Shown: piece after piece, positions 1 through 64,000 of the stretch | Layout: each line of letters starts with the position of its first letter | Numbering within the stretch: the first letter of the stretch is position 1 | DNA from: Ruegeria arenilitoris | Lineage (GTDB): Bacteria > Pseudomonadota > Alphaproteobacteria > Rhodobacterales > Rhodobacteraceae | Direction: 5' to 3' | Assembly: GCF_013035425.1 (NCBI RefSeq) | Contig: NZ_WQHX01000006.1 | Coordinates: 62,001 to 126,000, forward strand | Length of the DNA: 64,000 nucleotides | Translations under genes and position numbers: made by a program | Notes under the pieces: model-generated | What the model was told of the DNA's origin: nothing | The model's input: the letters and a program-made list of their open reading frames with translations, nothing else | The model's database searches: none

Positions 1-2
1 AG

Positions 3-920
3 TTTGAATTTCTGCTTTTAGAGGGTTTCTCCAACATGGTGCTGGCAAGCGCGCTAGAGCCGCTGCGTGACGTTCGGCTACGATCAACCACAGCAGACTT
101 GGATTGGGAAGTTACGACCCTGGGTGGCGAAACAATACAAAGCTCATCCAGATTACGGGTGTCGCCTGATAGACCTTTCGACCCAGAAGTGACCAGCGGT
201 ACTCTTGTGATTGCCGCCGGGTATCATGTTCGCGAGCACATCACCAGGCAAATGGTCGCGAAACTGAGAAAGGCAGCCCGCAAAGCAAAGCGCGTGATAG
301 CCTTGGACACTGCTGCGTGGTTATTGGCTGAGGCCGGCGTCCTGGACGGACACAATGCGACGATTCACTGGCAGGAACTGGATGCATTTCAGGAGGCGTT
401 TCCCAACGTGAGTGTCTCAAATGCGCGTTTTGTTAAGTCCGGCAATATTTTGACTTGTGGAGGTGCAAGTGCCGCGTTGGATCTTATGCTTGAGCTGATC
501 AAAGAATTGTTCGGACCCGCCGCCGCGTTTGACGCGTACAGCATGTTTTTGTTTGACCCGGCCAGGCGACAAACTGCGACGAACGTTGCAAAGCCATTGA
601 GCGACCGCGGCTCACCCAAGCTGTTGGAAGCACTGAATGTAATCGCTGAAAACGTCGAACAACCACTAACCACATTTGAATTGGCGCGTCAGGTGGCAAT
701 TTCAGAACGTAGCCTGAACCGCGTTTTCTCTGTTGAGTTAGGGATGACGCCCGGAAAATACTATAGGCTCTATAGGCTTCAGCATGCACGTTATTTGGTA
801 CAGGAAACGCGGTTAAGCGTGGAACAGATAGCGATGCGCTGCGGCTTCTCAGGGGCATCATCTTTGGGTCGGTCTTTTCTGCGCGAGTTTGGCAAGCCAA
901 TTGGTGCGTTACGGGTTTAG
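3..920 (+). CDS. GlxA-family AraC-type transcriptional regulator, 5' end outside the window
   Basis: Transcription regulator with an N-terminal DJ-1/PfpI (GATase1-like) domain and a C-terminal AraC double helix-turn-helix (about the last 90 residues, ending near GFSGASSLGRSFLREFG). The frame is open from base 3, and the residues before the first Met (FEFLLLEGFSN) align with the start of the neighbouring paralogue (FNFLLFDGFSN), so the real start lies upstream of the window. The nucleophile elbow reads ALDTAAWLLA, so the catalytic Cys of true PfpI enzymes is absent, as is usual for regulators of this family (CdhR, GbdR, ArgR types). Its end overlaps the end of the convergent paralogue by 4 bp. 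Given the carnitine-like genes nearby, a role in sensing a quaternary amine is inferred, not shown. Confidence 0.9.
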   Translation, partial: FEFLLLEGFSNMVLASALEPLRDVRLRSTTADLDWEVTTLGGETIQSSSRLRVSPDRPFDPEVTSGTLVIAAGYHVREHITRQMVAKLRKAARKAKRVIALDTAAWLLAEAGVLDGHNATIHWQELDAFQEAFPNVSVSNARFVKSGNILTCGGASAALDLMLELIKELFGPAAAFDAYSMFLFDPARRQTATNVAKPLSDRGSPKLLEALNVIAENVEQPLTTFELARQVAISERSLNRVFSVELGMTPGKYYRLYRLQHARYLVQETRLSVEQIAMRCGFSGASSLGRSFLREFGKPIGALRV

Positions 921-1852
921 GATCGCGACGCGTTTCGAATTGCTGACGGCGTCTGTCCAAATTCAGCCCTGAACGCGCGCGTCATCGCGCTTGCGTCGTC
1001 ATACCCGCAGCGGCTGGCTATTTCCGCTATAGATTGGTCAGTTTCACTCGCTAGTTTTCGTGCCAGATTCAACCTAAGCCGACGATAAAGCGCCTGTGGC
1101 GTTGTCTCAAGCGAAGCACGAACTCGGGTTTCAACCTTCTTTTGAGAACATCCAATTGTTTTCGCAATGCTTTGGATAGACATAGGTGACTCGATGTTGT
1201 TTTGCATCAATGTCAGAATCCGGTTCACGATCGTATCCCTCGACTGCAGTGGACCGGAATATTGAGATGCTGCATCCTGGTTCATCAAAAGATTGGCAAC
1301 CTCCATTGAAAGCAAGGCTCCGTGATCCTCGCGGATTAGTGCGGAAGCTAAATCAAAGGCGGCCATGGCCCCCATACAAGTCAGTAGATTTCCGTCTATG
1401 ACGAACCTTTCCTGAACCGTTTCCACGTTTGGAAATTCTTCTTCAAAACGCGACAACTCATCCCAATGAATAGTCGCGCGGCAATTGTCCAATAATCCGG
1501 CGCGCGCCAATAACCAGCTTCCGGTGTCTAACCCTGCAATTTTTCCGTGCCGTCTCGAAGACGCGCGAAGCATTTTAGCGGTTTTTTCTGTGCTAAGGGA
1601 AACAAATCCATAGGACGGCATCACCACCAAAACGTCACCGGATTCGTCTTGCAACGCACCATTTGGCGATACCTGTAAGCCGCTGGAACTTTTGACTGGA
1701 TGGCCATCCGGAGAGAAAAAGTTCCACGTATAAAGCTTTTGTCGAGACAAAGTATTTGCCGCGCGCAAGGGCTCCACCATGTTGGCCAGACAGTGGTTCG
1801 AAAAGCCATCAAATAAAAGAAAGTTAAAGATCTGCCCCAAAATTTTTGCCAA
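917..1852 (-). CDS. GlxA-family AraC-type transcriptional regulator
   Basis: 311-residue regulator, paralogous to the gene at the window start: an N-terminal GATase1-like domain (to about residue 190, elbow GLDTGSWLLARAG with Thr in place of the nucleophilic Cys) and a C-terminal AraC HTH (about 215-305, SIAEIASRCGYDDASAMTRAFR). It is transcribed away from the acyl-CoA dehydrogenase gene, with a shared 88-bp gap. Regulators of this architecture (CdhR, GbdR) control carnitine and glycine betaine catabolism in Pseudomonas, which fits the CaiD-like gene downstream. Effector and operator are not known. Having two paralogues tail to tail may mean two related inducers or a recent duplication. Confidence 0.9.
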   Translation of the reverse strand: MAKILGQIFNFLLFDGFSNHCLANMVEPLRAANTLSRQKLYTWNFFSPDGHPVKSSSGLQVSPNGALQDESGDVLVVMPSYGFVSLSTEKTAKMLRASSRRHGKIAGLDTGSWLLARAGLLDNCRATIHWDELSRFEEEFPNVETVQERFVIDGNLLTCMGAMAAFDLASALIREDHGALLSMEVANLLMNQDAASQYSGPLQSRDTIVNRILTLMQNNIESPMSIQSIAKTIGCSQKKVETRVRASLETTPQALYRRLRLNLARKLASETDQSIAEIASRCGYDDASAMTRAFRAEFGQTPSAIRNASRS

Positions 1853-1940
1853 CTCTGCATGAAAAAATACTAACTATGCATTGCACTGGAATAGGCTCCG
1901 AGGTTTCATTCGTCAACTCCGTGCCAAAGGAATCCGCGCA
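1853..1940. promoter_or_regulatory. Divergent promoter region of regulator and catabolic operon
   Basis: 88 bp between the GlxA-type regulator (minus strand) and the acyl-CoA dehydrogenase (plus strand). It holds an AT-rich core around 1860-1875 and two GCAT-containing elements about 18 bp apart, which could be half-sites for an AraC-type protein. The ribosome binding site of the dehydrogenase (AAAGGA near 1926-1931) also lies here. No sigma-70 boxes are convincing by eye. Confidence 0.35.
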
Positions 1941-3101
1941 ATGAATTTTGGTTTGACCGACGAGCAGGAAATGATCGTCTCCACCGTTCGTAGTTTTGTG
2001 GAAAACGAAATTTACCCACATGAAAATTTGGTAGAACGCAACGGGCAAGTACCGCAAGAATTGGGGCAAGAGATAAAGGAGAAGTGCATTGATTTGGGCT
2101 TTTACGCCTGCAACTTTCCCGAAGAAGTTGGCGGCGCCGGATTGTCTCATCTTGACTTCACATTGGTCGAGCGCGAACTGGGCCGCGGCTCAATGGCATT
2201 GACGCATTTCTTTGGTCGACCTCAAAACATTTTGATGGCCTGTAAGGATAGTCAGCGCGAGCGGTACTTACTGCCTGCCGTCCGTGGAGAAAAGATGGAT
2301 GCCCTGGCTATGACCGAACCTGATGCCGGTTCAGATGTGCGAGGTATGAAATGCCAGGCCATGCGCGATGGCGGGGATTGGGTCGTAAATGGCTCAAAAC
2401 ACTTTATTTCGGGCGCGGAACACGCCGATTTTTTCATAGTGTTCATCGCCACGGGTGTAGACGAAACTCCCAAAGGTCCAAAAAAGCGGATTACAACTTT
2501 TCTGGTGGACCGCGGAATGCCGGGGTTTGAAGTTCGCGAAGGATACAAATCGGTCAGCCACAAGGGTTACAAGAACTACATTCTCTATTTCGACAATTGT
2601 CGCCTGCCTGATGCGCAGGTGCTAGGTGAAGTTGATGGAGGGTTCGCAGTCATGAATGAGTGGTTGTACGCCACGCGATTGACAGTTGCCGCCTTTTCAG
2701 TCGGACGCGCCCGGCGCTGCTTTGATTACGCGCTGAACTATTCGGCCGAGCGTAAACAGTTTGGTCAATCCATCGGCAAGTTTCAGGGCGTGAGTTTTCA
2801 GATCGCCGACATGATTACCGAGATCGACGCCGCCGACTGGTTAACACTGTCTGCCGCGTGGCGCTTGGATGAAAACTTGCCATCCAACCGTGAGATCGCT
2901 TCGGCTAAACTTTATGCCTCAGAGATGCTGGCGCGGGTCACTGATACTACGCTGCAGATATTCGGCGGTATGGGTTTGATGGATGATTTTCCAATTGAAC
3001 GGTTCTGGCGCGACGCTCGGGTGGAACGCATCTGGGACGGCACCAGTGAAATTCAACGCCACATCATTAGTCGTGACCTTTTGCGTCCCCTTGGCGCGTA
3101 A
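1941..3101 (+). CDS. Acyl-CoA dehydrogenase, probably for a betainyl-CoA substrate
   Basis: FAD-dependent acyl-CoA dehydrogenase of 386 residues, the usual length for the family, starting at MNFGLTDEQ with AAAGGA about 10 bp upstream. An in-frame Met at 1881 adds 20 residues unlike the family and is rejected. Family signatures visible are AMTEPDAGSD (FAD/substrate loop), the RKQFGQSIGKFQ helix and the C-terminal RIWDGTSEIQR motif. At the usual catalytic base position the motif has Asp (about residue 366, IWDGT) where most family members have Glu. First gene of a three-gene run with a CoA ligase and a CaiD-like hydratase, so the inferred step is oxidation of a saturated betainyl-CoA (for example gamma-butyrobetainyl-CoA) to the enoyl-CoA. 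A short-chain acyl substrate remains possible. Confidence 0.9.
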   Translation: MNFGLTDEQEMIVSTVRSFVENEIYPHENLVERNGQVPQELGQEIKEKCIDLGFYACNFPEEVGGAGLSHLDFTLVERELGRGSMALTHFFGRPQNILMACKDSQRERYLLPAVRGEKMDALAMTEPDAGSDVRGMKCQAMRDGGDWVVNGSKHFISGAEHADFFIVFIATGVDETPKGPKKRITTFLVDRGMPGFEVREGYKSVSHKGYKNYILYFDNCRLPDAQVLGEVDGGFAVMNEWLYATRLTVAAFSVGRARRCFDYALNYSAERKQFGQSIGKFQGVSFQIADMITEIDAADWLTLSAAWRLDENLPSNREIASAKLYASEMLARVTDTTLQIFGGMGLMDDFPIERFWRDARVERIWDGTSEIQRHIISRDLLRPLGA

Positions 3102-3124
3102 GCTGGAATTTTGCGGTAAGAATT

Positions 3125-5140
3125 ATGACGCCAGACCTTTCCCGATTGCTGCAGCCTGAGTCGATCGCTGTTGTTGGCGGCGGGTCGTGGTGCGAGCAAG
3201 TTGTCACGCAGTCGAAACGTATGGGTTATCAGGGAAGTATCTGGCCCGTGCATCCCAATGCTGAACAGATTGCTGGCCATGCTGCCTTTTCGTCTTTGGA
3301 TGAATTGCCCGCTGCACCTGACGCTGCCTTTATCGGCGTTAACCGCCATTTGACCGTCGATCTTATTAAAACCTTGGCCACAATGGATGCGGGAGGCGCT
3401 GTATGCTTTGCCTCGGGGTTTTCTGAGGCGTCGGCAGAGGATGAGACAGGGCGCTCTTTGCAGGAGCAGTTGATTCAGGCTGCAGGTGAAATGCCGATCC
3501 TGGGACCCAACTGTTATGGGTTCATAAATGCGCTGGATGGAGCCTTGCTTTGGCCCGATCAGCACGGTGCCAGCCCTGTGGACAAAGGCGTGGCGATACT
3601 GACCCAAAGTTCGAACATTGCGATCAATTTGACCATGCACAAACGGGCTTTGCCCATCGCCTATATGGTAACTTGCGGAAATATGGCGCAGACCTCGCAG
3701 GCGCAAATAGCGACCGCATTGCTTGACGATTCACGGGTTACAGCAATAGGCCTGCATATCGAAGGCTTCAAAGACATCCGCGAGTGGGAGGCACTTGCTT
3801 CAAAGGCTTATCAAAAGGGCATTCCCTTGATAGCACTCAAAGTTGGCGCGTCAGAACATGCACAATCTGCGACGGTGTCCCACACTGCGTCACTGGCTGG
3901 CAGCGATGCTGGTGCCCAGGCCCTGCTCAATCGGTTGGGGATACCCCGGCTCAGCGCGCTGCCCGATTTTCTGGAAACTCTGAAACTGCTGCATGTCTAT
4001 GGCCCCTTGCCGGGATTGAACATTGCAGCGATTAGTTGTTCGGGCGGCGAAGCCAGTCTGGTCGCGGACATGGCAATTGGAACTGGGCTGACTTTTCCCC
4101 CGCTCTCAGAAGACAAATCAACTCGACTACGCCAAGCTTTGGGGCCAATGGTAGCCTTGAACAACCCTTTGGATTATCACACTTATATCTGGCGTGACGA
4201 AGGCGCCATGACCAAAGCGTGGTCTGGCATGACAGGTGAAGACATTGATCTGACCATTGCCATTGTTGATTACCCTACGACCGATCCAACCGATTGGGTT
4301 TGTACAATCAAAGCAGCACTGAACACGCGCGCGCAAACTGGCGCCAGATTTGTTGTGGCCGCGACTCTGCCAGAGCTGCTACCGGAAGATATTGCCGAGG
4401 AGCTTTTGGCTGGAGGCGTAGTGCCCATGATGGGGCTGCGCGAAACTCTGGCGGCAACCCGTGCCGCCGGGCAGATCAGGCCTCCATCACAGGTTCCCGT
4501 TTGCTTGCCCGGTTTGACTACCGCGACCAAAACCCTGACCGAAGCGGAATCCAAGCAAACACTGGCCGCCATTGGCTTGCGGGTTCCGCAAAGCCGAACG
4601 GTGACTAACGAAGACGCTATTTCGCTTGCCATTCAAGAATTGGATGCACCGCTTGCAGTAAAAGGTGTTGGCCTTGCGCATAAATCCGAACACTCTGCCG
4701 TAAGGTTGAATGTTCAGCCGGAAGACGTGCCAAAGATCGCGCTCGAGATAGGTACGTCTGAGATATTGATCGAGGAGATGATCGATGGAGCTGTTGCTGA
4801 GCTCTTGATTGGCGTTATCCGAGATTCAGCTCATGGCTTTGTCCTGACCCTTGGTGCAGGAGGGACACTTACCGAACTGCTACGAGATTCAGTTTCGCTT
4901 TTGGTTCCTAGTTCTTCCGAGGAAGTTCGTTCAGCACTTGGACACTTGAGGATTGCGCCTTTGCTTAATGGATATCGCGGCCAGCCAGCGGCTCAATTAC
5001 AAGGGATTCTTGAAGCTGTCGAGGCAGTTCAATCCTATGTCATAAAAAACGCCGAAACGCTCGGCGAGGTTGAAATTAACCCGCTTCTCTGTACGCCTGA
5101 AAAGGCCGTAGCAGCAGATGCCCTTATTCGAAAGGCCTGA
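3125..5140 (+). CDS. ADP-forming acyl-CoA synthetase family protein
   Basis: 671-residue CoA ligase of the NDP-forming superfamily: an N-terminal CoA-binding Rossmann domain (about 5-130), two succinyl-CoA-synthetase-like domains (about 150-440) and a C-terminal ATP-grasp domain (about 455-671). The phospho-histidine motif SHTASLAG is present (His about 253). It would activate a carboxylate to its CoA thioester using ATP. It lies 23 bp after the acyl-CoA dehydrogenase and 3 bp before the CaiD-like hydratase, so one operon is likely. In enteric carnitine operons this job is done by the AMP-forming CaiC and the transferase CaiB, neither of which is seen here. The DMSP-cleaving DddX also belongs to this superfamily, but the CaiD partner argues for a carnitine-type substrate. 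Confidence 0.88.
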   Translation: MTPDLSRLLQPESIAVVGGGSWCEQVVTQSKRMGYQGSIWPVHPNAEQIAGHAAFSSLDELPAAPDAAFIGVNRHLTVDLIKTLATMDAGGAVCFASGFSEASAEDETGRSLQEQLIQAAGEMPILGPNCYGFINALDGALLWPDQHGASPVDKGVAILTQSSNIAINLTMHKRALPIAYMVTCGNMAQTSQAQIATALLDDSRVTAIGLHIEGFKDIREWEALASKAYQKGIPLIALKVGASEHAQSATVSHTASLAGSDAGAQALLNRLGIPRLSALPDFLETLKLLHVYGPLPGLNIAAISCSGGEASLVADMAIGTGLTFPPLSEDKSTRLRQALGPMVALNNPLDYHTYIWRDEGAMTKAWSGMTGEDIDLTIAIVDYPTTDPTDWVCTIKAALNTRAQTGARFVVAATLPELLPEDIAEELLAGGVVPMMGLRETLAATRAAGQIRPPSQVPVCLPGLTTATKTLTEAESKQTLAAIGLRVPQSRTVTNEDAISLAIQELDAPLAVKGVGLAHKSEHSAVRLNVQPEDVPKIALEIGTSEILIEEMIDGAVAELLIGVIRDSAHGFVLTLGAGGTLTELLRDSVSLLVPSSSEEVRSALGHLRIAPLLNGYRGQPAAQLQGILEAVEAVQSYVIKNAETLGEVEINPLLCTPEKAVAADALIRKA

Positions 5141-5143
5141 CCA

Positions 5144-5923
5144 ATGAACCCGATCAAAACCAGACGTGACGGAGCTATCCTCGAAGTTACTCTGGACCGT
5201 CCCAAGGCCAACGCTATCGACCTAGCCACCAGTCGGATTATGGGTCAGATTTTTGCCAAATTCAGAGATGATCCCGAGCTTCGCGTGGCAATCCTAACCG
5301 CGACCGGCGAAAAGTTTTTTTGCCCTGGCTGGGATCTGAAAGCAGCGGCCGAAGGGGATGCGGTAGACGGCGATTACGGTGTCGGGGGTTTTGGCGGCCT
5401 GCAAGAACTGCGTGATTTGAACAAACCGGTTATCGCTGCGGTTAACGGCATCGCATGCGGAGGTGGACTGGAGTTAGCCCTGTCAACAGACATGATCCTT
5501 GCCGCTGAACACGCAACCTTTGCCCTGCCGGAAATCCGTTCCGGAACTGTTGCGGACGCAGCCAGCGTCAAACTGCCAAAGCGCATCCCCTACCATATTG
5601 CGATGGAACTGTTGCTTACCGGCCGTTGGTTTGACGCAGAAGAAGCTCACCGTTGGGGGTTGGTCAACGAAATCCTGCCTGCAGATCAACTTATGGACCG
5701 AGCCTGGGAACTGGCGCGGCTGATTGCTTCAGGGCCACCGCTTGTGTTTGCGGCGATCAAAGAAATTGTGAGAGAATCCGAAGATGCCAAGTTTCAGGAC
5801 ATGATGAACCGTATCACCAAACGGAAACTGACAAGCGTCGATGTTTTATATGCCAGCGAAGACCAATTAGAGGGTGCCAGAGCCTTTGCTGAAAAACGTG
5901 AACCGGTTTGGAAAGGAAAATAG
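5144..5923 (+). CDS. caiD: Enoyl-CoA hydratase, CaiD (crotonobetainyl-CoA hydratase)-like
   Basis: 259-residue crotonase-fold protein. From memory of E. coli CaiD, several blocks match closely: LDRPKANAID near the start, GWDLKAAAEG in the middle and the C-terminal EGxxAFAEKRxPVWKG. Both crotonase glutamates are present (E110 in GGGLE, E130 in LPEI). CaiD hydrates crotonobetainyl-CoA to carnitinyl-CoA. It is the last gene of the dehydrogenase-ligase-hydratase operon, with 3 bp separating it from the ligase. The resemblance is the best clue to the substrate of the whole cluster. Other enoyl-CoA hydratases of the crotonase family cannot be excluded without an alignment. Confidence 0.78.
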   Translation: MNPIKTRRDGAILEVTLDRPKANAIDLATSRIMGQIFAKFRDDPELRVAILTATGEKFFCPGWDLKAAAEGDAVDGDYGVGGFGGLQELRDLNKPVIAAVNGIACGGGLELALSTDMILAAEHATFALPEIRSGTVADAASVKLPKRIPYHIAMELLLTGRWFDAEEAHRWGLVNEILPADQLMDRAWELARLIASGPPLVFAAIKEIVRESEDAKFQDMMNRITKRKLTSVDVLYASEDQLEGARAFAEKREPVWKGK

Positions 5924-5997
5924 ACCCACCAGTAGACTTTTGACGACGTTGTTGGCGGCACCCAAATCGGCAGCGCCTATTTTAATGGCCGTTCGTG

Positions 5998-6219
5998 CTA
6001 GGCATCCTTTGCAGCGACGTAACCATGACCGCCCCTGTACTGCGCGTTGGCGAGCGCGATCGCCGGACCCTTTTTGAGATCGTTAAAACGGCCCCTGCAA
6101 CAGCCGAGGTAATTGAAAAGCCCGTGGTCATGGTCAGTCCAAGTAAACAGGTAAACGGATCGAACAGATTTCAATCCGGCCAGAAACGCGTTTTTCAACG
6201 CATTTGCGACTATACGCAT
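5998..6219 (-). CDS. Small hypothetical protein (73 aa)
   Basis: Not recognised. An open frame on the minus strand inside the 424-bp gap between the caiD-like gene and the LysR gene. It has protein-like codon choice (mostly G or C or pyrimidine third bases such as GAC CAC TTC TAC CTC GGC) and a compact sequence with the block YLFTWTDHDHG and a C-terminal GGHGYVAAKDA. An in-frame start at 6264 would add 15 residues. The Met at 6219 has only a weak GAAG upstream. The plus-strand frame over the same bases looks like its shadow. The rest of the gap (5924-5997 and 6265-6347) holds nothing I can name beyond the AT-rich leader of the LysR gene. Confidence 0.4.
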   Translation of the reverse strand: MRIVANALKNAFLAGLKSVRSVYLFTWTDHDHGLFNYLGCCRGRFNDLKKGPAIALANAQYRGGHGYVAAKDA

Positions 6220-6347
6220 TGAAACATCTTCACTTAAGCGCGGTAAAGTTGGGTGAAATAACAATCATATCTGGATTTTAGCGTTAAAAAAATTAAACTC
6301 AGGAGAACTAGTTCAACACCACTCCAATCAGTTGCCACACCTGAGCC

Positions 6348-7253
6348 ATGTCGCGCCGCCACTATAATTTCCCCCCGCTTTCCACCTTGTCTGTTTTTGA
6401 AGCCGCCGCCCGGCACTTGAGTTTCAAAAACGCAGCAGTTGAACTTCTGGTGACGCCGGGGGCAGTCAGTCACCAGATCAAGGCGTTAGAAGGAGAGTTG
6501 AAGACCAACCTGTTCGAGCGGCGGCATCGTGGCGTTGATCTGACTGAAGACGGCAAGGCTTTGTATGAAGCTGTATCAACCTCTTTTGGCCGTATCTCTA
6601 AAACTCTTGAAGCAATCCGCAATCGCCGTTCCAGCGAAAAGGTAACAGTCGGGTCCACCACGGCAGTGGCGGCACTGTGGTTATCATCTTCCATCATAAG
6701 GTTCTGGCGGGATACTCCTGATCTGAACATTAACCAGATAACTCAAGACCGACCGTTCAAGGATCGGCCAGATATCGATTTTTTTATTCGTTACGGACGC
6801 GATTTTGACCCTCAGCTGTCTCACACAGCGCTCTACCGAGACACGCTGGTACCGGTCGGCAGCCCTGAGCTGGCAGATAACCTGAAGGACGCAAACCTTG
6901 AAACTTTGGCCCGCCAGCGCCTTATACATCTGGATTCCGAAGATCGGACTTGGACGACTTGGATGGATTGGTTCCGACAACTCGGCTCATCTGAGCAAAT
7001 ACCTGTAGAAACAAGCGTCAACAGCTACTCTGTCGCGCTGCAATTGGCGCGTAAGGGCGTTGGATTGGCGCTGGGTTGGAAGCGTTTGATCGCCCCGATG
7101 CTCGAATCCGGTAAACTTGTGCCAATTGGGACAAATAAACTTGATGCGCCGGAACAGTTTTATCTGGTGGGACGACCCGATGAAGATTTATCGGGAAATG
7201 CCCGCAAGTTGAAATCCTGGATCATCGAAGAATTCAGAAAGGACAAGATTTAG
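6348..7253 (+). CDS. LysR-family transcriptional regulator (GcvA-like)
   Basis: 301-residue LysR-type regulator: N-terminal winged HTH (about 8-67, with SFKNAAVELLVTPGAVSHQIKAL) and a periplasmic-binding-like effector domain (about 92-295). The opening RRHYNFPPLSTLSVFEAAARH is typical of the GcvA/AmpR branch. It lies 94 bp upstream of the Rieske oxygenase in the same direction and probably controls it. A LysR-like palindrome lies in that gap. Effector unknown. Confidence 0.9.
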   Translation: MSRRHYNFPPLSTLSVFEAAARHLSFKNAAVELLVTPGAVSHQIKALEGELKTNLFERRHRGVDLTEDGKALYEAVSTSFGRISKTLEAIRNRRSSEKVTVGSTTAVAALWLSSSIIRFWRDTPDLNINQITQDRPFKDRPDIDFFIRYGRDFDPQLSHTALYRDTLVPVGSPELADNLKDANLETLARQRLIHLDSEDRTWTTWMDWFRQLGSSEQIPVETSVNSYSVALQLARKGVGLALGWKRLIAPMLESGKLVPIGTNKLDAPEQFYLVGRPDEDLSGNARKLKSWIIEEFRKDKI

Positions 7254-7275
7254 GTCAGATCAACTCTCGATGAGA

Positions 7276-7294
7276 TTTTCTAATATTGAGAAAA
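7276..7294. promoter_or_regulatory. Inverted repeat upstream of the Rieske gene, candidate LysR box
   Basis: TTTTCT, 7 bp, AGAAAA: a perfect 6-bp inverted repeat that also fits the loose T-N11-A LysR pattern. The flanking GA and TC extend the symmetry. It sits 54 bp before the Rieske start and 23 bp after the LysR stop. Confidence 0.4.
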
Positions 7295-7347
7295 CATCTG
7301 GTGATCGGTCAATATGATGCAGCGCAATTTTTCCGCAGGAGAGGTCG

Positions 7348-8502
7348 ATGAACAAGCACAGCGTACTTTCTTCGGTATTGTCCGATGTGAATACCGCCAA
7401 TGGATTGCCGAACGAGCATTATATCGATCCAGTTGTTTTCGCTGAAGAGAAACGTTCTGTTTTGTTTGCTAATTGGTCAGGAATCGGATTTGGCAAAGAC
7501 GTTCCGGAAGTGGGGGATGCCAGACCGATAGACTTCCTTGGTATGCCTCTTTTGGTTGTGCGTGACCGTGATGGAGAAATTGGGGTTTTCCAGAACACCT
7601 GCCGGCATCGCGGTATGATACTGGTTGACGAACCTAAGAAAATCAGCGGCGCAATTCGCTGCCCTTATCATAGTTGGTGTTACGACCTGAAAGGCAAACT
7701 GCGCGCTACACCCCACGTCGGCGGTCCGGGCCAGAACAAACACGATGATGTGGACCCAAATGATTTAGGCCTTATCCGTGTTCGATCATATGTTTGGCGG
7801 GACGTAATCTTTGTAAACATCGACGGACAGGCGCCAGAGTTTGAACAGGCACACGGCCACCTGATGGCCCGGTGGGCGGAATTTGAGCAACCGATTTTCC
7901 ATGGCGGTGCGCTCTCCTCCTTCAAATTGGAAGTCAAAACGAACTGGAAGCTCGCAGTGGAGAATTTCTGTGAAAGCTACCACCTGCCATGGGTTCATCC
8001 TGGCCTCAATAGTTATTCCCGGTTGGAGGATCATTACAATATCGAGGAACGCGATCTTTACTCTGGTCAAGGGACAATTGTCTATCGTCAGTTAACTGAT
8101 GATGTCGGTTCCAAGATGCCTGATTTTCAGGGACTTGGTGAAAAATGGGATCAAGGAGCGGAGTATATCGCGGTTTACCCCAACGTCCTGTTAGGTGTTC
8201 AACGTGACCACAGCTTTGCTATTGTTCTGGAGCCCGTCGATCAGGAACACACCGTAGAGCATATTGAGCTTTACTACGCAGCTGGCGAACAGGAGACGCC
8301 TGAGTTTGATGAGCTGCGTTCGTTGAATGCTCAGCTGTGGAAAACAGTGTTCGAAGAAGACATATTCGTGGTGGAAGGTATGCAGAAAGGTCGCCATGGG
8401 ACACTGTTTGACGGTGGCCGCTTTTCACCAGTCATGGACGGACCAACACATAACTTTCATCACTGGGTTGCGTCCCAAGTTGAAAAGGGTAGGTCCACCT
8501 AA
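7348..8502 (+). CDS. Rieske non-heme iron oxygenase, alpha subunit (CntA/GbcA-like)
   Basis: 384-residue ring-hydroxylating-type oxygenase: a Rieske [2Fe-2S] domain with C85, H87, C105 and H108 (CRHRG and CPYHSW) and a catalytic domain with the iron ligands H212, H217 and D338. The residue bridging the Rieske and iron centres is Glu (E209, in CESYHLPWVH) rather than the usual Asp. That substitution is known from quaternary-amine oxygenases such as carnitine monooxygenase CntA. Start at 7348 follows GGAGAGG. No flavin/ferredoxin reductase gene lies nearby, so the electron donor must be encoded elsewhere. Inferred role: oxidative cleavage or demethylation of a carnitine- or betaine-like compound. 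Confidence 0.88.
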   Translation: MNKHSVLSSVLSDVNTANGLPNEHYIDPVVFAEEKRSVLFANWSGIGFGKDVPEVGDARPIDFLGMPLLVVRDRDGEIGVFQNTCRHRGMILVDEPKKISGAIRCPYHSWCYDLKGKLRATPHVGGPGQNKHDDVDPNDLGLIRVRSYVWRDVIFVNIDGQAPEFEQAHGHLMARWAEFEQPIFHGGALSSFKLEVKTNWKLAVENFCESYHLPWVHPGLNSYSRLEDHYNIEERDLYSGQGTIVYRQLTDDVGSKMPDFQGLGEKWDQGAEYIAVYPNVLLGVQRDHSFAIVLEPVDQEHTVEHIELYYAAGEQETPEFDELRSLNAQLWKTVFEEDIFVVEGMQKGRHGTLFDGGRFSPVMDGPTHNFHHWVASQVEKGRST

Positions 8503-8556
8503 CGTTATTTGCAGAAGACATGTTTTGATAGCAAACCGCTCGCTACAGGTAAAATT

Positions 8557-8802
8557 ATGGAAATTGATCTATTGGATCGCGCTTTACTGGAAGCACATGC
8601 AAGACGCGACACCACGGAATTGATACGTCTTTACTCGTTGGCGGCCGAGGAGTGTGAGGCAAAGCAGGATATAGGAGCAGCTTGTTTTTTTCTAACACAA
8701 GCCTTTGTATTCGCGTTGGAATCTGGCGCTGAGGAAGCCTTTGAATTGAACCAAAAACTAGCAGACCGAGGTCGCGTTCACCGTTTCACTTCATCAATGT
8801 GA
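8557..8802 (+). CDS. Small helical protein next to the Rieske oxygenase (81 aa)
   Basis: Not recognised. 81 residues, predicted from composition to be almost all alpha-helix, with a TPR-like feel (repeated Ala/Leu/Glu heptads, LIRLYSLAAEECEAKQDIGAACFFLTQAF in two helices). Start chosen at the ATG at 8557; an earlier in-frame ATG at 8509 would add 16 residues of atypical sequence. It lies 54 bp after the Rieske stop in the same direction and is probably co-transcribed. A partner or assembly protein of the oxygenase is possible but not shown. Confidence 0.65.
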   Translation: MEIDLLDRALLEAHARRDTTELIRLYSLAAEECEAKQDIGAACFFLTQAFVFALESGAEEAFELNQKLADRGRVHRFTSSM

Positions 8803-8923
8803 CAGAAAATTTCCCAACCAAAACTTCGCCTTGGCTCTGGGACCAAAGCGAATAACTTATTCATGATTGACCAACAGATTCCTGTCACAGCGCGGGTTGC
8901 ACCATCAAGGTCTAAGAATTCGC

Positions 8924-9823
8924 CTAGGTGGCAGGTTCGCGCGCCAATGAATCCATAAGTGTTCCCAAGTTATGTTGAAACATTGCAAGATAACTTGTGG
9001 CCGGGCCACCACGTTCAGAAAGCGCATCGGAAAACAGACGTCCGCCAATCGCAATTCCAGTTTCCTCTGAAATCTGCTGCACCAATACAGGGCTGGTGAT
9101 GTTTTCTACAAACAACGCAGCAGCGCCTTCTGCCTTCAACTGATCGATCAGTGCGGCAAGTTCTTTGGCCGATGGTTCCGCTTCGGTATCGATGCCCACA
9201 GGTGCGAGGAAAGTCAGACCGTATGCATCTGCAAGATAGCCGAACGCGTCGTGCGCCGTCACAACCGTTCGACGATTTTCAGGAAGGTTGGCCAATTTCG
9301 ATTTCGTTTCGGTATCCAACGCCGTTAGCTTAGCGATGTAAGCGTCAGCATTGGCGCCAATCTCATCGGCGTGCTCTGGCAATGCCTTTTGAACAGCTGC
9401 CGCAACGTTGGTCACGTAGATTACACCGTTGGAAAGCGAGTTCCACGCGTGAGGGTCGGTTTCACCGTCAACTTTAATCGGAGTTATACCATCTGTGGCG
9501 ACGTGAACGGCCGCTTCGGTACCAGATTCTGAGATCAGTGTGTCAGACCATGTCTCAAATCCCAAGCCGTTGACAAAGATGATGTCTGCCTCGGCCACGG
9601 CGCGAGCGTCAGCAACTGAAGGCTGATAAACATGTGCGTCAGCGTCGGGACCTACGATTGTTGTGACAGTGGCTAGATCGCCCACCACCTGTTCGACCAT
9701 GTCACCAAGTATAGAGAAACTGGCAACTATCTTAATGTCGTCTTCATCAGCGGGCACCGGCCATGCGACCAATGCGAAGCAAGCCGAGACTACGCCGGCA
9801 TAAAGGGACTTAGTAAGAGTCAT
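8924..9823 (-). CDS. Metal ABC transporter substrate-binding protein (cluster A-I, ZnuA/TroA type)
   Basis: 299-residue periplasmic metal-binding protein with a signal peptide (cleavage near PVPADED). The metal ligands of the family are visible: His in DAHVYQP, His in DPHAWNS, His in TAHDAFGYL and Asp in FSDALSERGG. The third ligand is His, as in zinc or mixed-metal proteins, not the Glu of manganese proteins such as PsaA. There is no long His-rich loop of the ZnuA kind. ATG at 9823 overlaps the permease stop (ATGA). Last gene of an operon that begins with a cobalamin riboswitch, which points to cobalt as the cargo. Zinc or manganese remain alternatives. Confidence 0.9.
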   Translation of the reverse strand: MTLTKSLYAGVVSACFALVAWPVPADEDDIKIVASFSILGDMVEQVVGDLATVTTIVGPDADAHVYQPSVADARAVAEADIIFVNGLGFETWSDTLISESGTEAAVHVATDGITPIKVDGETDPHAWNSLSNGVIYVTNVAAAVQKALPEHADEIGANADAYIAKLTALDTETKSKLANLPENRRTVVTAHDAFGYLADAYGLTFLAPVGIDTEAEPSAKELAALIDQLKAEGAAALFVENITSPVLVQQISEETGIAIGGRLFSDALSERGGPATSYLAMFQHNLGTLMDSLAREPAT

Positions 9824-10722
9824 CTTGCTCTCTCTTCTTGTGGAATTTGCGCCAGAGGGACTTCTTTGGAAACTGCCGATTTGCGCATTCGTCTCCCAAA
9901 ACCGAGTGGACCAAATACGGCTGACACCAAGAAAAAACAGCCTGAAACCAGGACTATTGCCGGGCCTGACGGGGTTTCCGGAAACAAATAGGACAATGTC
10001 AGCCCGATCCAGCAACTGGACAGGGCGAAAACAAATCCCAGAACCAGTTGCCCTGTGATTGTGTTGGCCCAATAACGGGCTGCTGTAGCAGGCAGAATCA
10101 TCAGGCCAACGGCCATTAATGTACCCAGAGTTTTGAATGCTGCCAGCAGGTTCAGGACCAAAAGCAACATGAACCCCTGCTCTGTCAACCAAGGTCGCCG
10201 TGTCCTCGCCTCAAAGAAAACAGGATCACATGTGCTTACGATAAGCGGGCGCAAAAGAATGGCGAAGGAAATCAAAGTCACGGTCGCCACTCCGCCGACG
10301 AGTATCAAAGATGCATCGTCGATACCCAGAATTGAACCAAAGAGAAAACTTTTTAAAGGAACAGCAGAACCGGCCGCGGACAATATGAAAATTCCGACCG
10401 CCAGTGCGATAAGGTAAAGTGAGGCAAGACTAGCGTCGCTGCGTAGTATCGTTCTGCGTGCCAAAAAAGCTGTCAAAATAGCAACGCCAACACCTGCGAT
10501 TAGACCGCCGATCAGCAATGACATAACTGAAAGGCCAGTTGTCACGAAACCAATTACAATTCCCGGAGTGATTGCATGAGCCATCGCTTCGCCAGCAAGC
10601 GACAGGCGCCGCAGTACAAGAAATGCACCAACCGGGGCAACCGATGCGGATAGAATCGTTGTCGCAACAAATGCACGACGCATAAAGGTGAAGCTCCACA
10701 TCTCAGTCAAAAGATCAAGCAT
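9820..10722 (-). CDS. Metal ABC transporter permease (ABC-3 family)
   Basis: 300-residue integral membrane protein with about eight hydrophobic segments, of the ZnuB/MntB/TroC family: typical blocks are VLRRLSLAGEAMAHAITPG near the start and LMAVGLMILPATAARYWA in the second half. It passes the metal across the inner membrane with the ATPase just upstream (8-bp overlap) and the binding protein downstream (4-bp overlap). The highly charged C-terminal tail after about residue 275 is cytoplasmic. Confidence 0.92.
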   Translation of the reverse strand: MLDLLTEMWSFTFMRRAFVATTILSASVAPVGAFLVLRRLSLAGEAMAHAITPGIVIGFVTTGLSVMSLLIGGLIAGVGVAILTAFLARRTILRSDASLASLYLIALAVGIFILSAAGSAVPLKSFLFGSILGIDDASLILVGGVATVTLISFAILLRPLIVSTCDPVFFEARTRRPWLTEQGFMLLLVLNLLAAFKTLGTLMAVGLMILPATAARYWANTITGQLVLGFVFALSSCWIGLTLSYLFPETPSGPAIVLVSGCFFLVSAVFGPLGFGRRMRKSAVSKEVPLAQIPQEERAR

Positions 10723-11473
10723 TCGCGGGCTCCACTATCGAAGGCGCACTACGGAACATCCAAGATGCCTGACTTTCCGAGAGATAGCCCTGAGCGACTA
10801 AACGGTCAGGCGTAAGTACATCGTTTACTGTGCCGTGTGTTGCCTCTTGCCTACCCAGCAGCAGCGCGTGGCTACAATGGTCCAGCACAGATGAGAGATC
10901 GTGAACGACCAATACCACAGCGCGCCCTTCTTCTTGCCATCGACGGATTATCCAAAGCAAATGAGCCTCGGTGCTTTGGTCGACCGCTGCAAATGGTTCG
11001 TCCAACAGTATCAGCGGCGCGTCCTGCATGATCACACGCGCGAACAGGGTTCGCTGAAGCTGGCCTCCGGATAGCATGTGCAGAGGTCGATCCGCGATGT
11101 CGAGTACACCGACCTCGTCCAGCGCAGTTTCCACCCGAACCCGGGACGCGTTGTTCAACCCTGAGCGAAGGCCAAATCCGCGCCAAGATCCCATTGCCGC
11201 AAGATCGCGAACACGCAAGGGAAACCGCCGATCGAATTCCGTCATCTGCGCCAAATAACCGATTTCACGCGGTTTACCCATGGGCCACTTAAGGTTTCCA
11301 GACAGTGGTTCCATCAAACCAAGTAGCATTTTGACAAAGGTACTTTTACCCGATCCGTTGGAACCCAGAACAGCCAGCGTCGTGCCAGATTCGATATCCA
11401 TTGACAGACGGCGAAACAGAGTCAGATCGCGGTAACCGAGCGAAAGATTTCGGAGTTGCAGGACTGTAGACAT
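10715..11473 (-). CDS. Metal ABC transporter ATP-binding protein
   Basis: 252-residue ABC ATPase: Walker A GSNGSGKST, Q-loop in GYLAQMTEFDRRFP, signature LSGGQ, Walker B LILLDEPF and switch His in VVHDLSS. The family matches ZnuC/MntA-type metal importers. Start set at 11473, because its ATG overlaps the stop of the upstream 44-residue ORF (TGATG). A start at 11500 would overlap that ORF much more. No good Shine-Dalgarno is seen, so translation is probably coupled to the micro-ORF. Confidence 0.9.
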   Translation of the reverse strand: MSTVLQLRNLSLGYRDLTLFRRLSMDIESGTTLAVLGSNGSGKSTFVKMLLGLMEPLSGNLKWPMGKPREIGYLAQMTEFDRRFPLRVRDLAAMGSWRGFGLRSGLNNASRVRVETALDEVGVLDIADRPLHMLSGGQLQRTLFARVIMQDAPLILLDEPFAAVDQSTEAHLLWIIRRWQEEGRAVVLVVHDLSSVLDHCSHALLLGRQEATHGTVNDVLTPDRLVAQGYLSESQASWMFRSAPSIVEPANA

Positions 11474-11607
11474 CAAAGCACCGCGAAAATCGCGGACCAA
11501 AGCATGGCCGAAAATAACAACGCGCCTATGATCAAGTTCACAACGCTGAATTCGGTGAGGCAGCGGCTCTTGGCCCCGTCAGATTTAAGTTCTTTCACGC
11601 GCCGCAT
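11473..11607 (-). CDS. 44-residue single-pass membrane micro-protein
   Basis: Not recognised. The frame starts at an ATG that overlaps the stop of the 60-residue ORF upstream (TAATG) and ends in a TGA that overlaps the ATPase start (TGATG). The protein has a charged N-terminus (MRRVKELKSDGAKSRC) followed by one hydrophobic helix of about 22 residues (roughly 21-43), so an inner-membrane location is inferred. It lacks the His motif of CbtB, the known small B12-regulated cobalt protein. The two exact stop-start overlaps and its position inside a riboswitch-led transporter operon argue that it is real. Confidence 0.6.
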   Translation of the reverse strand: MRRVKELKSDGAKSRCLTEFSVVNLIIGALLFSAMLWSAIFAVL

Positions 11608-11789
11608 TAGTTATTGAACCATTCTGAAAAGGTAGACCGAAATGCGCCTTTCGCAGAGGACATAGAGAGTAACCGCTCGGTCTCGCGTGTTCTAAAAAGT
11701 GGGTTTGAAATGCAAGCACGCTTTTCAGCTGTCGATTGGACAGGTGAAACAAATTCAGCTCTTTGGACGGCATTAACCGCTGTGAACAT
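11607..11789 (-). CDS. 60-residue leader protein of the riboswitch-controlled metal transporter operon
   Basis: Not recognised. It is the first frame after the cobalamin riboswitch: ATG at 11789 is preceded by a strong purine-rich ribosome site (GAGGGGGG at 11795-11802, 5 bp before the ATG). It has no obvious membrane segment, is Ser/Arg rich and contains one Cys. Its stop overlaps the start of the next micro-ORF (TAATG). A GTG at 11810 in the same frame would add 7 residues. It could be a small functional protein or a leader whose translation passes the riboswitch signal to the downstream genes. Confidence 0.55.
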   Translation of the reverse strand: MFTAVNAVQRAEFVSPVQSTAEKRACISNPLFRTRETERLLSMSSAKGAFRSTFSEWFNN

Positions 11790-11837
11790 CTTAGCCCCCC
11801 TCTGGGTCACCCCGCCCAGATTGATTCCACTTATGAT

Positions 11838-11990
11838 GGCAGGTCTCCTGACTTACGGGTCATCGCTTTCCCGATCCTTCCCAGGCCAAGCCCAGTGGAC
11901 GATCTCGGGTTGCTCACCGCCTACAGTTGCGGGGGCAGTCTCGGATTTGGACACTAAAGCGGGCCCGCACCGTGTTCCCTTTTATCCCAA
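11838..11990 (-). promoter_or_regulatory. Cobalamin riboswitch
   Basis: Read on the minus strand, the conserved blocks of the B12 element appear in order: GGGAACACGGTGCG near 11970-11983, the B12 box with CTGCCCCCGCAACTGT at about 11925-11940, CCACTGG, GGGAAGG and the closing AGGAGACCTGCC ending at 11838. It lies about 50 bp upstream of the start codon at 11789, and the GAGGGGGG ribosome site between them could be masked in the bound state. Adenosylcobalamin would then switch off the micro-ORFs and the metal ABC transporter. The outer boundary (P1 stem) is approximate. The 243 bp between it and 12233 should hold both promoters; nothing specific stands out there. Confidence 0.93.
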
Positions 11991-12233
11991 ACCGACAAAT
12001 GCGGTCGGGAACCATCCGGGCGACAGAACACGAATTGGTTTGATTCGCCAAGGCCTAAAGTTTCTTCGAATGGCCACGTTAAAGATTTCGCTCGGTTTAC
12101 CCCGTAAATCTGTCATTTTTATACTGTGGGCGATCTGAAACTTTTTCCAGATTTTTGCTTTTTTGTGAAAGGTAATGACAAAATGACAGCTAGTGCCTTA
12201 ACTTTCTTCTAACCCTCCAAATTCGGTATCCGG

Positions 12234-14126
12234 GTGGTTTTAGTGGAACAATTGACGTTTTCTTTCGAAATGGGGGTGGTATGTGCTCTGCTGGCCTTCA
12301 CCGTTTTCCTGTTTGTTTCGGAAGTAGTACGAATTGACCTCTCCGCTATATTGGTCCTCGTTCTGATTGGCCTCCTTAGCTATGCGCCCGGGTTGGAGAA
12401 TCTTGCAAACGTTCCGCACCTTTTTGATGGGTTTGCATCAAACGCCGTGATCTCAATTATCGCAGTCATGATTGTGGGCGCTGGATTAGACAAGACAGGT
12501 ATTATGAACCGGGTCGCGTCTGTCATATTGAAATACGGCGGCACGTCTGAAAGCCGGGTTCTGCCGATCGTGTCCGGCACTGTAGGGGTCATTTCGTCAT
12601 TTATGCAGAACGTTGGTGCCGCGGCGTTGTTCCTGCCGGTGGTCAGCCGCATCTCGTCCAGGTCCGGCATCGCTTTGTCCCGCTTGCTAATGCCCATGGG
12701 ATTCTGCGCAATATTGGGTGGCACCATGACAATGGTGGGTTCTTCGCCGCTTATCCTGTTAAACGACTTGATCCTTACCGCAAATGAAGGATTGCCGGAC
12801 GATCAGAAAATGCAACCGTTTGGCTTGTTTTCAGTGACGCCGGTCGGTGCCGTACTGATCCTGACGGGAATTTTTTATTTTATGCTGTTGGGCCGCTGGG
12901 TTTTACCTGACGATACCGGTTCGGATAATACTGGAACAGGACAAGGCACACAGGAATACTTACAACGTGTGTATGGTCTGAAAGCAGACGTTTTCGAAGT
13001 CATCGTTCCAGCAAACAGTCCTTTGGTTGGCCAAATCCTTGCTGACATAAACCACGAAAACCATCTTTACATCATTTCGACTTTTTACCGTGGTAAAACA
13101 TCTATGGTGCAAGTTCTGACTGCTGAGATAGCCGCGCCTTGCAGGTTAGCGATTATTGGCCGCCGATGGGTAGTTGAAGAATTCGCCCGTAAATTCGGAT
13201 TGAAAGTCCTTCCAGAGCTGGATGTATTTGTCGAAGAATTTGCACCCACAAATGCAGGTATTGCCGAAGTGGTGATAACGCCTGACAGCAAACTGATCGG
13301 GAAGTGTCCTCGCGAACTGTTGTTCAGGAAGACTTATGGCATGTCGCTACTTGCGATACATCGGGGGGAGGAGACGCTTAGCCACGTAGAAACCGATACG
13401 CACGAATCCACTCAAATCGGCCTTGAGAAATTTCATGCCGGCGACATGTTGGTTGCCCATACCCGATGGGACAACCTGATGCGAATAACTCGGGATCCGG
13501 ATTTTGTTGTCGTGACATCCGACTTTCCGCAGGACGAGTTGCGACCGCAGAAGGTTGGTTGGGCTCTTGCTTTCTTTGTCATTTCACTTTCGTTGATATT
13601 GTTTACCGACGTTCGTCTATCGCTGTGCCTTTTGACGGGCGCGGCCGGAATGATGCTGACAAAGGTCTTGAGTGTTGACGAAGCCTATCGCGCAGTTGGT
13701 TGGAACACGGTTTTCCTGCTCGCCTGCCTGATACCACTTGGGCAGGCGGTTCAAAATACAGGGACTGCCGCTTGGATAGCTCAGCAGATCATGATCTTGT
13801 TGGATGGGTGGCCGATATGGTCGCTTCAGGCAGGTGTCGCTATATTAGCCACTGCATTTTCACTTGTGATGTCAAATGTAGGAGCAACAGTATTGCTTGT
13901 TCCCTTGGCGGTCTCAATCGCCATGGCTGCAGGTGCTAATCCAGCGCTCTTTGCTTTGACCGTAGCGATTTCAACTTCAAACAGCTTCATTATCCCGACC
14001 CACCAGGTTAATGCTCTAATTATGGGACCGGCAGGTTATAAGGTCATGGACTTCGTTCGGTCAGGCGGAGTAATGACGATTTTGTTTCTTGTGGTATCGC
14101 TTTTGATGCTCAATCTGCTGTTCTAA
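12234..14126 (+). CDS. SLC13-family permease with two RCK_C (TrkA-C) domains
   Basis: 630-residue membrane protein: about five helices (10-230), two cytosolic RCK_C/TrkA-C domains (about 245-330 and 335-420; VFEVIVPANSPLVGQ and EVVITPDSKLIGK mark their starts), then six or more helices (430-630). The repeat motifs GGTMTMVGSSPLIL and SNSFIIPTHQVN are the substrate-site hairpins of the divalent anion/Na+ symporter family. The cargo is probably an anion such as sulfate or a carboxylate. The start is uncertain: GTG at 12234 or 12243 or ATG at 12270, none with a clear ribosome site. Transcribed divergently from the riboswitch operon. Confidence 0.85.
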   Translation: MVLVEQLTFSFEMGVVCALLAFTVFLFVSEVVRIDLSAILVLVLIGLLSYAPGLENLANVPHLFDGFASNAVISIIAVMIVGAGLDKTGIMNRVASVILKYGGTSESRVLPIVSGTVGVISSFMQNVGAAALFLPVVSRISSRSGIALSRLLMPMGFCAILGGTMTMVGSSPLILLNDLILTANEGLPDDQKMQPFGLFSVTPVGAVLILTGIFYFMLLGRWVLPDDTGSDNTGTGQGTQEYLQRVYGLKADVFEVIVPANSPLVGQILADINHENHLYIISTFYRGKTSMVQVLTAEIAAPCRLAIIGRRWVVEEFARKFGLKVLPELDVFVEEFAPTNAGIAEVVITPDSKLIGKCPRELLFRKTYGMSLLAIHRGEETLSHVETDTHESTQIGLEKFHAGDMLVAHTRWDNLMRITRDPDFVVVTSDFPQDELRPQKVGWALAFFVISLSLILFTDVRLSLCLLTGAAGMMLTKVLSVDEAYRAVGWNTVFLLACLIPLGQAVQNTGTAAWIAQQIMILLDGWPIWSLQAGVAILATAFSLVMSNVGATVLLVPLAVSIAMAAGANPALFALTVAISTSNSFIIPTHQVNALIMGPAGYKVMDFVRSGGVMTILFLVVSLLMLNLLF

Positions 14127-14498
14127 GGCTGTCAGCGAGAAAGACAGAACTTTCAAAGTTAATTCAAACCAATCGCGAACGCCTTGGGCTATAGCCGAGA
14201 TGCGTCATCGGGATTGTCTTGTCTATTTCCTCATCGGCAACGCAAATTAGGCGTCGCATTCGACTGTTGAAATAAGCGAAGTGGCTTCAATCAGGATAAG
14301 GGCATGCAGACAGTTCGGCATGATCTTGCTTGTGGCAGCACGCAAATTCCGCCTAAACTCAACGTTAAGATTGAAACGCCCGTTGTTCAAAAATCAACGT
14401 GTGGATATATAGCGGGCAAACAGCGGGCAGCCGTCCGGTTTTCGTTACCCGTTTGGCTTTTAACGCATTTACCGATGTACAACTGAGGGCGTCAGCTC
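14127..14498. other. 372-bp intergenic region, no gene seen
   Basis: Between the SLC13 permease and the secretion ATPase. Short frames here have no coding character. The AT-rich stretch around 14380-14415 may carry the promoter of the secretion operon. No terminator with a clear U tract was found. Confidence 0.5.
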
Positions 14499-16238
14499 GT
14501 GAAATCGAAGAACCGAATGTCTGCTCCTTCTCTGAACGAGCTGCGCAAGGCGCGCAATCAGGGGATGGCTTTCCTTTCCCTGGCCTTTTTGTTCAGCGTT
14601 TTTGTGAACCTTTTGATGCTGACGGGTCCGTTGTTCATGCTGCAGGTCTATGATCGCGTTCTGGGATCCCGCTCGGTTGAAACCTTGGCGGCTTTGTTCC
14701 TGTTGGTCGCTCTGCTTTACGGGTTGATGGCGATGCTGGACTTTGCCCGGGGACGTATCGTGGCACGTTTCGGCGCCCGCTTTCAATCTTCTTTGGATGA
14801 AAGGGTTTTCGAGGCGACCATGCGGCGTGCTATATACCCGCAAGCCCGGTCGGCTCCTGCCACTGCGTTGCGTGACTTGGAATCAATCCGCGCTTTGTGC
14901 GCATCGCCCGTTTTGCTTGCCGTGATGGACATACCTTGGACGCCGATCTTTATTGCGGCAATTTTTCTGTTTCATCCTTTGCTTGGATGGCTAGCGGTTG
15001 GGGGCGGCACACTATTGGTCGTCATCGCCTTACTTAACCAGATGCTGACCCATCGCAAAGTTGCGGAAGCTCAGGCCGCATCGGCCCGCGCGAACTCATT
15101 TTCCGAACATGCCCGACAAGCAGCCGAAGTAGTTCGATCGCAAGGAATGCAAGCGGATGTATCCAACCGTTGGTTGAAACAACGAACAGAAGCGTTGTCG
15201 CAAACGATTTCGGCAAGTGATTGGACCGGCAGCTTTTCGTCGCTCACCAAATCTCTTCGACTTTTCTTACAATCGGCAATGTTGGCTCTGGGTGCCCTTC
15301 TCGTGCTGAGAAATGAAATGACAGCGGGCGCGATGATCGCAGGTACGATCCTATTGGGCCGAGCACTTGCCCCAATCGAAATGGCAGTTGGTCAGTGGTC
15401 TATGATTGAAAGGGCCCGGACGGCGTGGACAAACCTGAACAAGTTTCTCGACGCCACCCCACCGGAGCAAAAACGCACAAGATTACCGGTTCCAAAAGCT
15501 TTCATGGAAGCCAAATCCCTGACAGTGATCCCTCCAGGAATTTCCACGCCAACGCTACGCAATGCAGCACTTAGATTGGAGCCTGGGACCGCCCTTGGTG
15601 TAATCGGCAAAAGCGGATCAGGCAAAACCACACTCGCCAAGGCGCTGCTTGGTCTATGGCCCCCAGCAGCTGGTGAAATTCGTCTGGGCGGTGCGACGTT
15701 AGATCAATATGATCCTGACGCGCTTGGACAGCATATTGGTTACCTACCGCAGCAGGTCACTTTGTTTAATGGGACCGTTGCTGAAAACATTGCTCGCATG
15801 TCTGAAAACCCGGACCCCGATGCAGTGGTTGCCGCGGCCAAAACGGCTAACGCACACGAGCTGATCCTTGGCTTGGAAAAAGGTTATGATACATTTTTGG
15901 AAGGCAATGACAGCCAATTGTCGGGCGGCCAAAAACAAAGGATCGCGCTTGCGCGTGCGCTTTATGGGAACCCTGTTCTGCTAATTCTGGATGAGCCGAA
16001 CTCGGCGTTGGATGCTGACGGGACAATGGCGCTGAATAACGCAGTGCGTGAGTTCAAAGCTGCCGGAAAATCAGTGATTATCATGACTCACCGCCCGCAG
16101 GCCATTTCGGAATGCGATGAGCTTGTCGTGGTGGAAAAAGGGCAGGTCGTCAAAGCGGGCAGCCGAGACGAGGTATTGAACACAATGGTGCAGAACGCCA
16201 ACGTCATCAAACGGCACCTGAATAAGGTGGGCGAATAA
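14499..16238 (+). CDS. Type I secretion system permease/ATPase (PrtD family)
   Basis: 579-residue ABC exporter half-transporter: membrane domain (about 20-310, five or six helices) and ATPase domain (330-570) with Walker A GKSGSGKTT, signature QLSGGQKQR and Walker B LLILDEPNSALD. It lacks the N-terminal C39 peptidase-like domain of HlyB, so it belongs to the PrtD/AprD/LipB branch that exports proteins with a C-terminal signal. The GTG at 14499 has GAGGG 9 bp upstream; ATG at 14517 is the alternative. Its stop overlaps the start of the HlyD-type partner (TAATG). The outer-membrane TolC partner is not intact in this window. Confidence 0.93.
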   Translation: MKSKNRMSAPSLNELRKARNQGMAFLSLAFLFSVFVNLLMLTGPLFMLQVYDRVLGSRSVETLAALFLLVALLYGLMAMLDFARGRIVARFGARFQSSLDERVFEATMRRAIYPQARSAPATALRDLESIRALCASPVLLAVMDIPWTPIFIAAIFLFHPLLGWLAVGGGTLLVVIALLNQMLTHRKVAEAQAASARANSFSEHARQAAEVVRSQGMQADVSNRWLKQRTEALSQTISASDWTGSFSSLTKSLRLFLQSAMLALGALLVLRNEMTAGAMIAGTILLGRALAPIEMAVGQWSMIERARTAWTNLNKFLDATPPEQKRTRLPVPKAFMEAKSLTVIPPGISTPTLRNAALRLEPGTALGVIGKSGSGKTTLAKALLGLWPPAAGEIRLGGATLDQYDPDALGQHIGYLPQQVTLFNGTVAENIARMSENPDPDAVVAAAKTANAHELILGLEKGYDTFLEGNDSQLSGGQKQRIALARALYGNPVLLILDEPNSALDADGTMALNNAVREFKAAGKSVIIMTHRPQAISECDELVVVEKGQVVKAGSRDEVLNTMVQNANVIKRHLNKVGE

Positions 16239-17545
16239 TGTCCCAAGCAGTAAAAAAACCAGCGTGGAGCATTACTATTCCCGCGACCGTCGGATTGGCG
16301 GCTCTGGTTATTTTGGTCTTGGGCCTGGGACTTTGGAGCGTTCGAACAGAATTGGCGGGCGCAATCATTTCTCAAGGCGTGGTCGAAGTACAAAGCAACA
16401 GGCAAGTGGTCGAACATCCCGACGGCGGGGTAGTTGGCGAGATTTTTGTACGCGACGGAGATTCGGTTGCTCGCGGTGATATGCTACTGCGTCTGGACGG
16501 CACGTTTCTGGCGTCTGAAATGACAATCGTAGAGTCTCAATTGTTCGAGTTGCTGGCCAGGATGGTCCGTTTGGAAGCTGAACGCGACGGTTCCGATGCC
16601 GCCGGGCTGACCGAGAGGATGAAGGAACTGCAGGCCCGGGAAGGCATCTCGCCTGAACTTTTGGCAGGGCAGGAACGCCTTTTCGCCGCGCGCTTGAACA
16701 CATTAGCGCAACAAACAGAACAACTTGGTAAGCAAAAAATTCAGATCCAAAATGAGATTGAGGGCATTCAATCACAGTTGGTCTCATTACGCACACAGGT
16801 GGATCTGATCAAGAGTGAGTTGGAGGACCAAGAAGGGCTTTTGAAGCGCGGATTGACCCAGGCCAGCCGGGTGTCAGCGCTGCAAAGGGAGGAAGCCAGT
16901 CTTCTGGGTGAAATCGGACGGCTGGAATCCGCAGTCGCGCGACTTCAGGGAGAAATTTCAAGCACCGAAATCCGGATTGTAGAACTGAAGGCCACACGAC
17001 GCGAAGAGGCAATTACTCAATTGCGGGATGTGCAAGCTCGGGTTGTTGAATTGGCCGAACGACGTTTGTCCCTGAGTGAGCGCATGTCCCGGCTGGATAT
17101 TCGTTCACCTGTCGCGGGAACAGTTTATGACAGCCAAGTTTTTGCACTTCAGTCTGTTATCCAGCCGGGGGAACCGATGATGTATGTGGTCCCACAAGAT
17201 ACCCCCCTGTTGGTAGCCGCACGCGTGGATGCCTTGCATGTGGACCAATTGCATCGCGGGCAGGAAGTCGCATTGCGGTTTCCAGCCTTCAACCAGCGGG
17301 AAACGCCTGAACTGAATGGACAGGTTATCAATGTTTCGGCGGACACCTATACCGATGAAAGTACTGGTTTTACTTTTTACAGGGCCGAAGTCGTTCCAGA
17401 CGACGGCCAGTTAGAGCTATTGGCTGGGCAAGAATTGTTGCCTGGCATGCCAGTCGAAGCCATGATAAAAACGGATGAGCGCACACCGCTTTCCTATTTG
17501 GTCAAACCGTTGGCAGATTACTTTTACCGGGCGTTTCGCGAGTAA
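16238..17545 (+). CDS. Type I secretion periplasmic adaptor (HlyD/PrtE family)
   Basis: 435-residue membrane fusion protein: one N-terminal transmembrane helix (about 12-38), a lipoyl half-motif around residue 55 (NRQVVEHPDGGVV), a long coiled-coil hairpin (about 95-290), the second lipoyl half (DIRSPVAGTVYD) and a beta-barrel C-terminus. It joins the inner-membrane exporter to TolC. Translationally coupled to the ATPase gene by a 1-nt overlap. Complete, unlike the HlyD fragment 1 kb downstream. Confidence 0.92.
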   Translation: MSQAVKKPAWSITIPATVGLAALVILVLGLGLWSVRTELAGAIISQGVVEVQSNRQVVEHPDGGVVGEIFVRDGDSVARGDMLLRLDGTFLASEMTIVESQLFELLARMVRLEAERDGSDAAGLTERMKELQAREGISPELLAGQERLFAARLNTLAQQTEQLGKQKIQIQNEIEGIQSQLVSLRTQVDLIKSELEDQEGLLKRGLTQASRVSALQREEASLLGEIGRLESAVARLQGEISSTEIRIVELKATRREEAITQLRDVQARVVELAERRLSLSERMSRLDIRSPVAGTVYDSQVFALQSVIQPGEPMMYVVPQDTPLLVAARVDALHVDQLHRGQEVALRFPAFNQRETPELNGQVINVSADTYTDESTGFTFYRAEVVPDDGQLELLAGQELLPGMPVEAMIKTDERTPLSYLVKPLADYFYRAFRE

Positions 17546-17566
17546 ATTGGGACACGCCGGACTTGT

Positions 17567-18004
17567 TTAAATTACCTCGATATTACCCAACAAAATTGAC
17601 GTCATTTCTGTTGCGAATTCTCCATCGGTAACGGTCACTTGAGTGCCAGAAACATAACGAACGTTGGTCTCGGAAATCGCTGACAAATCCGTTTCTGCGT
17701 CCAAAAAAACCCATCTTGCCGGGTATTCCGTCGGCAGGCCAACAGCGTTCCGCAAAACGATCAACGCATCCATTGAGCTAACGATACCGTCCTGGTTTAG
17801 ATCGGCGGCGATTAAATTCTCGGGCGTGGCCGGACCGAAGGTTGGATCGAGCCCAACTGCGATCCTCAGAATTTGCAAGGCATCCAGAGAGGATACTTTG
17901 TAACTGTCGATGTCGTAGGATTTGACGATCTCCAACTCACCCGAAAAAATACCGTCGGGCATTTCCAGATCAAACTCTCCAAGTGCGTTGGCCTGGCCGA
18001 CGTG
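17567..18004 (-). pseudogene. C-terminal fragment of a dockerin/EF-hand-type exported protein
   Basis: About 145 residues of open frame on the minus strand, of which the last 131 follow an internal Met at 17962. It carries two dockerin-like calcium-binding repeats (SYDIDSYKVSSLDALQILRIAVG and ADLNQDGIVSSMDALIVLRNAVG). The repeats normally end a large secreted protein. Here the frame runs upstream without a start codon (through GEFDLEMPDG) to a stop at 18005-18007, exactly where homology to TolC begins on the other strand. So the N-terminal part was removed by a rearrangement. It may be what remains of the cargo of the adjacent type I secretion system. Expression from the internal Met cannot be excluded. 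Confidence 0.7.
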
Positions 18005-18940
18005 TCACCCTATCTTAGAGTATCGCAGCTCGTTTACGATGGTGGAGCGGCCGTCGGAACGCTAACTGCCGCCCGAGCCAAAATATTGGAGAGCCGCGGT
18101 GACCAGCTGCAAACAGCCTCCGCTACCGCACTGACAGCAATTGAGACCTACATTCAGGTTTTAGATCTTCGGAAAATCCGGGAAATATCACAGCGTAATG
18201 TAACTGTGCATGAAGAGATCGCACTACAAATAGCCCAACGTGTGTCCGGTGGGCTGGATTCCAACGCCGACGTTCTGACCGCTCAATCGCGCGCGGCGGA
18301 TGCTCGTACACGCTACGCCGAAGCGAAAGCCAGGGTTGACCGCGCCGAGGCACGTTATCAAGAAGTGTTTGGCTTGGCTCCGCTTGAATTGCCGCCCCCT
18401 CTTCCCGCTCCAGATTTGAACCGCGCCGACACTCAGATAGTTATGGACAGCCCCCAGATAAAGCGGGCGGAAGCGGCCTTACTAGCTGCAAAAGCAGAAC
18501 AATCTGCTGCACTGGCGCGCCGAAGTCCGGAAATTCGCGTTTCAGCCTTTGCAAACCAGGACCGATCCCGGGATGCAAACTTCGGGGTGGACTTCGATGT
18601 GAATTACGAGTTTGACAGTACAAAAGACATAGCATTCTTGCACGCAGGTCAGTCGGTAAAGGTCAAGATCACCGCCTATGACTTTTCGCGATACGGTAGT
18701 CTCGACGGCGAAATAATTCGTATTGGCGCCGACACGATCACTCGTTCGGAACGTAGTGAGGAAGAGGTATTTGTAGTGGAAATCCGAACTTCCAGCACGA
18801 TACTTGACGCGGGCGGCGAAGCTGTTGAAATCATCCCGGGAATGATCGCCGAAGTGGATATTCTGTCAGGGCAGAAAACCGTTCTGGATTATCTGATCCA
18901 GCCAGTCTTAAAGGTCAAAGAGAGTGCTTTTCGAGAGTGA
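18005..18940 (+). pseudogene. Chimeric remnant: internal TolC segment joined in frame to an HlyD C-terminus
   Basis: One open frame that combines two unrelated halves. 18005 to about 18622 is TolC-like: VSQLVYDGG motif, the AIETYIQVLDLRK and GLDSNADVLTAQSR coiled-coil repeats, ending in DFDVNYEFDS. From about 18623 it becomes the C-terminal end of an HlyD-type adaptor: DIAFLHAGQSVKVKITAYDF, YGSLDGEI, PGMIAEVDILSG and a final VLDYLIQPVLKVKESAFRE. The TolC N-terminus with signal peptide and the HlyD membrane helix and hairpin are both missing. The simplest reading is a deletion between a tolC and an hlyD gene of a second type I system, plus a second breakpoint at about 18004 against the dockerin fragment. 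A working protein is unlikely. Confidence 0.85.
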
Positions 18941-18958
18941 AAATAACGTACCTGTTTA

Positions 18959-19660
18959 TCAAAGCCACTCCACATCACCCAGAAAGATATACCCAGCCCC
19001 ATAAATAGTTTTGATGAGGCGAGGATTCTTGGGATCTTCGCCCAGTTTTGTCCGCAGTCGCGAAATTCGCACATCCATCGCTCTGTCAAAACTGTCGCCG
19101 ACAACGCCGCCCAACGTTTCCTGCATCTGTGCCCGGCTGAGCAAACGTTTCGGGCTTTCAAGGAACAGGCGCAAAACCTCGCCTTCAGCGTGGCTAAATT
19201 GCGTTTCGTTCCCAGCATCATCCACGAGAACATAACGATCGAAATGAGCGGCCCACCCGTTGAAACTTGCAACATCTGAACTTTGAAGAGCCGGGCGCGT
19301 TGATCGCAAACGAGCGCGGATACGGGCCACCACTTCAGCAGGATCAAATGGTTTGGTGATATAGTCGTCCGCCCCAAGCTCAAGCCCGGTCACGCGGTCC
19401 TGCACCTGCGCCCGACCCGAAATGATTATAACCGCTGCGCCGCGTTCCAACGCAAGGCGATGCACCAGTGCCAGACCGTCTGTGTCGGGTAAAGACAAAT
19501 CCACCAAGCAGACGTCCGGAGTCACTCGGTTCAACGACGCTTCAAATTCGCGAGCCCGGGCAAAACTCTGAGTACGAAACCCGGCTTCTTCCAGAGTATT
19601 AGTTAAGATGCGACGTATCTCAGGCTCGTCGTCCAAAATGGTCACCAAAGGTAGGGACAT
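18959..19660 (-). CDS. OmpR-family response regulator
   Basis: 233 residues: receiver domain (about 4-115) with phospho-acceptor D54 (LVDLSLPD), Thr/Ser switch in VIIISGR and Lys in YITKPFD, then a winged-helix DNA-binding domain (about 135-230, SRAQMQETLG and DVRISRLRTKLGE). The ATG at 19660 overlaps the stop of the histidine kinase (TGATG), so the two genes are co-translated. Longer frames upstream run inside the kinase gene and are rejected. The lipid-transport operon is divergent from the kinase, about 0.2 kb away, and is a possible target. Confidence 0.92.
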   Translation of the reverse strand: MSLPLVTILDDEPEIRRILTNTLEEAGFRTQSFARAREFEASLNRVTPDVCLVDLSLPDTDGLALVHRLALERGAAVIIISGRAQVQDRVTGLELGADDYITKPFDPAEVVARIRARLRSTRPALQSSDVASFNGWAAHFDRYVLVDDAGNETQFSHAEGEVLRLFLESPKRLLSRAQMQETLGGVVGDSFDRAMDVRISRLRTKLGEDPKNPRLIKTIYGAGYIFLGDVEWL

Positions 19661-21585
19661 CAAGCAGCCTCGGTTTGAATAAGCGCGGAAAGCTGCGCCC
19701 GCGTGAACGGTTTGCGCAAAACAGGTGCCAAAGCAAGTGCCTGCCGATGCAAAGGGTCGGAATAAGGCAACGACGTCATTAGAATGCAATGCAACCCAGG
19801 TTCTAACGAGTCAATCAAGTCCAGACCAGTCCCGGTGCCTTCCAGCCTAATATCGGATAGAACCAAAACGATGTCATCAATGTCTGAAACCAATGCCTTC
19901 GCTTCTTCTGCGGATGTTGCTTCGATAACTGCAAACCCAAGATCCACAAGTATTTCGCGGAATTGACTACGCAGCTCATCATTGTCCTCAACCAGCAAAA
20001 CCAACCCCTCTTGGACGGACGGGGCTGGCCTATAGGGCAGTCGCAAAACGACGGACGCCCCAGAAGGTGTGTTGCGCAAGTTCAAGTCGCCGCCCGCCAG
20101 CTTGACCGTGTCATACACCATCGGCAATCCCAAACCGGAGCCTTCCGCGCCTTTGGTGGTGTAGAAAGGGTTCAGCGCCTTTTCCAATGCCTCAGGAGAA
20201 AACCCTGTTCCCGTGTCCGACACGGTGATTTCCACCCATATGGTTCCAATTGTATGAGCGCTGACAGTTATTTGGCCCGACGTACCACAAGCGTCACGGG
20301 CATTCAAAACAAGGTTCAGCAACGCGTCTTGAACCATGCCGGAATCCATCAAAATCATCTCATCAGGAAGAGTGTTTACAACTGACAACCCTACCCCCCG
20401 TGGCAGCGAAGGCGACGCCAATACACGCAGATCTTCAAGCAATCCGCAAAAGTCTGTGGCTTTGGGGTGGGGCGTACGGTTGCCCGTCATATCCGCAATC
20501 CGGTTCAGCAACTGACCACCCCGTCGGGCCGTGGTCTGCGTTGCTGCCACAAGTTCACGAGCTTCAGCGGGAAGATCCATTTTGTCCAACCGGGACTGCA
20601 TACCAAGAATGATTGTCAAAAGGTTGGAAAAGTCGTGTGCTAGTCCGCTGGTCATCTGGGCAGCCATTGCACGACGGCGGGACTGTTGCAGGGCGACGCG
20701 CGCCTGAGTTTCTTCGGTGATATCCACGGACATCACATAAACCCCACCTTCACCATCCGGAGTAAACGACACACGCAAACGACGCGCATCCTGGTCTTCG
20801 GTAAACTCGAAAACCGAAGTTTTTCCTTCGTATGCACGCTGCAAATGGGGCTCGACCCGCTGAAACGCTGTCGTCCCCAAAGCTTGGGATATATGCAGTC
20901 CAAGTATCTCAGACGGGCGGCCCGGCATGACCGAACTGAGGCGACGGTTCGAATAATCGTATCGGCCGTCAGCGTCCAAATGCGCAATGTGAGCAGGCAT
21001 CATTTCTGTCGTCAAACGCGTACGCGCCTCAATCTCTGTTAGTTGGCGCTTAGCCTCTTCCAGGGCGGTTATTGTGGCCGCCAATTTACGGTTGGTGGCG
21101 GATAATTCCTCTGCCCGACCAAGTAGTTGTTCTGATAACTCCTCTGATCTAGCCCGCAAGAGATCTTCGGCCTGTTTGGTTCGCGTAATATCCGTATAAA
21201 CCGCCACCCAACCACCCGTTGGTAGTGGAGCGCCTTCGACTGAAATTACCTGACCATTTGGCCGGGTTCTCTCCATATAATGCGGCTCGAAAGCCAGGGC
21301 TTGTTCGACCCTCTGTCTGACCACCTCGTCGACTTTCTCCACATTTCCATATTCGCCGCGACTTGCTAGAAAATGTATTGTGTCGTGAAAACTCGCACCG
21401 GGTTGCACCAGATCAATGGGTAGGTCGAACATTTCCTGAAAACGAGCGTTGCACAGAACTAGTCTCAGCGAGCTGTCATAGATAGACAATGCCTGCCCGA
21501 TCAAATTCAGGCCTGCTGTAGTCATAGCCTTGATGCGTTGTTCGACAATGTTCAATGCTGTTCTCCCCGCATACCTGCCTAGCAT
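19660..21585 (-). CDS. Hybrid sensor histidine kinase with two PAS domains and a receiver
   Basis: 641 residues from the chosen Met: PAS-type domain (about 20-140), coiled coil (140-190), second PAS domain (190-300), HisKA with phospho-acceptor His about 317 (GLAHDFSNLL), HATPase domain (N box LLNLVLNARDA, G box GTGFSPEAL) and a C-terminal receiver with Asp about 578 (LVLSDIRLEG). No transmembrane segment, so a soluble sensor. The HDFSNLL box is the form typical of kinases with a fused receiver. Starts at 21648, 21585 or 21525 are all possible and none has a good ribosome site. Overlaps its response regulator by 1 nt. Confidence 0.88.
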   Translation of the reverse strand: MLGRYAGRTALNIVEQRIKAMTTAGLNLIGQALSIYDSSLRLVLCNARFQEMFDLPIDLVQPGASFHDTIHFLASRGEYGNVEKVDEVVRQRVEQALAFEPHYMERTRPNGQVISVEGAPLPTGGWVAVYTDITRTKQAEDLLRARSEELSEQLLGRAEELSATNRKLAATITALEEAKRQLTEIEARTRLTTEMMPAHIAHLDADGRYDYSNRRLSSVMPGRPSEILGLHISQALGTTAFQRVEPHLQRAYEGKTSVFEFTEDQDARRLRVSFTPDGEGGVYVMSVDITEETQARVALQQSRRRAMAAQMTSGLAHDFSNLLTIILGMQSRLDKMDLPAEARELVAATQTTARRGGQLLNRIADMTGNRTPHPKATDFCGLLEDLRVLASPSLPRGVGLSVVNTLPDEMILMDSGMVQDALLNLVLNARDACGTSGQITVSAHTIGTIWVEITVSDTGTGFSPEALEKALNPFYTTKGAEGSGLGLPMVYDTVKLAGGDLNLRNTPSGASVVLRLPYRPAPSVQEGLVLLVEDNDELRSQFREILVDLGFAVIEATSAEEAKALVSDIDDIVLVLSDIRLEGTGTGLDLIDSLEPGLHCILMTSLPYSDPLHRQALALAPVLRKPFTRAQLSALIQTEAA

Positions 21586-21792
21586 CACTGTAGGCGCTGT
21601 CAAAGAGGGTCGCTGGTTTCGAGTGCCTAATAAGGCTGAAGTGAGCAATTTCAGAAGGATGGGACATGGCGCACCGCAGCAAACGGCTACAGCGGGCTAA
21701 ACTGTATCGCTGAGGCAATTTTTTAACATGAAATCTGGGCCTGGTTGCATAAACCCATTGCAGCCTTAGTGCTTTTCCCATCACATAAGTCC

Positions 21793-22917
21793 ATGACAAA
21801 GCCAACGGTTACCTCCGATCGGAACGCCGAGGGCGTCTGCATCCGAATTGCGGGCGATCTGAGGACACAATCGCTTGACCAGATCGAAGGCGCATTCAAG
21901 TCCATTAGTCCTGATGGAAAGGATGTAATTGTCGACCTGTCAGGTGTTCAATCTATGGACACAGGCGGCGCTTGGCTGGTGGCCGATTTGGAACGACGCA
22001 TAGATACCAGCGGAGCAACAGTTCACCTTGAGGGCCTACAAGAAGCTCACGCCTCGCTGATCGAAACGGTGTCGAAGAACATTCCTGAGGCGGTAGGCGA
22101 ACAGGCCCCGCCCAGGGGATTAGTTGAAACGGTCGCACGAGTCGGCGAACGCACGGCTGGAGCTTGGAAGGATTCGGTTTCGATTGTCGGATTCCTTGGT
22201 CTAACCCTGCATCGCCTTGTAAGGACGCTGATCATGCCATGGCGTCTGCGTCGGGCGGCGCTGGTTTCGCAGATGGAGCAAACCGGTTTCAAGGCTCTTC
22301 CCATCGTCTCTCTGATGGGATTTCTGATCGGTGTTGTTCTGGCCTTTCAGGGCGCAACTCAGTTGAAACAGTTCGGCGCTGAAATTTTCGTCGTTGAACT
22401 GATCTCTATCTCTATCCTCCGTGAGTTGGGGATATTACTGACGGCCATCATTGTTGCAGGACGGTCAGGTTCTGCTTTTACCGCATCTATTGGGTCAATG
22501 AAGGTACAAGAAGAGATTGACGCCATGCGGACATTGGGTTTGGACCCCATTGAGGTACTGGTAATTCCACGTGTACTTGCGTTGTTGATTATGCTTCCAA
22601 TTCTTGGATTCGTCGCCGACATAGCGGGTTTGGTTGGCGGCGCTTTGATGAGTTGGATCGACTTGGGTGTTAGCCCAGGCATGTTCCTGACACGTTTGAA
22701 GGAAAACACCGATGTTTGGCAACTTGCTATCGGATTGATCAAGGCACCTTTTTTTGCGCTTGTGATCGGAGTCATAGCATGTTGGCAAGCCATGCAGGTC
22801 AAAGGTTCATCTGAAAGCGTGGGACAACGCACAACGGCTTCGGTCGTTCAGTCCATCTTTATGGTTATTGCAATTGATGCGTTGTTTTCAATTTTTTTCT
22901 CGGAACTGGGGATCTGA
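21793..22917 (+). CDS. mlaE: MlaE-family lipid ABC transporter permease with fused STAS domain
   Basis: 374 residues: an N-terminal STAS domain (about 5-95, VIVDLSGVQSMDTGG; equivalent to the separate MlaB of E. coli) followed by the MlaE permease domain (about 130-374) with the signature region REL-GILLTAIIVAGRSGSAF and the coupling-helix segment EEIDAMRTLGLDPIE. It forms the inner-membrane core of a phospholipid transporter with the ATPase and MCE protein encoded next. Start chosen at the ATG at 21793; an upstream TTG is rejected as atypical. First gene of a four-gene operon. Confidence 0.93.
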   Translation: MTKPTVTSDRNAEGVCIRIAGDLRTQSLDQIEGAFKSISPDGKDVIVDLSGVQSMDTGGAWLVADLERRIDTSGATVHLEGLQEAHASLIETVSKNIPEAVGEQAPPRGLVETVARVGERTAGAWKDSVSIVGFLGLTLHRLVRTLIMPWRLRRAALVSQMEQTGFKALPIVSLMGFLIGVVLAFQGATQLKQFGAEIFVVELISISILRELGILLTAIIVAGRSGSAFTASIGSMKVQEEIDAMRTLGLDPIEVLVIPRVLALLIMLPILGFVADIAGLVGGALMSWIDLGVSPGMFLTRLKENTDVWQLAIGLIKAPFFALVIGVIACWQAMQVKGSSESVGQRTTASVVQSIFMVIAIDALFSIFFSELGI

Positions 22918-22918
22918 C

Positions 22919-23734
22919 ATGGACGGTGCGACCTTGCAGCAAGACTCCCAGACTGGCGCGCAGCGAGAGGCAGTGATCAAAGTACGCAACCTAACCAACC
23001 GCTTTGGCCCACAGGTTGTGCATGAAAACTTGAACTTGGATGTATGGCGGGGTGAGGTTCTGGGTGTCGTTGGTGGCTCGGGCACGGGGAAGTCGGTTCT
23101 ATTGCGTACCATTGTGGGACTCAATCGACCTGCTGCGGGAAGCATTGAAGTATTAGGGGTCGACGTCCTGGATGGACCAGAGGATGAGCGCAAGCGGATC
23201 GAGAAAAGCTGGGGCGTGGCCTTTCAGGATGGCGCGTTGTTTTCGTCGCTAACGGTTTTACAGAATGTGATGGCGCCTTTACGCGAACATACCGGCATTA
23301 GCGAAAGTTTGATGCAGGCTCTTGGCGGGTTGAAAATCAGCCTTGTTGGGCTGCCACAGTTAAGCTGCAGCAAGTTTCCATCAGAATTGTCGGGGGGGAT
23401 GCGCAAGCGGGCGGCGCTGGCGCGCGCATTGTCTCTGGACCCGGAGATCGTATTTCTAGATGAACCTACCGCCGGATTGGACCCAATAGGTGCCGCCGCA
23501 TATGATGATCTGATCAGGGAGTTGCAGCAGGCGTTGGGCTTGACCGTTTTTATGGTAACACATGACCTCGACAGTCTTTACGCCATTTGTGACCGTATCG
23601 CCGTGCTTGCGGAAAAACGCGTGTTGGTTGAAGGTCCGATAGAAGAAATGACCAAGGTAGACCATCCTTGGGTCCAGGAATATTTCACCGGTCCCCGGGC
23701 GCGTGCGGCGCAACAGAAGGGGCAGGACAGGTAG
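22919..23734 (+). CDS. mlaF: MlaF-type ATP-binding protein of the lipid transporter
   Basis: 271-residue ABC ATPase: Walker A GGSGTGKSV, signature ELSGGMRKR (GGM form typical of MlaF), Walker B IVFLDEPTAGLDP, switch His in VTHDLDS. It powers the MlaE permease. One base separates it from mlaE, and the next gene starts 5 bp after its stop. An upstream in-frame Met inside mlaE is rejected. Confidence 0.94.
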   Translation: MDGATLQQDSQTGAQREAVIKVRNLTNRFGPQVVHENLNLDVWRGEVLGVVGGSGTGKSVLLRTIVGLNRPAAGSIEVLGVDVLDGPEDERKRIEKSWGVAFQDGALFSSLTVLQNVMAPLREHTGISESLMQALGGLKISLVGLPQLSCSKFPSELSGGMRKRAALARALSLDPEIVFLDEPTAGLDPIGAAAYDDLIRELQQALGLTVFMVTHDLDSLYAICDRIAVLAEKRVLVEGPIEEMTKVDHPWVQEYFTGPRARAAQQKGQDR

Positions 23735-23739
23735 AGGCA

Positions 23740-25056
23740 ATGGAAACCCGGGCAAATTATATTCTAATCGGCACATTTACACTGGCAGGAATTCTTGGTG
23801 CATTCGGCTTTTTCCTGTGGCTTGCCAAGTTCGAGGTCACGCGGCAATACGCCTATTATGACGTGCTGTTCGATAATGTATCTGGGTTGTCGGCAGCTGG
23901 AGGCGTCAATTATAATGGATTGCCGGTTGGACAAGTCATATCCTTGAAGCTGGACGAGGACGATCCGTCCAAGGTGCGTGTGCGCCTGGAAGTCGATGCT
24001 GACATCCCCGTTACCAAGGAAACTATTGCGCAACTGCAATCCTTGGGGGTGACAGGTGTTGCATATGTTGAGTTGTCGGGCGGTTCAGTAAATGCTGAAC
24101 GCCTTCCGCAAAACAGCGTGATACCCAGCGAACGAAGCCCGATTCAATCATTGCTGGAAGGGGCGCCCCAAGTTCTTAACAAAGCACTTACATTGCTTGA
24201 GGACCTGAACAAAGTGGTTGATGATGAAAACCGCAAGGCCGTTTCGGATATCCTTGGAAACTTGGCCAATGCATCGGGCAAATTGGACAAAACTTTGGCC
24301 GATTTTGAATCCCTTTCCAGCGACCTTGGAAACGCTGCGAGCGATATCGGAGAATTCACGAAAAAGCTCGACCCTTTAGTTGCCACAGCGGAATCGACCT
24401 TAAAGACCGGCACAGAAACGCTCACCAGTATCAAAGAGGCTTCGGACTCTGCAAAAACAGCGCTGGATACAGCGAACACTACGATCGCCAACGCCGATCA
24501 GGTGATCCAACAGGATGTTCGACCTTTCATCGAAAAAGGGTCACAACTCGCCCACAGGTTGTCGGCCTTGTCTGATGAAGGCAGCTATGCGCTTGGTGTG
24601 TTCACGGAGACGGTTAACAACGCCAATTCCACACTTGAATCGATAAACTCGGCGATGGACAGCGCTGAGGACACGTTATCTTCCGCTGAAAAGGCTTTCG
24701 ATTCAGCTAACCAGGTATTGGATACCGATATTGCACCTGTTGCCGCTGACGTCAGCAACGCAGCAAAGCAGGTTGCTGACACTGTTTCAAATGTCACTGC
24801 CAAGATCGATCAGATTTCAGATGACGTTTTAAGTGCATCTAAATCTGCTTCCGAATTGTTGGGAACCGTGGACGGCATTGTGCAAGACAATCGTAGGCAA
24901 GTTTCCGATTTTCTACGAGTCGGACTGCCGCAATTCGTCCGATTTGTCGAAGAGTCGCAACGTCTGGTCGTCAGCCTCGACCGATTGGTCGACAGGGTTG
25001 AACGCGACCCGGCCCGTTTTCTGTTAGGCACGCAAGCATCGGAGTTTCGCCAATGA
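23740..25056 (+). CDS. mlaD: MCE-domain protein (MlaD-like), long coiled-coil form
   Basis: 438 residues: one N-terminal membrane helix (about 8-30), a single MCE domain (about 40-120, VSGLSAAGGVNYNGLPVGQV) and a long helical region (about 150-400) of Ala/Ser/Thr/Asp-rich heptads. It is much longer than E. coli MlaD (about 180 aa). The helical part may form a needle spanning the periplasm. Operon with mlaE and mlaF; its stop overlaps the start of the lipoprotein gene (ATGA). Confidence 0.92.
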   Translation: METRANYILIGTFTLAGILGAFGFFLWLAKFEVTRQYAYYDVLFDNVSGLSAAGGVNYNGLPVGQVISLKLDEDDPSKVRVRLEVDADIPVTKETIAQLQSLGVTGVAYVELSGGSVNAERLPQNSVIPSERSPIQSLLEGAPQVLNKALTLLEDLNKVVDDENRKAVSDILGNLANASGKLDKTLADFESLSSDLGNAASDIGEFTKKLDPLVATAESTLKTGTETLTSIKEASDSAKTALDTANTTIANADQVIQQDVRPFIEKGSQLAHRLSALSDEGSYALGVFTETVNNANSTLESINSAMDSAEDTLSSAEKAFDSANQVLDTDIAPVAADVSNAAKQVADTVSNVTAKIDQISDDVLSASKSASELLGTVDGIVQDNRRQVSDFLRVGLPQFVRFVEESQRLVVSLDRLVDRVERDPARFLLGTQASEFRQ

Positions 25057-25709
25057 TCCGGCCATTTTTTATGATAGCCATCTTGGCCTTTCTGTCGGGG
25101 TGTGCGGGTCTGGGCACTCTGCGTCAAGCTTCAAAGCCAAACGATCTGTATTTGCTAACACCTAAAAGCACTTTCTCATCAACGCTGCCGCGTGTGCAAA
25201 AACAGATTGTCGTACAGGAACCCACTGCGACTGCCGCTGTTAATACAGATCAGATTGCGGTTCAGCCCACCCCATTGCAGGTTCAATATCTTCCTCGCGC
25301 CAGATGGGCGGATCGAGCCCCGATCATCGTTCAGTCCTTGCTAATTGAAAGTTTCGAGAACACAAACAAGGTGGCTGCAGTTGGGCGATCCACAGTTGGT
25401 CTGCGACCAGACTATGTTATTGCACCTGACCTAAGGGAATTTCAGGGGCACGTTCTCAGCGAGACCGCAAACGGCCAAACCGTTCAGATCAAAGTTCGGA
25501 TCAATATCAAAATCATCGACGAATATGACGACAAAATAATCGCCTCTTCATCTTTCGAGGAAAACGTCCTGGCCAAATCTGATCAAACTTCGGATTTGAT
25601 TGTCGCCTACGACGAAGCGTTAGGCGACACCATGCGTGACGCGGTAGAATGGAGCATTCGTAGAATCCACAATCACAGTGTCAACAATCCTAGAAATTTA
25701 CCCAATTAG
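25053..25709 (+). CDS. ABC-type transport auxiliary lipoprotein (PqiC/DUF330-like)
   Basis: 218 residues with a lipoprotein signal (LAFLSGC, lipid Cys about 17) and the family pattern YLLTPKS... early, WADRAPIIVQSLLIESFEN in the middle and a late block with DEALGDTMRDAVEW. It takes the place that MlaC has in E. coli: a partner of the MCE protein at the outer membrane. Translationally coupled to mlaD by ATGA. Convergent with the next gene, 21 bp away. Confidence 0.88.
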   Translation: MIRPFFMIAILAFLSGCAGLGTLRQASKPNDLYLLTPKSTFSSTLPRVQKQIVVQEPTATAAVNTDQIAVQPTPLQVQYLPRARWADRAPIIVQSLLIESFENTNKVAAVGRSTVGLRPDYVIAPDLREFQGHVLSETANGQTVQIKVRINIKIIDEYDDKIIASSSFEENVLAKSDQTSDLIVAYDEALGDTMRDAVEWSIRRIHNHSVNNPRNLPN

Positions 25710-25730
25710 GGCGCCAAATTGTTTAAGAAA

Positions 25731-27311
25731 CTAAAAGTGCGCTGCCGTCGCAGCGTTCCAATCCGACGCGAAACTCGGCGGTAATTTCTTGTCCAATAGT
25801 GCTCCGTCATCAAGAAATTCGTACATTTCCGCATAAGACTGTTCGCCTTCATCAGCCATTCGGCGACGAATGTCAGAAGGTCCAAGTTCGGAAACCGTCG
25901 CCTTACCCATTGCACCCATTATCTCGCGAAAGCTCTCAAGCGTTGCGTCATGATAACGATGCACGCGCTGGCGCTTCTGCGGAACGTTGACCGCCCGCCC
26001 CCGCACCGGATCCTGCGTGGCTACTCCGGACGGGCAGCGATTTGTGTTAAAGTGCAGTGCCTGAATGCAGCCAATCGCAAACATCATGGTCCGCGCGGCG
26101 TTGCACATGTCCGCCCCAAGTGCGCATTTCTCAACCATGTCAAAGCCGGTAGCCACTTTACCGGAACAAATCACGCGGATTTTGTCCCGCACACCTATCC
26201 CGCGCAGGCAATTATTCACGAAAATCAACGCCTCATTCAGCGGAACGCCCAGCCGGTTGGTAAACTCTACTGGAGCAGCGCCAGTACCGCCTTCAGCCCC
26301 ATCAACGGTGATGAAATCAGGAAGAATACCTGTTTCCAGTATGGCTTTGCAGATTGCCATAAATTCCGATTTTTTACCGATACACAGCTTGAAACCAACT
26401 GGTTTGCCACCTGACATTTCCCGCAGATGCTGCACGAATTCCATCAACCCAGTCGGTCCTTTAAAGGCTGAATGGATAGGCGGCGAGATCACATCCTGAT
26501 GGACAGGGACGCCGCGAATATTGGCTATTTCTTCGTCAACTTTGGCGGCGGGCAAAACACCCCCATGCGAAGGTTTAGCACCTTGAGAAAATTTAATTTC
26601 TATAGCTTTTACAACTTCTTTCTGCGCTTTTTCTGCAAACTTGTCCTTATCGAAATCACCATCAGCCGTCCGACAGCCGAAATAGCCAGTTCCAATTTGC
26701 CAAATGATATCACCACCTTCGGCGAGATGATGAGGTGACAATCCGCCTTCGCCAGTATTGTGCGCGAACCCACCGTCCTTGGCCCCACCATTGAGGGCGC
26801 GGATCGCATTAGCGCTGAGCGCGCCAAAGCTCATGGCGGACACGTTCAACCGAGATGCGCTATATGGTTTGTCGCATTGTGGGCCTCCCAAGGTTACCCT
26901 CTCTTCGCTTTCAGCGACATGTTTAGGAGCCAATGAGTGATCAGCACGATGATACCCGACAGTCATAATGTCGTATTGGGTGCCGAATGCCTGGGTATCG
27001 ACCTGCCCTTTGGCGCGGGAGTAGACCAAACTACGAATGATCCTGTTGAATGGCCGCCCGCTTTCATTCGTTTCAACGAAATACTGCCGGATTTCAGGGC
27101 TTACAAACTCTAACATGTAACGGAAATGACCGAGAACCGGATAATTATTCAGCACATTGTGCTTAGTAGTCAGCATATCATAAAGGCCAATCACCGCGTA
27201 CGGGATCAGAATAATTAGCAGCCAATATGCTGGTGGCCAGAAATACCCCACCAATACTGTCAAGGGCAGTACGATATAAGTTAGTACGTAGTAAATCTTG
27301 CGGACAATCAT
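25731..27311 (-). CDS. Membrane-anchored FMN-binding glutamate synthase family protein
   Basis: 526 residues: two hydrophobic segments at the N-terminus (about 8-45), then the FMN-binding glutamate-synthase-like TIM barrel (about 130-500; ASRLNVSAMSFGALSANA, FITVDGAEGGTGAAP, and a Cys-containing block NTNRCPSGVATQDP near the end). It has no glutaminase domain, so it is not the normal large GltB subunit. Single-domain GltB2 homologues occur across bacteria and a few act in methylamine metabolism (MgsC-type) or stay unassigned. Stands alone here, so no pathway is inferred. Confidence 0.88.
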   Translation of the reverse strand: MIVRKIYYVLTYIVLPLTVLVGYFWPPAYWLLIILIPYAVIGLYDMLTTKHNVLNNYPVLGHFRYMLEFVSPEIRQYFVETNESGRPFNRIIRSLVYSRAKGQVDTQAFGTQYDIMTVGYHRADHSLAPKHVAESEERVTLGGPQCDKPYSASRLNVSAMSFGALSANAIRALNGGAKDGGFAHNTGEGGLSPHHLAEGGDIIWQIGTGYFGCRTADGDFDKDKFAEKAQKEVVKAIEIKFSQGAKPSHGGVLPAAKVDEEIANIRGVPVHQDVISPPIHSAFKGPTGLMEFVQHLREMSGGKPVGFKLCIGKKSEFMAICKAILETGILPDFITVDGAEGGTGAAPVEFTNRLGVPLNEALIFVNNCLRGIGVRDKIRVICSGKVATGFDMVEKCALGADMCNAARTMMFAIGCIQALHFNTNRCPSGVATQDPVRGRAVNVPQKRQRVHRYHDATLESFREIMGAMGKATVSELGPSDIRRRMADEGEQSYAEMYEFLDDGALLDKKLPPSFASDWNAATAAHF

Positions 27312-27583
27312 TCCTGGTCTCCTTCGCTTTCGCCTGTCCGGGCGAGGCCTGGAAATATCGGATTTACGGATCCAATAGTTGTACCCAAACGTGGAACAGA
27401 TTGCCTTTTAATTGCAAGTCCTTGTCCATCGCGTAAGCCAATCTTGACGAAACGTGAACCGCACCAGCTTGACCTATGCTAGTTGATCCGAACAGACCCA
27501 GCCTGTATGTCGTAAAAAACCAGGCCAGGGCAGGATCAGTCACAGTGGCAAATTCAGCACCTGCCAGTGGGAATCGCGCCATA

Positions 27584-27952
27584 ATGTACGGAGCCGTTTT
27601 TGTCGGTGGGGCGGCTGGTTCTTTGTTGCGAGAGTTATTTGCTCTTGAGATCCCCGGTGCGCCGTATTTAACGTCGACATTCGGCATCAACATCGTCGCC
27701 TGTTTCGTCTTAGGTTGGTTGTATTCCATCCGAAACAAGGTCCACGCTCACGTTTTGCACTTAGGCGCCGTCGGGTTCTGTGGGGGGCTGTCAACTTTTT
27801 CTTCGTTTGTTGCCGAGTTGGAGCGGCTGGCTGAAAACGCAGGAGGAATCGTGGTATTTGCCATTGCAGCGGAGATTTCCGTTGGATTGTTCGCAGCCAT
27901 TTTGGGCGAAGCCGCCGGTCGTCGGTTTCACAGTACGAGGGTCCGCGAATGA
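27584..27952 (+). CDS. crcB: CrcB/Fluc fluoride channel subunit 1
   Basis: 122 residues with four hydrophobic helices and the Fluc signature region GFCGGLSTFSSF (Phe box and TM3 break). Start set at 27584 (MYGAVFVGGAAGSLLRE); frames further upstream add residues without family likeness. It overlaps the second crcB gene by 4 bp (ATGA), so the two probably make a heterodimeric fluoride exporter. The 272-bp gap before it shows no fluoride riboswitch. Confidence 0.9.
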   Translation: MYGAVFVGGAAGSLLRELFALEIPGAPYLTSTFGINIVACFVLGWLYSIRNKVHAHVLHLGAVGFCGGLSTFSSFVAELERLAENAGGIVVFAIAAEISVGLFAAILGEAAGRRFHSTRVRE

Positions 27953-28311
27953 CCGAGTTTTACCTGCATGCCATGTTCTGTCTTGGTGGCGGATTGGGCG
28001 CGGTTCTTCGCCATTGGCTGGCACAACGGGTCACCCACGACCTACCTTTTTCAACGCTTATCGTAAATGTTATTGGCAGCCTGATATTGGGACTTTGGAT
28101 TGGTTATCTGGGCGGTTCAAATGAGATGGGAGAAGAGGAAAAGCGCCTTGTATTCGGCTTCTGCGGTGGGTTCACGACGTTCTCCAGCTTTGCGTACCAG
28201 TCGCTGGAACTTCACCGCAATCGTACAATAACGCTGGCTGCGGGCAACATCCTGCTGAGCCTCGGACTCTGCTGGTTCGCGTTGTGGTTGGGTTTGGTTC
28301 TGACCGTCTAA
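27949..28311 (+). CDS. crcB: CrcB/Fluc fluoride channel subunit 2
   Basis: 120 residues, four helices, with GGGLGAVLRHWLAQR at the start, Asn in LIVNVIGS and the GFCGGFTTFSSFAYQ motif, all as expected for Fluc. Partner of the gene before it. Its end overlaps the end of the convergent MFS gene by 4 bp. Confidence 0.93.
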   Translation: MTEFYLHAMFCLGGGLGAVLRHWLAQRVTHDLPFSTLIVNVIGSLILGLWIGYLGGSNEMGEEEKRLVFGFCGGFTTFSSFAYQSLELHRNRTITLAAGNILLSLGLCWFALWLGLVLTV

Positions 28312-29831
28312 TGCGCCACCTGTGGTGCTGAAGCCCCGGGTTTCGGCGCACGACAGAAAAATAGTAATGGAATTGTCGCCAAAGCCAGGAAACCAAGATT
28401 GTTGAACACGGTAAGATACGAAATCATTTCGGCCTGACGGGAAATCTCTTGTCCTAGAATTGCAGCACCTTCTGCACTATCAGGTGTTAAACCAAGAGGT
28501 TGAAGATATGCTTGTGCGGCTGGATTGTAAGGTGTGACATTTTGGTTAAGCGTAGCTGTATTTGTTTGCAGCCCTCGAACCACCCAAGTTCCAACCAGTG
28601 AAATTCCAACAGATGAGCCCAACTGGCGTGTTACGTTGAACAAACCCGAGGCTTCGTCCTGACGACGTTTGGTGATGCTTTCGAAGGCAAGAATTGACAT
28701 CGGTACAAATACCAATCCCATTCCAAGGCCGCTTACCGCGCCCGGCCAAGCCAACTGCCAAAATCCCGCATTCAGATTGAGAGTTCCAACCATGAAATTG
28801 CCTATTGCGGTCAGTAACAACCCAATACCGGCTAATACCCTTGGGTCAAACCGGGTAACCAAAGCCGAACCCGTCACTACCATTGATATCCCTGCTGCGA
28901 CGCCGCGTGGAATAAACAAATGGCCAGATTCTATCACTGGATAGTTCAGCAGCGTTTGTACAAATGTTGGAATAATCGCGATGCCGCCGAACAATGACAC
29001 GGCAAATCCAGCAATAATAAGGTTGCACAAGGCAAAGTTTCGATCCGCAAACAGCCGAAGATCAACGATTGGATGCTTTGTCGTGAGAGAGTGGTACACA
29101 AACCCAATCGCTCCGAGAACCGAAGCAATCAGCGCAACCTGTATCACCCTTGACGACAGCCAATCTTTTGTCTCGCCTTGATCCAGAATGAATTGCAGGC
29201 AGCCAATACCAACCGCCAACAGAGCAAGCCCTGTCCAATCGATGACAACTTCTTCGGTTTCGTCCTGTGGAAGTTCGCCCGTCAGCAATAGCAATGCCAT
29301 TGCTGCAACCGGCAAGTTGACAAAAAACACCATTCGCCAAGAAAAATACTCGGTGAGAATTGCGCCTATCGTGGGACCCAGAACAGGAGCAACCACAACC
29401 CCAAGCCCGAAAACGGCCATAGCCTGCCCTCGTCTGTCTCTGGGAAACGCGTCAAACAGAATTGATTGAGAAAGAGGGATCAGAAAGGCACCGAACATAC
29501 CTTGAGCCAGCCGAAAGGCGACGATCGTTTCCAAGCTCCACGACAATCCACACATCGCAGACATCGTCGCAAAACCAGTCACCGAAGTAAGTATCAACCG
29601 CCTTCGCCCGACACGTCGGGCTACGAACCCTGTCAAGGGCATAATCACCACAGCGGAAACGATATAACTGGTTAATATCCAAGTTGCTTGATCAGTTGTA
29701 GCGCCAAAAGCGGCTTGAATGTGCGGCAACGCTACATTGACTATGGTGCTGTCCAGCACCTCGAGAATTGCGCTTAGCACAACGGCGACCACTATCACCG
29801 GATTGACGTGGCTAACCGCCGCCACGTTCAT
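28308..29831 (-). CDS. MFS drug efflux transporter, DHA2 (EmrB/QacA) family
   Basis: 507 residues with about 14 hydrophobic helices. Motif A-like block GFVARRVGRRRL after helix 2 and motif C-like GVVVAPVLGPTIGA in helix 5; the first helix carries LDSTIVNVALPHI, typical of the DHA2 family. It pumps hydrophobic compounds with the adaptor protein encoded just upstream (1-nt overlap, TAATG). Substrate not predictable. Confidence 0.93.
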   Translation of the reverse strand: MNVAAVSHVNPVIVVAVVLSAILEVLDSTIVNVALPHIQAAFGATTDQATWILTSYIVSAVVIMPLTGFVARRVGRRRLILTSVTGFATMSAMCGLSWSLETIVAFRLAQGMFGAFLIPLSQSILFDAFPRDRRGQAMAVFGLGVVVAPVLGPTIGAILTEYFSWRMVFFVNLPVAAMALLLLTGELPQDETEEVVIDWTGLALLAVGIGCLQFILDQGETKDWLSSRVIQVALIASVLGAIGFVYHSLTTKHPIVDLRLFADRNFALCNLIIAGFAVSLFGGIAIIPTFVQTLLNYPVIESGHLFIPRGVAAGISMVVTGSALVTRFDPRVLAGIGLLLTAIGNFMVGTLNLNAGFWQLAWPGAVSGLGMGLVFVPMSILAFESITKRRQDEASGLFNVTRQLGSSVGISLVGTWVVRGLQTNTATLNQNVTPYNPAAQAYLQPLGLTPDSAEGAAILGQEISRQAEMISYLTVFNNLGFLALATIPLLFFCRAPKPGASAPQVAH

Positions 29832-30811
29832 TATTCGGACGTCGCCACTGTGGTGTCGACGACTACCTTGCTGCTTCCACCCACTCGTAACGGCGCGTCC
29901 GTCGGATCAAGTTGAATTCGAACCGGGAAACGGCGCGTTACCTTAACCCAATTTCCGCTGGAATTTTCTGACGGCAATAGTGAAAACGTATCTCCGGACC
30001 CACGCCCGATGGATGCGACCGTTCCGGTCAGAGTCGTTCCCGGCAACATGTCGATTTCTACCACCACGGGTTGTCCGGGTCGAATGCGGGGCAAAGCGGT
30101 TTCCTTGAAGTTCGCATCAATCCACCAACCCGCCGCCTCAACGATGGAAAACTGCGGGGCGTTTGCTGATACGGATGATCCTGGTCTCAAGGTCAGGTTG
30201 GCGATCCAACCGTCGGCCGCAGCGACAACATTGGTCCAAGTAATATTGGATTTTGCGATTTTGAACTGCGCCCTTGCAGATAATATTTCGTCCTGCTTGG
30301 CTGCTAAACCGCTTTGCAAGGCTAATAGACTTGATTGACTTGCAGTAAGCTGTGCGGCCGCCGACGCGAAGTCCGATGTTGTCTGATCCAAAGTCGCCTG
30401 TGCCAAGTCACCATTTGAAAACAGGGCTTTGGCGCGCTCCAGATTGTTTTGTGCCGTATCATAAGCTGACAGTGCGCTATCAACCGAAGCTTGCGCTGCA
30501 GCAATCTGCGTAGAATAAGATTGTGCCTGTTGAACCGCAGCGTCCAGATTGCTCCTGGCTTGATCAAAAGAAGCACTGAATTGGGTGTCGTCTATGGTGA
30601 ACAGCAGGTCGCCACTTTTGACGAATTGGTTTTCTTCCACCAGAACTTCGGCTACCTGCCCAGTCAATTGCGGTGCAACAGAAATAATGTTTGCACCGAC
30701 ATATGCATCTTTGGTCGAAGGATACCGTTCTTCGTGCCGCCAAAACAGTAGTAGGGCGATTGTAATCACCCCCAAAATTGCGACGACGGCAACTGCCTTG
30801 AGTGTTCGCAT
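29831..30811 (-). CDS. HlyD/EmrA-family efflux adaptor
   Basis: 326 residues: N-terminal membrane helix (about 7-25), lipoyl halves around residues 45-80 (SVAPQLTGQVAEVLVEENQFVKSGDLL) and 195-215, and a coiled-coil hairpin between them (about 85-190). Partner of the downstream DHA2 pump in an EmrAB-type system. It starts 36 bp after cyoD in the same direction, so read-through from the oxidase operon is likely. Confidence 0.92.
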   Translation of the reverse strand: MRTLKAVAVVAILGVITIALLLFWRHEERYPSTKDAYVGANIISVAPQLTGQVAEVLVEENQFVKSGDLLFTIDDTQFSASFDQARSNLDAAVQQAQSYSTQIAAAQASVDSALSAYDTAQNNLERAKALFSNGDLAQATLDQTTSDFASAAAQLTASQSSLLALQSGLAAKQDEILSARAQFKIAKSNITWTNVVAAADGWIANLTLRPGSSVSANAPQFSIVEAAGWWIDANFKETALPRIRPGQPVVVEIDMLPGTTLTGTVASIGRGSGDTFSLLPSENSSGNWVKVTRRFPVRIQLDPTDAPLRVGGSSKVVVDTTVATSE

Positions 30812-30847
30812 GGCATTTCTCCCTTCGTCAACGATGCGCGTTGGGCG

Positions 30848-31174
30848 TTACATCGGGTGAATGTGCATCCGAATGGCAAGGTTCCCAAGTATCCAAACGG
30901 TGCCCAAAATGATAATTAACAGTACCAGAGTCGAAAACAGGATCAGATCCAGATCCTCCCTGCTGCTACGGCGACGGTCAATATGCAGAAAGTATACCAA
31001 TTGCACGATCAGCTGTGCCAGGCCCAGCAATCCAATTGCAAGATAAACGTCGCGCGTTTCAATCCCGAATAGATGGGCAATTGAAAACACAATCAGGGTC
31101 AGCAACAGCGACCCGCCATATCCGATAACATAGCGGCGACGTTCGCGCCGATGCATTTCGGTACGTCTATCCAT
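30848..31174 (-). CDS. cyoD: Cytochrome bo3 quinol oxidase subunit IV
   Basis: 108 residues with three hydrophobic helices and the family pattern YVIGYGGSLLLT and VQLVYFLHID. An assembly/stability subunit of the bo3 oxidase. Overlaps cyoC by 8 bp. Confidence 0.92.
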   Translation of the reverse strand: MDRRTEMHRRERRRYVIGYGGSLLLTLIVFSIAHLFGIETRDVYLAIGLLGLAQLIVQLVYFLHIDRRRSSREDLDLILFSTLVLLIIILGTVWILGNLAIRMHIHPM

Positions 31175-31799
31175 ATGAAAGGCCTCCGAAATACACGATG
31201 GTAATGATACCGATCCATATCAGGTCGAGAAAATGCCAGAACAAAGCCAGTCGCACGACGCGAGACATCAGTAGGTCGGTCAAACCCATGATGCGCAACT
31301 GAATTCCAAGGACAATCAGCCAAAGACATCCCGCCGCAACATGTAGTCCGTGCAACGGAACCAACCCATAGTAGGCTGAAAGAAAACCACTACGCTGGGG
31401 AACCCCTCCCTTATCGGCCATTGCCATGAAATCGCGGATTTCCAACACCAGAAAGGTAAGACCAAGAATAAGGGTAACCCCAAACCAAAACACAATACGC
31501 ACGCGGGGTAAGTTGTATTTCAACGCCAGCATCGCCAACCCAACAGTCAAACTGCTGGTCAACAAGATTATCGTTTGGGCGAAGATGCTTTTAAGGTCAA
31601 ACAAATCGTGCGGACCCGGCCCCCCCGCTTGCGCATCGATCATTGTGATGTAGATGGCAAACATTAGTCCAAAATAGACCAGATCGCTCATAAGAAAGAC
31701 CCAGAAGCCAAACGTAACGACTTCGGCGAACTTGTCGGCGCTGGCGTGATCCTGCCCGAGGTTTATTCCGGGGTAACTTTGTGGTGGGGCGCGTCTCAT
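31167..31799 (-). CDS. cyoC: Cytochrome bo3 quinol oxidase subunit III
   Basis: 210 residues with five hydrophobic helices; family blocks include VTFGFWVFLMSDLVYFGLMFA, GVPQRSGFLSAYYGLVPLHGLHV and the C-terminal FWHFLDLIWI. Subunit III of the heme-copper oxidase. ATGA overlap with cyoB. Confidence 0.94.
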   Translation of the reverse strand: MRRAPPQSYPGINLGQDHASADKFAEVVTFGFWVFLMSDLVYFGLMFAIYITMIDAQAGGPGPHDLFDLKSIFAQTIILLTSSLTVGLAMLALKYNLPRVRIVFWFGVTLILGLTFLVLEIRDFMAMADKGGVPQRSGFLSAYYGLVPLHGLHVAAGCLWLIVLGIQLRIMGLTDLLMSRVVRLALFWHFLDLIWIGIITIVYFGGLSYG

Positions 31800-33886
31800 A
31801 CCGCCGCCTCCATATCCGGCCGTGCAAGACCCTTGTTTTCTGATACTACCTCGTGGTCACGATCAACAGCGACAGTGCTATGGACTAGCCCAAGCCACGC
31901 TTCGTGATCCTTGCGCACCTCTTCTGCGGGGATGGTGATTTCGTTGTTCGTGTCAAAACTCCAAACAATTAGCGCCAGGATCATCAAGATCGTCGTAAAG
32001 ATAACCAGCCACCAGATCCACCAAACCAAAGCGAACATCCAGATTCCGCTGAGCACGCAAAGTATGAAACCAATCCCGGTATTGCGAGGCACATCGATGT
32101 CCTCATAGGCATCCGGAGTTGGGTAAGCCACGCCGCGGCGTTTAGCTGCAGCAAAGTCATCCCTATCCCCGACTTGCGGGATTACCGCGAAATTATAGGG
32201 TGGGGGCGGCGACGGGATCGACCATTCCAACGTCCGCCCATCCCACGGATCACCGACAGGTACCCGGGATTTATCACGGTCCCGGATGCTGACCCAAAGT
32301 TGGATCAGGACCGAAAATAGACCGCAGGTAATGATAAGCGCGCCTATGATGGCTACGACCATAAAGGGTTGAAACGAAGGATCGCTGTAACTGAATGACC
32401 GGCGCGGCATTCCCATCAGACCTACGAAATATAAAGGCATGAAAGTCAGCAAGAACCCGACCGTCCAGCACAAAACTGAAACGCGGCCCCAAAACTCGTT
32501 CAACCGGAAACCAAAAGCTTTTGGGAACCAGTAATTATATGCAGCCAACATTCCGAACAACACGCCCGGCAACAGCACGTTATGGAAATGTGCGACAAGG
32601 AACAGAGTGTTATGAACCTGGTAGTCGACGGTTGGATTAGCCAAAATGACCCCGCTCAGCCCACCTATTACAAACAGCATCAGAAATGAAAGGCTGTACA
32701 ACATCGGCACCGAAAACCGGATTCTTCCACGATAAAGAGTCGCCATCCAATCGTAGACTTTCACCCCGGTTGGGATCGCGATCAGCATCGTGGCAATGCC
32801 AAACACAGCATTGATCAAGGCGCTTTGTCCCATTGTGAAAAAGTGGTGCAGCCAGACGGTAAAAGACAGCACAGCTATACACATCGTCGCGATAACCAGC
32901 GAGTTGTAACCATAAAGTCGCTTGGCTGAAAAAGTCGCAAATATCTCGGAATAAACTCCGTAAGCCGGCAAGACTAGCAGATAGACTTCGGGATGACCAA
33001 ACAGCCAAAAAAGGTTGGCATAGTTCATCATGTTGCCGCCCAGATCATTGGTGAAGAAATGAAAATCAAGATAACGATCGGCCGCCAACAAAAGTGCCGC
33101 CACACCCAAGGGAGGCATGGCAAAGATAATAAGGATTGAGCTGCTGATAATCGTCCAGCAGTACATTGGCAGACGCATGAACTTCATGCCGGGCGCCCGC
33201 AGTTTGTAAATAGTTACAGCAAAATTTATTCCTGTAAGTGTTGTGCCTACACCGGACACAACAATCGCCCAAATCCAATAGTCCGGACCGACGCCAGGAT
33301 TGAAAGCCGCCCCGGTAAAAGGTGGATACGCGGTCCAACCACCAGTAGAAAACTCTCCCACCACCAAGGACACCATAAGCATCATTCCTGCGGAAACAGT
33401 AAGGCCCAGCCCAATCTGATTCATCCGAGGGAAAGCAACGTCGCGAGCGCCAATCATCAGGGGGATCAGAAAATTCGCGACACCAAAGACAAAGGGCACC
33501 GCTACAAAGAAAATCATGATTGTCCCATGTGTACTGAACAATTCAGCGAAGTGTTCAGCTTCCAAAAACCCGTCCCCTGGCCCGGCAGCTTGCTGGGCGC
33601 GCATGGCAACACCTTCCAGTACTCCGCGGGCAAGCATTACAATCGCAAAGACAATGTACATTATGCCAATTTTTTTGTGATCGACGCTTGTCAGCCAGTC
33701 TCGCCAAAGAGGTCCCCAAAGTCGAAAACAGGTCAAAAGCCCGACCACAACGATGACTCCGATTACGACGATGGCAGCTGCCGCGTTCGCGACGATTTCA
33801 TTTGCGCTGGGGTTTTCAATCAAACCGGATACCGGAAAGGCATCCCAGCTTAGGCGGCCAAAAAAGCCTGAACCAGTGGAAGTCAT
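31796..33886 (-). CDS. cyoB: Cytochrome bo3 quinol oxidase subunit I
   Basis: 696-residue catalytic subunit of a quinol-oxidising heme-copper oxidase. Visible: the low-spin heme His in STHGTIMIFF, GHPEVYLLVLPAYG with the His-Tyr pair of the CuB site, the CuB HH in LHHFFTMG, and VAHFHNVL with heme ligands. Extra helices at both ends, as in CyoB, make it longer than cytochrome c oxidase subunit I. It reduces O2 with electrons from ubiquinol and pumps protons. Overlaps cyoA and cyoC by ATGA. Confidence 0.96.
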   Translation of the reverse strand: MTSTGSGFFGRLSWDAFPVSGLIENPSANEIVANAAAAIVVIGVIVVVGLLTCFRLWGPLWRDWLTSVDHKKIGIMYIVFAIVMLARGVLEGVAMRAQQAAGPGDGFLEAEHFAELFSTHGTIMIFFVAVPFVFGVANFLIPLMIGARDVAFPRMNQIGLGLTVSAGMMLMVSLVVGEFSTGGWTAYPPFTGAAFNPGVGPDYWIWAIVVSGVGTTLTGINFAVTIYKLRAPGMKFMRLPMYCWTIISSSILIIFAMPPLGVAALLLAADRYLDFHFFTNDLGGNMMNYANLFWLFGHPEVYLLVLPAYGVYSEIFATFSAKRLYGYNSLVIATMCIAVLSFTVWLHHFFTMGQSALINAVFGIATMLIAIPTGVKVYDWMATLYRGRIRFSVPMLYSLSFLMLFVIGGLSGVILANPTVDYQVHNTLFLVAHFHNVLLPGVLFGMLAAYNYWFPKAFGFRLNEFWGRVSVLCWTVGFLLTFMPLYFVGLMGMPRRSFSYSDPSFQPFMVVAIIGALIITCGLFSVLIQLWVSIRDRDKSRVPVGDPWDGRTLEWSIPSPPPPYNFAVIPQVGDRDDFAAAKRRGVAYPTPDAYEDIDVPRNTGIGFILCVLSGIWMFALVWWIWWLVIFTTILMILALIVWSFDTNNEITIPAEEVRKDHEAWLGLVHSTVAVDRDHEVVSENKGLARPDMEAAV

Positions 33887-34881
33887 TGGCTGATCTCCTC
33901 CCCGAACGCAGTGGTCCCGGGTTGCTGGTTCAACTGCAGGGGCTTCCCGCTGTGGTAGCGGCCCAAAATCGTGTGAAACAAATCATCGTCTTCTAAACTG
34001 AAATAGAGTGCATTGTCGGGCATGTCTGAATTGCCCAAATCAGCTTGTACCTCGTCTCGGTCCGTTCGCTTTGCAAGCGTCAGATAGGTGGGCGCGTCAA
34101 GCAAGATACCCTTGCTCCTCACAGTGTTGACCCAAGCATTGAAGTCTTCCTGTTGCATCGCCACAGTAGCGAATTTCTGCTTGGTAAAGCCGCGCCCATT
34201 ATATTGTGTGTTCTCTCCCTGCATTGTCTGGGGTGAATCCGCGACGAGGTGCAACTGAGTTGTCATTCCCGGCATCGCGTAGATTTGACCTGCTAGCGCC
34301 GGGATCATAAACGACTGCATCACCGTATCGGTCGTCAGACTCAAAGCTATTTGCTTTTTGACCGGAATCCCAAACTCGCCAACACTGGCGATGCCCAAAT
34401 CGGGATAGATGAACAACCATTTCCAATCCAACCCAACGACCTGCACACGCAGGGCCGGTTCTTCACCAAAGGGTGACGCGTATGGGTCCAGCCTGTGCGT
34501 CGCTTTCCAAAGATAATAAGACAGAATGGCCACTATCAGAACAGGTACACCCCACATCATGAATTCCAGTCCGGCCGAAAAATCCCAATCGGGTCGGTAG
34601 GTAGAGGTGCTGTTCTTGCGACGTCGGTACTTAATCACAATTAACGGGACAAGAACCAGAACTGGAACAACCGCTATCATTATTAGTGCCGTTGCACGCA
34701 GCAAATGGGTCTTTTGTACTGCCGCAATAGGCCCTTGCGGCTTCATGAAACTATCGCTTGCGCCGGCTATTTGAACCGATGCTAGGAATGCTGCAGCGGC
34801 AACCAGTATCAGCGCCATTGCAATGGGCATTTTGGATATCCGCAAGCCTGCCTGCCCCTCTGAGTTCTCGATTTCGGTCAA
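33883..34881 (-). CDS. cyoA: Cytochrome bo3 quinol oxidase subunit II
   Basis: 332 residues: signal/anchor helix near 18-38, a second membrane region (about 60-85 and 105-125) and a periplasmic cupredoxin domain. The CuA cysteines of cytochrome c oxidase are absent (no Cys in the PGMTTQLHLVADSP region), which marks a quinol oxidase. No lipobox Cys is seen either, unlike E. coli CyoA. First gene of cyoABCD. Met at residue 18 is an alternative start. Divergent from the transglycosylase gene, with 89 bp between. Confidence 0.93.
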   Translation of the reverse strand: MTEIENSEGQAGLRISKMPIAMALILVAAAAFLASVQIAGASDSFMKPQGPIAAVQKTHLLRATALIMIAVVPVLVLVPLIVIKYRRRKNSTSTYRPDWDFSAGLEFMMWGVPVLIVAILSYYLWKATHRLDPYASPFGEEPALRVQVVGLDWKWLFIYPDLGIASVGEFGIPVKKQIALSLTTDTVMQSFMIPALAGQIYAMPGMTTQLHLVADSPQTMQGENTQYNGRGFTKQKFATVAMQQEDFNAWVNTVRSKGILLDAPTYLTLAKRTDRDEVQADLGNSDMPDNALYFSLEDDDLFHTILGRYHSGKPLQLNQQPGTTAFGEEISQ

Positions 34882-34970
34882 CTATCGACAGAGTTGGCAG
34901 AATTCTCAAGGATTTTTCAAATCTTACCATATCAGTTGACATAGGGGCTCGCACCAGAGACACCGGAAGC

Positions 34971-36206
34971 ATGCGTTTATTTGCGATTATCATCGGTCTG
35001 ATCTTTAGCGCTACGACGGCTTACCCACAGGATCGAACCGCGGTGGAAAGGCAATTCCAGACTTGGTTGCAAAATACAATTGGTCCTGTAGCTAGGGAAA
35101 ATGGGATTTCCGAAAGAACGCTGAACCAAGCCTTCGCAGGCATTACATTGAACTGGAAACTGCCTGATCTGATTCCTCCCGGGAGTCAGGCAACAACACC
35201 CAAAACCCAGAAACAGGCGGAATTCGGTTCGCCGGGGCGGTACTTTAACGCAAACTCGGTTAAGGGTGCAGCTTCGGTCGGGAGAAAGATGGCTCAACGT
35301 CATGCTGCCACTTTAGCTAGGGTTGAAAGGCAAACCGGCGTGCCTGAACGTATCATATTGGCGATTTGGGGACGAGAGAGTGGATATGGGCAAGTTCCAA
35401 TTCGCCATGATGCGTTTCAAGTTCTGGCAACGAAGGCATTCATGAGCACTCGCGCGGAATATTTCACAGGTGAACTGATCGCCGCGCTTAAAATAGCAGA
35501 GGATAGGCACACCCCCGCGCACGGGTTGAAAAGCAGCTGGGCTGGGGCATTGGGGCAGCCGCAGTTCATGCCCTCAAGTTTTCTCAAGTATGCAGCGGAC
35601 GGAACGGGAGATGGCCGCGCTGACATCTGGAACTCACCCGAGGATACAATAGCCTCAATCGCGAATTATCTGATGCAACACGGCTGGGTGTCCGGACGGG
35701 ACTGGGGTTTTGAAGTATTGGTGCCCGAGAACGTAACATGTGCGCTTGAAGGTCCCGATCAAGGTCGCCCAATCCGCGATTGGGTAGCCGATGGGGTAAA
35801 AAGGGTATCAGGTCGCCCGTTTCCTGCCCACGAATTGATTGCCGAAGGATATCTTATGATGCCAGCCGGCAGGAATGGACCTGCCTTCTTAGTTACCCCG
35901 AACTTTTATGTTTTGAAGGACTACAACACCAGCGATCTTTACGCTCTTTTCGTGGGCCATGTAGGTGACCGGATAGAATTTGGCGTAGGCGATTTCAGCG
36001 GTGATTGGGGTAATGTTGGTGGGCTTTACAGATCCGACATTGCAGCTATGCAAAGAGCATTGGAAGACATGGGGCATGATGTCGGTGGCGTGGATGGTCT
36101 ACCTGGATACAAAACCCGACGATCGATCGGGCGGTGGCAACAGGCCACTGGCCAGGAACCCACGTGTTTTCCAAAAATCGAAATGAAAGCCCACTTAATT
36201 CCCTAA
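34971..36206 (+). CDS. Lytic murein transglycosylase (MltB family) with peptidoglycan-binding domain
   Basis: 411 residues: signal peptide (cleavage near TTAYPQ), MltB-type SLT domain (about 30-320) with the catalytic Glu in IWGRESGYG and the AGALGQPQFMPSSFLKYA block, then a C-terminal PG_binding_1 domain (about 345-405, SDIAAMQRALEDMGHDVGGVDG). It cleaves the glycan strands of murein in the periplasm, leaving 1,6-anhydroMurNAc ends. Start at 34971 follows GGAAG; a longer frame reaching back into cyoA is rejected. Confidence 0.92.
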   Translation: MRLFAIIIGLIFSATTAYPQDRTAVERQFQTWLQNTIGPVARENGISERTLNQAFAGITLNWKLPDLIPPGSQATTPKTQKQAEFGSPGRYFNANSVKGAASVGRKMAQRHAATLARVERQTGVPERIILAIWGRESGYGQVPIRHDAFQVLATKAFMSTRAEYFTGELIAALKIAEDRHTPAHGLKSSWAGALGQPQFMPSSFLKYAADGTGDGRADIWNSPEDTIASIANYLMQHGWVSGRDWGFEVLVPENVTCALEGPDQGRPIRDWVADGVKRVSGRPFPAHELIAEGYLMMPAGRNGPAFLVTPNFYVLKDYNTSDLYALFVGHVGDRIEFGVGDFSGDWGNVGGLYRSDIAAMQRALEDMGHDVGGVDGLPGYKTRRSIGRWQQATGQEPTCFPKIEMKAHLIP

Positions 36207-36531
36207 TATCGGGCCCATAAACCTGAATGGAGTTTCGAAGAAACCCGGAGGTTACAGAAATACTGGAACCGGTAGCCTGCATCTTTCGCAATTGCCATGG
36301 AGCATTAGTTCGATGAAACGATTGTTGCTCACGTCTGATCAAGTTCTTCCAAGGCTGCAGTTCGGATTTTGGCGCAACATCTGCCTTTGACTCGCATAGC
36401 GGGCGATGGCAGGTTCTAAACTGTTGATGCCTGAAATGGCGAGTGAGATTGATTGATACGGCTGGGCGTCTTATGAGTGGGCGCCGGCCATTTTGCAAAA
36501 TGCCGGATTACGTTCGAGTTTGAGAGGTCAC
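36207..36531. other. 325-bp intergenic region upstream of galU
   Basis: No convincing gene on either strand; the minus-strand frame here has no coding character. It contains a perfect 14-bp palindrome just before galU, listed separately, and the galU ribosome site (GAGAGG near 36522). Confidence 0.5.
36489..36502. promoter_or_regulatory. Perfect 14-bp palindrome before galU, candidate operator
   Basis: CATTTTGCAAAATG, a perfect dyad centred 37 bp before the galU ATG. The size and symmetry suit a dimeric repressor or activator; which one is unknown. Confidence 0.4.
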
Positions 36532-37425
36532 ATGGCACGCAAAGTCACCAAGGCGATATTCCCAGTGGCGGGATTGGGTACGCGTTTTTTGCCGGCAACA
36601 AAATCTGTGCCAAAAGAGATTATGACGTTGGTCGACAGGCCGCTGGTCCAATACGCAATCGATGAAGCCCGCGCTGCTGGGATCAAAGAGTTTATCTTTG
36701 TGACGTCCCGCGGAAAATCTGCGCTTGAGGATTACTTCGACCACAACTTGGTCCTTGAACAGGAACTAAAGGCCAAGGGAAAAAGCGAACTGCTGGAAAC
36801 CCTGAACGCGACGAATATGGAAAGCGGAGCCATCGCTTACATCCGTCAACACAAAGCCCTGGGATTGGGTCACGCTGTTTGGTGCGCCCGACGCTTGATT
36901 GGTGACGAACCCTTTGCAGTCATGTTGCCAGATGATGTCATCGCAGCGAGCAAACCTTGCCTACAGCAGATGATAGAAGCTTATGAGGAAACCGGTGGCA
37001 ACATGGTCGCCGCCATGGAAGTTCCAAACGAAAGAACAAGCTCTTACGGGATTCTGGACGTGGGCGACAATGTCGGCACCGTAGTACGGGCCAGAGATAT
37101 GATTGAAAAACCAGACCCGAAAGTTGCTCCATCGAACCTTGCTGTTATTGGTCGTTATGTGCTGGGCCCGTCTGTCCTGTACAATTTAAATAAAAAGAAG
37201 CAAGGCAGCGGTGGTGAAATACAACTGACTGATGCAATTGCGGAAGATATCAGTAACGGCGTTCCCGTATTTGGATACAAATTTGATGGTCAACGCTTTG
37301 ACTGCGGCTCCAAGTCGGGTTTTCTACAGGCAACCGTTGCGTTCGCCCTAGCGCGTGAAGAGTTGCGCGACGATCTGCATCAATATCTGCAAGATGTCAT
37401 CGCCTCGGACAAAGCCGCTCAATAG
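36532..37425 (+). CDS. galU: UTP-glucose-1-phosphate uridylyltransferase
   Basis: 297-residue nucleotidyltransferase making UDP-glucose from UTP and glucose-1-P. Visible: the nucleotide loop FPVAGLGTRFLPATKSVPKE, LPDDV metal site, EKP in MIEKPDP and GGEIQLTDAI. Start at the ATG at 36532 after GAGAGG; an upstream Met at 36493 adds residues outside the family. UDP-glucose feeds exopolysaccharide and osmolyte synthesis. Followed after 72 bp by the mannose-1-P guanylyltransferase in the same direction, so a small sugar-nucleotide cluster. Confidence 0.95.
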   Translation: MARKVTKAIFPVAGLGTRFLPATKSVPKEIMTLVDRPLVQYAIDEARAAGIKEFIFVTSRGKSALEDYFDHNLVLEQELKAKGKSELLETLNATNMESGAIAYIRQHKALGLGHAVWCARRLIGDEPFAVMLPDDVIAASKPCLQQMIEAYEETGGNMVAAMEVPNERTSSYGILDVGDNVGTVVRARDMIEKPDPKVAPSNLAVIGRYVLGPSVLYNLNKKKQGSGGEIQLTDAIAEDISNGVPVFGYKFDGQRFDCGSKSGFLQATVAFALAREELRDDLHQYLQDVIASDKAAQ

Positions 37426-37497
37426 CGCAAATTTCTTCAGTTGTTTGTCGGCAATAGCGATACTTCTAGGGATTGTTGATCAAAGGGAATGGATACT

Positions 37498-38934
37498 ATG
37501 AGTAACGTCTACCCGGTTATCCTGTGTGGAGGGTCGGGCACGCGCCTTTGGCCATTGTCTCGCAAGAGTTATCCCAAACAATTCGTTCCATTGATTGGCG
37601 AGACGAGCCTACTACAACAATGCGCTGAACGGCTGAAAGGCCCAAACCACGAGCCCTACTCTAACCCTTTGATTTTAACCAATGAAGTCTTCCGGTTCAT
37701 TGTTCCTGAACAATTGGCTGAAGTTGGCGTTGATCCTGGTCCGGTTTTGATAGAACCCAATGGTCGCAACACGGCTCCGGCCGTGCTAGCTGCAGCTTTG
37801 TATCTTGCCGCTGAAAATCCAGAAGCAATCATGTTGGTTGCGCCTTCAGATCACGTTCTACCAGACACATCAGCATTTCATAATGCCGTTGAAGAAGGAT
37901 TACGTGCCGTTTCAGAACGTCAGGAACTAGTTACGTTCGGTATCACTCCAGATCGACCAGAGACAGGTTATGGTTACCTGAAACTCAGCCATGCTCCTGA
38001 CAAATCTGGCGCGGCAGTTCCATTGGAACGGTTTATTGAAAAACCGGATGCCGAAAACGCCAAGTCCATGGTGGCTGATGGTACCTATTTGTGGAATTCC
38101 GGCATCTTTCTGTTCGCGGTCAGGGACATTCTTGCAGCCTATGAAGAGCACGCACAGAATCTAATTAACCCAGTTCGGCAGGCGGTCGAAGATGCCCGGA
38201 CCGATCTGGGTTTCTTACGTTTGGACCAAAAGGCTTGGGACACGATTGAGAACATCTCAATAGACTACGCGGTAATGGAAAAGTCCAATAATCTCAGCGT
38301 GGTACCCTATACGGCAGGTTGGTCCGACGTGGGTAGTTGGTCGGCGGTTCAGGAATTGGGCAAGCCGGATGCGGATGGCGTTGCGACCATGGGCGAAGTC
38401 ACCACGATTGACTGCCGCAATGTTTTGGTTCGTTCAGAATCAGACGCTCAAGAGGTGGTCGCTCTGGGACTAGAGAACATGATAACCGTAGCTATGCCAG
38501 ACGCCGTGTTGGTTGCCAGTATGGATCGGGCACAAGATGTCAAACTGGCCGTTGAAGCCCTTAAGGCAAAAGGTGCAAAACAAGCCGAAGCTTTGCCAGT
38601 GGATCATCGGCCATGGGGCTGGTTCGAAAGCCTGGTGATTGGCGACCGTTTTCAGGTCAAACGCATTCATGTTCACCCTGGCGCCGCATTGAGCCTTCAG
38701 TCACACCACCACCGTTCAGAGCACTGGATTGTGGTGGAGGGAACTGCCGAAGTAACGATCGGCGAGAACATACAGCTCGTTTCGGAAAATCAATCGGTAT
38801 ACATCCCGCTTGGGGCCAAGCACCGAATGAAAAACCCAGGCAAGGTGCCAATGGTGCTGATCGAAGTGCAGACAGGCAGTTACTTGGGTGAAGACGACAT
38901 TATTCGATACGAAGACGTATATGCTCGTAGCTGA
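37498..38934 (+). CDS. manC: Mannose-1-phosphate guanylyltransferase / mannose-6-phosphate isomerase
   Basis: 478-residue bifunctional enzyme: GDP-mannose pyrophosphorylase domain (about 1-345; CGGSGTRLWPLSR, FIEKPD, NSGIFLF) and a C-terminal cupin phosphomannose isomerase domain (about 365-478; HVHPGAALSLQSHHHRSEHW, metal His cluster and IPLGAKHRMKNPG). It leads from fructose-6-P through mannose-6-P to GDP-mannose for surface polysaccharide, with the phosphomannomutase encoded elsewhere. Start: ATG at 37498 has AAAGGGA about 9 bp upstream; the ATG at 37489 sits right on that site. Confidence 0.94.
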   Translation: MSNVYPVILCGGSGTRLWPLSRKSYPKQFVPLIGETSLLQQCAERLKGPNHEPYSNPLILTNEVFRFIVPEQLAEVGVDPGPVLIEPNGRNTAPAVLAAALYLAAENPEAIMLVAPSDHVLPDTSAFHNAVEEGLRAVSERQELVTFGITPDRPETGYGYLKLSHAPDKSGAAVPLERFIEKPDAENAKSMVADGTYLWNSGIFLFAVRDILAAYEEHAQNLINPVRQAVEDARTDLGFLRLDQKAWDTIENISIDYAVMEKSNNLSVVPYTAGWSDVGSWSAVQELGKPDADGVATMGEVTTIDCRNVLVRSESDAQEVVALGLENMITVAMPDAVLVASMDRAQDVKLAVEALKAKGAKQAEALPVDHRPWGWFESLVIGDRFQVKRIHVHPGAALSLQSHHHRSEHWIVVEGTAEVTIGENIQLVSENQSVYIPLGAKHRMKNPGKVPMVLIEVQTGSYLGEDDIIRYEDVYARS

Positions 38935-39153
38935 TACCGTCGAAACTAGTACCCAAAAATTCGAATCAATTTGTTAGAGGCAATTTTCTCTATTGGAAAC
39001 AATGGGCAATTTATCAAGTTTTTGTCTTCATTTCTGCACTTAAGACGTAAACGAAATCTTCCCAAGGCGTTCGGCCAAATCAGACCAGATTCACGCGATG
39101 TCAGGCAAATTGGCACAGATCAATGTCTGGCCATAGCCACAGGAGGACGCCGC

Positions 39154-40230
39154 GTGCCGCAGAACACACCTAGATTGAACCTACCATTCCTACAACCTTC
39201 CCAGGCGCAGAAACATGTCACGCACAACGAAGCCCTGCGCAAGCTCGATCTAACCGTGCAACTTTCCCTTACGTCTCTGAACTCCATCACGCCGCCTGCT
39301 GTTCCAAATCAGGGTGACATCCACGCGCTTGGGGCAACACCAACGGGCGATTGGACGGGACATGCCGGAAAGCTTGCTGCGTGGATCGATACAGCCTGGC
39401 ATTTCGTAGCACCCGAAACCGGATGGCTCGCATGGGATCTTTCGTCGGGCAGTCTCAAGGTCTGGGATGGATCCCTTTGGATTGACCCGCCTATCTCCAC
39501 GGACAACTTGCCCGGAGTTGGTGTCGGAACGGACCATGACAGTACAAATAAACTGTCAGTGCGCGGAGCAGCCACATTACTCAGCCACGAAGGCCATGGT
39601 CACCAATTGAAAATCAACAAGGCGAACGCGGGCGAGACCGCCTCCTTGTTGTTTCAGTCCAACTGGACAGGTCATGCCGAAATGGGCTTGTCAGGAAGCA
39701 CAGGATTTTCAGTCAAGGTATCTGCAGATGGTGACACTTGGAATGAGGCCTTGCGGTTCGACCCCGCAACAGGGCTGGCTAGCGGGTCAGCAGTTCAAGC
39801 CAGCGCCAACGACACCACAGCCGGACGCCTGATGCGGGCGGACTACGGATTCGGACCAGGAAATCTGTTGGGAACAGTTTCAGAACTTGCTGGTGCGCCG
39901 ACAGGCGCAGTGATCGAACGCGGCGGTAATGCAAGCGGCGATTACGTTCGTTTCGCCGACGGCACACAAATCTGCTCGGGGAGTTTAAGTGCCGTTACTT
40001 GCCAGACGCCAGAAGGCTCCCTTTTTGCAAGCCAGACATCCAACTGGACATTTCCCATGGCCTTCGCGGCTGATTCTACTCCAGCGGTCAGCGGTAATGG
40101 AGGAGTATCCGGAAGATTCCTTGGATGCGATGCACCATCAACGACACAGGTAGTTATCAAAGTATTGTCCACCATCGCAGATGCCACTGAGGCAGCCCCG
40201 ACAGTTCTTGCCCTAGGCCGGTGGTATTAA
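39154..40230 (+). CDS. DUF2793 domain protein
   Basis: 358 residues. A GTG at 39154 preceded by a perfect AGGAGG (39141-39146) is preferred over an ATG 183 bases earlier, and gives a family-like start (TPRLNLPFLQPSQAQKHVTHNEAL). The DUF2793 domain (about 5-95; GDWTGHAGKLAAWID, GWLAWDLSSGSLKVWDGSLW) is common in Rhodobacterales, often near phage-tail or gene-transfer-agent-like genes, but no phage genes are seen here. The rest is Gly/Ser/Thr/Ala rich with beta-type repeats, suggesting a surface or tail-fibre-like protein. Function unknown. Convergent with the next gene, 4-bp overlap. Confidence 0.8.
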   Translation: MPQNTPRLNLPFLQPSQAQKHVTHNEALRKLDLTVQLSLTSLNSITPPAVPNQGDIHALGATPTGDWTGHAGKLAAWIDTAWHFVAPETGWLAWDLSSGSLKVWDGSLWIDPPISTDNLPGVGVGTDHDSTNKLSVRGAATLLSHEGHGHQLKINKANAGETASLLFQSNWTGHAEMGLSGSTGFSVKVSADGDTWNEALRFDPATGLASGSAVQASANDTTAGRLMRADYGFGPGNLLGTVSELAGAPTGAVIERGGNASGDYVRFADGTQICSGSLSAVTCQTPEGSLFASQTSNWTFPMAFAADSTPAVSGNGGVSGRFLGCDAPSTTQVVIKVLSTIADATEAAPTVLALGRWY

Positions 40231-41342
40231 TCTTGTCGCAAAACCGGATCACTCCCGGCGGCTGATAAATCAGCGGTCCAGACCCTGTAACGTCCTTGAC
40301 CAGTTACCTCGCGGATAAGGTCTCGTTGCACAAACAAATCCAGGTTTCTTTGGATTGTAGCTCGGGACGCCTTTGTCAGCTCTGCGGCAAGTGGGGCTGA
40401 CACCATCGGCCATGCCCTCAACGCGTCGACTAAAACTGGCGGGGTTCGGCCGCTCAGGTCGCGCGTCAAGTCACGCGCGCGATCCTCCCAAACAGCTACG
40501 CGTTCAAGATGCAACAACGCGGCCAACACTGCTTGTCCTGCGCCTTGTATCCAGGCTGCCAGCCTCTCGTGTGGCTGACCGGATCCGCGCAGCGCAGAGG
40601 GCCCAGACAAGGCCAGCGGCATGAACGTGGCACCACCCCGCCCCATCGTCGCACTGTGACGGGCTGCGATGACAGCCGCTTCGGTATCTTGACCGACTCT
40701 TTCGGACAATGCGCGCCAAGCGTGAAAGGAAATCGCAGCCTGCGTAACCGGATGCAAACTGAATGCGTCATGCATTACATCTGCGAGATCGGCAACCGCC
40801 TCGGGGGTGTCTTCGACACCTTGTGCCTGCCGGTCCAGAAAGGAAGTCAGACCGGACCTCCAGCCACCTTCGGAGGGACCTGCACCCTGAGCAAGGCGAC
40901 GCACCGCCCATCCAGCGCGAAACAGGGCTTGCGAGTCGTCAGCCGTAGCTCCGATGCGTAAACCACACCATAAAGCCAATCGGTCTACACCAATACGATC
41001 CCCGGTCCACCAACCAAGATCCGAAACGTCCATCAACGCTAATCGGTGCACCCAGCCTTTAGGTCCGTTCCGCAACCTTTCGTCCAATGCTCCGAACGTC
41101 ACCGCCAGTTCTGCCAGTTCCGACGATAGCTCCGCCTGTGCAGTACGCCAGTCGCGTGGGTCGAACAGCATTTGGCGATCAACCCGAGGCCCAGGCGGAA
41201 GGAAGTTATCCTGTCCCTGATTTTCGGGAGGTGGAATAAACCATAGGTCATCCTCGTCGGCCTCATCTGTATCATAGATACTGCGCGGACCTTCATCCGC
41301 TTTGTCCTCATCAGTATCTGGATAGGTAGGTATTGGCTTCAT
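40227..41342 (-). CDS. DUF1612-like helix-turn-helix protein
   Basis: 371 residues. The middle (about 75-180; GALDERLRNGPKGW, DRLALWCGLRIGATADDSQALFRAGWAVRRLA) resembles DUF1612/RHE_PN00001 proteins known from rhizobial replicons, and the end (about 315-365; ALRAWPMVSAPLAAELTKASRATIQRNLDLF) is a helix-turn-helix. The N-terminal 50 residues are acidic and Pro-rich. A GTG at 41408 would add 22 residues; the ATG at 41342 has GAGGG just upstream. DNA binding is likely, target unknown. Confidence 0.75.
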   Translation of the reverse strand: MKPIPTYPDTDEDKADEGPRSIYDTDEADEDDLWFIPPPENQGQDNFLPPGPRVDRQMLFDPRDWRTAQAELSSELAELAVTFGALDERLRNGPKGWVHRLALMDVSDLGWWTGDRIGVDRLALWCGLRIGATADDSQALFRAGWAVRRLAQGAGPSEGGWRSGLTSFLDRQAQGVEDTPEAVADLADVMHDAFSLHPVTQAAISFHAWRALSERVGQDTEAAVIAARHSATMGRGGATFMPLALSGPSALRGSGQPHERLAAWIQGAGQAVLAALLHLERVAVWEDRARDLTRDLSGRTPPVLVDALRAWPMVSAPLAAELTKASRATIQRNLDLFVQRDLIREVTGQGRYRVWTADLSAAGSDPVLRQD

Positions 41343-41518
41343 ACCCTCTATTCTTCGGACATTTTCGAACGTTAACAAGGGATTTTCTAGTTTGAAGCTG
41401 GCAGTCACTTAAATCACTTTTAGCCTGCCAAACCTGATATTACCTTTAAATGAAAGCGTAATACGGGTCGCGCACGAGTTGCATGGTTGGACGAACATTC
41501 TAATTCTGCTCGATTAAA

Positions 41519-42196
41519 TTAGAGCCGATCAGTGCGACGATCTGCAATCAGGGCCACCAGTTGTTTTTTAGTGCGTCCTATATGTTGCGCCAAAAGTCCG
41601 CATGCCGCGTCGACCTGACCCGCTTTCGCCAGCTCCAGCAGTTCGCGGTGTTCCTTTCGGGCCCGTTTGCGCTTTTTCATTACGCTCAAATGCATTCGGA
41701 TATATCTGTCGGATAGCAATGACACCTTATGCAGCAGGTCATTTGTCAAGCTGCGCCCGGCTGCCGCGTAAAGCGAGGCGTGAAACCGTTGATTCAGCAT
41801 TCCCCACTGGCTTACGTCGTTAACGTCATATGACAACTCCATTTGATCCAGAATGCCCTGGCATTTTTGGAGTTGTGCCGCAGTCATCGCCGGAATGGCA
41901 CGACGAAAGAGATCAACTTCGATAAGCGCTCGTAAATCGAAGATCTCGGAAATTTCGTCAAGCGAATGCTCCGTAACCGTGGCACCGCGATTGTTTTCCA
42001 ACTGCACCAGACCTTCGGCATCCAACTGCTTCAACGCTTCCCTTACCGGCATACGCGAGACATCATATTCATCAGCTAGCGCTTCTTGCCGAATCGTTTC
42101 TCCTTCCACTAGCTCGCCTCTCAAAATCCTCTCTCGCAGATCACTCGCGATTACGTCTGGAAGGCTTTGCCGATGGATTGCGCGTTTTGCCGACAT
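41519..42196 (-). CDS. GntR-family (FCD) transcriptional regulator of the hydroxyproline cluster
   Basis: 225 residues: N-terminal winged HTH (about 8-75, IRQEALADEYDVSRMPVREALKQL) and a C-terminal all-helical FCD effector domain (about 85-215). The ATG at 42196 lies 1 base after the stop of the proline-racemase gene, with GGGGCGCGTAGG before it; a GTG at 42217 is the alternative. Same direction and probably the same operon as the three hydroxyproline genes upstream. A likely operator lies before the first of them. Confidence 0.88.
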   Translation of the reverse strand: MSAKRAIHRQSLPDVIASDLRERILRGELVEGETIRQEALADEYDVSRMPVREALKQLDAEGLVQLENNRGATVTEHSLDEISEIFDLRALIEVDLFRRAIPAMTAAQLQKCQGILDQMELSYDVNDVSQWGMLNQRFHASLYAAAGRSLTNDLLHKVSLLSDRYIRMHLSVMKKRKRARKEHRELLELAKAGQVDAACGLLAQHIGRTKKQLVALIADRRTDRL

Positions 42197-42197
42197 C

Positions 42198-43220
42198 CTA
42201 CGCGCCCCATGTGTCACTTAGGCGATATCCGTCCGGCCAAGGATCGTCGGGGTCCAGCATGTGCTGGTGAATTCCCGTGATCCATCCTCGGCCCGAGATT
42301 TCCGGGGTGATCGCAACCCGCCCGCTCAGATCGATCTTGTCGATAATTCGGCACCGGAACTCACTGTCTATGACAGAACGCGCGTAATAATGATCTGTTA
42401 GTTGCATCTGCCCCTTCGCCAGAAAAACGGCCATCCGGGCCGAAGCTCCGGTGCCGCACGGTGATCTGTCTAATTTTCCGGGCTTGATTGCGACTGTATT
42501 TCGGCTGGTCAGCACGTTGCCCTCGCGCTTGAGCGCTCCGGCAATCTGGCAGAACGAAATATGGTTCCAGTCTCTGGTCGGGTGGTTGAAACCCAGTTGT
42601 TCGTTGGCCGCGTCGGTTATCCTCGCGCCTGTTCGTGCCAGTTCTTTTCCCTCGTCTGGAGTTAACTCAAAATCCAGATCCGCAGCGTTGACGATAACAA
42701 AACTGTCGCCTCCAAACGCAGTGTCTACTCGCAACGTTCCAATACCAGCCACTTCAATCCGCGCGTCCAGTTGGTCAACAAAGCTGGGAACGTTCTGAAC
42801 ATAGATACGCTCTGCCTTACCGTTTCGGCACTCTGCCCTTACGCGCACCAATCCACCCGGAGCCTCGAGCGTCAGATGTGTCTCTGGTTCTTGCATTGGG
42901 AAAAGCCCGCCGTCCAACAACACGGTCGAGACACAAATCGAGTTTGATCCGGACATAGGCGGCGTATCTTCCGGTTCCATAATAATGAATGCCGCATCGG
43001 CCTCAGGATTCTTGGCAGGGACCAGAAGGTTGACGTGGCGAAAGACGCCTCCGCGCGGTTCGTTAAGTAAGAAATTTCTCAGCGTCTGGTCATTTGCTAA
43101 AAAGCCCCGCTGGTCCCAAACTGTGTCCCCAGGAGGGGGGACCACTCCGCCCACTATTACATCTCCTACCTCGCCTTCAGCATGGGCAGAAATCACATGA
43201 ATGGTTTTGCTGCTTCGCAC
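42198..43220 (-). CDS. Proline racemase family protein, Ser/Cys type
   Basis: 340 residues of the proline racemase fold. The first catalytic position is Ser (S90 in [10 protein letters not shown]) and the second is Cys (C255 in DRSPCGTGA). In this family Cys/Cys and Ser/Cys members are mostly 4-hydroxyproline 2-epimerases, and Thr/Cys members are trans-3-hydroxyproline dehydratases. So an epimerase-type activity on a hydroxyproline is likely but the exact substrate is open. It is paralogous to the Cys/Cys protein encoded next to it, which suggests two different substrates. Confidence 0.85.
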
Positions 43221-43251
43221 GGCGCGTCCTTCTGAAAACGGATGATCGGCA

Positions 43252-44184
43252 TTAAATCTCTATCCCGGAACGGAAGGGATCATTCGCATCAAACATCAAA
43301 TTCGCCTCAGACATGATGAATGCCTGACCTTTAATCCTGGGTATGATACCTCCGTTTGGCCCGAGCTTGTACGACAGGTGATAAGTGCTGCCGATAACGC
43401 TTTCCTGAATGATCTCCTCGCCTTCTGCCAATTCACCTTCTGCCGCAAGACAAGCCAAACAAGCGGAACAGCCAGTGCCACAGGGTGATCGGTCATAGTT
43501 GTTGTCTGGGCAAAGAACAAAATTGCGGCCGCTCACCCCCTTGCGAGGGGACTGTTCTTGTAGGATTACATGATCCACCGGTTCCGAGTTCGCACCTTTT
43601 AAGCCGCTGGCCATCGCGGCTTTGCGAATAGCGATTGTCAGCTTTGTCATCGCGGCAATATTGCTGGTTTCCACTGGTATCGGGCTGGGATCAACAATGA
43701 AGAACCAATTCCCGCCATACGCCACATCCCCAACAACGCACCCATGACCGGGCACATCCAAATTCACAGCTCGTCGCACTCTGCGGCTTTCGATGTTGGT
43801 CACGCTAACTGTGTTCTCGTCGTGCAATTCGACAGTTACCACCCCAGCAGGAGTTTCTATTCGATGTATTCCGGTATCAATTCGACCCAAATGCGCTAGC
43901 GTCACAGCCAACCCGATTGTGCCATGACCACACATGCCCAATACAGCGTCGACATCGAAATAGATGACACCAGTCACGCATGAACGGTCGACTGGTTCCA
44001 CCAGCATCGCGCCGACCATCGCCGGTTGGCCGCGCGGCTCCAACAAGATCGAACGATAAAGTTCCTTGTAATCTGCAGCCAACCGTAACGCTCGCTCCGC
44101 TAAAGTACCAGAACCCAGATCTGGTGCACCCGTGAGGATAACTCTCGTAGGTTCACCTCCTGTGTGGCTGTCAATCACATGCAT
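43252..44184 (-). CDS. 4-hydroxyproline 2-epimerase (Cys/Cys proline racemase family)
   Basis: 310 residues with both catalytic cysteines, C85 (GMCGHGTIG) and C235 (DRSPCGTGC), and the N-terminal [11 protein letters not shown] block. It would interconvert trans-4-hydroxy-L-proline and cis-4-hydroxy-D-proline, the entry step of hydroxyproline breakdown. Start at 44184 ([10 protein letters not shown]), overlapping the end of the upstream DapA-family gene by 10 bp. The next enzymes, a D-hydroxyproline oxidase and ketoglutarate semialdehyde dehydrogenase, are not in the window. Confidence 0.9.
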
Positions 44185-45134
44185 TCGGCAATGACCCCAC
44201 CCTGTTTTGACCAATCTGCAAACCATTTGCGAAACAAGTCATATTGCTGTTCGCAATAATTCTTCTGCGCATCGGTCAGAGAGTCAGAGGCGTTGAAATG
44301 GAGACGGTATTCCTGTTCGCCATTCAGAACAAGCAAGTGTTTGTAGTAAAGAACAAGGTCCGGACCCTCGTCAAAGCTGGACAACACCTGAATTGCCTCG
44401 GTTAATTCCTGCGCTCGCTGACGTGCCTCGGCATGACCGTTCGCCGCTTTTTCGGACAAAGCACCCAAAAGCAGCGTTTCGGCAGGCAAAGCATTACCTA
44501 TACCCGTAATAGAACCAGTTGCTCCGCAATTGACATAACCATGATAGACTTCGGTATCCACACCGACCATTAGGGTAACCTGATTATCCTTGCTGGTGAT
44601 GTTTTCCGCTGCATAGCGCAGATCTTCGCCGCCTCCGAACTCCTTGAACCCGATCAGATTTGAATGTTCGGCGCGTAGTTCAAAAAACAGATCTGCACGC
44701 GTAGCAAAACCATAATACGGGCTATTGTAGATGATCGCAGGTACGTCCGGCGCAGCGGACAAAATTTCCCTAAAATGGTTCTTCTGAGCCGCAGCCGAGC
44801 TGCCACGCGATAGAACCCGCGGGATCACCATCAAACCCACTGCACCGCATTTCTGCGCATGAGAGGCAAGGGCCACTGCGGATTTCGTATTGATTGCACC
44901 AGTACCAACAACCACTGGCAGCCCCGCATCGGTCAATCGCTCGACGCCTTCCATTCGCTGTGCATCGGTCAGCAGCGGCCAGTCACCCATCGAACCGCAA
45001 TAAACCACGGCGGACATACCTGCCGCAACTAACTCACTCCCTTTTCGAACAAGCGCATCGAAATCCGGAACGCGACCTTCTGTGCAAGGGGTCATGAGAG
45101 CCGGCATAGTGCCGGTAAAAACGTTTGAAACCAT
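44175..45134 (-). CDS. DapA-family aldolase/deaminase, probably pyrroline-4-hydroxy-2-carboxylate deaminase
   Basis: 319 residues of the dihydrodipicolinate synthase/N-acetylneuraminate lyase superfamily, with Schiff-base Lys K164 (IGFKEFGG) and Tyr Y136 (IIYNSPYYG). The block YCGSMGDWPLLTDAQRMEGVERL is, from memory, typical of the hydroxyproline-pathway deaminase, which converts pyrroline-4-hydroxy-2-carboxylate to alpha-ketoglutarate semialdehyde. The neighbouring epimerases support this. First gene of the cluster; a GntR-type palindrome lies 64-83 bp before its start. Confidence 0.85.
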   Translation of the reverse strand: MVSNVFTGTMPALMTPCTEGRVPDFDALVRKGSELVAAGMSAVVYCGSMGDWPLLTDAQRMEGVERLTDAGLPVVVGTGAINTKSAVALASHAQKCGAVGLMVIPRVLSRGSSAAAQKNHFREILSAAPDVPAIIYNSPYYGFATRADLFFELRAEHSNLIGFKEFGGGEDLRYAAENITSKDNQVTLMVGVDTEVYHGYVNCGATGSITGIGNALPAETLLLGALSEKAANGHAEARQRAQELTEAIQVLSSFDEGPDLVLYYKHLLVLNGEQEYRLHFNASDSLTDAQKNYCEQQYDLFRKWFADWSKQGGVIAECM

Positions 45135-45197
45135 AGTTTATTCCTCGGTGAGTCAATGTCCGGCAAACCAGAATTCAGCGTATTGAATTTCATTATC

Positions 45198-45217
45198 GGA
45201 TATTGGATACAATATCC
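45198..45217. promoter_or_regulatory. Perfect inverted repeat, candidate GntR/FCD operator
   Basis: GGATATTG, 4 bp, CAATATCC: eight perfectly matched bases per arm. The core TTGGATACAA resembles the TTG-TATA-CAA type operators of FCD-subfamily GntR regulators. It lies 64-83 bp upstream of the first hydroxyproline gene, whose cluster ends with a GntR/FCD gene. Confidence 0.6.
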
Positions 45218-45241
45218 ATAGTTTCCGCAAGTCAGAAGATT

Positions 45242-45264
45242 GTGCCCGATTGTCAATCGGGCAC
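45242..45264 (-). terminator. Strong hairpin after the sugar ABC ATPase gene
   Basis: An 11-bp perfect stem (GTGCCCGATTG / CAATCGGGCAC) with a 1-nt centre, 27 bp after the ATPase stop on the minus strand. There is no clean U tract after it, so it may be a weak terminator or an mRNA-end stabiliser that separates the galactoside and hydroxyproline transcripts. Confidence 0.5.
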
Positions 45265-45290
45265 ACTGTCAAGTAACCAGAGCTTTCTGA

Positions 45291-46349
45291 CTACCGCAAC
45301 CGAAGACCATTTTCCGGATCAAATAGCATCGCGCGCTCGGGTTTGACCGATATACCTATCCGTTCACCCTGCGCGCTACGCTCATCTTCACGTTCTTCTA
45401 CGATCAGTTTATCACCGTTCGGCGTCAATAGGTAAGAGTAAGACACGCCGCCCAACGCTTCGGTCAGGTCCACCGTGCAACTGTCACTTGCTCGGTCGAT
45501 TTGAATGTGCTCCGGGCGAATCCCAAGGGTCACGCGGCTTGCATTCGTAGGCACGCTGCTTGTGACCGGTATCGCATCCGTCAACGCGGGATGGCGGACC
45601 ATGCCATCCACAACATCACACTCCAAAAAATTCATTGCAGGAGAACCGATGAAGCCTGCGACAAACTTGTTGTCTGGGTCTCTATACAGATCCATAGGCG
45701 CGCCGACCTGTTCAATTCGTCCGTCGCGCAAGACGACGATCTTGTCAGCCATCGTCATCGCCTCGACCTGATCGTGTGTCACGTAAATCATCGTTGCGCC
45801 GATTTCGTTGTGTAAACGAGCGATTTCAACTCGCATTTCCACCCGAAGCTCGGCGTCCAGGTTCGACAGAGGTTCGTCAAACAAAAATACTTCCGGACCA
45901 CGGACGATTGCACGGCCAATCGCAACTCGCTGCCGCTGGCCGCCGGAAAGCGCCTTGGGCTTTCGCTTAAGATATTGGTCCAGTTTCAGGATGTTCGACG
46001 CCTCCTGAACTTTCTGATCAATTTCCGATTTAGCAACGCCGTTCATTCGCAATCCGAAGCCCATGTTCTCTGCGACGCTCATATGCGGGTAAAGCGCATA
46101 GGTCTGGAACACCATCGCCACACCGCGCTTGGCAGGGTCCATATGGGTTACATCACGGGCGCCAATGTGAATTTCACCCTCTGAGGTTTCTTCGAGTCCA
46201 GCGATCATTCGTAGTAGTGTAGATTTGCCACAACCCGAGGGACCCACAAAAACACAAAATTCACCGTCCTCGATTTGTAAGTCGATACCGTGAATGACCT
46301 GGGTCTGGCCGTACCGTTTGATTGCGCGGTTCAGAGTTACACCTGTCAT
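45291..46349 (-). CDS. Sugar ABC transporter ATP-binding protein (UgpC/MsmK type)
   Basis: 352 residues: Walker A GPSGCGKST, signature ALSGGQRQR, Walker B VFLFDEPLSNLDA, switch His in VTHDQVEA, and a C-terminal TOBE/OB regulatory domain (about 240-352). The start at 46349 overlaps the IclR stop (ATGA). It is the energy-giving subunit for the binding protein and permeases encoded on the other strand. It is co-transcribed with the regulator, an arrangement that splits the importer into two divergent units. Confidence 0.93.
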   Translation of the reverse strand: MTGVTLNRAIKRYGQTQVIHGIDLQIEDGEFCVFVGPSGCGKSTLLRMIAGLEETSEGEIHIGARDVTHMDPAKRGVAMVFQTYALYPHMSVAENMGFGLRMNGVAKSEIDQKVQEASNILKLDQYLKRKPKALSGGQRQRVAIGRAIVRGPEVFLFDEPLSNLDAELRVEMRVEIARLHNEIGATMIYVTHDQVEAMTMADKIVVLRDGRIEQVGAPMDLYRDPDNKFVAGFIGSPAMNFLECDVVDGMVRHPALTDAIPVTSSVPTNASRVTLGIRPEHIQIDRASDSCTVDLTEALGGVSYSYLLTPNGDKLIVEEREDERSAQGERIGISVKPERAMLFDPENGLRLR

Positions 46350-47173
46350 GTCGCTTGCATCCTGTCGTTGCTTACCTTTGCGCGGGTCTCGGGGAACCGC
46401 CATGCCTGAGCCTCGGCCCCTATCTGCTCTGCCACTCGGCGAACTCGGGGGACCCAGGCCTCTAATTGATTGAAATCCATACGTTCGGTCGACCCTGTGA
46501 CCGAAATTGCACCAAGCATCCGGCTACCGGACGTCAAAACCGGACAAGCCACACAAATGATGCCAGGCTCATGCTCTTCGTCGTCTATTGCGTAGCCGCG
46601 TTGACGGATCAGGTCGAGGTCAGCCCGCAGCGCGGCCTCGGATGTCAGGGTTTTATCAGTAAAACGATGGTAGCTTTGCTGCGAAACAGCCTCATTCAGA
46701 GAGTCTTCATCCAGAAAGGCCATCATCGCCTTACCAACACCCGTGCAATATGCTGGCCCGACTTTGCCCGCCTGCGAATACATTTCAATGGGCTGGGCGG
46801 CGTTCCGCTTGTCGACGTACAGCACCTGGCTTGAGTCGAGCTGAGCCAGATGCACTGTTTCACCGGTGTCCTTACTAAGAGCATCCAAAAAAGGTCGTGC
46901 AATTGGCGCCAGAGAACTCTGCGTCCATGCCGCATGTGCCAATCGGACCAAACGCATACCCGGAGCGTAGGTTTGTCTTTCAGGGTCGTAGGACAACATG
47001 CCCTGATTGGTCAGAACCTGCAGAAATCTGTAAAGCGTCGCCTTGGGAAAATTGCTGCGGTCCAATAGCTCCGCAAACCGAACAGGTCGCTCAAAAGCAG
47101 CCACCTGATCCAGCACGTCACATGCCTTACCTATGGTTCCGTCACCAGCCACAGCTGTCTTATCTCCTCCCAT
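46346..47173 (-). CDS. IclR-family transcriptional regulator of the galactoside regulon
   Basis: 275 residues: N-terminal winged HTH (about 15-75, LLDRSNFPKATLYRFLQVL) and C-terminal IclR effector domain (about 95-265; YCTGVGKAMMAFL, CPVLTSGSRMLGAISVTG). Start at 47173 after CGAGGGA; a start at 47248 lies in the divergent promoter region and is rejected. Divergent from the binding-protein gene with 117 bp between, where a palindrome suits it. The effector is probably a galactoside or an intermediate of galactose oxidation. Confidence 0.9.
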   Translation of the reverse strand: MGGDKTAVAGDGTIGKACDVLDQVAAFERPVRFAELLDRSNFPKATLYRFLQVLTNQGMLSYDPERQTYAPGMRLVRLAHAAWTQSSLAPIARPFLDALSKDTGETVHLAQLDSSQVLYVDKRNAAQPIEMYSQAGKVGPAYCTGVGKAMMAFLDEDSLNEAVSQQSYHRFTDKTLTSEAALRADLDLIRQRGYAIDDEEHEPGIICVACPVLTSGSRMLGAISVTGSTERMDFNQLEAWVPRVRRVAEQIGAEAQAWRFPETRAKVSNDRMQAT

Positions 47174-47247
47174 TCCCTCGGGCCAAAGGCACGAGGGTCT
47201 TGACAAGACTAACCGAGTTGATGTGTAGTTTTCAATATATAAAACCA

Positions 47248-47266
47248 AGTTTCACTATTTGGAACT
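47248..47266. promoter_or_regulatory. Imperfect palindrome, candidate IclR operator
   Basis: AGTTTC, 7 bp, GGAACT: five of six positions match between arms. It lies 25-43 bp before the binding-protein ATG, inside the divergent IclR/ABC promoter region. A TTGACA hexamer at 47199-47204 may be the -35 box of the operon, but no good -10 box is seen at the expected distance. Confidence 0.4.
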
Positions 47267-47290
47267 AAATGGAAGCTAAGGGAGGAAACC

Positions 47291-48550
47291 ATGCATTCCA
47301 TGTTCAAGCGTACTGCCGCCGCATTGGCGGCCAGTGTCGCACTTGCTGCGCCAGTTGCTGCTGAGTTGACCGGTGAGTTGCGAATCTTCCTCGACACGTC
47401 AAACCCGGCGCCGCGTGCGACCATGGAGGCGATGATCGAGCGGTTTGCAGAGCAACATCCCGGTCTGGAAATCGAAACAACGGTTATCGACCGTGAGGCG
47501 TACAAAACGCAGATCAGGAACTTTCTAACAGCTGACACACCGGACGTAGCCACATGGTATGCGGCAAACCGTATGAAACCATATGTCGAAGCCGGCCTGT
47601 TCGAAGATGTTTCTGACCTGTGGGCCGAGCCAGAAATCGCAGAAAACCTGGCTTCGACCAAAGGTGCGATGACCATAGACGGAAAGCAATGGGGCGTTCC
47701 CTACACTTACTATCAGTGGGGCGTTTACTATCGCAAAGACATCTTTGATGAACTTGGCCTAAGCGAACCTACCACCTGGGAAGAAGAGCTGGCCAACTGC
47801 CAGAAGATCGTGGATTCGGGTCGTGCATGCTACACAATCGGGACCAAATTCCTTTGGACCGCTGGTGGCTGGTTTGACTACCTGAACATGAGAACTAACG
47901 GCTACGATTTCCACAACCAGCTTGCGAATGGTGAGATTAGCTGGGAGGACGACCGGGTCAAGCAGACCTTCGCCAACTGGAAGCAACTGATCGACATGGG
48001 TGCGTTCATCGACAATCACCAGACCTACAGCTGGCAGGAAGCATTGCCGTTCATGGTCAACGGTGAAGCCGCAGCTTATCTGATGGGTAACTTCGCTGTC
48101 GCTCCGCTGCGTGAAGCAGGCCTGACGGATGATCAGCTGGACTTCTACCAGTTCGTTTCCATCAACCCCGATGTAGAACTTGCAGAAGATGCGCCTACGG
48201 ATACATTCCACATCCCCGCGAACGCCTCGAATAAGGAAGCAGCGCGTGAATTCCTGCGTTTCGTTGTATCGGCAGATGAGCAGACCGAGATCAACAACGG
48301 CTCAAATCTCGGCCAGTTGCCGGTAAACGCCCAATCTTCGGTGGACGATGACAAGTTCCTTCAGCAAGGCTTTGCAATGTTGTCATCCAACAGCCCAGGC
48401 GGTGTCGCCCAGTTCTGGGACCGCGACGCACCAGCTGAAATGGCAAAAGTATCCATGGAAGGTTTCCAAGAGTTCATGGTCAAGCCAGATAATGCGGACC
48501 GCGTGTTGGCAAAACTGGAACGTGCGCGTCAGCGTATCTACGATAACTAA
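47291..48550 (+). CDS. Sugar ABC transporter substrate-binding protein
   Basis: 419 residues, family-1 extracellular solute-binding protein with a signal peptide (cleavage near PVAAELTG). Excellent ribosome site (GGGAGGAAACC before the ATG). Typical blocks are FAEQHPGLEIETTVIDREAYKTQIRNFL, YQWGVYYRKDIFDELGL and FMVNGEAAAYLMGNFAV. It captures the sugar in the periplasm. Gene context (alpha- and beta-galactosidases) suggests a galactose-containing oligosaccharide or galactoside. Followed by two hairpins before the permease genes. Confidence 0.93.
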   Translation: MHSMFKRTAAALAASVALAAPVAAELTGELRIFLDTSNPAPRATMEAMIERFAEQHPGLEIETTVIDREAYKTQIRNFLTADTPDVATWYAANRMKPYVEAGLFEDVSDLWAEPEIAENLASTKGAMTIDGKQWGVPYTYYQWGVYYRKDIFDELGLSEPTTWEEELANCQKIVDSGRACYTIGTKFLWTAGGWFDYLNMRTNGYDFHNQLANGEISWEDDRVKQTFANWKQLIDMGAFIDNHQTYSWQEALPFMVNGEAAAYLMGNFAVAPLREAGLTDDQLDFYQFVSINPDVELAEDAPTDTFHIPANASNKEAAREFLRFVVSADEQTEINNGSNLGQLPVNAQSSVDDDKFLQQGFAMLSSNSPGGVAQFWDRDAPAEMAKVSMEGFQEFMVKPDNADRVLAKLERARQRIYDN

Positions 48551-48556
48551 TCTGGT

Positions 48557-48579
48557 CAGGCCGGGCACAGACCGGCCTG
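48557..48579 (+). terminator. Hairpin 1 after the binding-protein gene
   Basis: CAGGCCGG / CCGGCCTG, a perfect 8-bp GC-rich stem with a 7-nt loop, 6 bp after the stop codon. No U tract. Such hairpins often protect the binding-protein mRNA and lower expression of the genes behind it. Confidence 0.6.
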
Positions 48580-48593
48580 CTCCAAGACCTGCG

Positions 48594-48617
48594 TAAGGCA
48601 GGTGCTTACCTGCCTTA
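48594..48617 (+). terminator. Hairpin 2 after the binding-protein gene
   Basis: TAAGGCAGGT / ACCTGCCTTA, a perfect 10-bp stem with a GCTT tetraloop, followed by CTAATTT. Either a partial terminator or a second mRNA stabiliser. Together with hairpin 1 it should set the ratio of binding protein to permease. Confidence 0.6.
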
Positions 48618-48644
48618 CTAATTTGACCAAACTCCGAGTTTATC

Positions 48645-49568
48645 ATGTCCCTCGTAGACGTCCCCGAACAAGAAAGCTGGTTTCACAGAAACCAACAGCG
48701 TATTGCGCCCTGGCTGTTTCTGGCGCCGGGCCTGCTGTTCTTTATGGTTTATGTAATCATACCTGTTTTTCAGTCTTTCAACTTGTCGCTCTATGAATGG
48801 GACGGGTTGGGTGCAGCAGAATACGTGGGCATTCGCAACTACGAGGATCTATATTGGGAATGGGTCGACCGGGATGCGTTCTACATCTCGCTTAAAAACA
48901 ATTTGATTTGGTTGATATTATACCTTTTGGCGATTCCTGCCGGCTTGTTCATTGCGCTGTTCCTGAACCAGACCGTCTGGGGTATTCGCCTTTATAAATC
49001 GCTTTTTTTCTTTCCTTTTGTCATCTCTCAGGTGGTCGTAGGCCTTGTATTTACTTGGTTTTACGATCCTACTTTCGGCTTATTGAATGAATTCCTGAGT
49101 TTCTTTGGCATGGGCCCACTCAATATTCTTGGGGACGAGAGGTTCGTAACCTACGGCATCATCTTTGCCGGTCTTTGGCCGCAGACAGCATATTGCATGA
49201 TCCTTTACCTCACTGGCCTGAATGCGGTCGACCCTGAGCAAATCGAAGCCGGGCGTCTGGACGGTGCCAAGGGAGGTAAGATGCTCTGGCACATCATCCT
49301 ACCTCAACTGCGTCCAGCGACTTTCATTGCCTTTGTTGTGACAATCATCGGCGCCCTGCGTTCGTTTGACCTGATTTCGATCATGACTCAGGGGGGGCCG
49401 TTCGGATCGTCACGGGTGTTAGCTTACTACATGTTCGAAGTGGCACTTTCCGAATACGGTTTCCGGATGGGATATGGCGCTGCCATCGCAGTAATTTTGT
49501 TCCTGATAATGCTGTGCTTTATCGCCTATTTCCTTTGGTCAATGTACCGAGAAGAGAGGGGGCACTAA
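48645..49568 (+). CDS. Sugar ABC transporter permease 1 (MalF-like)
   Basis: 307 residues with six hydrophobic helices and the EAA loop near the end (EQIEAGRLDGAKGGKMLWHIILPQL). Belongs to the carbohydrate-uptake CUT1 permeases. Works with the second permease 1 bp downstream and the ATPase across the divergent promoter. Confidence 0.94.
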   Translation: MSLVDVPEQESWFHRNQQRIAPWLFLAPGLLFFMVYVIIPVFQSFNLSLYEWDGLGAAEYVGIRNYEDLYWEWVDRDAFYISLKNNLIWLILYLLAIPAGLFIALFLNQTVWGIRLYKSLFFFPFVISQVVVGLVFTWFYDPTFGLLNEFLSFFGMGPLNILGDERFVTYGIIFAGLWPQTAYCMILYLTGLNAVDPEQIEAGRLDGAKGGKMLWHIILPQLRPATFIAFVVTIIGALRSFDLISIMTQGGPFGSSRVLAYYMFEVALSEYGFRMGYGAAIAVILFLIMLCFIAYFLWSMYREERGH

Positions 49569-49569
49569 G

Positions 49570-50418
49570 ATGTTTCCTAAACCCATCGAAAAACAACCCC
49601 GAGCGGCGCAGATCACCTATCAGGCAATGCTTCCGCTGGCTCTTCTATTGTGGCTTGGACCACTTTTGGCGGTTGCGCTGTTCTCGGTCAAACCAGCAGC
49701 GGATTTCACCAACGCCAATTATTGGGGTCTTCCTTCCAGTTTTGAGGGCGCGTTTAATTATGGGCAGGTCTTCTTTAACTCGGATATGCCCCGCTATCTG
49801 CTGAACTCTTTCCTGATAACGATACCTACCGTCATTGGAGCCGTCGCGCTAAGCTGCATGACCGGATTCGCTTTGGGCATCTACAAGTTCAAGTCGAACC
49901 TTTGGATCTTCTTCATGTTCGTAGCGGGCAACTTTGTACCATTTCAGATTCTGATGGTTCCAGTTCGCGATCTGACTCTGCAATTGGGGCTATATAACAC
50001 CAAAACAGGCTTGGTTTTGTTCCACATTGCTTTCCAGACCGGGTTCTGCACGTTGTTCATGCGCAACTTTATCCGCGCCCTGCCCTTTGAGTTGATCGAG
50101 GCTGCGCGGGTTGAGGGGATAAGCGAATGGCGCATCTTCTGGTACGTAGTGTTACCGCTTATGAAGCCAGCCATAGCCGCGCTCAGCGTGTTGATATTCA
50201 CTTTCATCTGGAATGACTATTTCTGGGCAGTTGTACTGACACAGGGCGCTGAAAGCCAGCCAGTGACCGCGGGTATTACCAGTTTCAATGCTCAATTCAG
50301 GGCTGCTTATCAGTTGATGAGCGCCGGTTCCATCGTGGCGGCGCTACCTCCGGTGGCCATGTTCTTCCTGATGCAGAAACATTTTATCGCGGGTCTGACC
50401 CTTGGAGCCGTCAAGTAA
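49570..50418 (+). CDS. Sugar ABC transporter permease 2 (MalG-like)
   Basis: 282 residues, six hydrophobic helices, EAA loop ELIEAARVEGISEWRIFWYVVLPLM. The second CUT1 permease subunit. Its stop overlaps the alpha-galactosidase start (TAATG), coupling uptake to hydrolysis. Confidence 0.94.
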   Translation: MFPKPIEKQPRAAQITYQAMLPLALLLWLGPLLAVALFSVKPAADFTNANYWGLPSSFEGAFNYGQVFFNSDMPRYLLNSFLITIPTVIGAVALSCMTGFALGIYKFKSNLWIFFMFVAGNFVPFQILMVPVRDLTLQLGLYNTKTGLVLFHIAFQTGFCTLFMRNFIRALPFELIEAARVEGISEWRIFWYVVLPLMKPAIAALSVLIFTFIWNDYFWAVVLTQGAESQPVTAGITSFNAQFRAAYQLMSAGSIVAALPPVAMFFLMQKHFIAGLTLGAVK

Positions 50419-52505
50419 TGATAAGAACTTGGTCGCTTCATGACGACCGACAATCTTTGGTGCTCGCCGCACATCGCGAGCACCTACCGGAGGTCGTCTA
50501 TTTCGGACCCCGTTTGCCAGAAGCGGAAAGTTCCGAAACTCTATTCAAGGCGTACGGGTTGGATGTTACTGGCGGAATGCTGGATGCCAACCCAGAATTA
50601 TCAATTTGCCCCGAAGCCACGCGCAGCTTCCCCGGGCAGCCTGGGCTAATCATCCGGGATGGCGACGGTACGCCGTTGCTTCCCAAGTTCTGTTATGAAT
50701 GCGAAGAGGTAACGGAACGGGACATTGTACTGACTTATCGAGATGAAACTGATCGCTTGACCTATCAGGCGCGCTTTTCGATCGACCCCAAAACGCATAT
50801 CATTGAAGCGCAGGCAATACTTGAAGCAGATCGCCCCGTTCTTCTCCACTGGCTTAGCGCACCGGTATTTCCGGCTCCACAACTGTCCGATGAAATGCTC
50901 GATTTTGCCGGAAGATGGTGCGGCGAATTCCAAATGAATAGCACCGCATGGTCGCCCGGTATCAGATATCGTGAGAACCGTACTGGACGAACAGGGCACG
51001 AACATTTCCCCGGTTTGATAATTCCTGTGCGGGGCGCAACCAATGCGCAAGGTCAAGCGTATGGTTTTCATTTTGGTTGGTCCGGCGGTCACCGAATGGT
51101 TGCTGAGGAACTGCCAGACGGTCGACGCCAGATTCAGTTCGGGCAAGCTGCCCGGATGGAACGCGAGGCAATGACGAGGTTTGAAACCGCACCGCTTTAT
51201 GCGGTGTTCTCGAATGACGGGATCAATGGCTGTGCCGTGGCATTTCAGCGCCACGTACGGGACCGAGTTGTAAGCTTTCCAAAACCAGAAAACCCCCGTC
51301 CAGTTCATTACAACTGCTGGGAGGCCGTTTACTTCAATCATAACCTGCCAGAGCTGAAGGATATTGCTGAACGCGCCGCGGATCTTGGGGCCGAACGGTT
51401 TGTGTTGGACGATGGCTGGTTTGGTCAGCGCGATGATGACACCTCTTCCCTGAGCGACTGGGAAGTCGACCCTCGTAAGTATCCAGAGGGTTTGGATCCG
51501 CTGATCACACATGTCCATGAACTGGGCATGACGTTTGGTATTTGGTTTGAACCCGAAATGATCAACCCTGACAGTTCGATCCACCGGGCCCATCCGGAAT
51601 GGGCGTTGGGAGGCGAAGATCAGATCCTGGGACGTCAGCAAAAGGCATTGAATATGGCCTTGCCCGAAGTTCGTCAGTTTCTTTACGAACGGATGGCAGC
51701 GATTCTCTCTGCGCACGACATTGACTACATCAAATGGGATCACAACCGCGTTTTGCCGATGCCCGACGCCGCACAAACGCGCGGGTCATACGCTTTGATC
51801 GACCGATTGCGGACAGATTTCCCGAATGTTGAGATAGAAAGTTGCGCTTCGGGCGGCGGGCGTATTGATTTTGGGATACTCAAGCGCACTCAGCGTGTGT
51901 GGCTGAGCGATAGTAACGACGCATTGGAACGCCTGCGTATACAGCACAATGCGGCAATCTTTTTGCCGATGGCGGTTACCGGCAGCCATGTTGGGCCGCG
52001 CGTTTGCCACACTTCGGGAAGGGTTCTTGACATCCGTTTTCGTGCCTGGATTGCTGCACAGCGGCACATGGGTTTTGAGATGGATCCGCGCGAACTGACC
52101 AATGAAGAAGCTCAGGTCCTGCGTGAAGTAACAATGTGGTGGAAGGCCAACCGCGACTGGCTATATCACGCCGATATTTTGCGGTTGGACACTCCTGATC
52201 CGGCTGTCATTGCTGAACAACAACAGGCGAACGATGGCTCTCGTTTTGTGGTTTTTGCCGGAAAGGCAGATACTTCGGCCCAGATCGCACCTCGACCGTT
52301 ACGCCTGACCCGATTGGAACCAGACGCACTTTATCAAGTTGGGTTGCGACGCACTGCCGAGGCACCTCCGACGTTGTCGCGCGGCAACCCGGTACTAAAG
52401 CAACAACCGGTCACGCTGAGCGGACAATATCTAATGAACTATGGGCTAACGTTGCCGTGGAGTTTTCCACAAAGCATCTGGGTCATCGAAGGTAAAAAGC
52501 TATGA
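50418..52505 (+). CDS. Alpha-galactosidase, GH36
   Basis: 695 residues of the usual GH36 layout: N-terminal beta-supersandwich (about 1-290), catalytic barrel (about 300-600) and C-terminal beta domain. Nucleophile D441 (YIKWDHNR) and acid/base D498 (WLSDSND) are present, as are the substrate motifs VLDDGWFGQRDDD and ESCASGGGRIDFG. No signal peptide, so it is cytoplasmic and acts on imported substrates, releasing galactose from alpha-galactosides such as melibiose, raffinose sugars or galactosylglycerol (floridoside). Which of these is not visible from sequence. Confidence 0.95.
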   Translation: MIRTWSLHDDRQSLVLAAHREHLPEVVYFGPRLPEAESSETLFKAYGLDVTGGMLDANPELSICPEATRSFPGQPGLIIRDGDGTPLLPKFCYECEEVTERDIVLTYRDETDRLTYQARFSIDPKTHIIEAQAILEADRPVLLHWLSAPVFPAPQLSDEMLDFAGRWCGEFQMNSTAWSPGIRYRENRTGRTGHEHFPGLIIPVRGATNAQGQAYGFHFGWSGGHRMVAEELPDGRRQIQFGQAARMEREAMTRFETAPLYAVFSNDGINGCAVAFQRHVRDRVVSFPKPENPRPVHYNCWEAVYFNHNLPELKDIAERAADLGAERFVLDDGWFGQRDDDTSSLSDWEVDPRKYPEGLDPLITHVHELGMTFGIWFEPEMINPDSSIHRAHPEWALGGEDQILGRQQKALNMALPEVRQFLYERMAAILSAHDIDYIKWDHNRVLPMPDAAQTRGSYALIDRLRTDFPNVEIESCASGGGRIDFGILKRTQRVWLSDSNDALERLRIQHNAAIFLPMAVTGSHVGPRVCHTSGRVLDIRFRAWIAAQRHMGFEMDPRELTNEEAQVLREVTMWWKANRDWLYHADILRLDTPDPAVIAEQQQANDGSRFVVFAGKADTSAQIAPRPLRLTRLEPDALYQVGLRRTAEAPPTLSRGNPVLKQQPVTLSGQYLMNYGLTLPWSFPQSIWVIEGKKL

Positions 52506-52582
52506 GAATGAAAACAACCAGAACGCGAGCCTCTATCTTTCGGTCACCACATACGCCCGCCATCAAAAGGAGAGAGCTATAA

Positions 52583-53350
52583 ATGGAACAACCTGCGACT
52601 TTCCACGACCTCGAGGGCGCATCTGTCTACATCACCGGCGGCGGATCCGGTGTCGGAGCAGCCCTGACTGATGGGTTCCTAGCGCAAGGCGCCAACGTTG
52701 CGTTTATTGGACGTTCCGATGCCAGTGCGTTCGTTGAAGAAATGCGCGATAAGCATGGCCGGACACCTTTGTTTCTACAGGGAGACATGACCGATACAGA
52801 GCTGCTGCGTGCTACAATGGTTAAGGCTGCCGAGGCGCATGGCCCAATCAATGTGCTGATCAACAATGCTGCCAACGACCAACGTCACACGCTCGAGGAA
52901 ACTACACCTGAGTTCTGGGACTGGATGATCGAAGTCAATCTCAAGGCCTATTTTTTTGCCTGTCAGGAAGCCGCACGCCAAATGCGGGACAAAGGTGGAG
53001 CAATCGTCAATTTCAGTTCAATAAGCTATATGATGGGAAATGCGGGTTATCCAATTTACGCGACGTCGAATGCTGGCATAACTGGTTTAACGCGATCCCT
53101 TGCCAGGGAACTTGGGCCGCAACGCATCCGTGTTAATGCACTGGCTCCTGGCTGGGTATTGACGCAAAAACAGATGGACAAATGGGCCACGCCCGAAGGT
53201 TTGGCAGCCCATTTGGAACGGCAGTGTTTGAAAGAATACCTGACGCCTGAAGACATGATTGCACCAACGCTGTTTCTTGCTTCAAACGCAAGCCGAGCCA
53301 TGACCGGACAGTGCATGGCGGTCGACGGCGGCGTTGTAGTATCAGGATAA
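52583..53350 (+). CDS. Short-chain dehydrogenase, possibly galactose dehydrogenase, with Lys to Asn in the YxxxK motif
   Basis: 255-residue classical SDR: cofactor motif TGGGSGVG (about 18-25), NNAA, structural N119, catalytic S146 and Y159. The fourth residue of the catalytic tetrad, normally Lys in YxxxK, is Asn163 (YATSN; codon AAT at 53069-53071). One base change would explain it. The gene is between the alpha-galactosidase and dgoK genes, so galactose 1-dehydrogenase, the first step of the DeLey-Doudoroff route, is the natural guess. Whether it is active without the Lys is doubtful. Strong ribosome site AAAAGGAGAGAG. Confidence 0.85.
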   Translation: MEQPATFHDLEGASVYITGGGSGVGAALTDGFLAQGANVAFIGRSDASAFVEEMRDKHGRTPLFLQGDMTDTELLRATMVKAAEAHGPINVLINNAANDQRHTLEETTPEFWDWMIEVNLKAYFFACQEAARQMRDKGGAIVNFSSISYMMGNAGYPIYATSNAGITGLTRSLARELGPQRIRVNALAPGWVLTQKQMDKWATPEGLAAHLERQCLKEYLTPEDMIAPTLFLASNASRAMTGQCMAVDGGVVVSG

Positions 53351-53354
53351 GTCG

Positions 53355-54248
53355 ATGAAAACAGAATGGATTGCCGTCGATTGGGGAACTTCCCACTTGC
53401 GCGCCTGGGCGATGCAGGGCGAGACCGTTTTGGATCATGTGCAATCTGAATGCGGTATGGCGCGGGTCGAAAAGGGGCGTTTCGAGGCCGCATTGTTAAG
53501 CATCACCGACAGCTGGTTGGGCTCAACGCCCACCGATGTTGTTGCCTGTGGAATGGTAGGTGCGCGACAAGGGTGGGTCGAGGCCCCTTATTCTGCAGTT
53601 CCCTCTGCTCCGATACCAAATATGCCAATTCGGGTGCCTGACACCGATCCACGGGTCAGAGCATTTGTTGTTCCGGGGCTGAAACAGAACTCCCCTCCGG
53701 ATGTTATGCGTGGTGAGGAAACCCAGATTGCCGGTTTCCTGGGAAAGCATCCCAACTGGGACGGAGTGGTCTGCCTGCCAGGCACCCATACGAAATGGGC
53801 ACAAGTCAGTGCGGGTGAAGTCATCAGTTTCCGCACATTTATGACAGGAGAAATTTTCGACCTGTTATGCAGCCAATCAGTCTTGAAACACTCGACCAGC
53901 GACGGATGGGATGATGCCGCTTTCTCAGATGCTGTGGAAGATGGGTTGTCAAAGCCAGAACAGCTAGCCGCGCGTCTGTTCAGTTTGCGGGCAGCTGATT
54001 TGTTGCATGGGCAGGATACGGGAACCGCCAGGGCAAGATTATCAGGACAACTGATCGGAGCCGAGCTTGCCGCAACCCGCCCCTATTGGCTGGGCCAGCA
54101 ATTGGCAATCATTGGGTCGGATGCACTGATTGATATTTATGCCAAAGCACTGCAACAGCAAGGTGCCGCAGTTGAAACCGCCAACGCCACAATGGTCACG
54201 CTTGCCGGTTTAAGCTTGGCCCGCAATTTAACGAGGCAAACCGTATGA
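53355..54248 (+). CDS. dgoK: 2-dehydro-3-deoxygalactonokinase
   Basis: 297 residues of the DgoK family: IAVDWGTSHLRAW at the start, GMVGARQGWVEAPY, CLPGTHTKWAQV and FMTGEIFDLL. It phosphorylates 2-dehydro-3-deoxygalactonate with ATP to the 6-phosphate. Four bases after the SDR and overlapping dgoA by ATGA. Confidence 0.94.
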   Translation: MKTEWIAVDWGTSHLRAWAMQGETVLDHVQSECGMARVEKGRFEAALLSITDSWLGSTPTDVVACGMVGARQGWVEAPYSAVPSAPIPNMPIRVPDTDPRVRAFVVPGLKQNSPPDVMRGEETQIAGFLGKHPNWDGVVCLPGTHTKWAQVSAGEVISFRTFMTGEIFDLLCSQSVLKHSTSDGWDDAAFSDAVEDGLSKPEQLAARLFSLRAADLLHGQDTGTARARLSGQLIGAELAATRPYWLGQQLAIIGSDALIDIYAKALQQQGAAVETANATMVTLAGLSLARNLTRQTV

Positions 54249-54847
54249 GCCGACCAATAATTGCAATTCTGCGTGGCCTCACTCCGTCAGAGTCCGAAGC
54301 CGCGGGCCGCGCCCTGATCGAGGCTGGCATCGACCGGATCGAAGTTCCATTGAACTCGCCTGACCCGTTGAGCAGCATTGGTATTTTGTCCCGCAATTTT
54401 GGGGACCAAGCCTTGATTGGAGCCGGGACCGTTTTGACCAGCGATCAGGTCGATGCCGTGGCCAAAGCAGGTGGCAAACTGATAGTTTCGCCCAACTGTG
54501 ATACCGACGTTATCGGGCGCGCCGTCGAGTTAAACCTCCAAAGCTGGCCGGGAATTTTTACACCGACCGAGGCTTTTGCCGCGCTACAAGCGGGGGCAAC
54601 CGGCTTAAAGCTGTTCCCGGGTACAATGGCCGGACCTGGGGGGTTAGCCGCCATCCGCGCCGTGTTACCTGCCGACACTCAAGTTTTTGCCGTTGGCGGC
54701 GCAGGCCCAGAAAATTTTGGTGAATGGATAAAGGCTAGCGCTGACGGATTCGGCATTGGCTCGGCCCTATACAAGCCAGGTATGTCGCCCAAAGAGATCG
54801 GCGAACGTGCCCGACAGATCGTTTCAGCATATGACGAGGCAATTTAG
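54245..54847 (+). CDS. dgoA: 2-dehydro-3-deoxy-6-phosphogalactonate aldolase
   Basis: 200 residues, class I aldolase: Glu in IEVPLNSP (E33) and Schiff-base K122 (GLKLFPG). Splits KDPGal into pyruvate and glyceraldehyde-3-phosphate. The GxVPLNSP motif is that of the galactonate rather than the gluconate enzyme. Overlaps dgoK (ATGA) and the lactonase gene (TAGTG). Confidence 0.93.
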   Translation: MSRPIIAILRGLTPSESEAAGRALIEAGIDRIEVPLNSPDPLSSIGILSRNFGDQALIGAGTVLTSDQVDAVAKAGGKLIVSPNCDTDVIGRAVELNLQSWPGIFTPTEAFAALQAGATGLKLFPGTMAGPGGLAAIRAVLPADTQVFAVGGAGPENFGEWIKASADGFGIGSALYKPGMSPKEIGERARQIVSAYDEAI

Positions 54848-55707
54848 TGAGCCGCGTCTACGACGATCGACCCTGCGAGCTGGGCGAAGGACCTCTTTGG
54901 CATCCAGAACGGCAACAGCTATTCTGGTTCGATATCGCGACCAAACGGATGTTAAGCCGAGAAGGAGCGAACCCAAAATGCTGGAAATTTGACGAGTACG
55001 TTTCTGCCGCAGGCTGGGTGGATCGGAATACACTGCTGATAGCATCGGAAACCGGCCTTTGGCGATTTGGTTTAGAAAATGGTCAAAAAAGTCAAATCGT
55101 TGAAATTGAGACAGACAATCCGACAACCCGCTCCAATGATGGGCGAGCAGATCCATGGGGCGGGTTCTGGATTGGAACTATGGGCAAACAAGCTGAGCCG
55201 AGCGCAGGAGCGATATATCGATTTTGGCACGGCGAACTGCGTCAATTAGTTTCGGACGTGACAATTTCCAATGCGATCTGTTTTGCGCCAGACCGTTCGT
55301 GCGCTTATTTCTGCGATACGTTCACCAAACAGGTTATGAGGTGGACGCTTGACCCAGAAACAGGATGGCCCGTGGGCGACAGCCACCTTTTTCTGGACCT
55401 TCGGGATGACGGTCTGAACCCTGACGGTGCCGTCGTTGACGCGAACGGAAACATCTGGATCGCTCAGTGGGGTGCGGGTCGCGTCGCCGCGTACGATGTT
55501 AATGGACTCTTTATTCGGGCGGTATCAGTTGATGCGCAGCATCCCTCGTGCCCCGGATTTGGCGGTCCTGACCTGACGACACTGTTCTGCACGACAGCCC
55601 GTGAAGGGCTGAGTACGGATGCCATCAAAATACAACCTTCCAACGGGATGACCTTCTTGAAACAAGACGTCGCCCGGGGTCAAGCGGAACACAGAGTTAT
55701 CATATGA
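54847..55707 (+). CDS. SMP-30/gluconolactonase family lactonase
   Basis: 286-residue six-bladed beta-propeller lactonase: metal residues in CELGEGPLWHP, NDGRADPWGGFWIGTM and NPDGAVVDANGNIWIAQWG. It would open galactonolactone made by galactose dehydrogenation. Starts with GTG that overlaps the dgoA stop by 1 nt; its own stop overlaps the GH42 start (ATGA). Confidence 0.9.
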   Translation: MSRVYDDRPCELGEGPLWHPERQQLFWFDIATKRMLSREGANPKCWKFDEYVSAAGWVDRNTLLIASETGLWRFGLENGQKSQIVEIETDNPTTRSNDGRADPWGGFWIGTMGKQAEPSAGAIYRFWHGELRQLVSDVTISNAICFAPDRSCAYFCDTFTKQVMRWTLDPETGWPVGDSHLFLDLRDDGLNPDGAVVDANGNIWIAQWGAGRVAAYDVNGLFIRAVSVDAQHPSCPGFGGPDLTTLFCTTAREGLSTDAIKIQPSNGMTFLKQDVARGQAEHRVII

Positions 55708-57623
55708 AACCGGAACTTGGCGTTTGCTATTATCCCGAACATTGGCCCGAGGAGATGTGGGTCAAAGATGCAGCAAAGATGGTGCAGTCTGGCCTGACAT
55801 GGGTTCGCATGGGCGAATTTGGTTGGAGCCGGATGGAACCTGCGCCGGGCGACCTGCAATTCGGATGGCTGGATCGAGCGGTCGAGACATTGGGAAAGGC
55901 CGGTCTCAAGGTTGTCATGGGTACACCGACAGCGACACCGCCGCGCTGGATGCTGGATAAACACCCCGACATGCTAGCCGTCGATGCGCAGGGAAACCCC
56001 CGCAAATTTGGATCGCGCCGCCATTACTGTTTCAGCCACCACGGTTATATCGAAGAGTGTGCGCGGATAGCTGGTATAATGGGCGAGCGTTATGGCCAGA
56101 ACCCACATGTTGCTGCATGGCAGATCGACAATGAATACGGCTGTCACGACACAACAATCAGCTATAGCGCCGCCGCGTTAAACGCATTCCGCCGTTGGTT
56201 GGCAGACCATTATGGAACAATAGAAGCACTGAATTTTGCGTGGGGGAACGTATTTTGGTCAATGGAATACAGCAGTTTTGAGCAGATCGAACTGCCCAAC
56301 TTAACAGTGACCGAACCTAACCCGGCCCATGCGTTGGCTTTCAAGCGTTTCAGTTCGGATCAGGTGGCGGCGTTTAACAAAGCGCAGTGTGATGTTCTGC
56401 GGAAATTCACAAAAGCGCCGCTGCTCCACAACTACATGGGACGCGTTTTGGATTTCGATCATTACAAAGTCGGCGAAGACTTGGACATTGCCACTTGGGA
56501 TAGTTATCCCATTGGATTTCTTTCAGACCGCTTGGAAGCCCACAGCGAGCATAAAACAGTGTACCTGCAACAAGGCGACCCAGATATGCAGGCATTCCAT
56601 CACGACCTTTATCGCTCTGTGGGGCGCGGGCGCTGGTGGGTCATGGAACAACAGCCCGGACCTGTAAACTGGGCACCATATAATCCGGCGCCATTGCCCG
56701 GTATGGTTAGACTTTGGTCTTTGGAGGCGGTCGCCCATGGAGCGGAAGTCGTAAGCTATTTCCGCTGGCGCCAGGCGCCCATGGCACAGGAGCAGATGCA
56801 TGCAGGGCTACTGACTCCTTATAACCGTGCAGCCCCGGCTCTGAGTGAGGTGCGCCAAACTGCAGACGAACTGGCCGAGCTGGGTGAGGTTGAACAGAAA
56901 CAGGCACAGGTTGCAATCGTGTTAGACTATGCATCGAATTGGGCTTGGGAGACACAACCACAGGGCGGTGGGTTCGATTATTTCCAGCTTGTCTTCTCCG
57001 CATATCGTTCTTTACGAAAGGCGGGTTTATCGGTGGATTTTATACCACCGGATATTACTCCCCATGGCGCGTATAATTTGATCCTAGCGCCCGGGTTGGC
57101 CACACTGAATGACGAATTAGTCAAGCGTTTAACCAGTGTGTGCAATCTTGGCATTTTGGGACCCCGCACAGGAGCCATTACCAAGGATTTCCAGATTCCT
57201 GATCGCGGTCGGCCAGGTGTCGATTGTTTGGACTGCCAAGTGGAATTGGTCGAGACCCTGCCCCCCAACATTTCCCGTGCCGTTCAGGGCGGTGGAGCAA
57301 TGCAACATTGGGTGGAACGTCTGTCCGGATCGGCCCGGGATTTACTTTGCTTTGAGGACGGCACTTCCGCTTTAAAAGAAGGCGGTGGCCTTTGGTATTT
57401 GGCCGGCAATCCGGATGACGCGTTGTGGGACCGCGTCATCAATCTGGCCGCCCAAAATTCAGGCCTGACCCTGCACCAAATGCCGGAAGGGTTAAGGCGA
57501 CGGGAAACGTCAGACACAGTTTTCTTGACGAATTACAACGCGCACCCCGTCGAATGGCATGGACAAATCATTAACGGTTGCGATGTCGCGATCATTAAGC
57601 CAGAATCTCATGATCCTGCCTGA
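55704..57623 (+). CDS. Beta-galactosidase, GH42
   Basis: 639 residues: catalytic barrel (about 1-375) with acid/base E144 (WQIDNEYG) and nucleophile E315 (VMEQQPGPVNW), a trimerisation domain (about 385-575) and a short C-terminal domain. Conserved start LGVCYYPEHWPEEMW. No signal peptide, hence cytoplasmic. It releases galactose from beta-galactosides after import. Having GH36 and GH42 in one operon means both anomers can be used. Confidence 0.95.
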   Translation: MKPELGVCYYPEHWPEEMWVKDAAKMVQSGLTWVRMGEFGWSRMEPAPGDLQFGWLDRAVETLGKAGLKVVMGTPTATPPRWMLDKHPDMLAVDAQGNPRKFGSRRHYCFSHHGYIEECARIAGIMGERYGQNPHVAAWQIDNEYGCHDTTISYSAAALNAFRRWLADHYGTIEALNFAWGNVFWSMEYSSFEQIELPNLTVTEPNPAHALAFKRFSSDQVAAFNKAQCDVLRKFTKAPLLHNYMGRVLDFDHYKVGEDLDIATWDSYPIGFLSDRLEAHSEHKTVYLQQGDPDMQAFHHDLYRSVGRGRWWVMEQQPGPVNWAPYNPAPLPGMVRLWSLEAVAHGAEVVSYFRWRQAPMAQEQMHAGLLTPYNRAAPALSEVRQTADELAELGEVEQKQAQVAIVLDYASNWAWETQPQGGGFDYFQLVFSAYRSLRKAGLSVDFIPPDITPHGAYNLILAPGLATLNDELVKRLTSVCNLGILGPRTGAITKDFQIPDRGRPGVDCLDCQVELVETLPPNISRAVQGGGAMQHWVERLSGSARDLLCFEDGTSALKEGGGLWYLAGNPDDALWDRVINLAAQNSGLTLHQMPEGLRRRETSDTVFLTNYNAHPVEWHGQIINGCDVAIIKPESHDPA

Positions 57624-57713
57624 AAAGCGACGCGAACATCAAAAAATTTGATAACGCTAACATAAGCTGTTAGGGGCGGGTTTGCTGGTCTCGTTCACGA
57701 ACAGGTTTCATGC

Positions 57714-59606
57714 ATGAACTACACTCGTTCCGATTTCCCGGAGTCTTTCCTATTTGGTCTCTCGGCAAGCGAGCCTGGCGCTGAAACGCAGACCAAAGGA
57801 TTTGACAGCTTCCGGTTCCCGATCCACTGGCACGAGGTGCTGCCCAGGGGACGTGGGCAACCTGATGGTGTCGGCGTCGCCCGTGTTGAAAGACTGGTCG
57901 AAACGGTTCTAGAGCGAGGGATGCGACCTTGCGCGGTTCTCGACGCCACTCTGGTCCCATCGGAATTGGCTGATCTTGGCGGTTGGCGCAATCGCGATAC
58001 TGCGGATTGGTACGCCGATTTCAGCGAACTCGTAACGACAAAAATTGGGGACCGCCTGTTCAGCACGGTTTCGAAAGTATCCGCGGAAATAGCGACAAAG
58101 CAAGATAGCAGGTCGTTGGCCCGAACCTTGCATCATCGATTGTTGGCCAATGGCCGCGCCAATCGAGCTATGCGAAGCCTGGGCATGAGCAATTTGGGCG
58201 TCGAAATTGACTTACAAGAGCCCGGGCATGCCACGCTTCTCTCAGCCATTTTTAGTGGTAGCTACCCACAAGACTTCCGCGCCTCTCTTAGTGCACATCT
58301 TCCAACGGGATGGGAGCAGGATTTTTCCACCATCGCAACCCCCGTTGATTGGCTTGGAACCACGGTGCATGAACCCCGTGATCTGAAATCGCTTACGCCC
58401 TTGATTGCAGCGGAAACCCTAGACACAGCAATTTATGTTTCGGTTCTAGCGGAAAGTGAATCAGATCTTGTGAATCACGTTGACGCTATTCTCAGTTCAA
58501 GCGCATCGATGCCCATATCAGGGCTTTTCGTCCAAGCGGAAAATCAAGAAGTCCTTGAAGCGTTGCAAGCTGCATTAACATCAACGGAGCTTCCTGCGCC
58601 ATGGGTAAAACCCACGGGCACTGTTCACGACCATTGGAACCTCATCGCGGACGTCGGCGGCACCAATACCCGCCTGGGCATTTCCATCAACGGAACCTTG
58701 ACCGAGTTGCACAAATATCCGACCGGCACATTAGAGGACTTGCGCGAGGCACTAGTTGGTGTGCGAGAAAAGGTGGGGACAGCCCCCCACGCAGTAGTGG
58801 CAGCAGGCGCCGGGCCAGTTCATAATGGAACCATTCATTTGACCAACGCAAACCTAATGTTGTCCGAGGTCGAGCTTGCCCGCGCCACTGGCGCGGAAAG
58901 AACCTTTGTAATTAATGACTTCACCGCAGCCGCGTGGTCAGTCGCGGATATCAGCGACGCAGACGTCGCGGTTTTACAAGGCGCAAATACTCCTCCTGCC
59001 GGGACCCGCTTGGTTGTGGGTCCCGGCACCGGTTTGGGTGTAGGAGCTTTGCTGTATTCAGAGGGACGTTATCATACCGTGTCCGGGGAAGGCGGCCATA
59101 TGGGATTGTCACCGCGCCATCGAGGCGAAGTTGACGTTTTCGATGCGGCCAGACATATCGCTCCGGATTGTTTTTTTGACAACAGCCTCGCGCTGGAGGC
59201 CGAAATGTTCCTGAGTGGGACCGGTTTGCCTATTCTGTATCAGGCGGTGGGCGTGGTCGAAGGTCAGGTCAACAGTCAGGTTAAAAGTGCCAAGGATATT
59301 CTGCAAACCGCACAGGACGGAACCGACGCTTGCGCGGTTAAGGCTGCGCGCATTTTCACGGAACATCTTGGGGCGATAATGGGTGATCTCGCTGTGGCTC
59401 TGATCCCGGTCGGGGGCGTTTTTCTGGTTGGCGGTGTCGCTGAAAAAAACCGCTGGCTGTTTGGTCAGGATTTTCTGGATGCATTCAATGCAGGCGGACG
59501 ATTCAAAAAAATTCGACGTAGCATGAACCTTTACATTTCCGAGCAAAAAGAGTTTGGCATTGTTGGCGCTAACAACTTCTGCAAAAATGCGTTGGTGCAA
59601 AACTAG
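57714..59606 (+). CDS. Fusion of a degenerate GH1-like domain and a glucokinase
   Basis: 630 residues in two parts. Residues 1 to about 295 follow the outline of a GH1 beta-glucosidase, shortened: FPESFLFG, FRFPIHWHEVLPRGRG, GGWRNRDTADWYADFSELV, LHHRLLANGRANRAMR and the DFSTIATPVDWLG block. Where GH1 has TLNEP with the acid/base Glu, this protein has SKVSA (about 120-124). Where GH1 has ITENG, it has QAENQ (E276). So the glycosidase is almost surely inactive. Residues 307-630 are a Glk-family glucokinase: ADVGGTNTR, catalytic N401-D402 in NDFTAAAW, GPGTGLGVG, EGGH (459-462) and LSGTGLPILYQAV. The kinase half looks active and would phosphorylate glucose. Last large gene group of the galactoside operon, 90 bp after GH42. 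Confidence 0.88.
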   Translation: MNYTRSDFPESFLFGLSASEPGAETQTKGFDSFRFPIHWHEVLPRGRGQPDGVGVARVERLVETVLERGMRPCAVLDATLVPSELADLGGWRNRDTADWYADFSELVTTKIGDRLFSTVSKVSAEIATKQDSRSLARTLHHRLLANGRANRAMRSLGMSNLGVEIDLQEPGHATLLSAIFSGSYPQDFRASLSAHLPTGWEQDFSTIATPVDWLGTTVHEPRDLKSLTPLIAAETLDTAIYVSVLAESESDLVNHVDAILSSSASMPISGLFVQAENQEVLEALQAALTSTELPAPWVKPTGTVHDHWNLIADVGGTNTRLGISINGTLTELHKYPTGTLEDLREALVGVREKVGTAPHAVVAAGAGPVHNGTIHLTNANLMLSEVELARATGAERTFVINDFTAAAWSVADISDADVAVLQGANTPPAGTRLVVGPGTGLGVGALLYSEGRYHTVSGEGGHMGLSPRHRGEVDVFDAARHIAPDCFFDNSLALEAEMFLSGTGLPILYQAVGVVEGQVNSQVKSAKDILQTAQDGTDACAVKAARIFTEHLGAIMGDLAVALIPVGGVFLVGGVAEKNRWLFGQDFLDAFNAGGRFKKIRRSMNLYISEQKEFGIVGANNFCKNALVQN

Positions 59607-59643
59607 GGCCTCGTTCGGCCGATTTTGAGAAAGGGATTCCGAA

Positions 59644-60570
59644 ATGATCTTGTGCTGCGGAGAAGCCCTGATTGACATGATCGCCGAACCCACGTTGTCG
59701 GGACAGCAGGGCTTTGTGCCCCATTCTGGAGGGGCGGTTTACAACACAGCAATTGCGTTGGGAAGGTTGGGAGCCAGAGTGGGCATGCTCACCGGTCTGT
59801 CGTCAGATATGTTCGGGCAACAGCTAACGGCTGGCCTACAAATCAGTCATGTCGACACCACTCATGTTATTAAATCGAACAGACCCACGACTTTGGCCTT
59901 TGTTCAGCTTAAGGACGGGCACGCCACATACAACTTTGTTGACGAAAATACAGCAGGAAGGATGCTGACCGCTGCCGAAATGCCTGTTCAGCTACAAGGT
60001 GTTTCTGCACTGTATTTGGGGGGGATAAGCCTTGCTTGCGAGCCGTGCGCTGACGCGTATGCGCAGCTTTTGTTTCGGCATGGCGCTGATCGGGCGGTCA
60101 TGCTGGACCCAAACATTAGGCCAGACTTTATCAAGGACCAAACCAAATATCGGACCCGGCTTAACAAAATGATCGCGCAAGCTGATATCGTCAAAGTTTC
60201 AGACGAAGACCTGGACTGGATTATCCCTGGCCCCGAGACCCTTTCTGAAAAGATCCCATTGTTAACGCAGGCTGGCCCGAAATTGGTTATATTGACCCAT
60301 GGTAGTGCTGGTGCGACAGGATATACGGCGGATGGAAGCAAGGTGACAGTCCCAGTCCAGAAAGTGCAAGTTGTAGACACTGTCGGGGCCGGAGATACGT
60401 TTAACGCTGGAGTGCTGGCTGAACTGGATCAAGCTGGGTGCCTGACAAAACCCGGTTTGCGTTCTTTATCCAACGACGGCCTTAGGAACGCTCTGGAAAA
60501 AGGGGCAAAAGTTGCCGCGATCACTGTCTCGCGTGCCGGGGCGAACCCGCCGTGGGCCCATGAGCTTTGA
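59644..60570 (+). CDS. PfkB-family sugar kinase, fructokinase-like
   Basis: 308 residues of the ribokinase fold: N-terminal CCGEALIDMI and GGAVYNTAIALGRLGA, C-terminal DTVGAGDTFNAGVLAEL with catalytic Asp251. Sequence is closest in style to bacterial fructokinases. With the D-lyxose-isomerase-like protein encoded next, it could phosphorylate a ketose such as fructose. Same direction as the galactoside operon, 37 bp after the glucokinase fusion. Confidence 0.88.
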   Translation: MILCCGEALIDMIAEPTLSGQQGFVPHSGGAVYNTAIALGRLGARVGMLTGLSSDMFGQQLTAGLQISHVDTTHVIKSNRPTTLAFVQLKDGHATYNFVDENTAGRMLTAAEMPVQLQGVSALYLGGISLACEPCADAYAQLLFRHGADRAVMLDPNIRPDFIKDQTKYRTRLNKMIAQADIVKVSDEDLDWIIPGPETLSEKIPLLTQAGPKLVILTHGSAGATGYTADGSKVTVPVQKVQVVDTVGAGDTFNAGVLAELDQAGCLTKPGLRSLSNDGLRNALEKGAKVAAITVSRAGANPPWAHEL

Positions 60571-60585
60571 CAAAAAGAGACCGCT

Positions 60586-61254
60586 ATGAAACGATCCGAG
60601 ATCAACCGTATTAAGGCCGAGGCCCAGGACTTCATCAACTCATTCGGTGCTGTTTTGCCACCATTTGCAGACTGGACCCCGGAACAGATGCGCAGCGAAA
60701 AAGCGGAAGGTATTCGCGCGCGAGGATTGGGTTGGGATATTACGGACTATGGACGGGGTCGTTTTGATGAACTGGGCCTGTTTCTGTTCACATTGCGAAA
60801 CGGCGACGTCAATGATCTGAACCAAGGTCGCGGCATGCTATACGCTGAGAAACTTTTGATATCACGCGACAAACAACTGTCTCCTATGCATCGACATATC
60901 GTCAAAGCCGAGGACATCATCAACCGTGGCGGCGGTGATTTGGTGATGGAAATCTACGCCTCGAACCCCGAAGGAGGTATCGACAGAGAAAACGCTATCG
61001 TAGTGCCAAGTGATGGTTGCCCAGTCACCATTCAGCCCGGAGAATTGATGCGGTTAAAACCAGGACAAAGCGTTACACTCATGCCCGGCATCTGGCACGC
61101 CTTTTGGGCGGAACAAGGCGATTGTCTGATAGGAGAAGTTTCGACGGTCAACGATGATCGTACAGACAACGTTTTCGAAGATCCTATCCCCCGTTTCGCG
61201 ACAATTGAGGAAGACACAGCTCCTGATTTCTTGCTGGTTTCTGATTATACGTGA
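60586..61254 (+). CDS. D-lyxose isomerase family protein (cupin)
   Basis: 222 residues of the cupin-fold D-lyxose ketol-isomerase family. Metal site visible: H102 and H104 (SPMHRHIVKAED), E109 and H171 (GIWHAFW). Family members interconvert D-lyxose and D-xylulose and often D-mannose and D-fructose. Next to a fructokinase-like gene, mannose to fructose to fructose-6-P is a reasonable guess. Fifteen bases after the kinase gene; probably the last gene of the galactoside operon. Confidence 0.87.
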   Translation: MKRSEINRIKAEAQDFINSFGAVLPPFADWTPEQMRSEKAEGIRARGLGWDITDYGRGRFDELGLFLFTLRNGDVNDLNQGRGMLYAEKLLISRDKQLSPMHRHIVKAEDIINRGGGDLVMEIYASNPEGGIDRENAIVVPSDGCPVTIQPGELMRLKPGQSVTLMPGIWHAFWAEQGDCLIGEVSTVNDDRTDNVFEDPIPRFATIEEDTAPDFLLVSDYT

Positions 61255-61387
61255 CTGACGAACTTTGGTTCATCCCTGCTCGGGCAGCCTGGCTAGTGCC
61301 CTAAATACGGTGAGAGTTGTACGCATTTAGCCTATTGATCTAACATTTAGCATCGACGTTTGAACGAAAACTGATTGTGCGCTGACA

Positions 61388-62308
61388 TTGGGAACAAACA
61401 CGCCTGCAACTCATACTGATCGCCCCCTCGCCGCGGCGGCATACATGATTTGTGCCATGGCCATCATTGGCGTGATCGACAATTTTATTGCTCCTTTGTC
61501 GCAACATATAGGTCTTTGGCAGTTTCACCTTATTCGTACCCTGTTTGCGCTTCCTCTTGTTGCAATGTTCTCGCTTTTGGGGTTAGGCACGTTGTTTCCC
61601 AACCGATTTTGGGCGGTGGCATTGCGTAGCCTGCTTGTTGCGATATCGATGCTGTTCTATTTTTCGGCGTTGGCAATGATGCCGATTGCACAGGCCTTGG
61701 CAGGGTTGTTTACTTCTCCGATCTTCATTCTTTTGATCACGTCCGGAATTATGAAACGCCGAATAGGTCCTTGGCGCGTTCTAGCCGTAGGCTTCGGGTT
61801 CATCGGGATTATCCTTGTGCTTCAACCCAATCCCGCAGATTTCGATTGGAGCATTTTCGTTCCAATTTGCGCGGGCTTTTTCTATGCACTTGGAGCTATT
61901 TCAACCCGTAGTCTTTGCAGCGGTGAAAGCACCGTCGCGTTGTTGGCAGGAATGTTGATTACTCTGGGTATTTTGGGGGCGATTGGCAGCATCACATTGG
62001 TGATTTTTCCAGTGTGGCAACCGGGTGACGAGGTGCAGTTTTTTTCCCGCCCCTGGGAATGGTCCATGCAGAAGGCCCTCCCACTACTATTGTTACAAGC
62101 CGTTGGATCCATTTGTGGGGTTTTTATGATCATCAAGTCCTATCAACTTGGCGAACCGTCTTATGTTTCGGTTTTCGAGTATTCGGTGATGATTTTTGGT
62201 CCAGTCTATGCATGGTTTGCATTTGGACAACCTGTCCAAGGCTGGCAAATTCTGGGTATCGCGTTTATCGCACTTGCTGGCATCATAATCGCTGTTCGGT
62301 CACGCTGA
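61388..62308 (+). CDS. EamA-domain DMT superfamily transporter
   Basis: 306 residues with ten hydrophobic helices in two EamA repeats (about 20-145 and 160-300). The usual blocks are WQFHLIRTLFALP, FYFSALAMMPIAQA and, in repeat two, EYSVMIFGPVYAWFAFGQ. Exporters of this family move metabolites, often amino acids; cargo not predictable. TTG at 61388 is the likely start; ATG at 61445 would cut into helix 1. 133 bp after the isomerase gene, so perhaps a separate transcript. Confidence 0.87.
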   Translation: MGTNTPATHTDRPLAAAAYMICAMAIIGVIDNFIAPLSQHIGLWQFHLIRTLFALPLVAMFSLLGLGTLFPNRFWAVALRSLLVAISMLFYFSALAMMPIAQALAGLFTSPIFILLITSGIMKRRIGPWRVLAVGFGFIGIILVLQPNPADFDWSIFVPICAGFFYALGAISTRSLCSGESTVALLAGMLITLGILGAIGSITLVIFPVWQPGDEVQFFSRPWEWSMQKALPLLLLQAVGSICGVFMIIKSYQLGEPSYVSVFEYSVMIFGPVYAWFAFGQPVQGWQILGIAFIALAGIIIAVRSR

Positions 62309-62566
62309 TCAACGCTTGCTGGAAAACTACGTAGCGCGGATAGAGTTAGGCCGCGAGATTCTGGGCCTGAAACATGCAACAAAGCTGGTTGAAAGCTACG
62401 GCAAACGACAAACAACAAATATATTGAGTACACATACCATTCGATTCTATTTCACGGCAGCATGCCCGAGTTAGTAAGGCGATATTTCCAGCCTCTTACT
62501 TTGTGGCACCACTTCACAGACGCGCCCAAGACTGTTTTTCCTTCCCAGAACACAGTTAACTTTTGC

Positions 62567-63733
62567 TCAATGAGTTCGGCGGCGAATACGAAATACTTCG
62601 ACTTCCTCAGCGAGACCTTTAAGCGATTGGAGCCCCAGTGTTTCCACCCGCACAGGCGCGTAACCTTGAACATTTGACGTGATCAATATCTGCTCGTCCA
62701 AGGTCTTGCACAAACTCTGAACTCTGCTGGCCACGTTTACGGCCGACCCGACAACCGTAAAGTCAAGTCGATCCGGGCTGCCGATGTTGCCGAAAGTAAC
62801 TTCTCCGAGGTCTATTCCGATCACAAACTCGATCTGTTCCCGCTTTTCCTCAGATGCGTTACTGTTGTAAATATCGAGGTTCGCTATGGCTTGGGTCGCG
62901 GCTTCGACCGCGGAATTGCAGGCATTTTCAGCGCCTGGTGTCGCCTCGAAAATCGCCAGAACACCGTCACCCATGAATTTTAGCACGTCTCCGCCATTAG
63001 CTCGAATTGGGTTCACCACCATATCAAAATAGTCGCCCATAATATCGAGTAGCTTAGCCGCTGGCCAGACATCCGACTTTGCAGTGAACCCTCTTAGGTC
63101 TGCAAAAAGGATCGCAGCAGAAACGGTAATATGCTCACCACGTTTTATGTTTCCGTTGTCAATTTCCCGCGCCGGCGCATCGCCCATATACGTACGCAAA
63201 AGGCTTCTTTGGGATTCCCTCATTGCGATGGGTTCCAACGCCGAAGACAATGCGTGCCGTGTGGCTTCGAGTGTGCGAATATTGTTTTGTGAAAAACCAT
63301 CCGCATGTTCGGTGCAAAAGCTTGATCCCTGAACCGATCCGTCACCATATTCGAGAGGCATCGCCAGAAAATCAGTCGCGCCACCCTCTTTCAATTCCCG
63401 ATAGACTTCGTGCATTTTCGACAGATCGACATCCACAAGCCTTTTGCGCAGACACGATCTGGTTTTGACCACATACTCAAATGGACTGCCGTGCCAAGCT
63501 CCTGAGTGGCGGATAGTGATCGGAACAGTATATTTCTGGGTCCCTTTTGGCGTCCATATGATCCCCCAAGCGCTTATGAGCGGATTGGAGTAGTTCTGCC
63601 CAATCCGCACACGCGAAAGCGGGACGCCCAGTTCCCTCAAGGCCGAGCAATAGTGTGAAACGACAAGTGTTTCATCGCCCAGAATCCGACCTACGGAATT
63701 CAACCAATTGATCAGTTCTTCTACCGTTTGCAT
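62567..63733 (-). CDS. Class III adenylate cyclase with an N-terminal GAF-like domain
   Basis: 388 residues: an N-terminal domain of about 180 residues (GAF-like by size and pattern) and a C-terminal class III cyclase domain (about 200-375). Metal-binding D212 (LFADLRGFT) and D256 (LKFMGDG), adenine-specifying Lys before FMGD, Asp in DFTVVG and catalytic Asn/Arg in NVASR are all present, so it should make cAMP from ATP. No membrane helix: a soluble, probably small-molecule-regulated enzyme. Convergent with the EamA gene, 258 bp apart; nothing recognised in that gap. Confidence 0.92.
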   Translation of the reverse strand: MQTVEELINWLNSVGRILGDETLVVSHYCSALRELGVPLSRVRIGQNYSNPLISAWGIIWTPKGTQKYTVPITIRHSGAWHGSPFEYVVKTRSCLRKRLVDVDLSKMHEVYRELKEGGATDFLAMPLEYGDGSVQGSSFCTEHADGFSQNNIRTLEATRHALSSALEPIAMRESQRSLLRTYMGDAPAREIDNGNIKRGEHITVSAAILFADLRGFTAKSDVWPAAKLLDIMGDYFDMVVNPIRANGGDVLKFMGDGVLAIFEATPGAENACNSAVEAATQAIANLDIYNSNASEEKREQIEFVIGIDLGEVTFGNIGSPDRLDFTVVGSAVNVASRVQSLCKTLDEQILITSNVQGYAPVRVETLGLQSLKGLAEEVEVFRIRRRTH

Positions 63734-64000
63734 CTAAGATTGATCCAAATTCCGATTGTTCGTCCAACTTAGTTCAAAGGGCCATGAACCACCCCATTGA
63801 ACCTGACCGACAGAAACGATTTCGACCTAACTCTTCACCATTTTACCAAAAACTGCAGGTCAGTGAGCAAGAAGCCGTATTCGGACTGACTTTATATCTA
63901 GCGCCGCCTCAAGCCATGAACCAATTCAGCCATGACATTTACTTAATTGATCGAAGTTCAACCTTAGGCTTCGACTAACCCGCTTTGGGCCGATTACGGT
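63734..64000. other. Window end, no gene recognised
   Basis: A 64-residue plus-strand frame (63784-63978) ends here, but its composition (many Pro, Gln, Ser, Asn) and lack of a ribosome site do not support coding. It probably contains the promoter of the cyclase gene. Confidence 0.4.

Follow-up and report, generated by a model that had tools for sequence, protein, structure and literature searches.

The window, a 64,000-nucleotide stretch of the Ruegeria arenilitoris genome, carries a gene that joins a glycosylhydrolase family 1 (GH1) domain to a glucokinase (Glk) domain, and its product is probably a glucokinase in which the GH1 half, having become redundant, survives as an N-terminal barrel that still folds but no longer catalyses. 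Both GH1 catalytic glutamates are gone from this protein, and shortened fusions of the same kind occur in 19 of 54 Ruegeria genomes alongside 31 intact ones.

Domain architecture of the fused gene

The gene forms one open frame of 630 codons with no internal stops (Table 1). The Pfam profile Glyco_hydro_1 matches residues 29–115 over its cut-off (E 9.1e-16), and TIGR03356 (BGL) stretches the GH1 match to residues 27–222 at a score far under its full-length cut-off. The Glucokinase profile PF02685 matches residues 310–624 (E 1.3e-63) and is covered nearly end to end (profile positions 1–312 of 314), and the domain holds the sequences ADVGGTN, NDFTAA, GPGTGLG and GEGGH, which we take to be the functional motifs of glucokinase, in line with the first-pass annotation of a complete Glk kinase with all its motifs. 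Against the NCBIfam equivalog TIGR00749 the kinase scores 163.5 bits, under the naming cut-off of 225.45, so its substrate is not settled by sequence; two ROK-family matches over the cut-off in the same genome make a second glucokinase there possible. By Foldseek, the kinase resembles E. coli glucokinase Glk (1sz2, 1q18; E 3.5e-20, target TM-score 0.84), which shares 26% identity with it and lacks the N-terminal barrel. The model of the window protein falls below a pLDDT of 50 over three or more consecutive residues only at 298–301, inside the linker.

Table 1 Features of the fused gene and its surroundings in the window
Feature	Position	Strand	Basis
Fused gene, predicted dead GH1 barrel and Glk glucokinase, 630 aa	57714..59606	+	Single open reading frame and Pfam
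Shortened, predicted dead GH1 domain, residues 1–293	57714..58592	+	Profile matches and model
Linker, residues 294–306	58593..58631	+	Model confidence
Glucokinase domain, residues 307–630	58632..59603	+	Pfam and Foldseek
Place of lost acid/base motif, VSKVS, residues 119–123 (NEP in full-length relatives)	58068..58082	+	Alignment
Place of lost nucleophile motif, IYVSVLAE, residues 240–247 (e.g. IYVTENGM in relatives)	58431..58454	+	Alignment
Beta-galactosidase gene, directly upstream of the fusion	55704..57623	+	Counterpart on NZ_CP065362.1 annotated so
Carbohydrate kinase gene, directly downstream	59644..60570	+	Gene order
Palindrome CTAACATAAGCTGTTAG, perfect CTAACA-N5-TGTTAG, putative operator	57657..57673	+	Starts 57 bases before the start codon

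Several known proteins resemble parts of this arrangement. The GH1 beta-glucosidase of Thermotoga maritima (1od0) is 24% identical to the window protein over the aligned part; unlike it, the window protein lacks both glutamates and 146 reference positions and carries a fused kinase. Klotho, a GH1-related animal protein found among the PDB sequence matches, resembles the window protein in being kin to GH1 and lacking the full catalytic pair; it differs in forming part of an animal receptor, with full-size domains and no kinase. The NCBIfam family NF010701 (bifunctional regulator/glucokinase) likewise describes a long protein with a Glk part, but it pairs Glk with a transcriptional regulator and places the Glk part at the N-terminal end of the profile. 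Literature searches on GH1–glucokinase fusions and on dead glycosidase or fused domains returned, at the level of search results, no description of such a protein, and the first-pass annotation had likewise known of no described enzyme of this build.

Loss of the catalytic site

The motif places were read from an alignment of the window protein with 31 full-length relatives, all of which carry both NEP and ENG (31/31). Neither catalytic glutamate is present in the window protein, and SKVSA stands at the place of NEP, as the first-pass annotation had described. That annotation was also right that the ENG strand is altered (to IYVSVLAE), whereas QAEN, which it had taken for this strand, lies at residues 274–277, where the relatives have the last part of strand 8 (their W..LDNYEW region). 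Judged by these replacements, the GH1 domain of the window protein is predicted to be catalytically dead.

The same holds to differing degrees across the other shortened forms. The acid/base glutamate survives in one of the 19 (G398) and the nucleophile in four (G395, G396, G399 and G408), with no form retaining both. Among the positions Q22, R78, H122, W123, N166, E167, Y294, E351 and W392, which we take to be those of the GH1 active site, three are kept in none of the shortened forms (W123, Y294 and W392, 0/19 each) and four in a few (E167 1/19, N166 2/19, E351 4/19 and Q22 6/19), while R78 (13/19) and H122 (10/19) are the commoner survivors. With active-site residues mostly lost and the pocket loops deleted, it appears unlikely that the old GH1 site binds sugar or senses a glucoside, roles that the first-pass annotation had proposed for the remnant.

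Intact and shortened fusions across the genus

The nearest named relatives of the window's genome are Ruegeria, a name borne by 42 of 47 matching loci. The sample of the genus comprised 54 genomes, of which 31 encode an intact GH1–Glk fusion (774–778 aa), 19 a shortened one (611–707 aa, window included) and one, G430, Glk alone (358 aa). A readable fusion was not found in the remaining three: G418 has no PF02685 match, G421 has a poorly matching unfused glucokinase-like frame, and the G437 locus runs into a contig end. Intact fusions have the same domain order as the window protein and 53–60% identity to it (14 intact rows aligned), and, unlike it, keep both catalytic glutamates. The first-pass annotation had regarded an intact NEP/ENG pair in relatives as the sign of a copy that is simply decaying; since all 31 full-length relatives have that pair, the window copy descends from an intact fusion and has since degenerated. 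The loss is not plain decay, however, being recurrent, always in frame and sparing of the barrel strands. All 19 shortened genes are in frame, with no internal stops over their full length. In each of the 50 fusion genomes the fusion kinase is the sole match of its Pfam family (PF02685) and lies downstream in frame, so the dead part can shrink only in frame.

In the annotated records consulted, 'family 1 glycosylhydrolase' is the name given to two shortened fusions, even though what is intact in them is the kinase, and 'ROK family protein' that given to three longer fusions, on plasmid records.

In the kinase DNA tree the shortened forms fall into separate groups. Placing all 19 in one clade was rejected (p-AU 4.1e-6), while a single clade of the nine shortened forms of group B was not (p-AU 0.107), so the trees demonstrate at least two origins and no more. 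Shortened forms therefore arose at least twice independently, unless recombination within the gene separates the histories of the kinase and the GH1 part. The kinase tree carries a warning of long branches meeting, with G424 placed beside the window's genome (G000). A tree of rpoB–rpoC requires eight changes between intact and shortened states, but its resolution is poor and the rpoC of G419 was matched only in part.

Deletions remove catalytic-face loops and spare the barrel strands

The window protein lacks 146 of 434 reference positions, close to the roughly 150 residues that the first-pass annotation had estimated. Strands and helices were assigned from the model of a full-length form, which has low loop confidence (mean pLDDT 75.2) and was used solely for this marking. 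Loops that follow strands, on the catalytic face, make up 44% of all positions and 78–94% of the deleted positions in each of the 19 shortened forms (p <= 0.0032 in each), and they account for 116 of the 146 positions missing from the window protein. Strand positions, by contrast with the random expectation of 7.5 to 17.7 obtained by re-placing the same deletion lengths independently, are untouched in 16 of the 19 forms and reduced by two or three in the other three. The p values for this avoidance range from 0.0008 to 0.088 by form, exceeding 0.05 in two (G398 and G412), and because the 19 forms are related, the deletion p values do not represent 19 independent tests. A circular-shift test of the deletion places gave p 0.010–0.025.

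Strand positions were lost in 0.00 to 0.05 of cases, and helices 1, 5, 6 and 7 have been partly trimmed. Within the window protein's group of nine forms, the share of positions missing is 74% in helix 1, 53% in helix 5, 35% in helix 6 and 36% in helix 7, against 8%, 18%, 16% and 9%, respectively, in the other ten shortened forms; the window protein itself lacks 60%, 53%, 38% and 40%. The lost helix stretches border deleted loops, in an alignment whose deletion ends are inexact, as MAFFT may align gaps together. AlphaFold models the window remnant as an eight-strand barrel with helix 1 reduced to a single turn; the 14 intact rows of 31 in the input alignment favour a barrel. The modelled remnant matches a GH1 structure, consistent with the GH1 (beta/alpha)8 fold and with the first-pass inference that the fold was kept, a match aided by the same intact GH1 rows. 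With its helices trimmed, and helix 1 down to one turn, the barrel core is not untouched.

Across the shortened forms, 273–366 of the 434 reference positions are retained. Of the positions that never vary among the 31 intact forms, 172 also occur in 16 or more of the 19 shortened ones, and 39 of these 172 are unchanged in every shortened form that has them. The parts that were kept look like those that the fold needs, and the parts that were lost look like those that catalysis needs. Domain atrophy, as set out in excerpts of Prakash and Bateman (2015; PMC4432964), is the shrinking of a domain within a longer protein with loss of core elements; compared with that excerpted account, here the strands stay, while active-site loops and adjoining helix ends go.

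Selection on the two halves

The kinase is strongly constrained, with dN/dS of 0.03–0.12 over 17 hand-picked pairs, in full-length forms (0.03–0.12, ten pairs) as in shortened ones (0.03–0.09, seven pairs). The GH1 part gave values of 0.03–0.08 in the same ten full-length pairs and 0.14–0.59 in the seven shortened pairs, in a set that uses G395 twice and in which dS exceeds 1 in several pairs. The upper 95% limit for the GH1 part is at or below 0.48 in six of the seven shortened pairs; the closest pair, G395/G396, has a ratio of 0.59 with limits of 0.33–1.37 and is compatible with neutrality. When every pair is counted, dN of the GH1 part divided by dN of the kinase has a median of 3.53 for shortened forms (171 pairs) and 0.61 for full-length ones (465 pairs). 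Constraint on the GH1 remnant is thus relaxed, though in most pairs not absent, and the relaxation is specific to this domain.

Genomic context and replacement genes

The fusion of the window lies between a beta-galactosidase gene, which we take to be of family GH42, and a carbohydrate kinase gene, presumably of PfkB type. Of 45 named loci compared, 44 have a carbohydrate kinase gene next to their fusion or Glk gene, including 26 of the 27 named intact-fusion loci, where it lies downstream as in the window. In 26 of these 27 named loci the intact fusion differs from the window gene in following LacI and ABC transporter genes of its own. In the window and seven named relatives, the shortened gene instead comes after a cluster of galactose pathway genes and a gene for beta-galactosidase; by this gene order, the window kinase probably acts on glucose that the adjacent galactosidases release.

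The palindrome upstream of the fusion is operator-like by its sequence and may be an operator. It recurs with 0–2 mismatches 54–57 bases before the gene in seven named loci of the same neighbourhood, and was found in none of the 27 named intact-fusion loci and none of the ten other named shortened loci; across the whole window the pattern is no commoner than expected by chance. With 0–2 mismatches it also precedes, by 39 bases, the gene for Glk alone in G430 (L075 5800–7077), which shares the galactose/beta-galactosidase neighbourhood. A tblastn search for GH1 relics upstream of that Glk-only gene found none, and G430 may represent either the end point of erosion or the pre-fusion state.

The shortened state correlates with possession of another GH1 gene or with loss of the operon's regulator. 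Of the 19 shortened genomes, 12 have a second GH1 gene of full length elsewhere, as does G430; no intact-fusion genome among the 31 has one. LacI is without a match at E 1e-90 in exactly the seven shortened genomes that have no second GH1, and in G418, G421 and G437. The separate GH1 genes all carry NEP and TENG (13/13), TENG also being present in 27 of 28 GH1 genes of other genera, and all adjoin LacI and sugar ABC transporter genes (13/13 loci).

In G417, the exception among the intact-fusion loci, LacI is followed by a 96-aa GH1 piece on another contig (G417:C2:64186-65438), probably a relic of a stand-alone GH1 operon. Elsewhere in the window, positions 41519–45134 encode two racemase/epimerase-like proteins, a dihydrodipicolinate-synthase-like protein and a GntR-type regulator, which we take for a hydroxyproline-type catabolic group by resemblance, and a 388-aa protein at 62567–63733 (minus strand) presumably has a C-terminal domain resembling adenylate/guanylate cyclases.

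Origin of the fusion

In a tree with 28 GH1 genes from other genera, the best matches of the search, the GH1 parts of the fusions and the separate Ruegeria GH1 genes group in a single clade (support 100/99); inside this clade, fusion and separate GH1 are not cleanly resolved from each other. A Glk gene of 28–34% identity adjoins GH1 in 25 of the 28 loci from other genera. The nearest Glk genes from outside the genus lie in 12 loci (L214–L225, 43–49% identity); GH1 is a neighbour in two of these and was not found in the stretch examined in the other ten. In those two, L214 and L215, GH1 and Glk (45–49% identity) are neighbours with 49 and 28 bases between their aligned ends and a stop between them, an arrangement that possibly pictures the pre-fusion state. 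As GH1 and Glk are gene neighbours outside the genus, the fusion is likely, though unproved, to have arisen from neighbouring genes of an operon; the presence of GH1 beside only two of the 12 nearest Glk genes makes a weaker case for this very Glk as the fused neighbour.

In a sample of 394 genomes of the family, two of them from the genus, the fused kinases match at 75% and 86% and the next best at 49%, and the next ten matches listed after the fused kinases have frames of 326–364 aa. Eight places with long frames outside the genus, chosen among the matches listed, were read, and none held a fusion: in six, a stop separates neighbouring GH1 and Glk genes; a seventh lacks GH1 within 5 kb; and the eighth, at a contig end, lacks Glk. 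Beyond these eight places, GH1–Glk fusions outside the genus may exist.

A proposed reason for the persistence of the barrel

We infer the enzymatic activities, the order of events and the reason for barrel retention as follows. The ancestor would have been a two-step enzyme, in which GH1 freed glucose from imported beta-glucosides and Glk phosphorylated that glucose, a role suggested by the 31 intact forms and their transporter and LacI neighbours. Selection on GH1 catalysis would have lapsed when a separate GH1 gene took over the first step or when the beta-glucoside operon was lost. With Glk still needed, the upstream GH1 part would tolerate in-frame changes only, and active-site residues and catalytic-face loops would have been lost at least two times independently. 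Changes that break strands would have been purged, the simplest reason being that an unfolded extension of about 300 residues harms the kinase.

With its catalytic residues lost in the alignment and its fold kept in the model, the remnant may be a pseudoenzyme domain, and functions retained by such proteins include allosteric regulation and scaffolding, according to excerpts of a review (PMC10211241). A dead barrel with a non-catalytic job, such as holding the kinase oligomer, regulation or docking to partner enzymes of the operon, would account for the 273–366 reference positions retained by the 19 forms, the 39 unchanged positions, the constraint below neutral in six of seven pairs and the keeping of the barrel across at least two independent losses. 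This reading is nevertheless rather unlikely, as constraint from folding alone would conserve the same positions, and the barrel-less Glk of G430 indicates that the barrel is not needed everywhere, unless G430 is the pre-fusion state. Pure neutral decay, in which the upstream domain drifts and the frame is held only by the downstream kinase, agrees with the strongly raised dN/dS of the shortened forms, the most recent pair, which fits neutrality, and the ongoing trimming of helices 1, 5, 6 and 7; it is improbable, however, given that a ratio of 1 is excluded in the other six pairs, that deletions avoid the eight strands and that the window remnant is still modelled, with the help of intact rows, as a barrel. 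A sensor of glucoside or glucose, or a channel of substrate to the kinase, as the first-pass annotation suggested, could draw on the modelled GH1 fold and the frequent survival of R78 and H122, and is most improbable in view of the loss of W123, Y294 and W392 from every shortened form and of N166 and Q22 from most, and of the deletion of the pocket-lining loops.

A glucokinase with a redundant, folded GH1 remnant is thus the reading we prefer. A more far-reaching proposal, which we regard as doubtful, is that the shaving of loops can repeatedly turn an active enzyme into a minimal structural TIM barrel, and that at least two lineages have made their GH1 half into a compact scaffold that may now control how the genome's only Glk-family kinase assembles, how stable it is or how it docks to partners.

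Ruegeria offers, within one genus, a natural series from the intact two-domain enzyme through partly stripped to deeply shaved forms, together with one Glk-only genome and with the replacement genes known. With this series one can ask directly which features a domain retains after selection on its catalysis has ended, and whether a fused domain that is dead serves a purpose or is simply tolerated. As the two shortened fusions in annotated records are named for their glycosylhydrolase part, a genome's only Glk-family kinase can hide under an activity that, by its sequence, has been lost.
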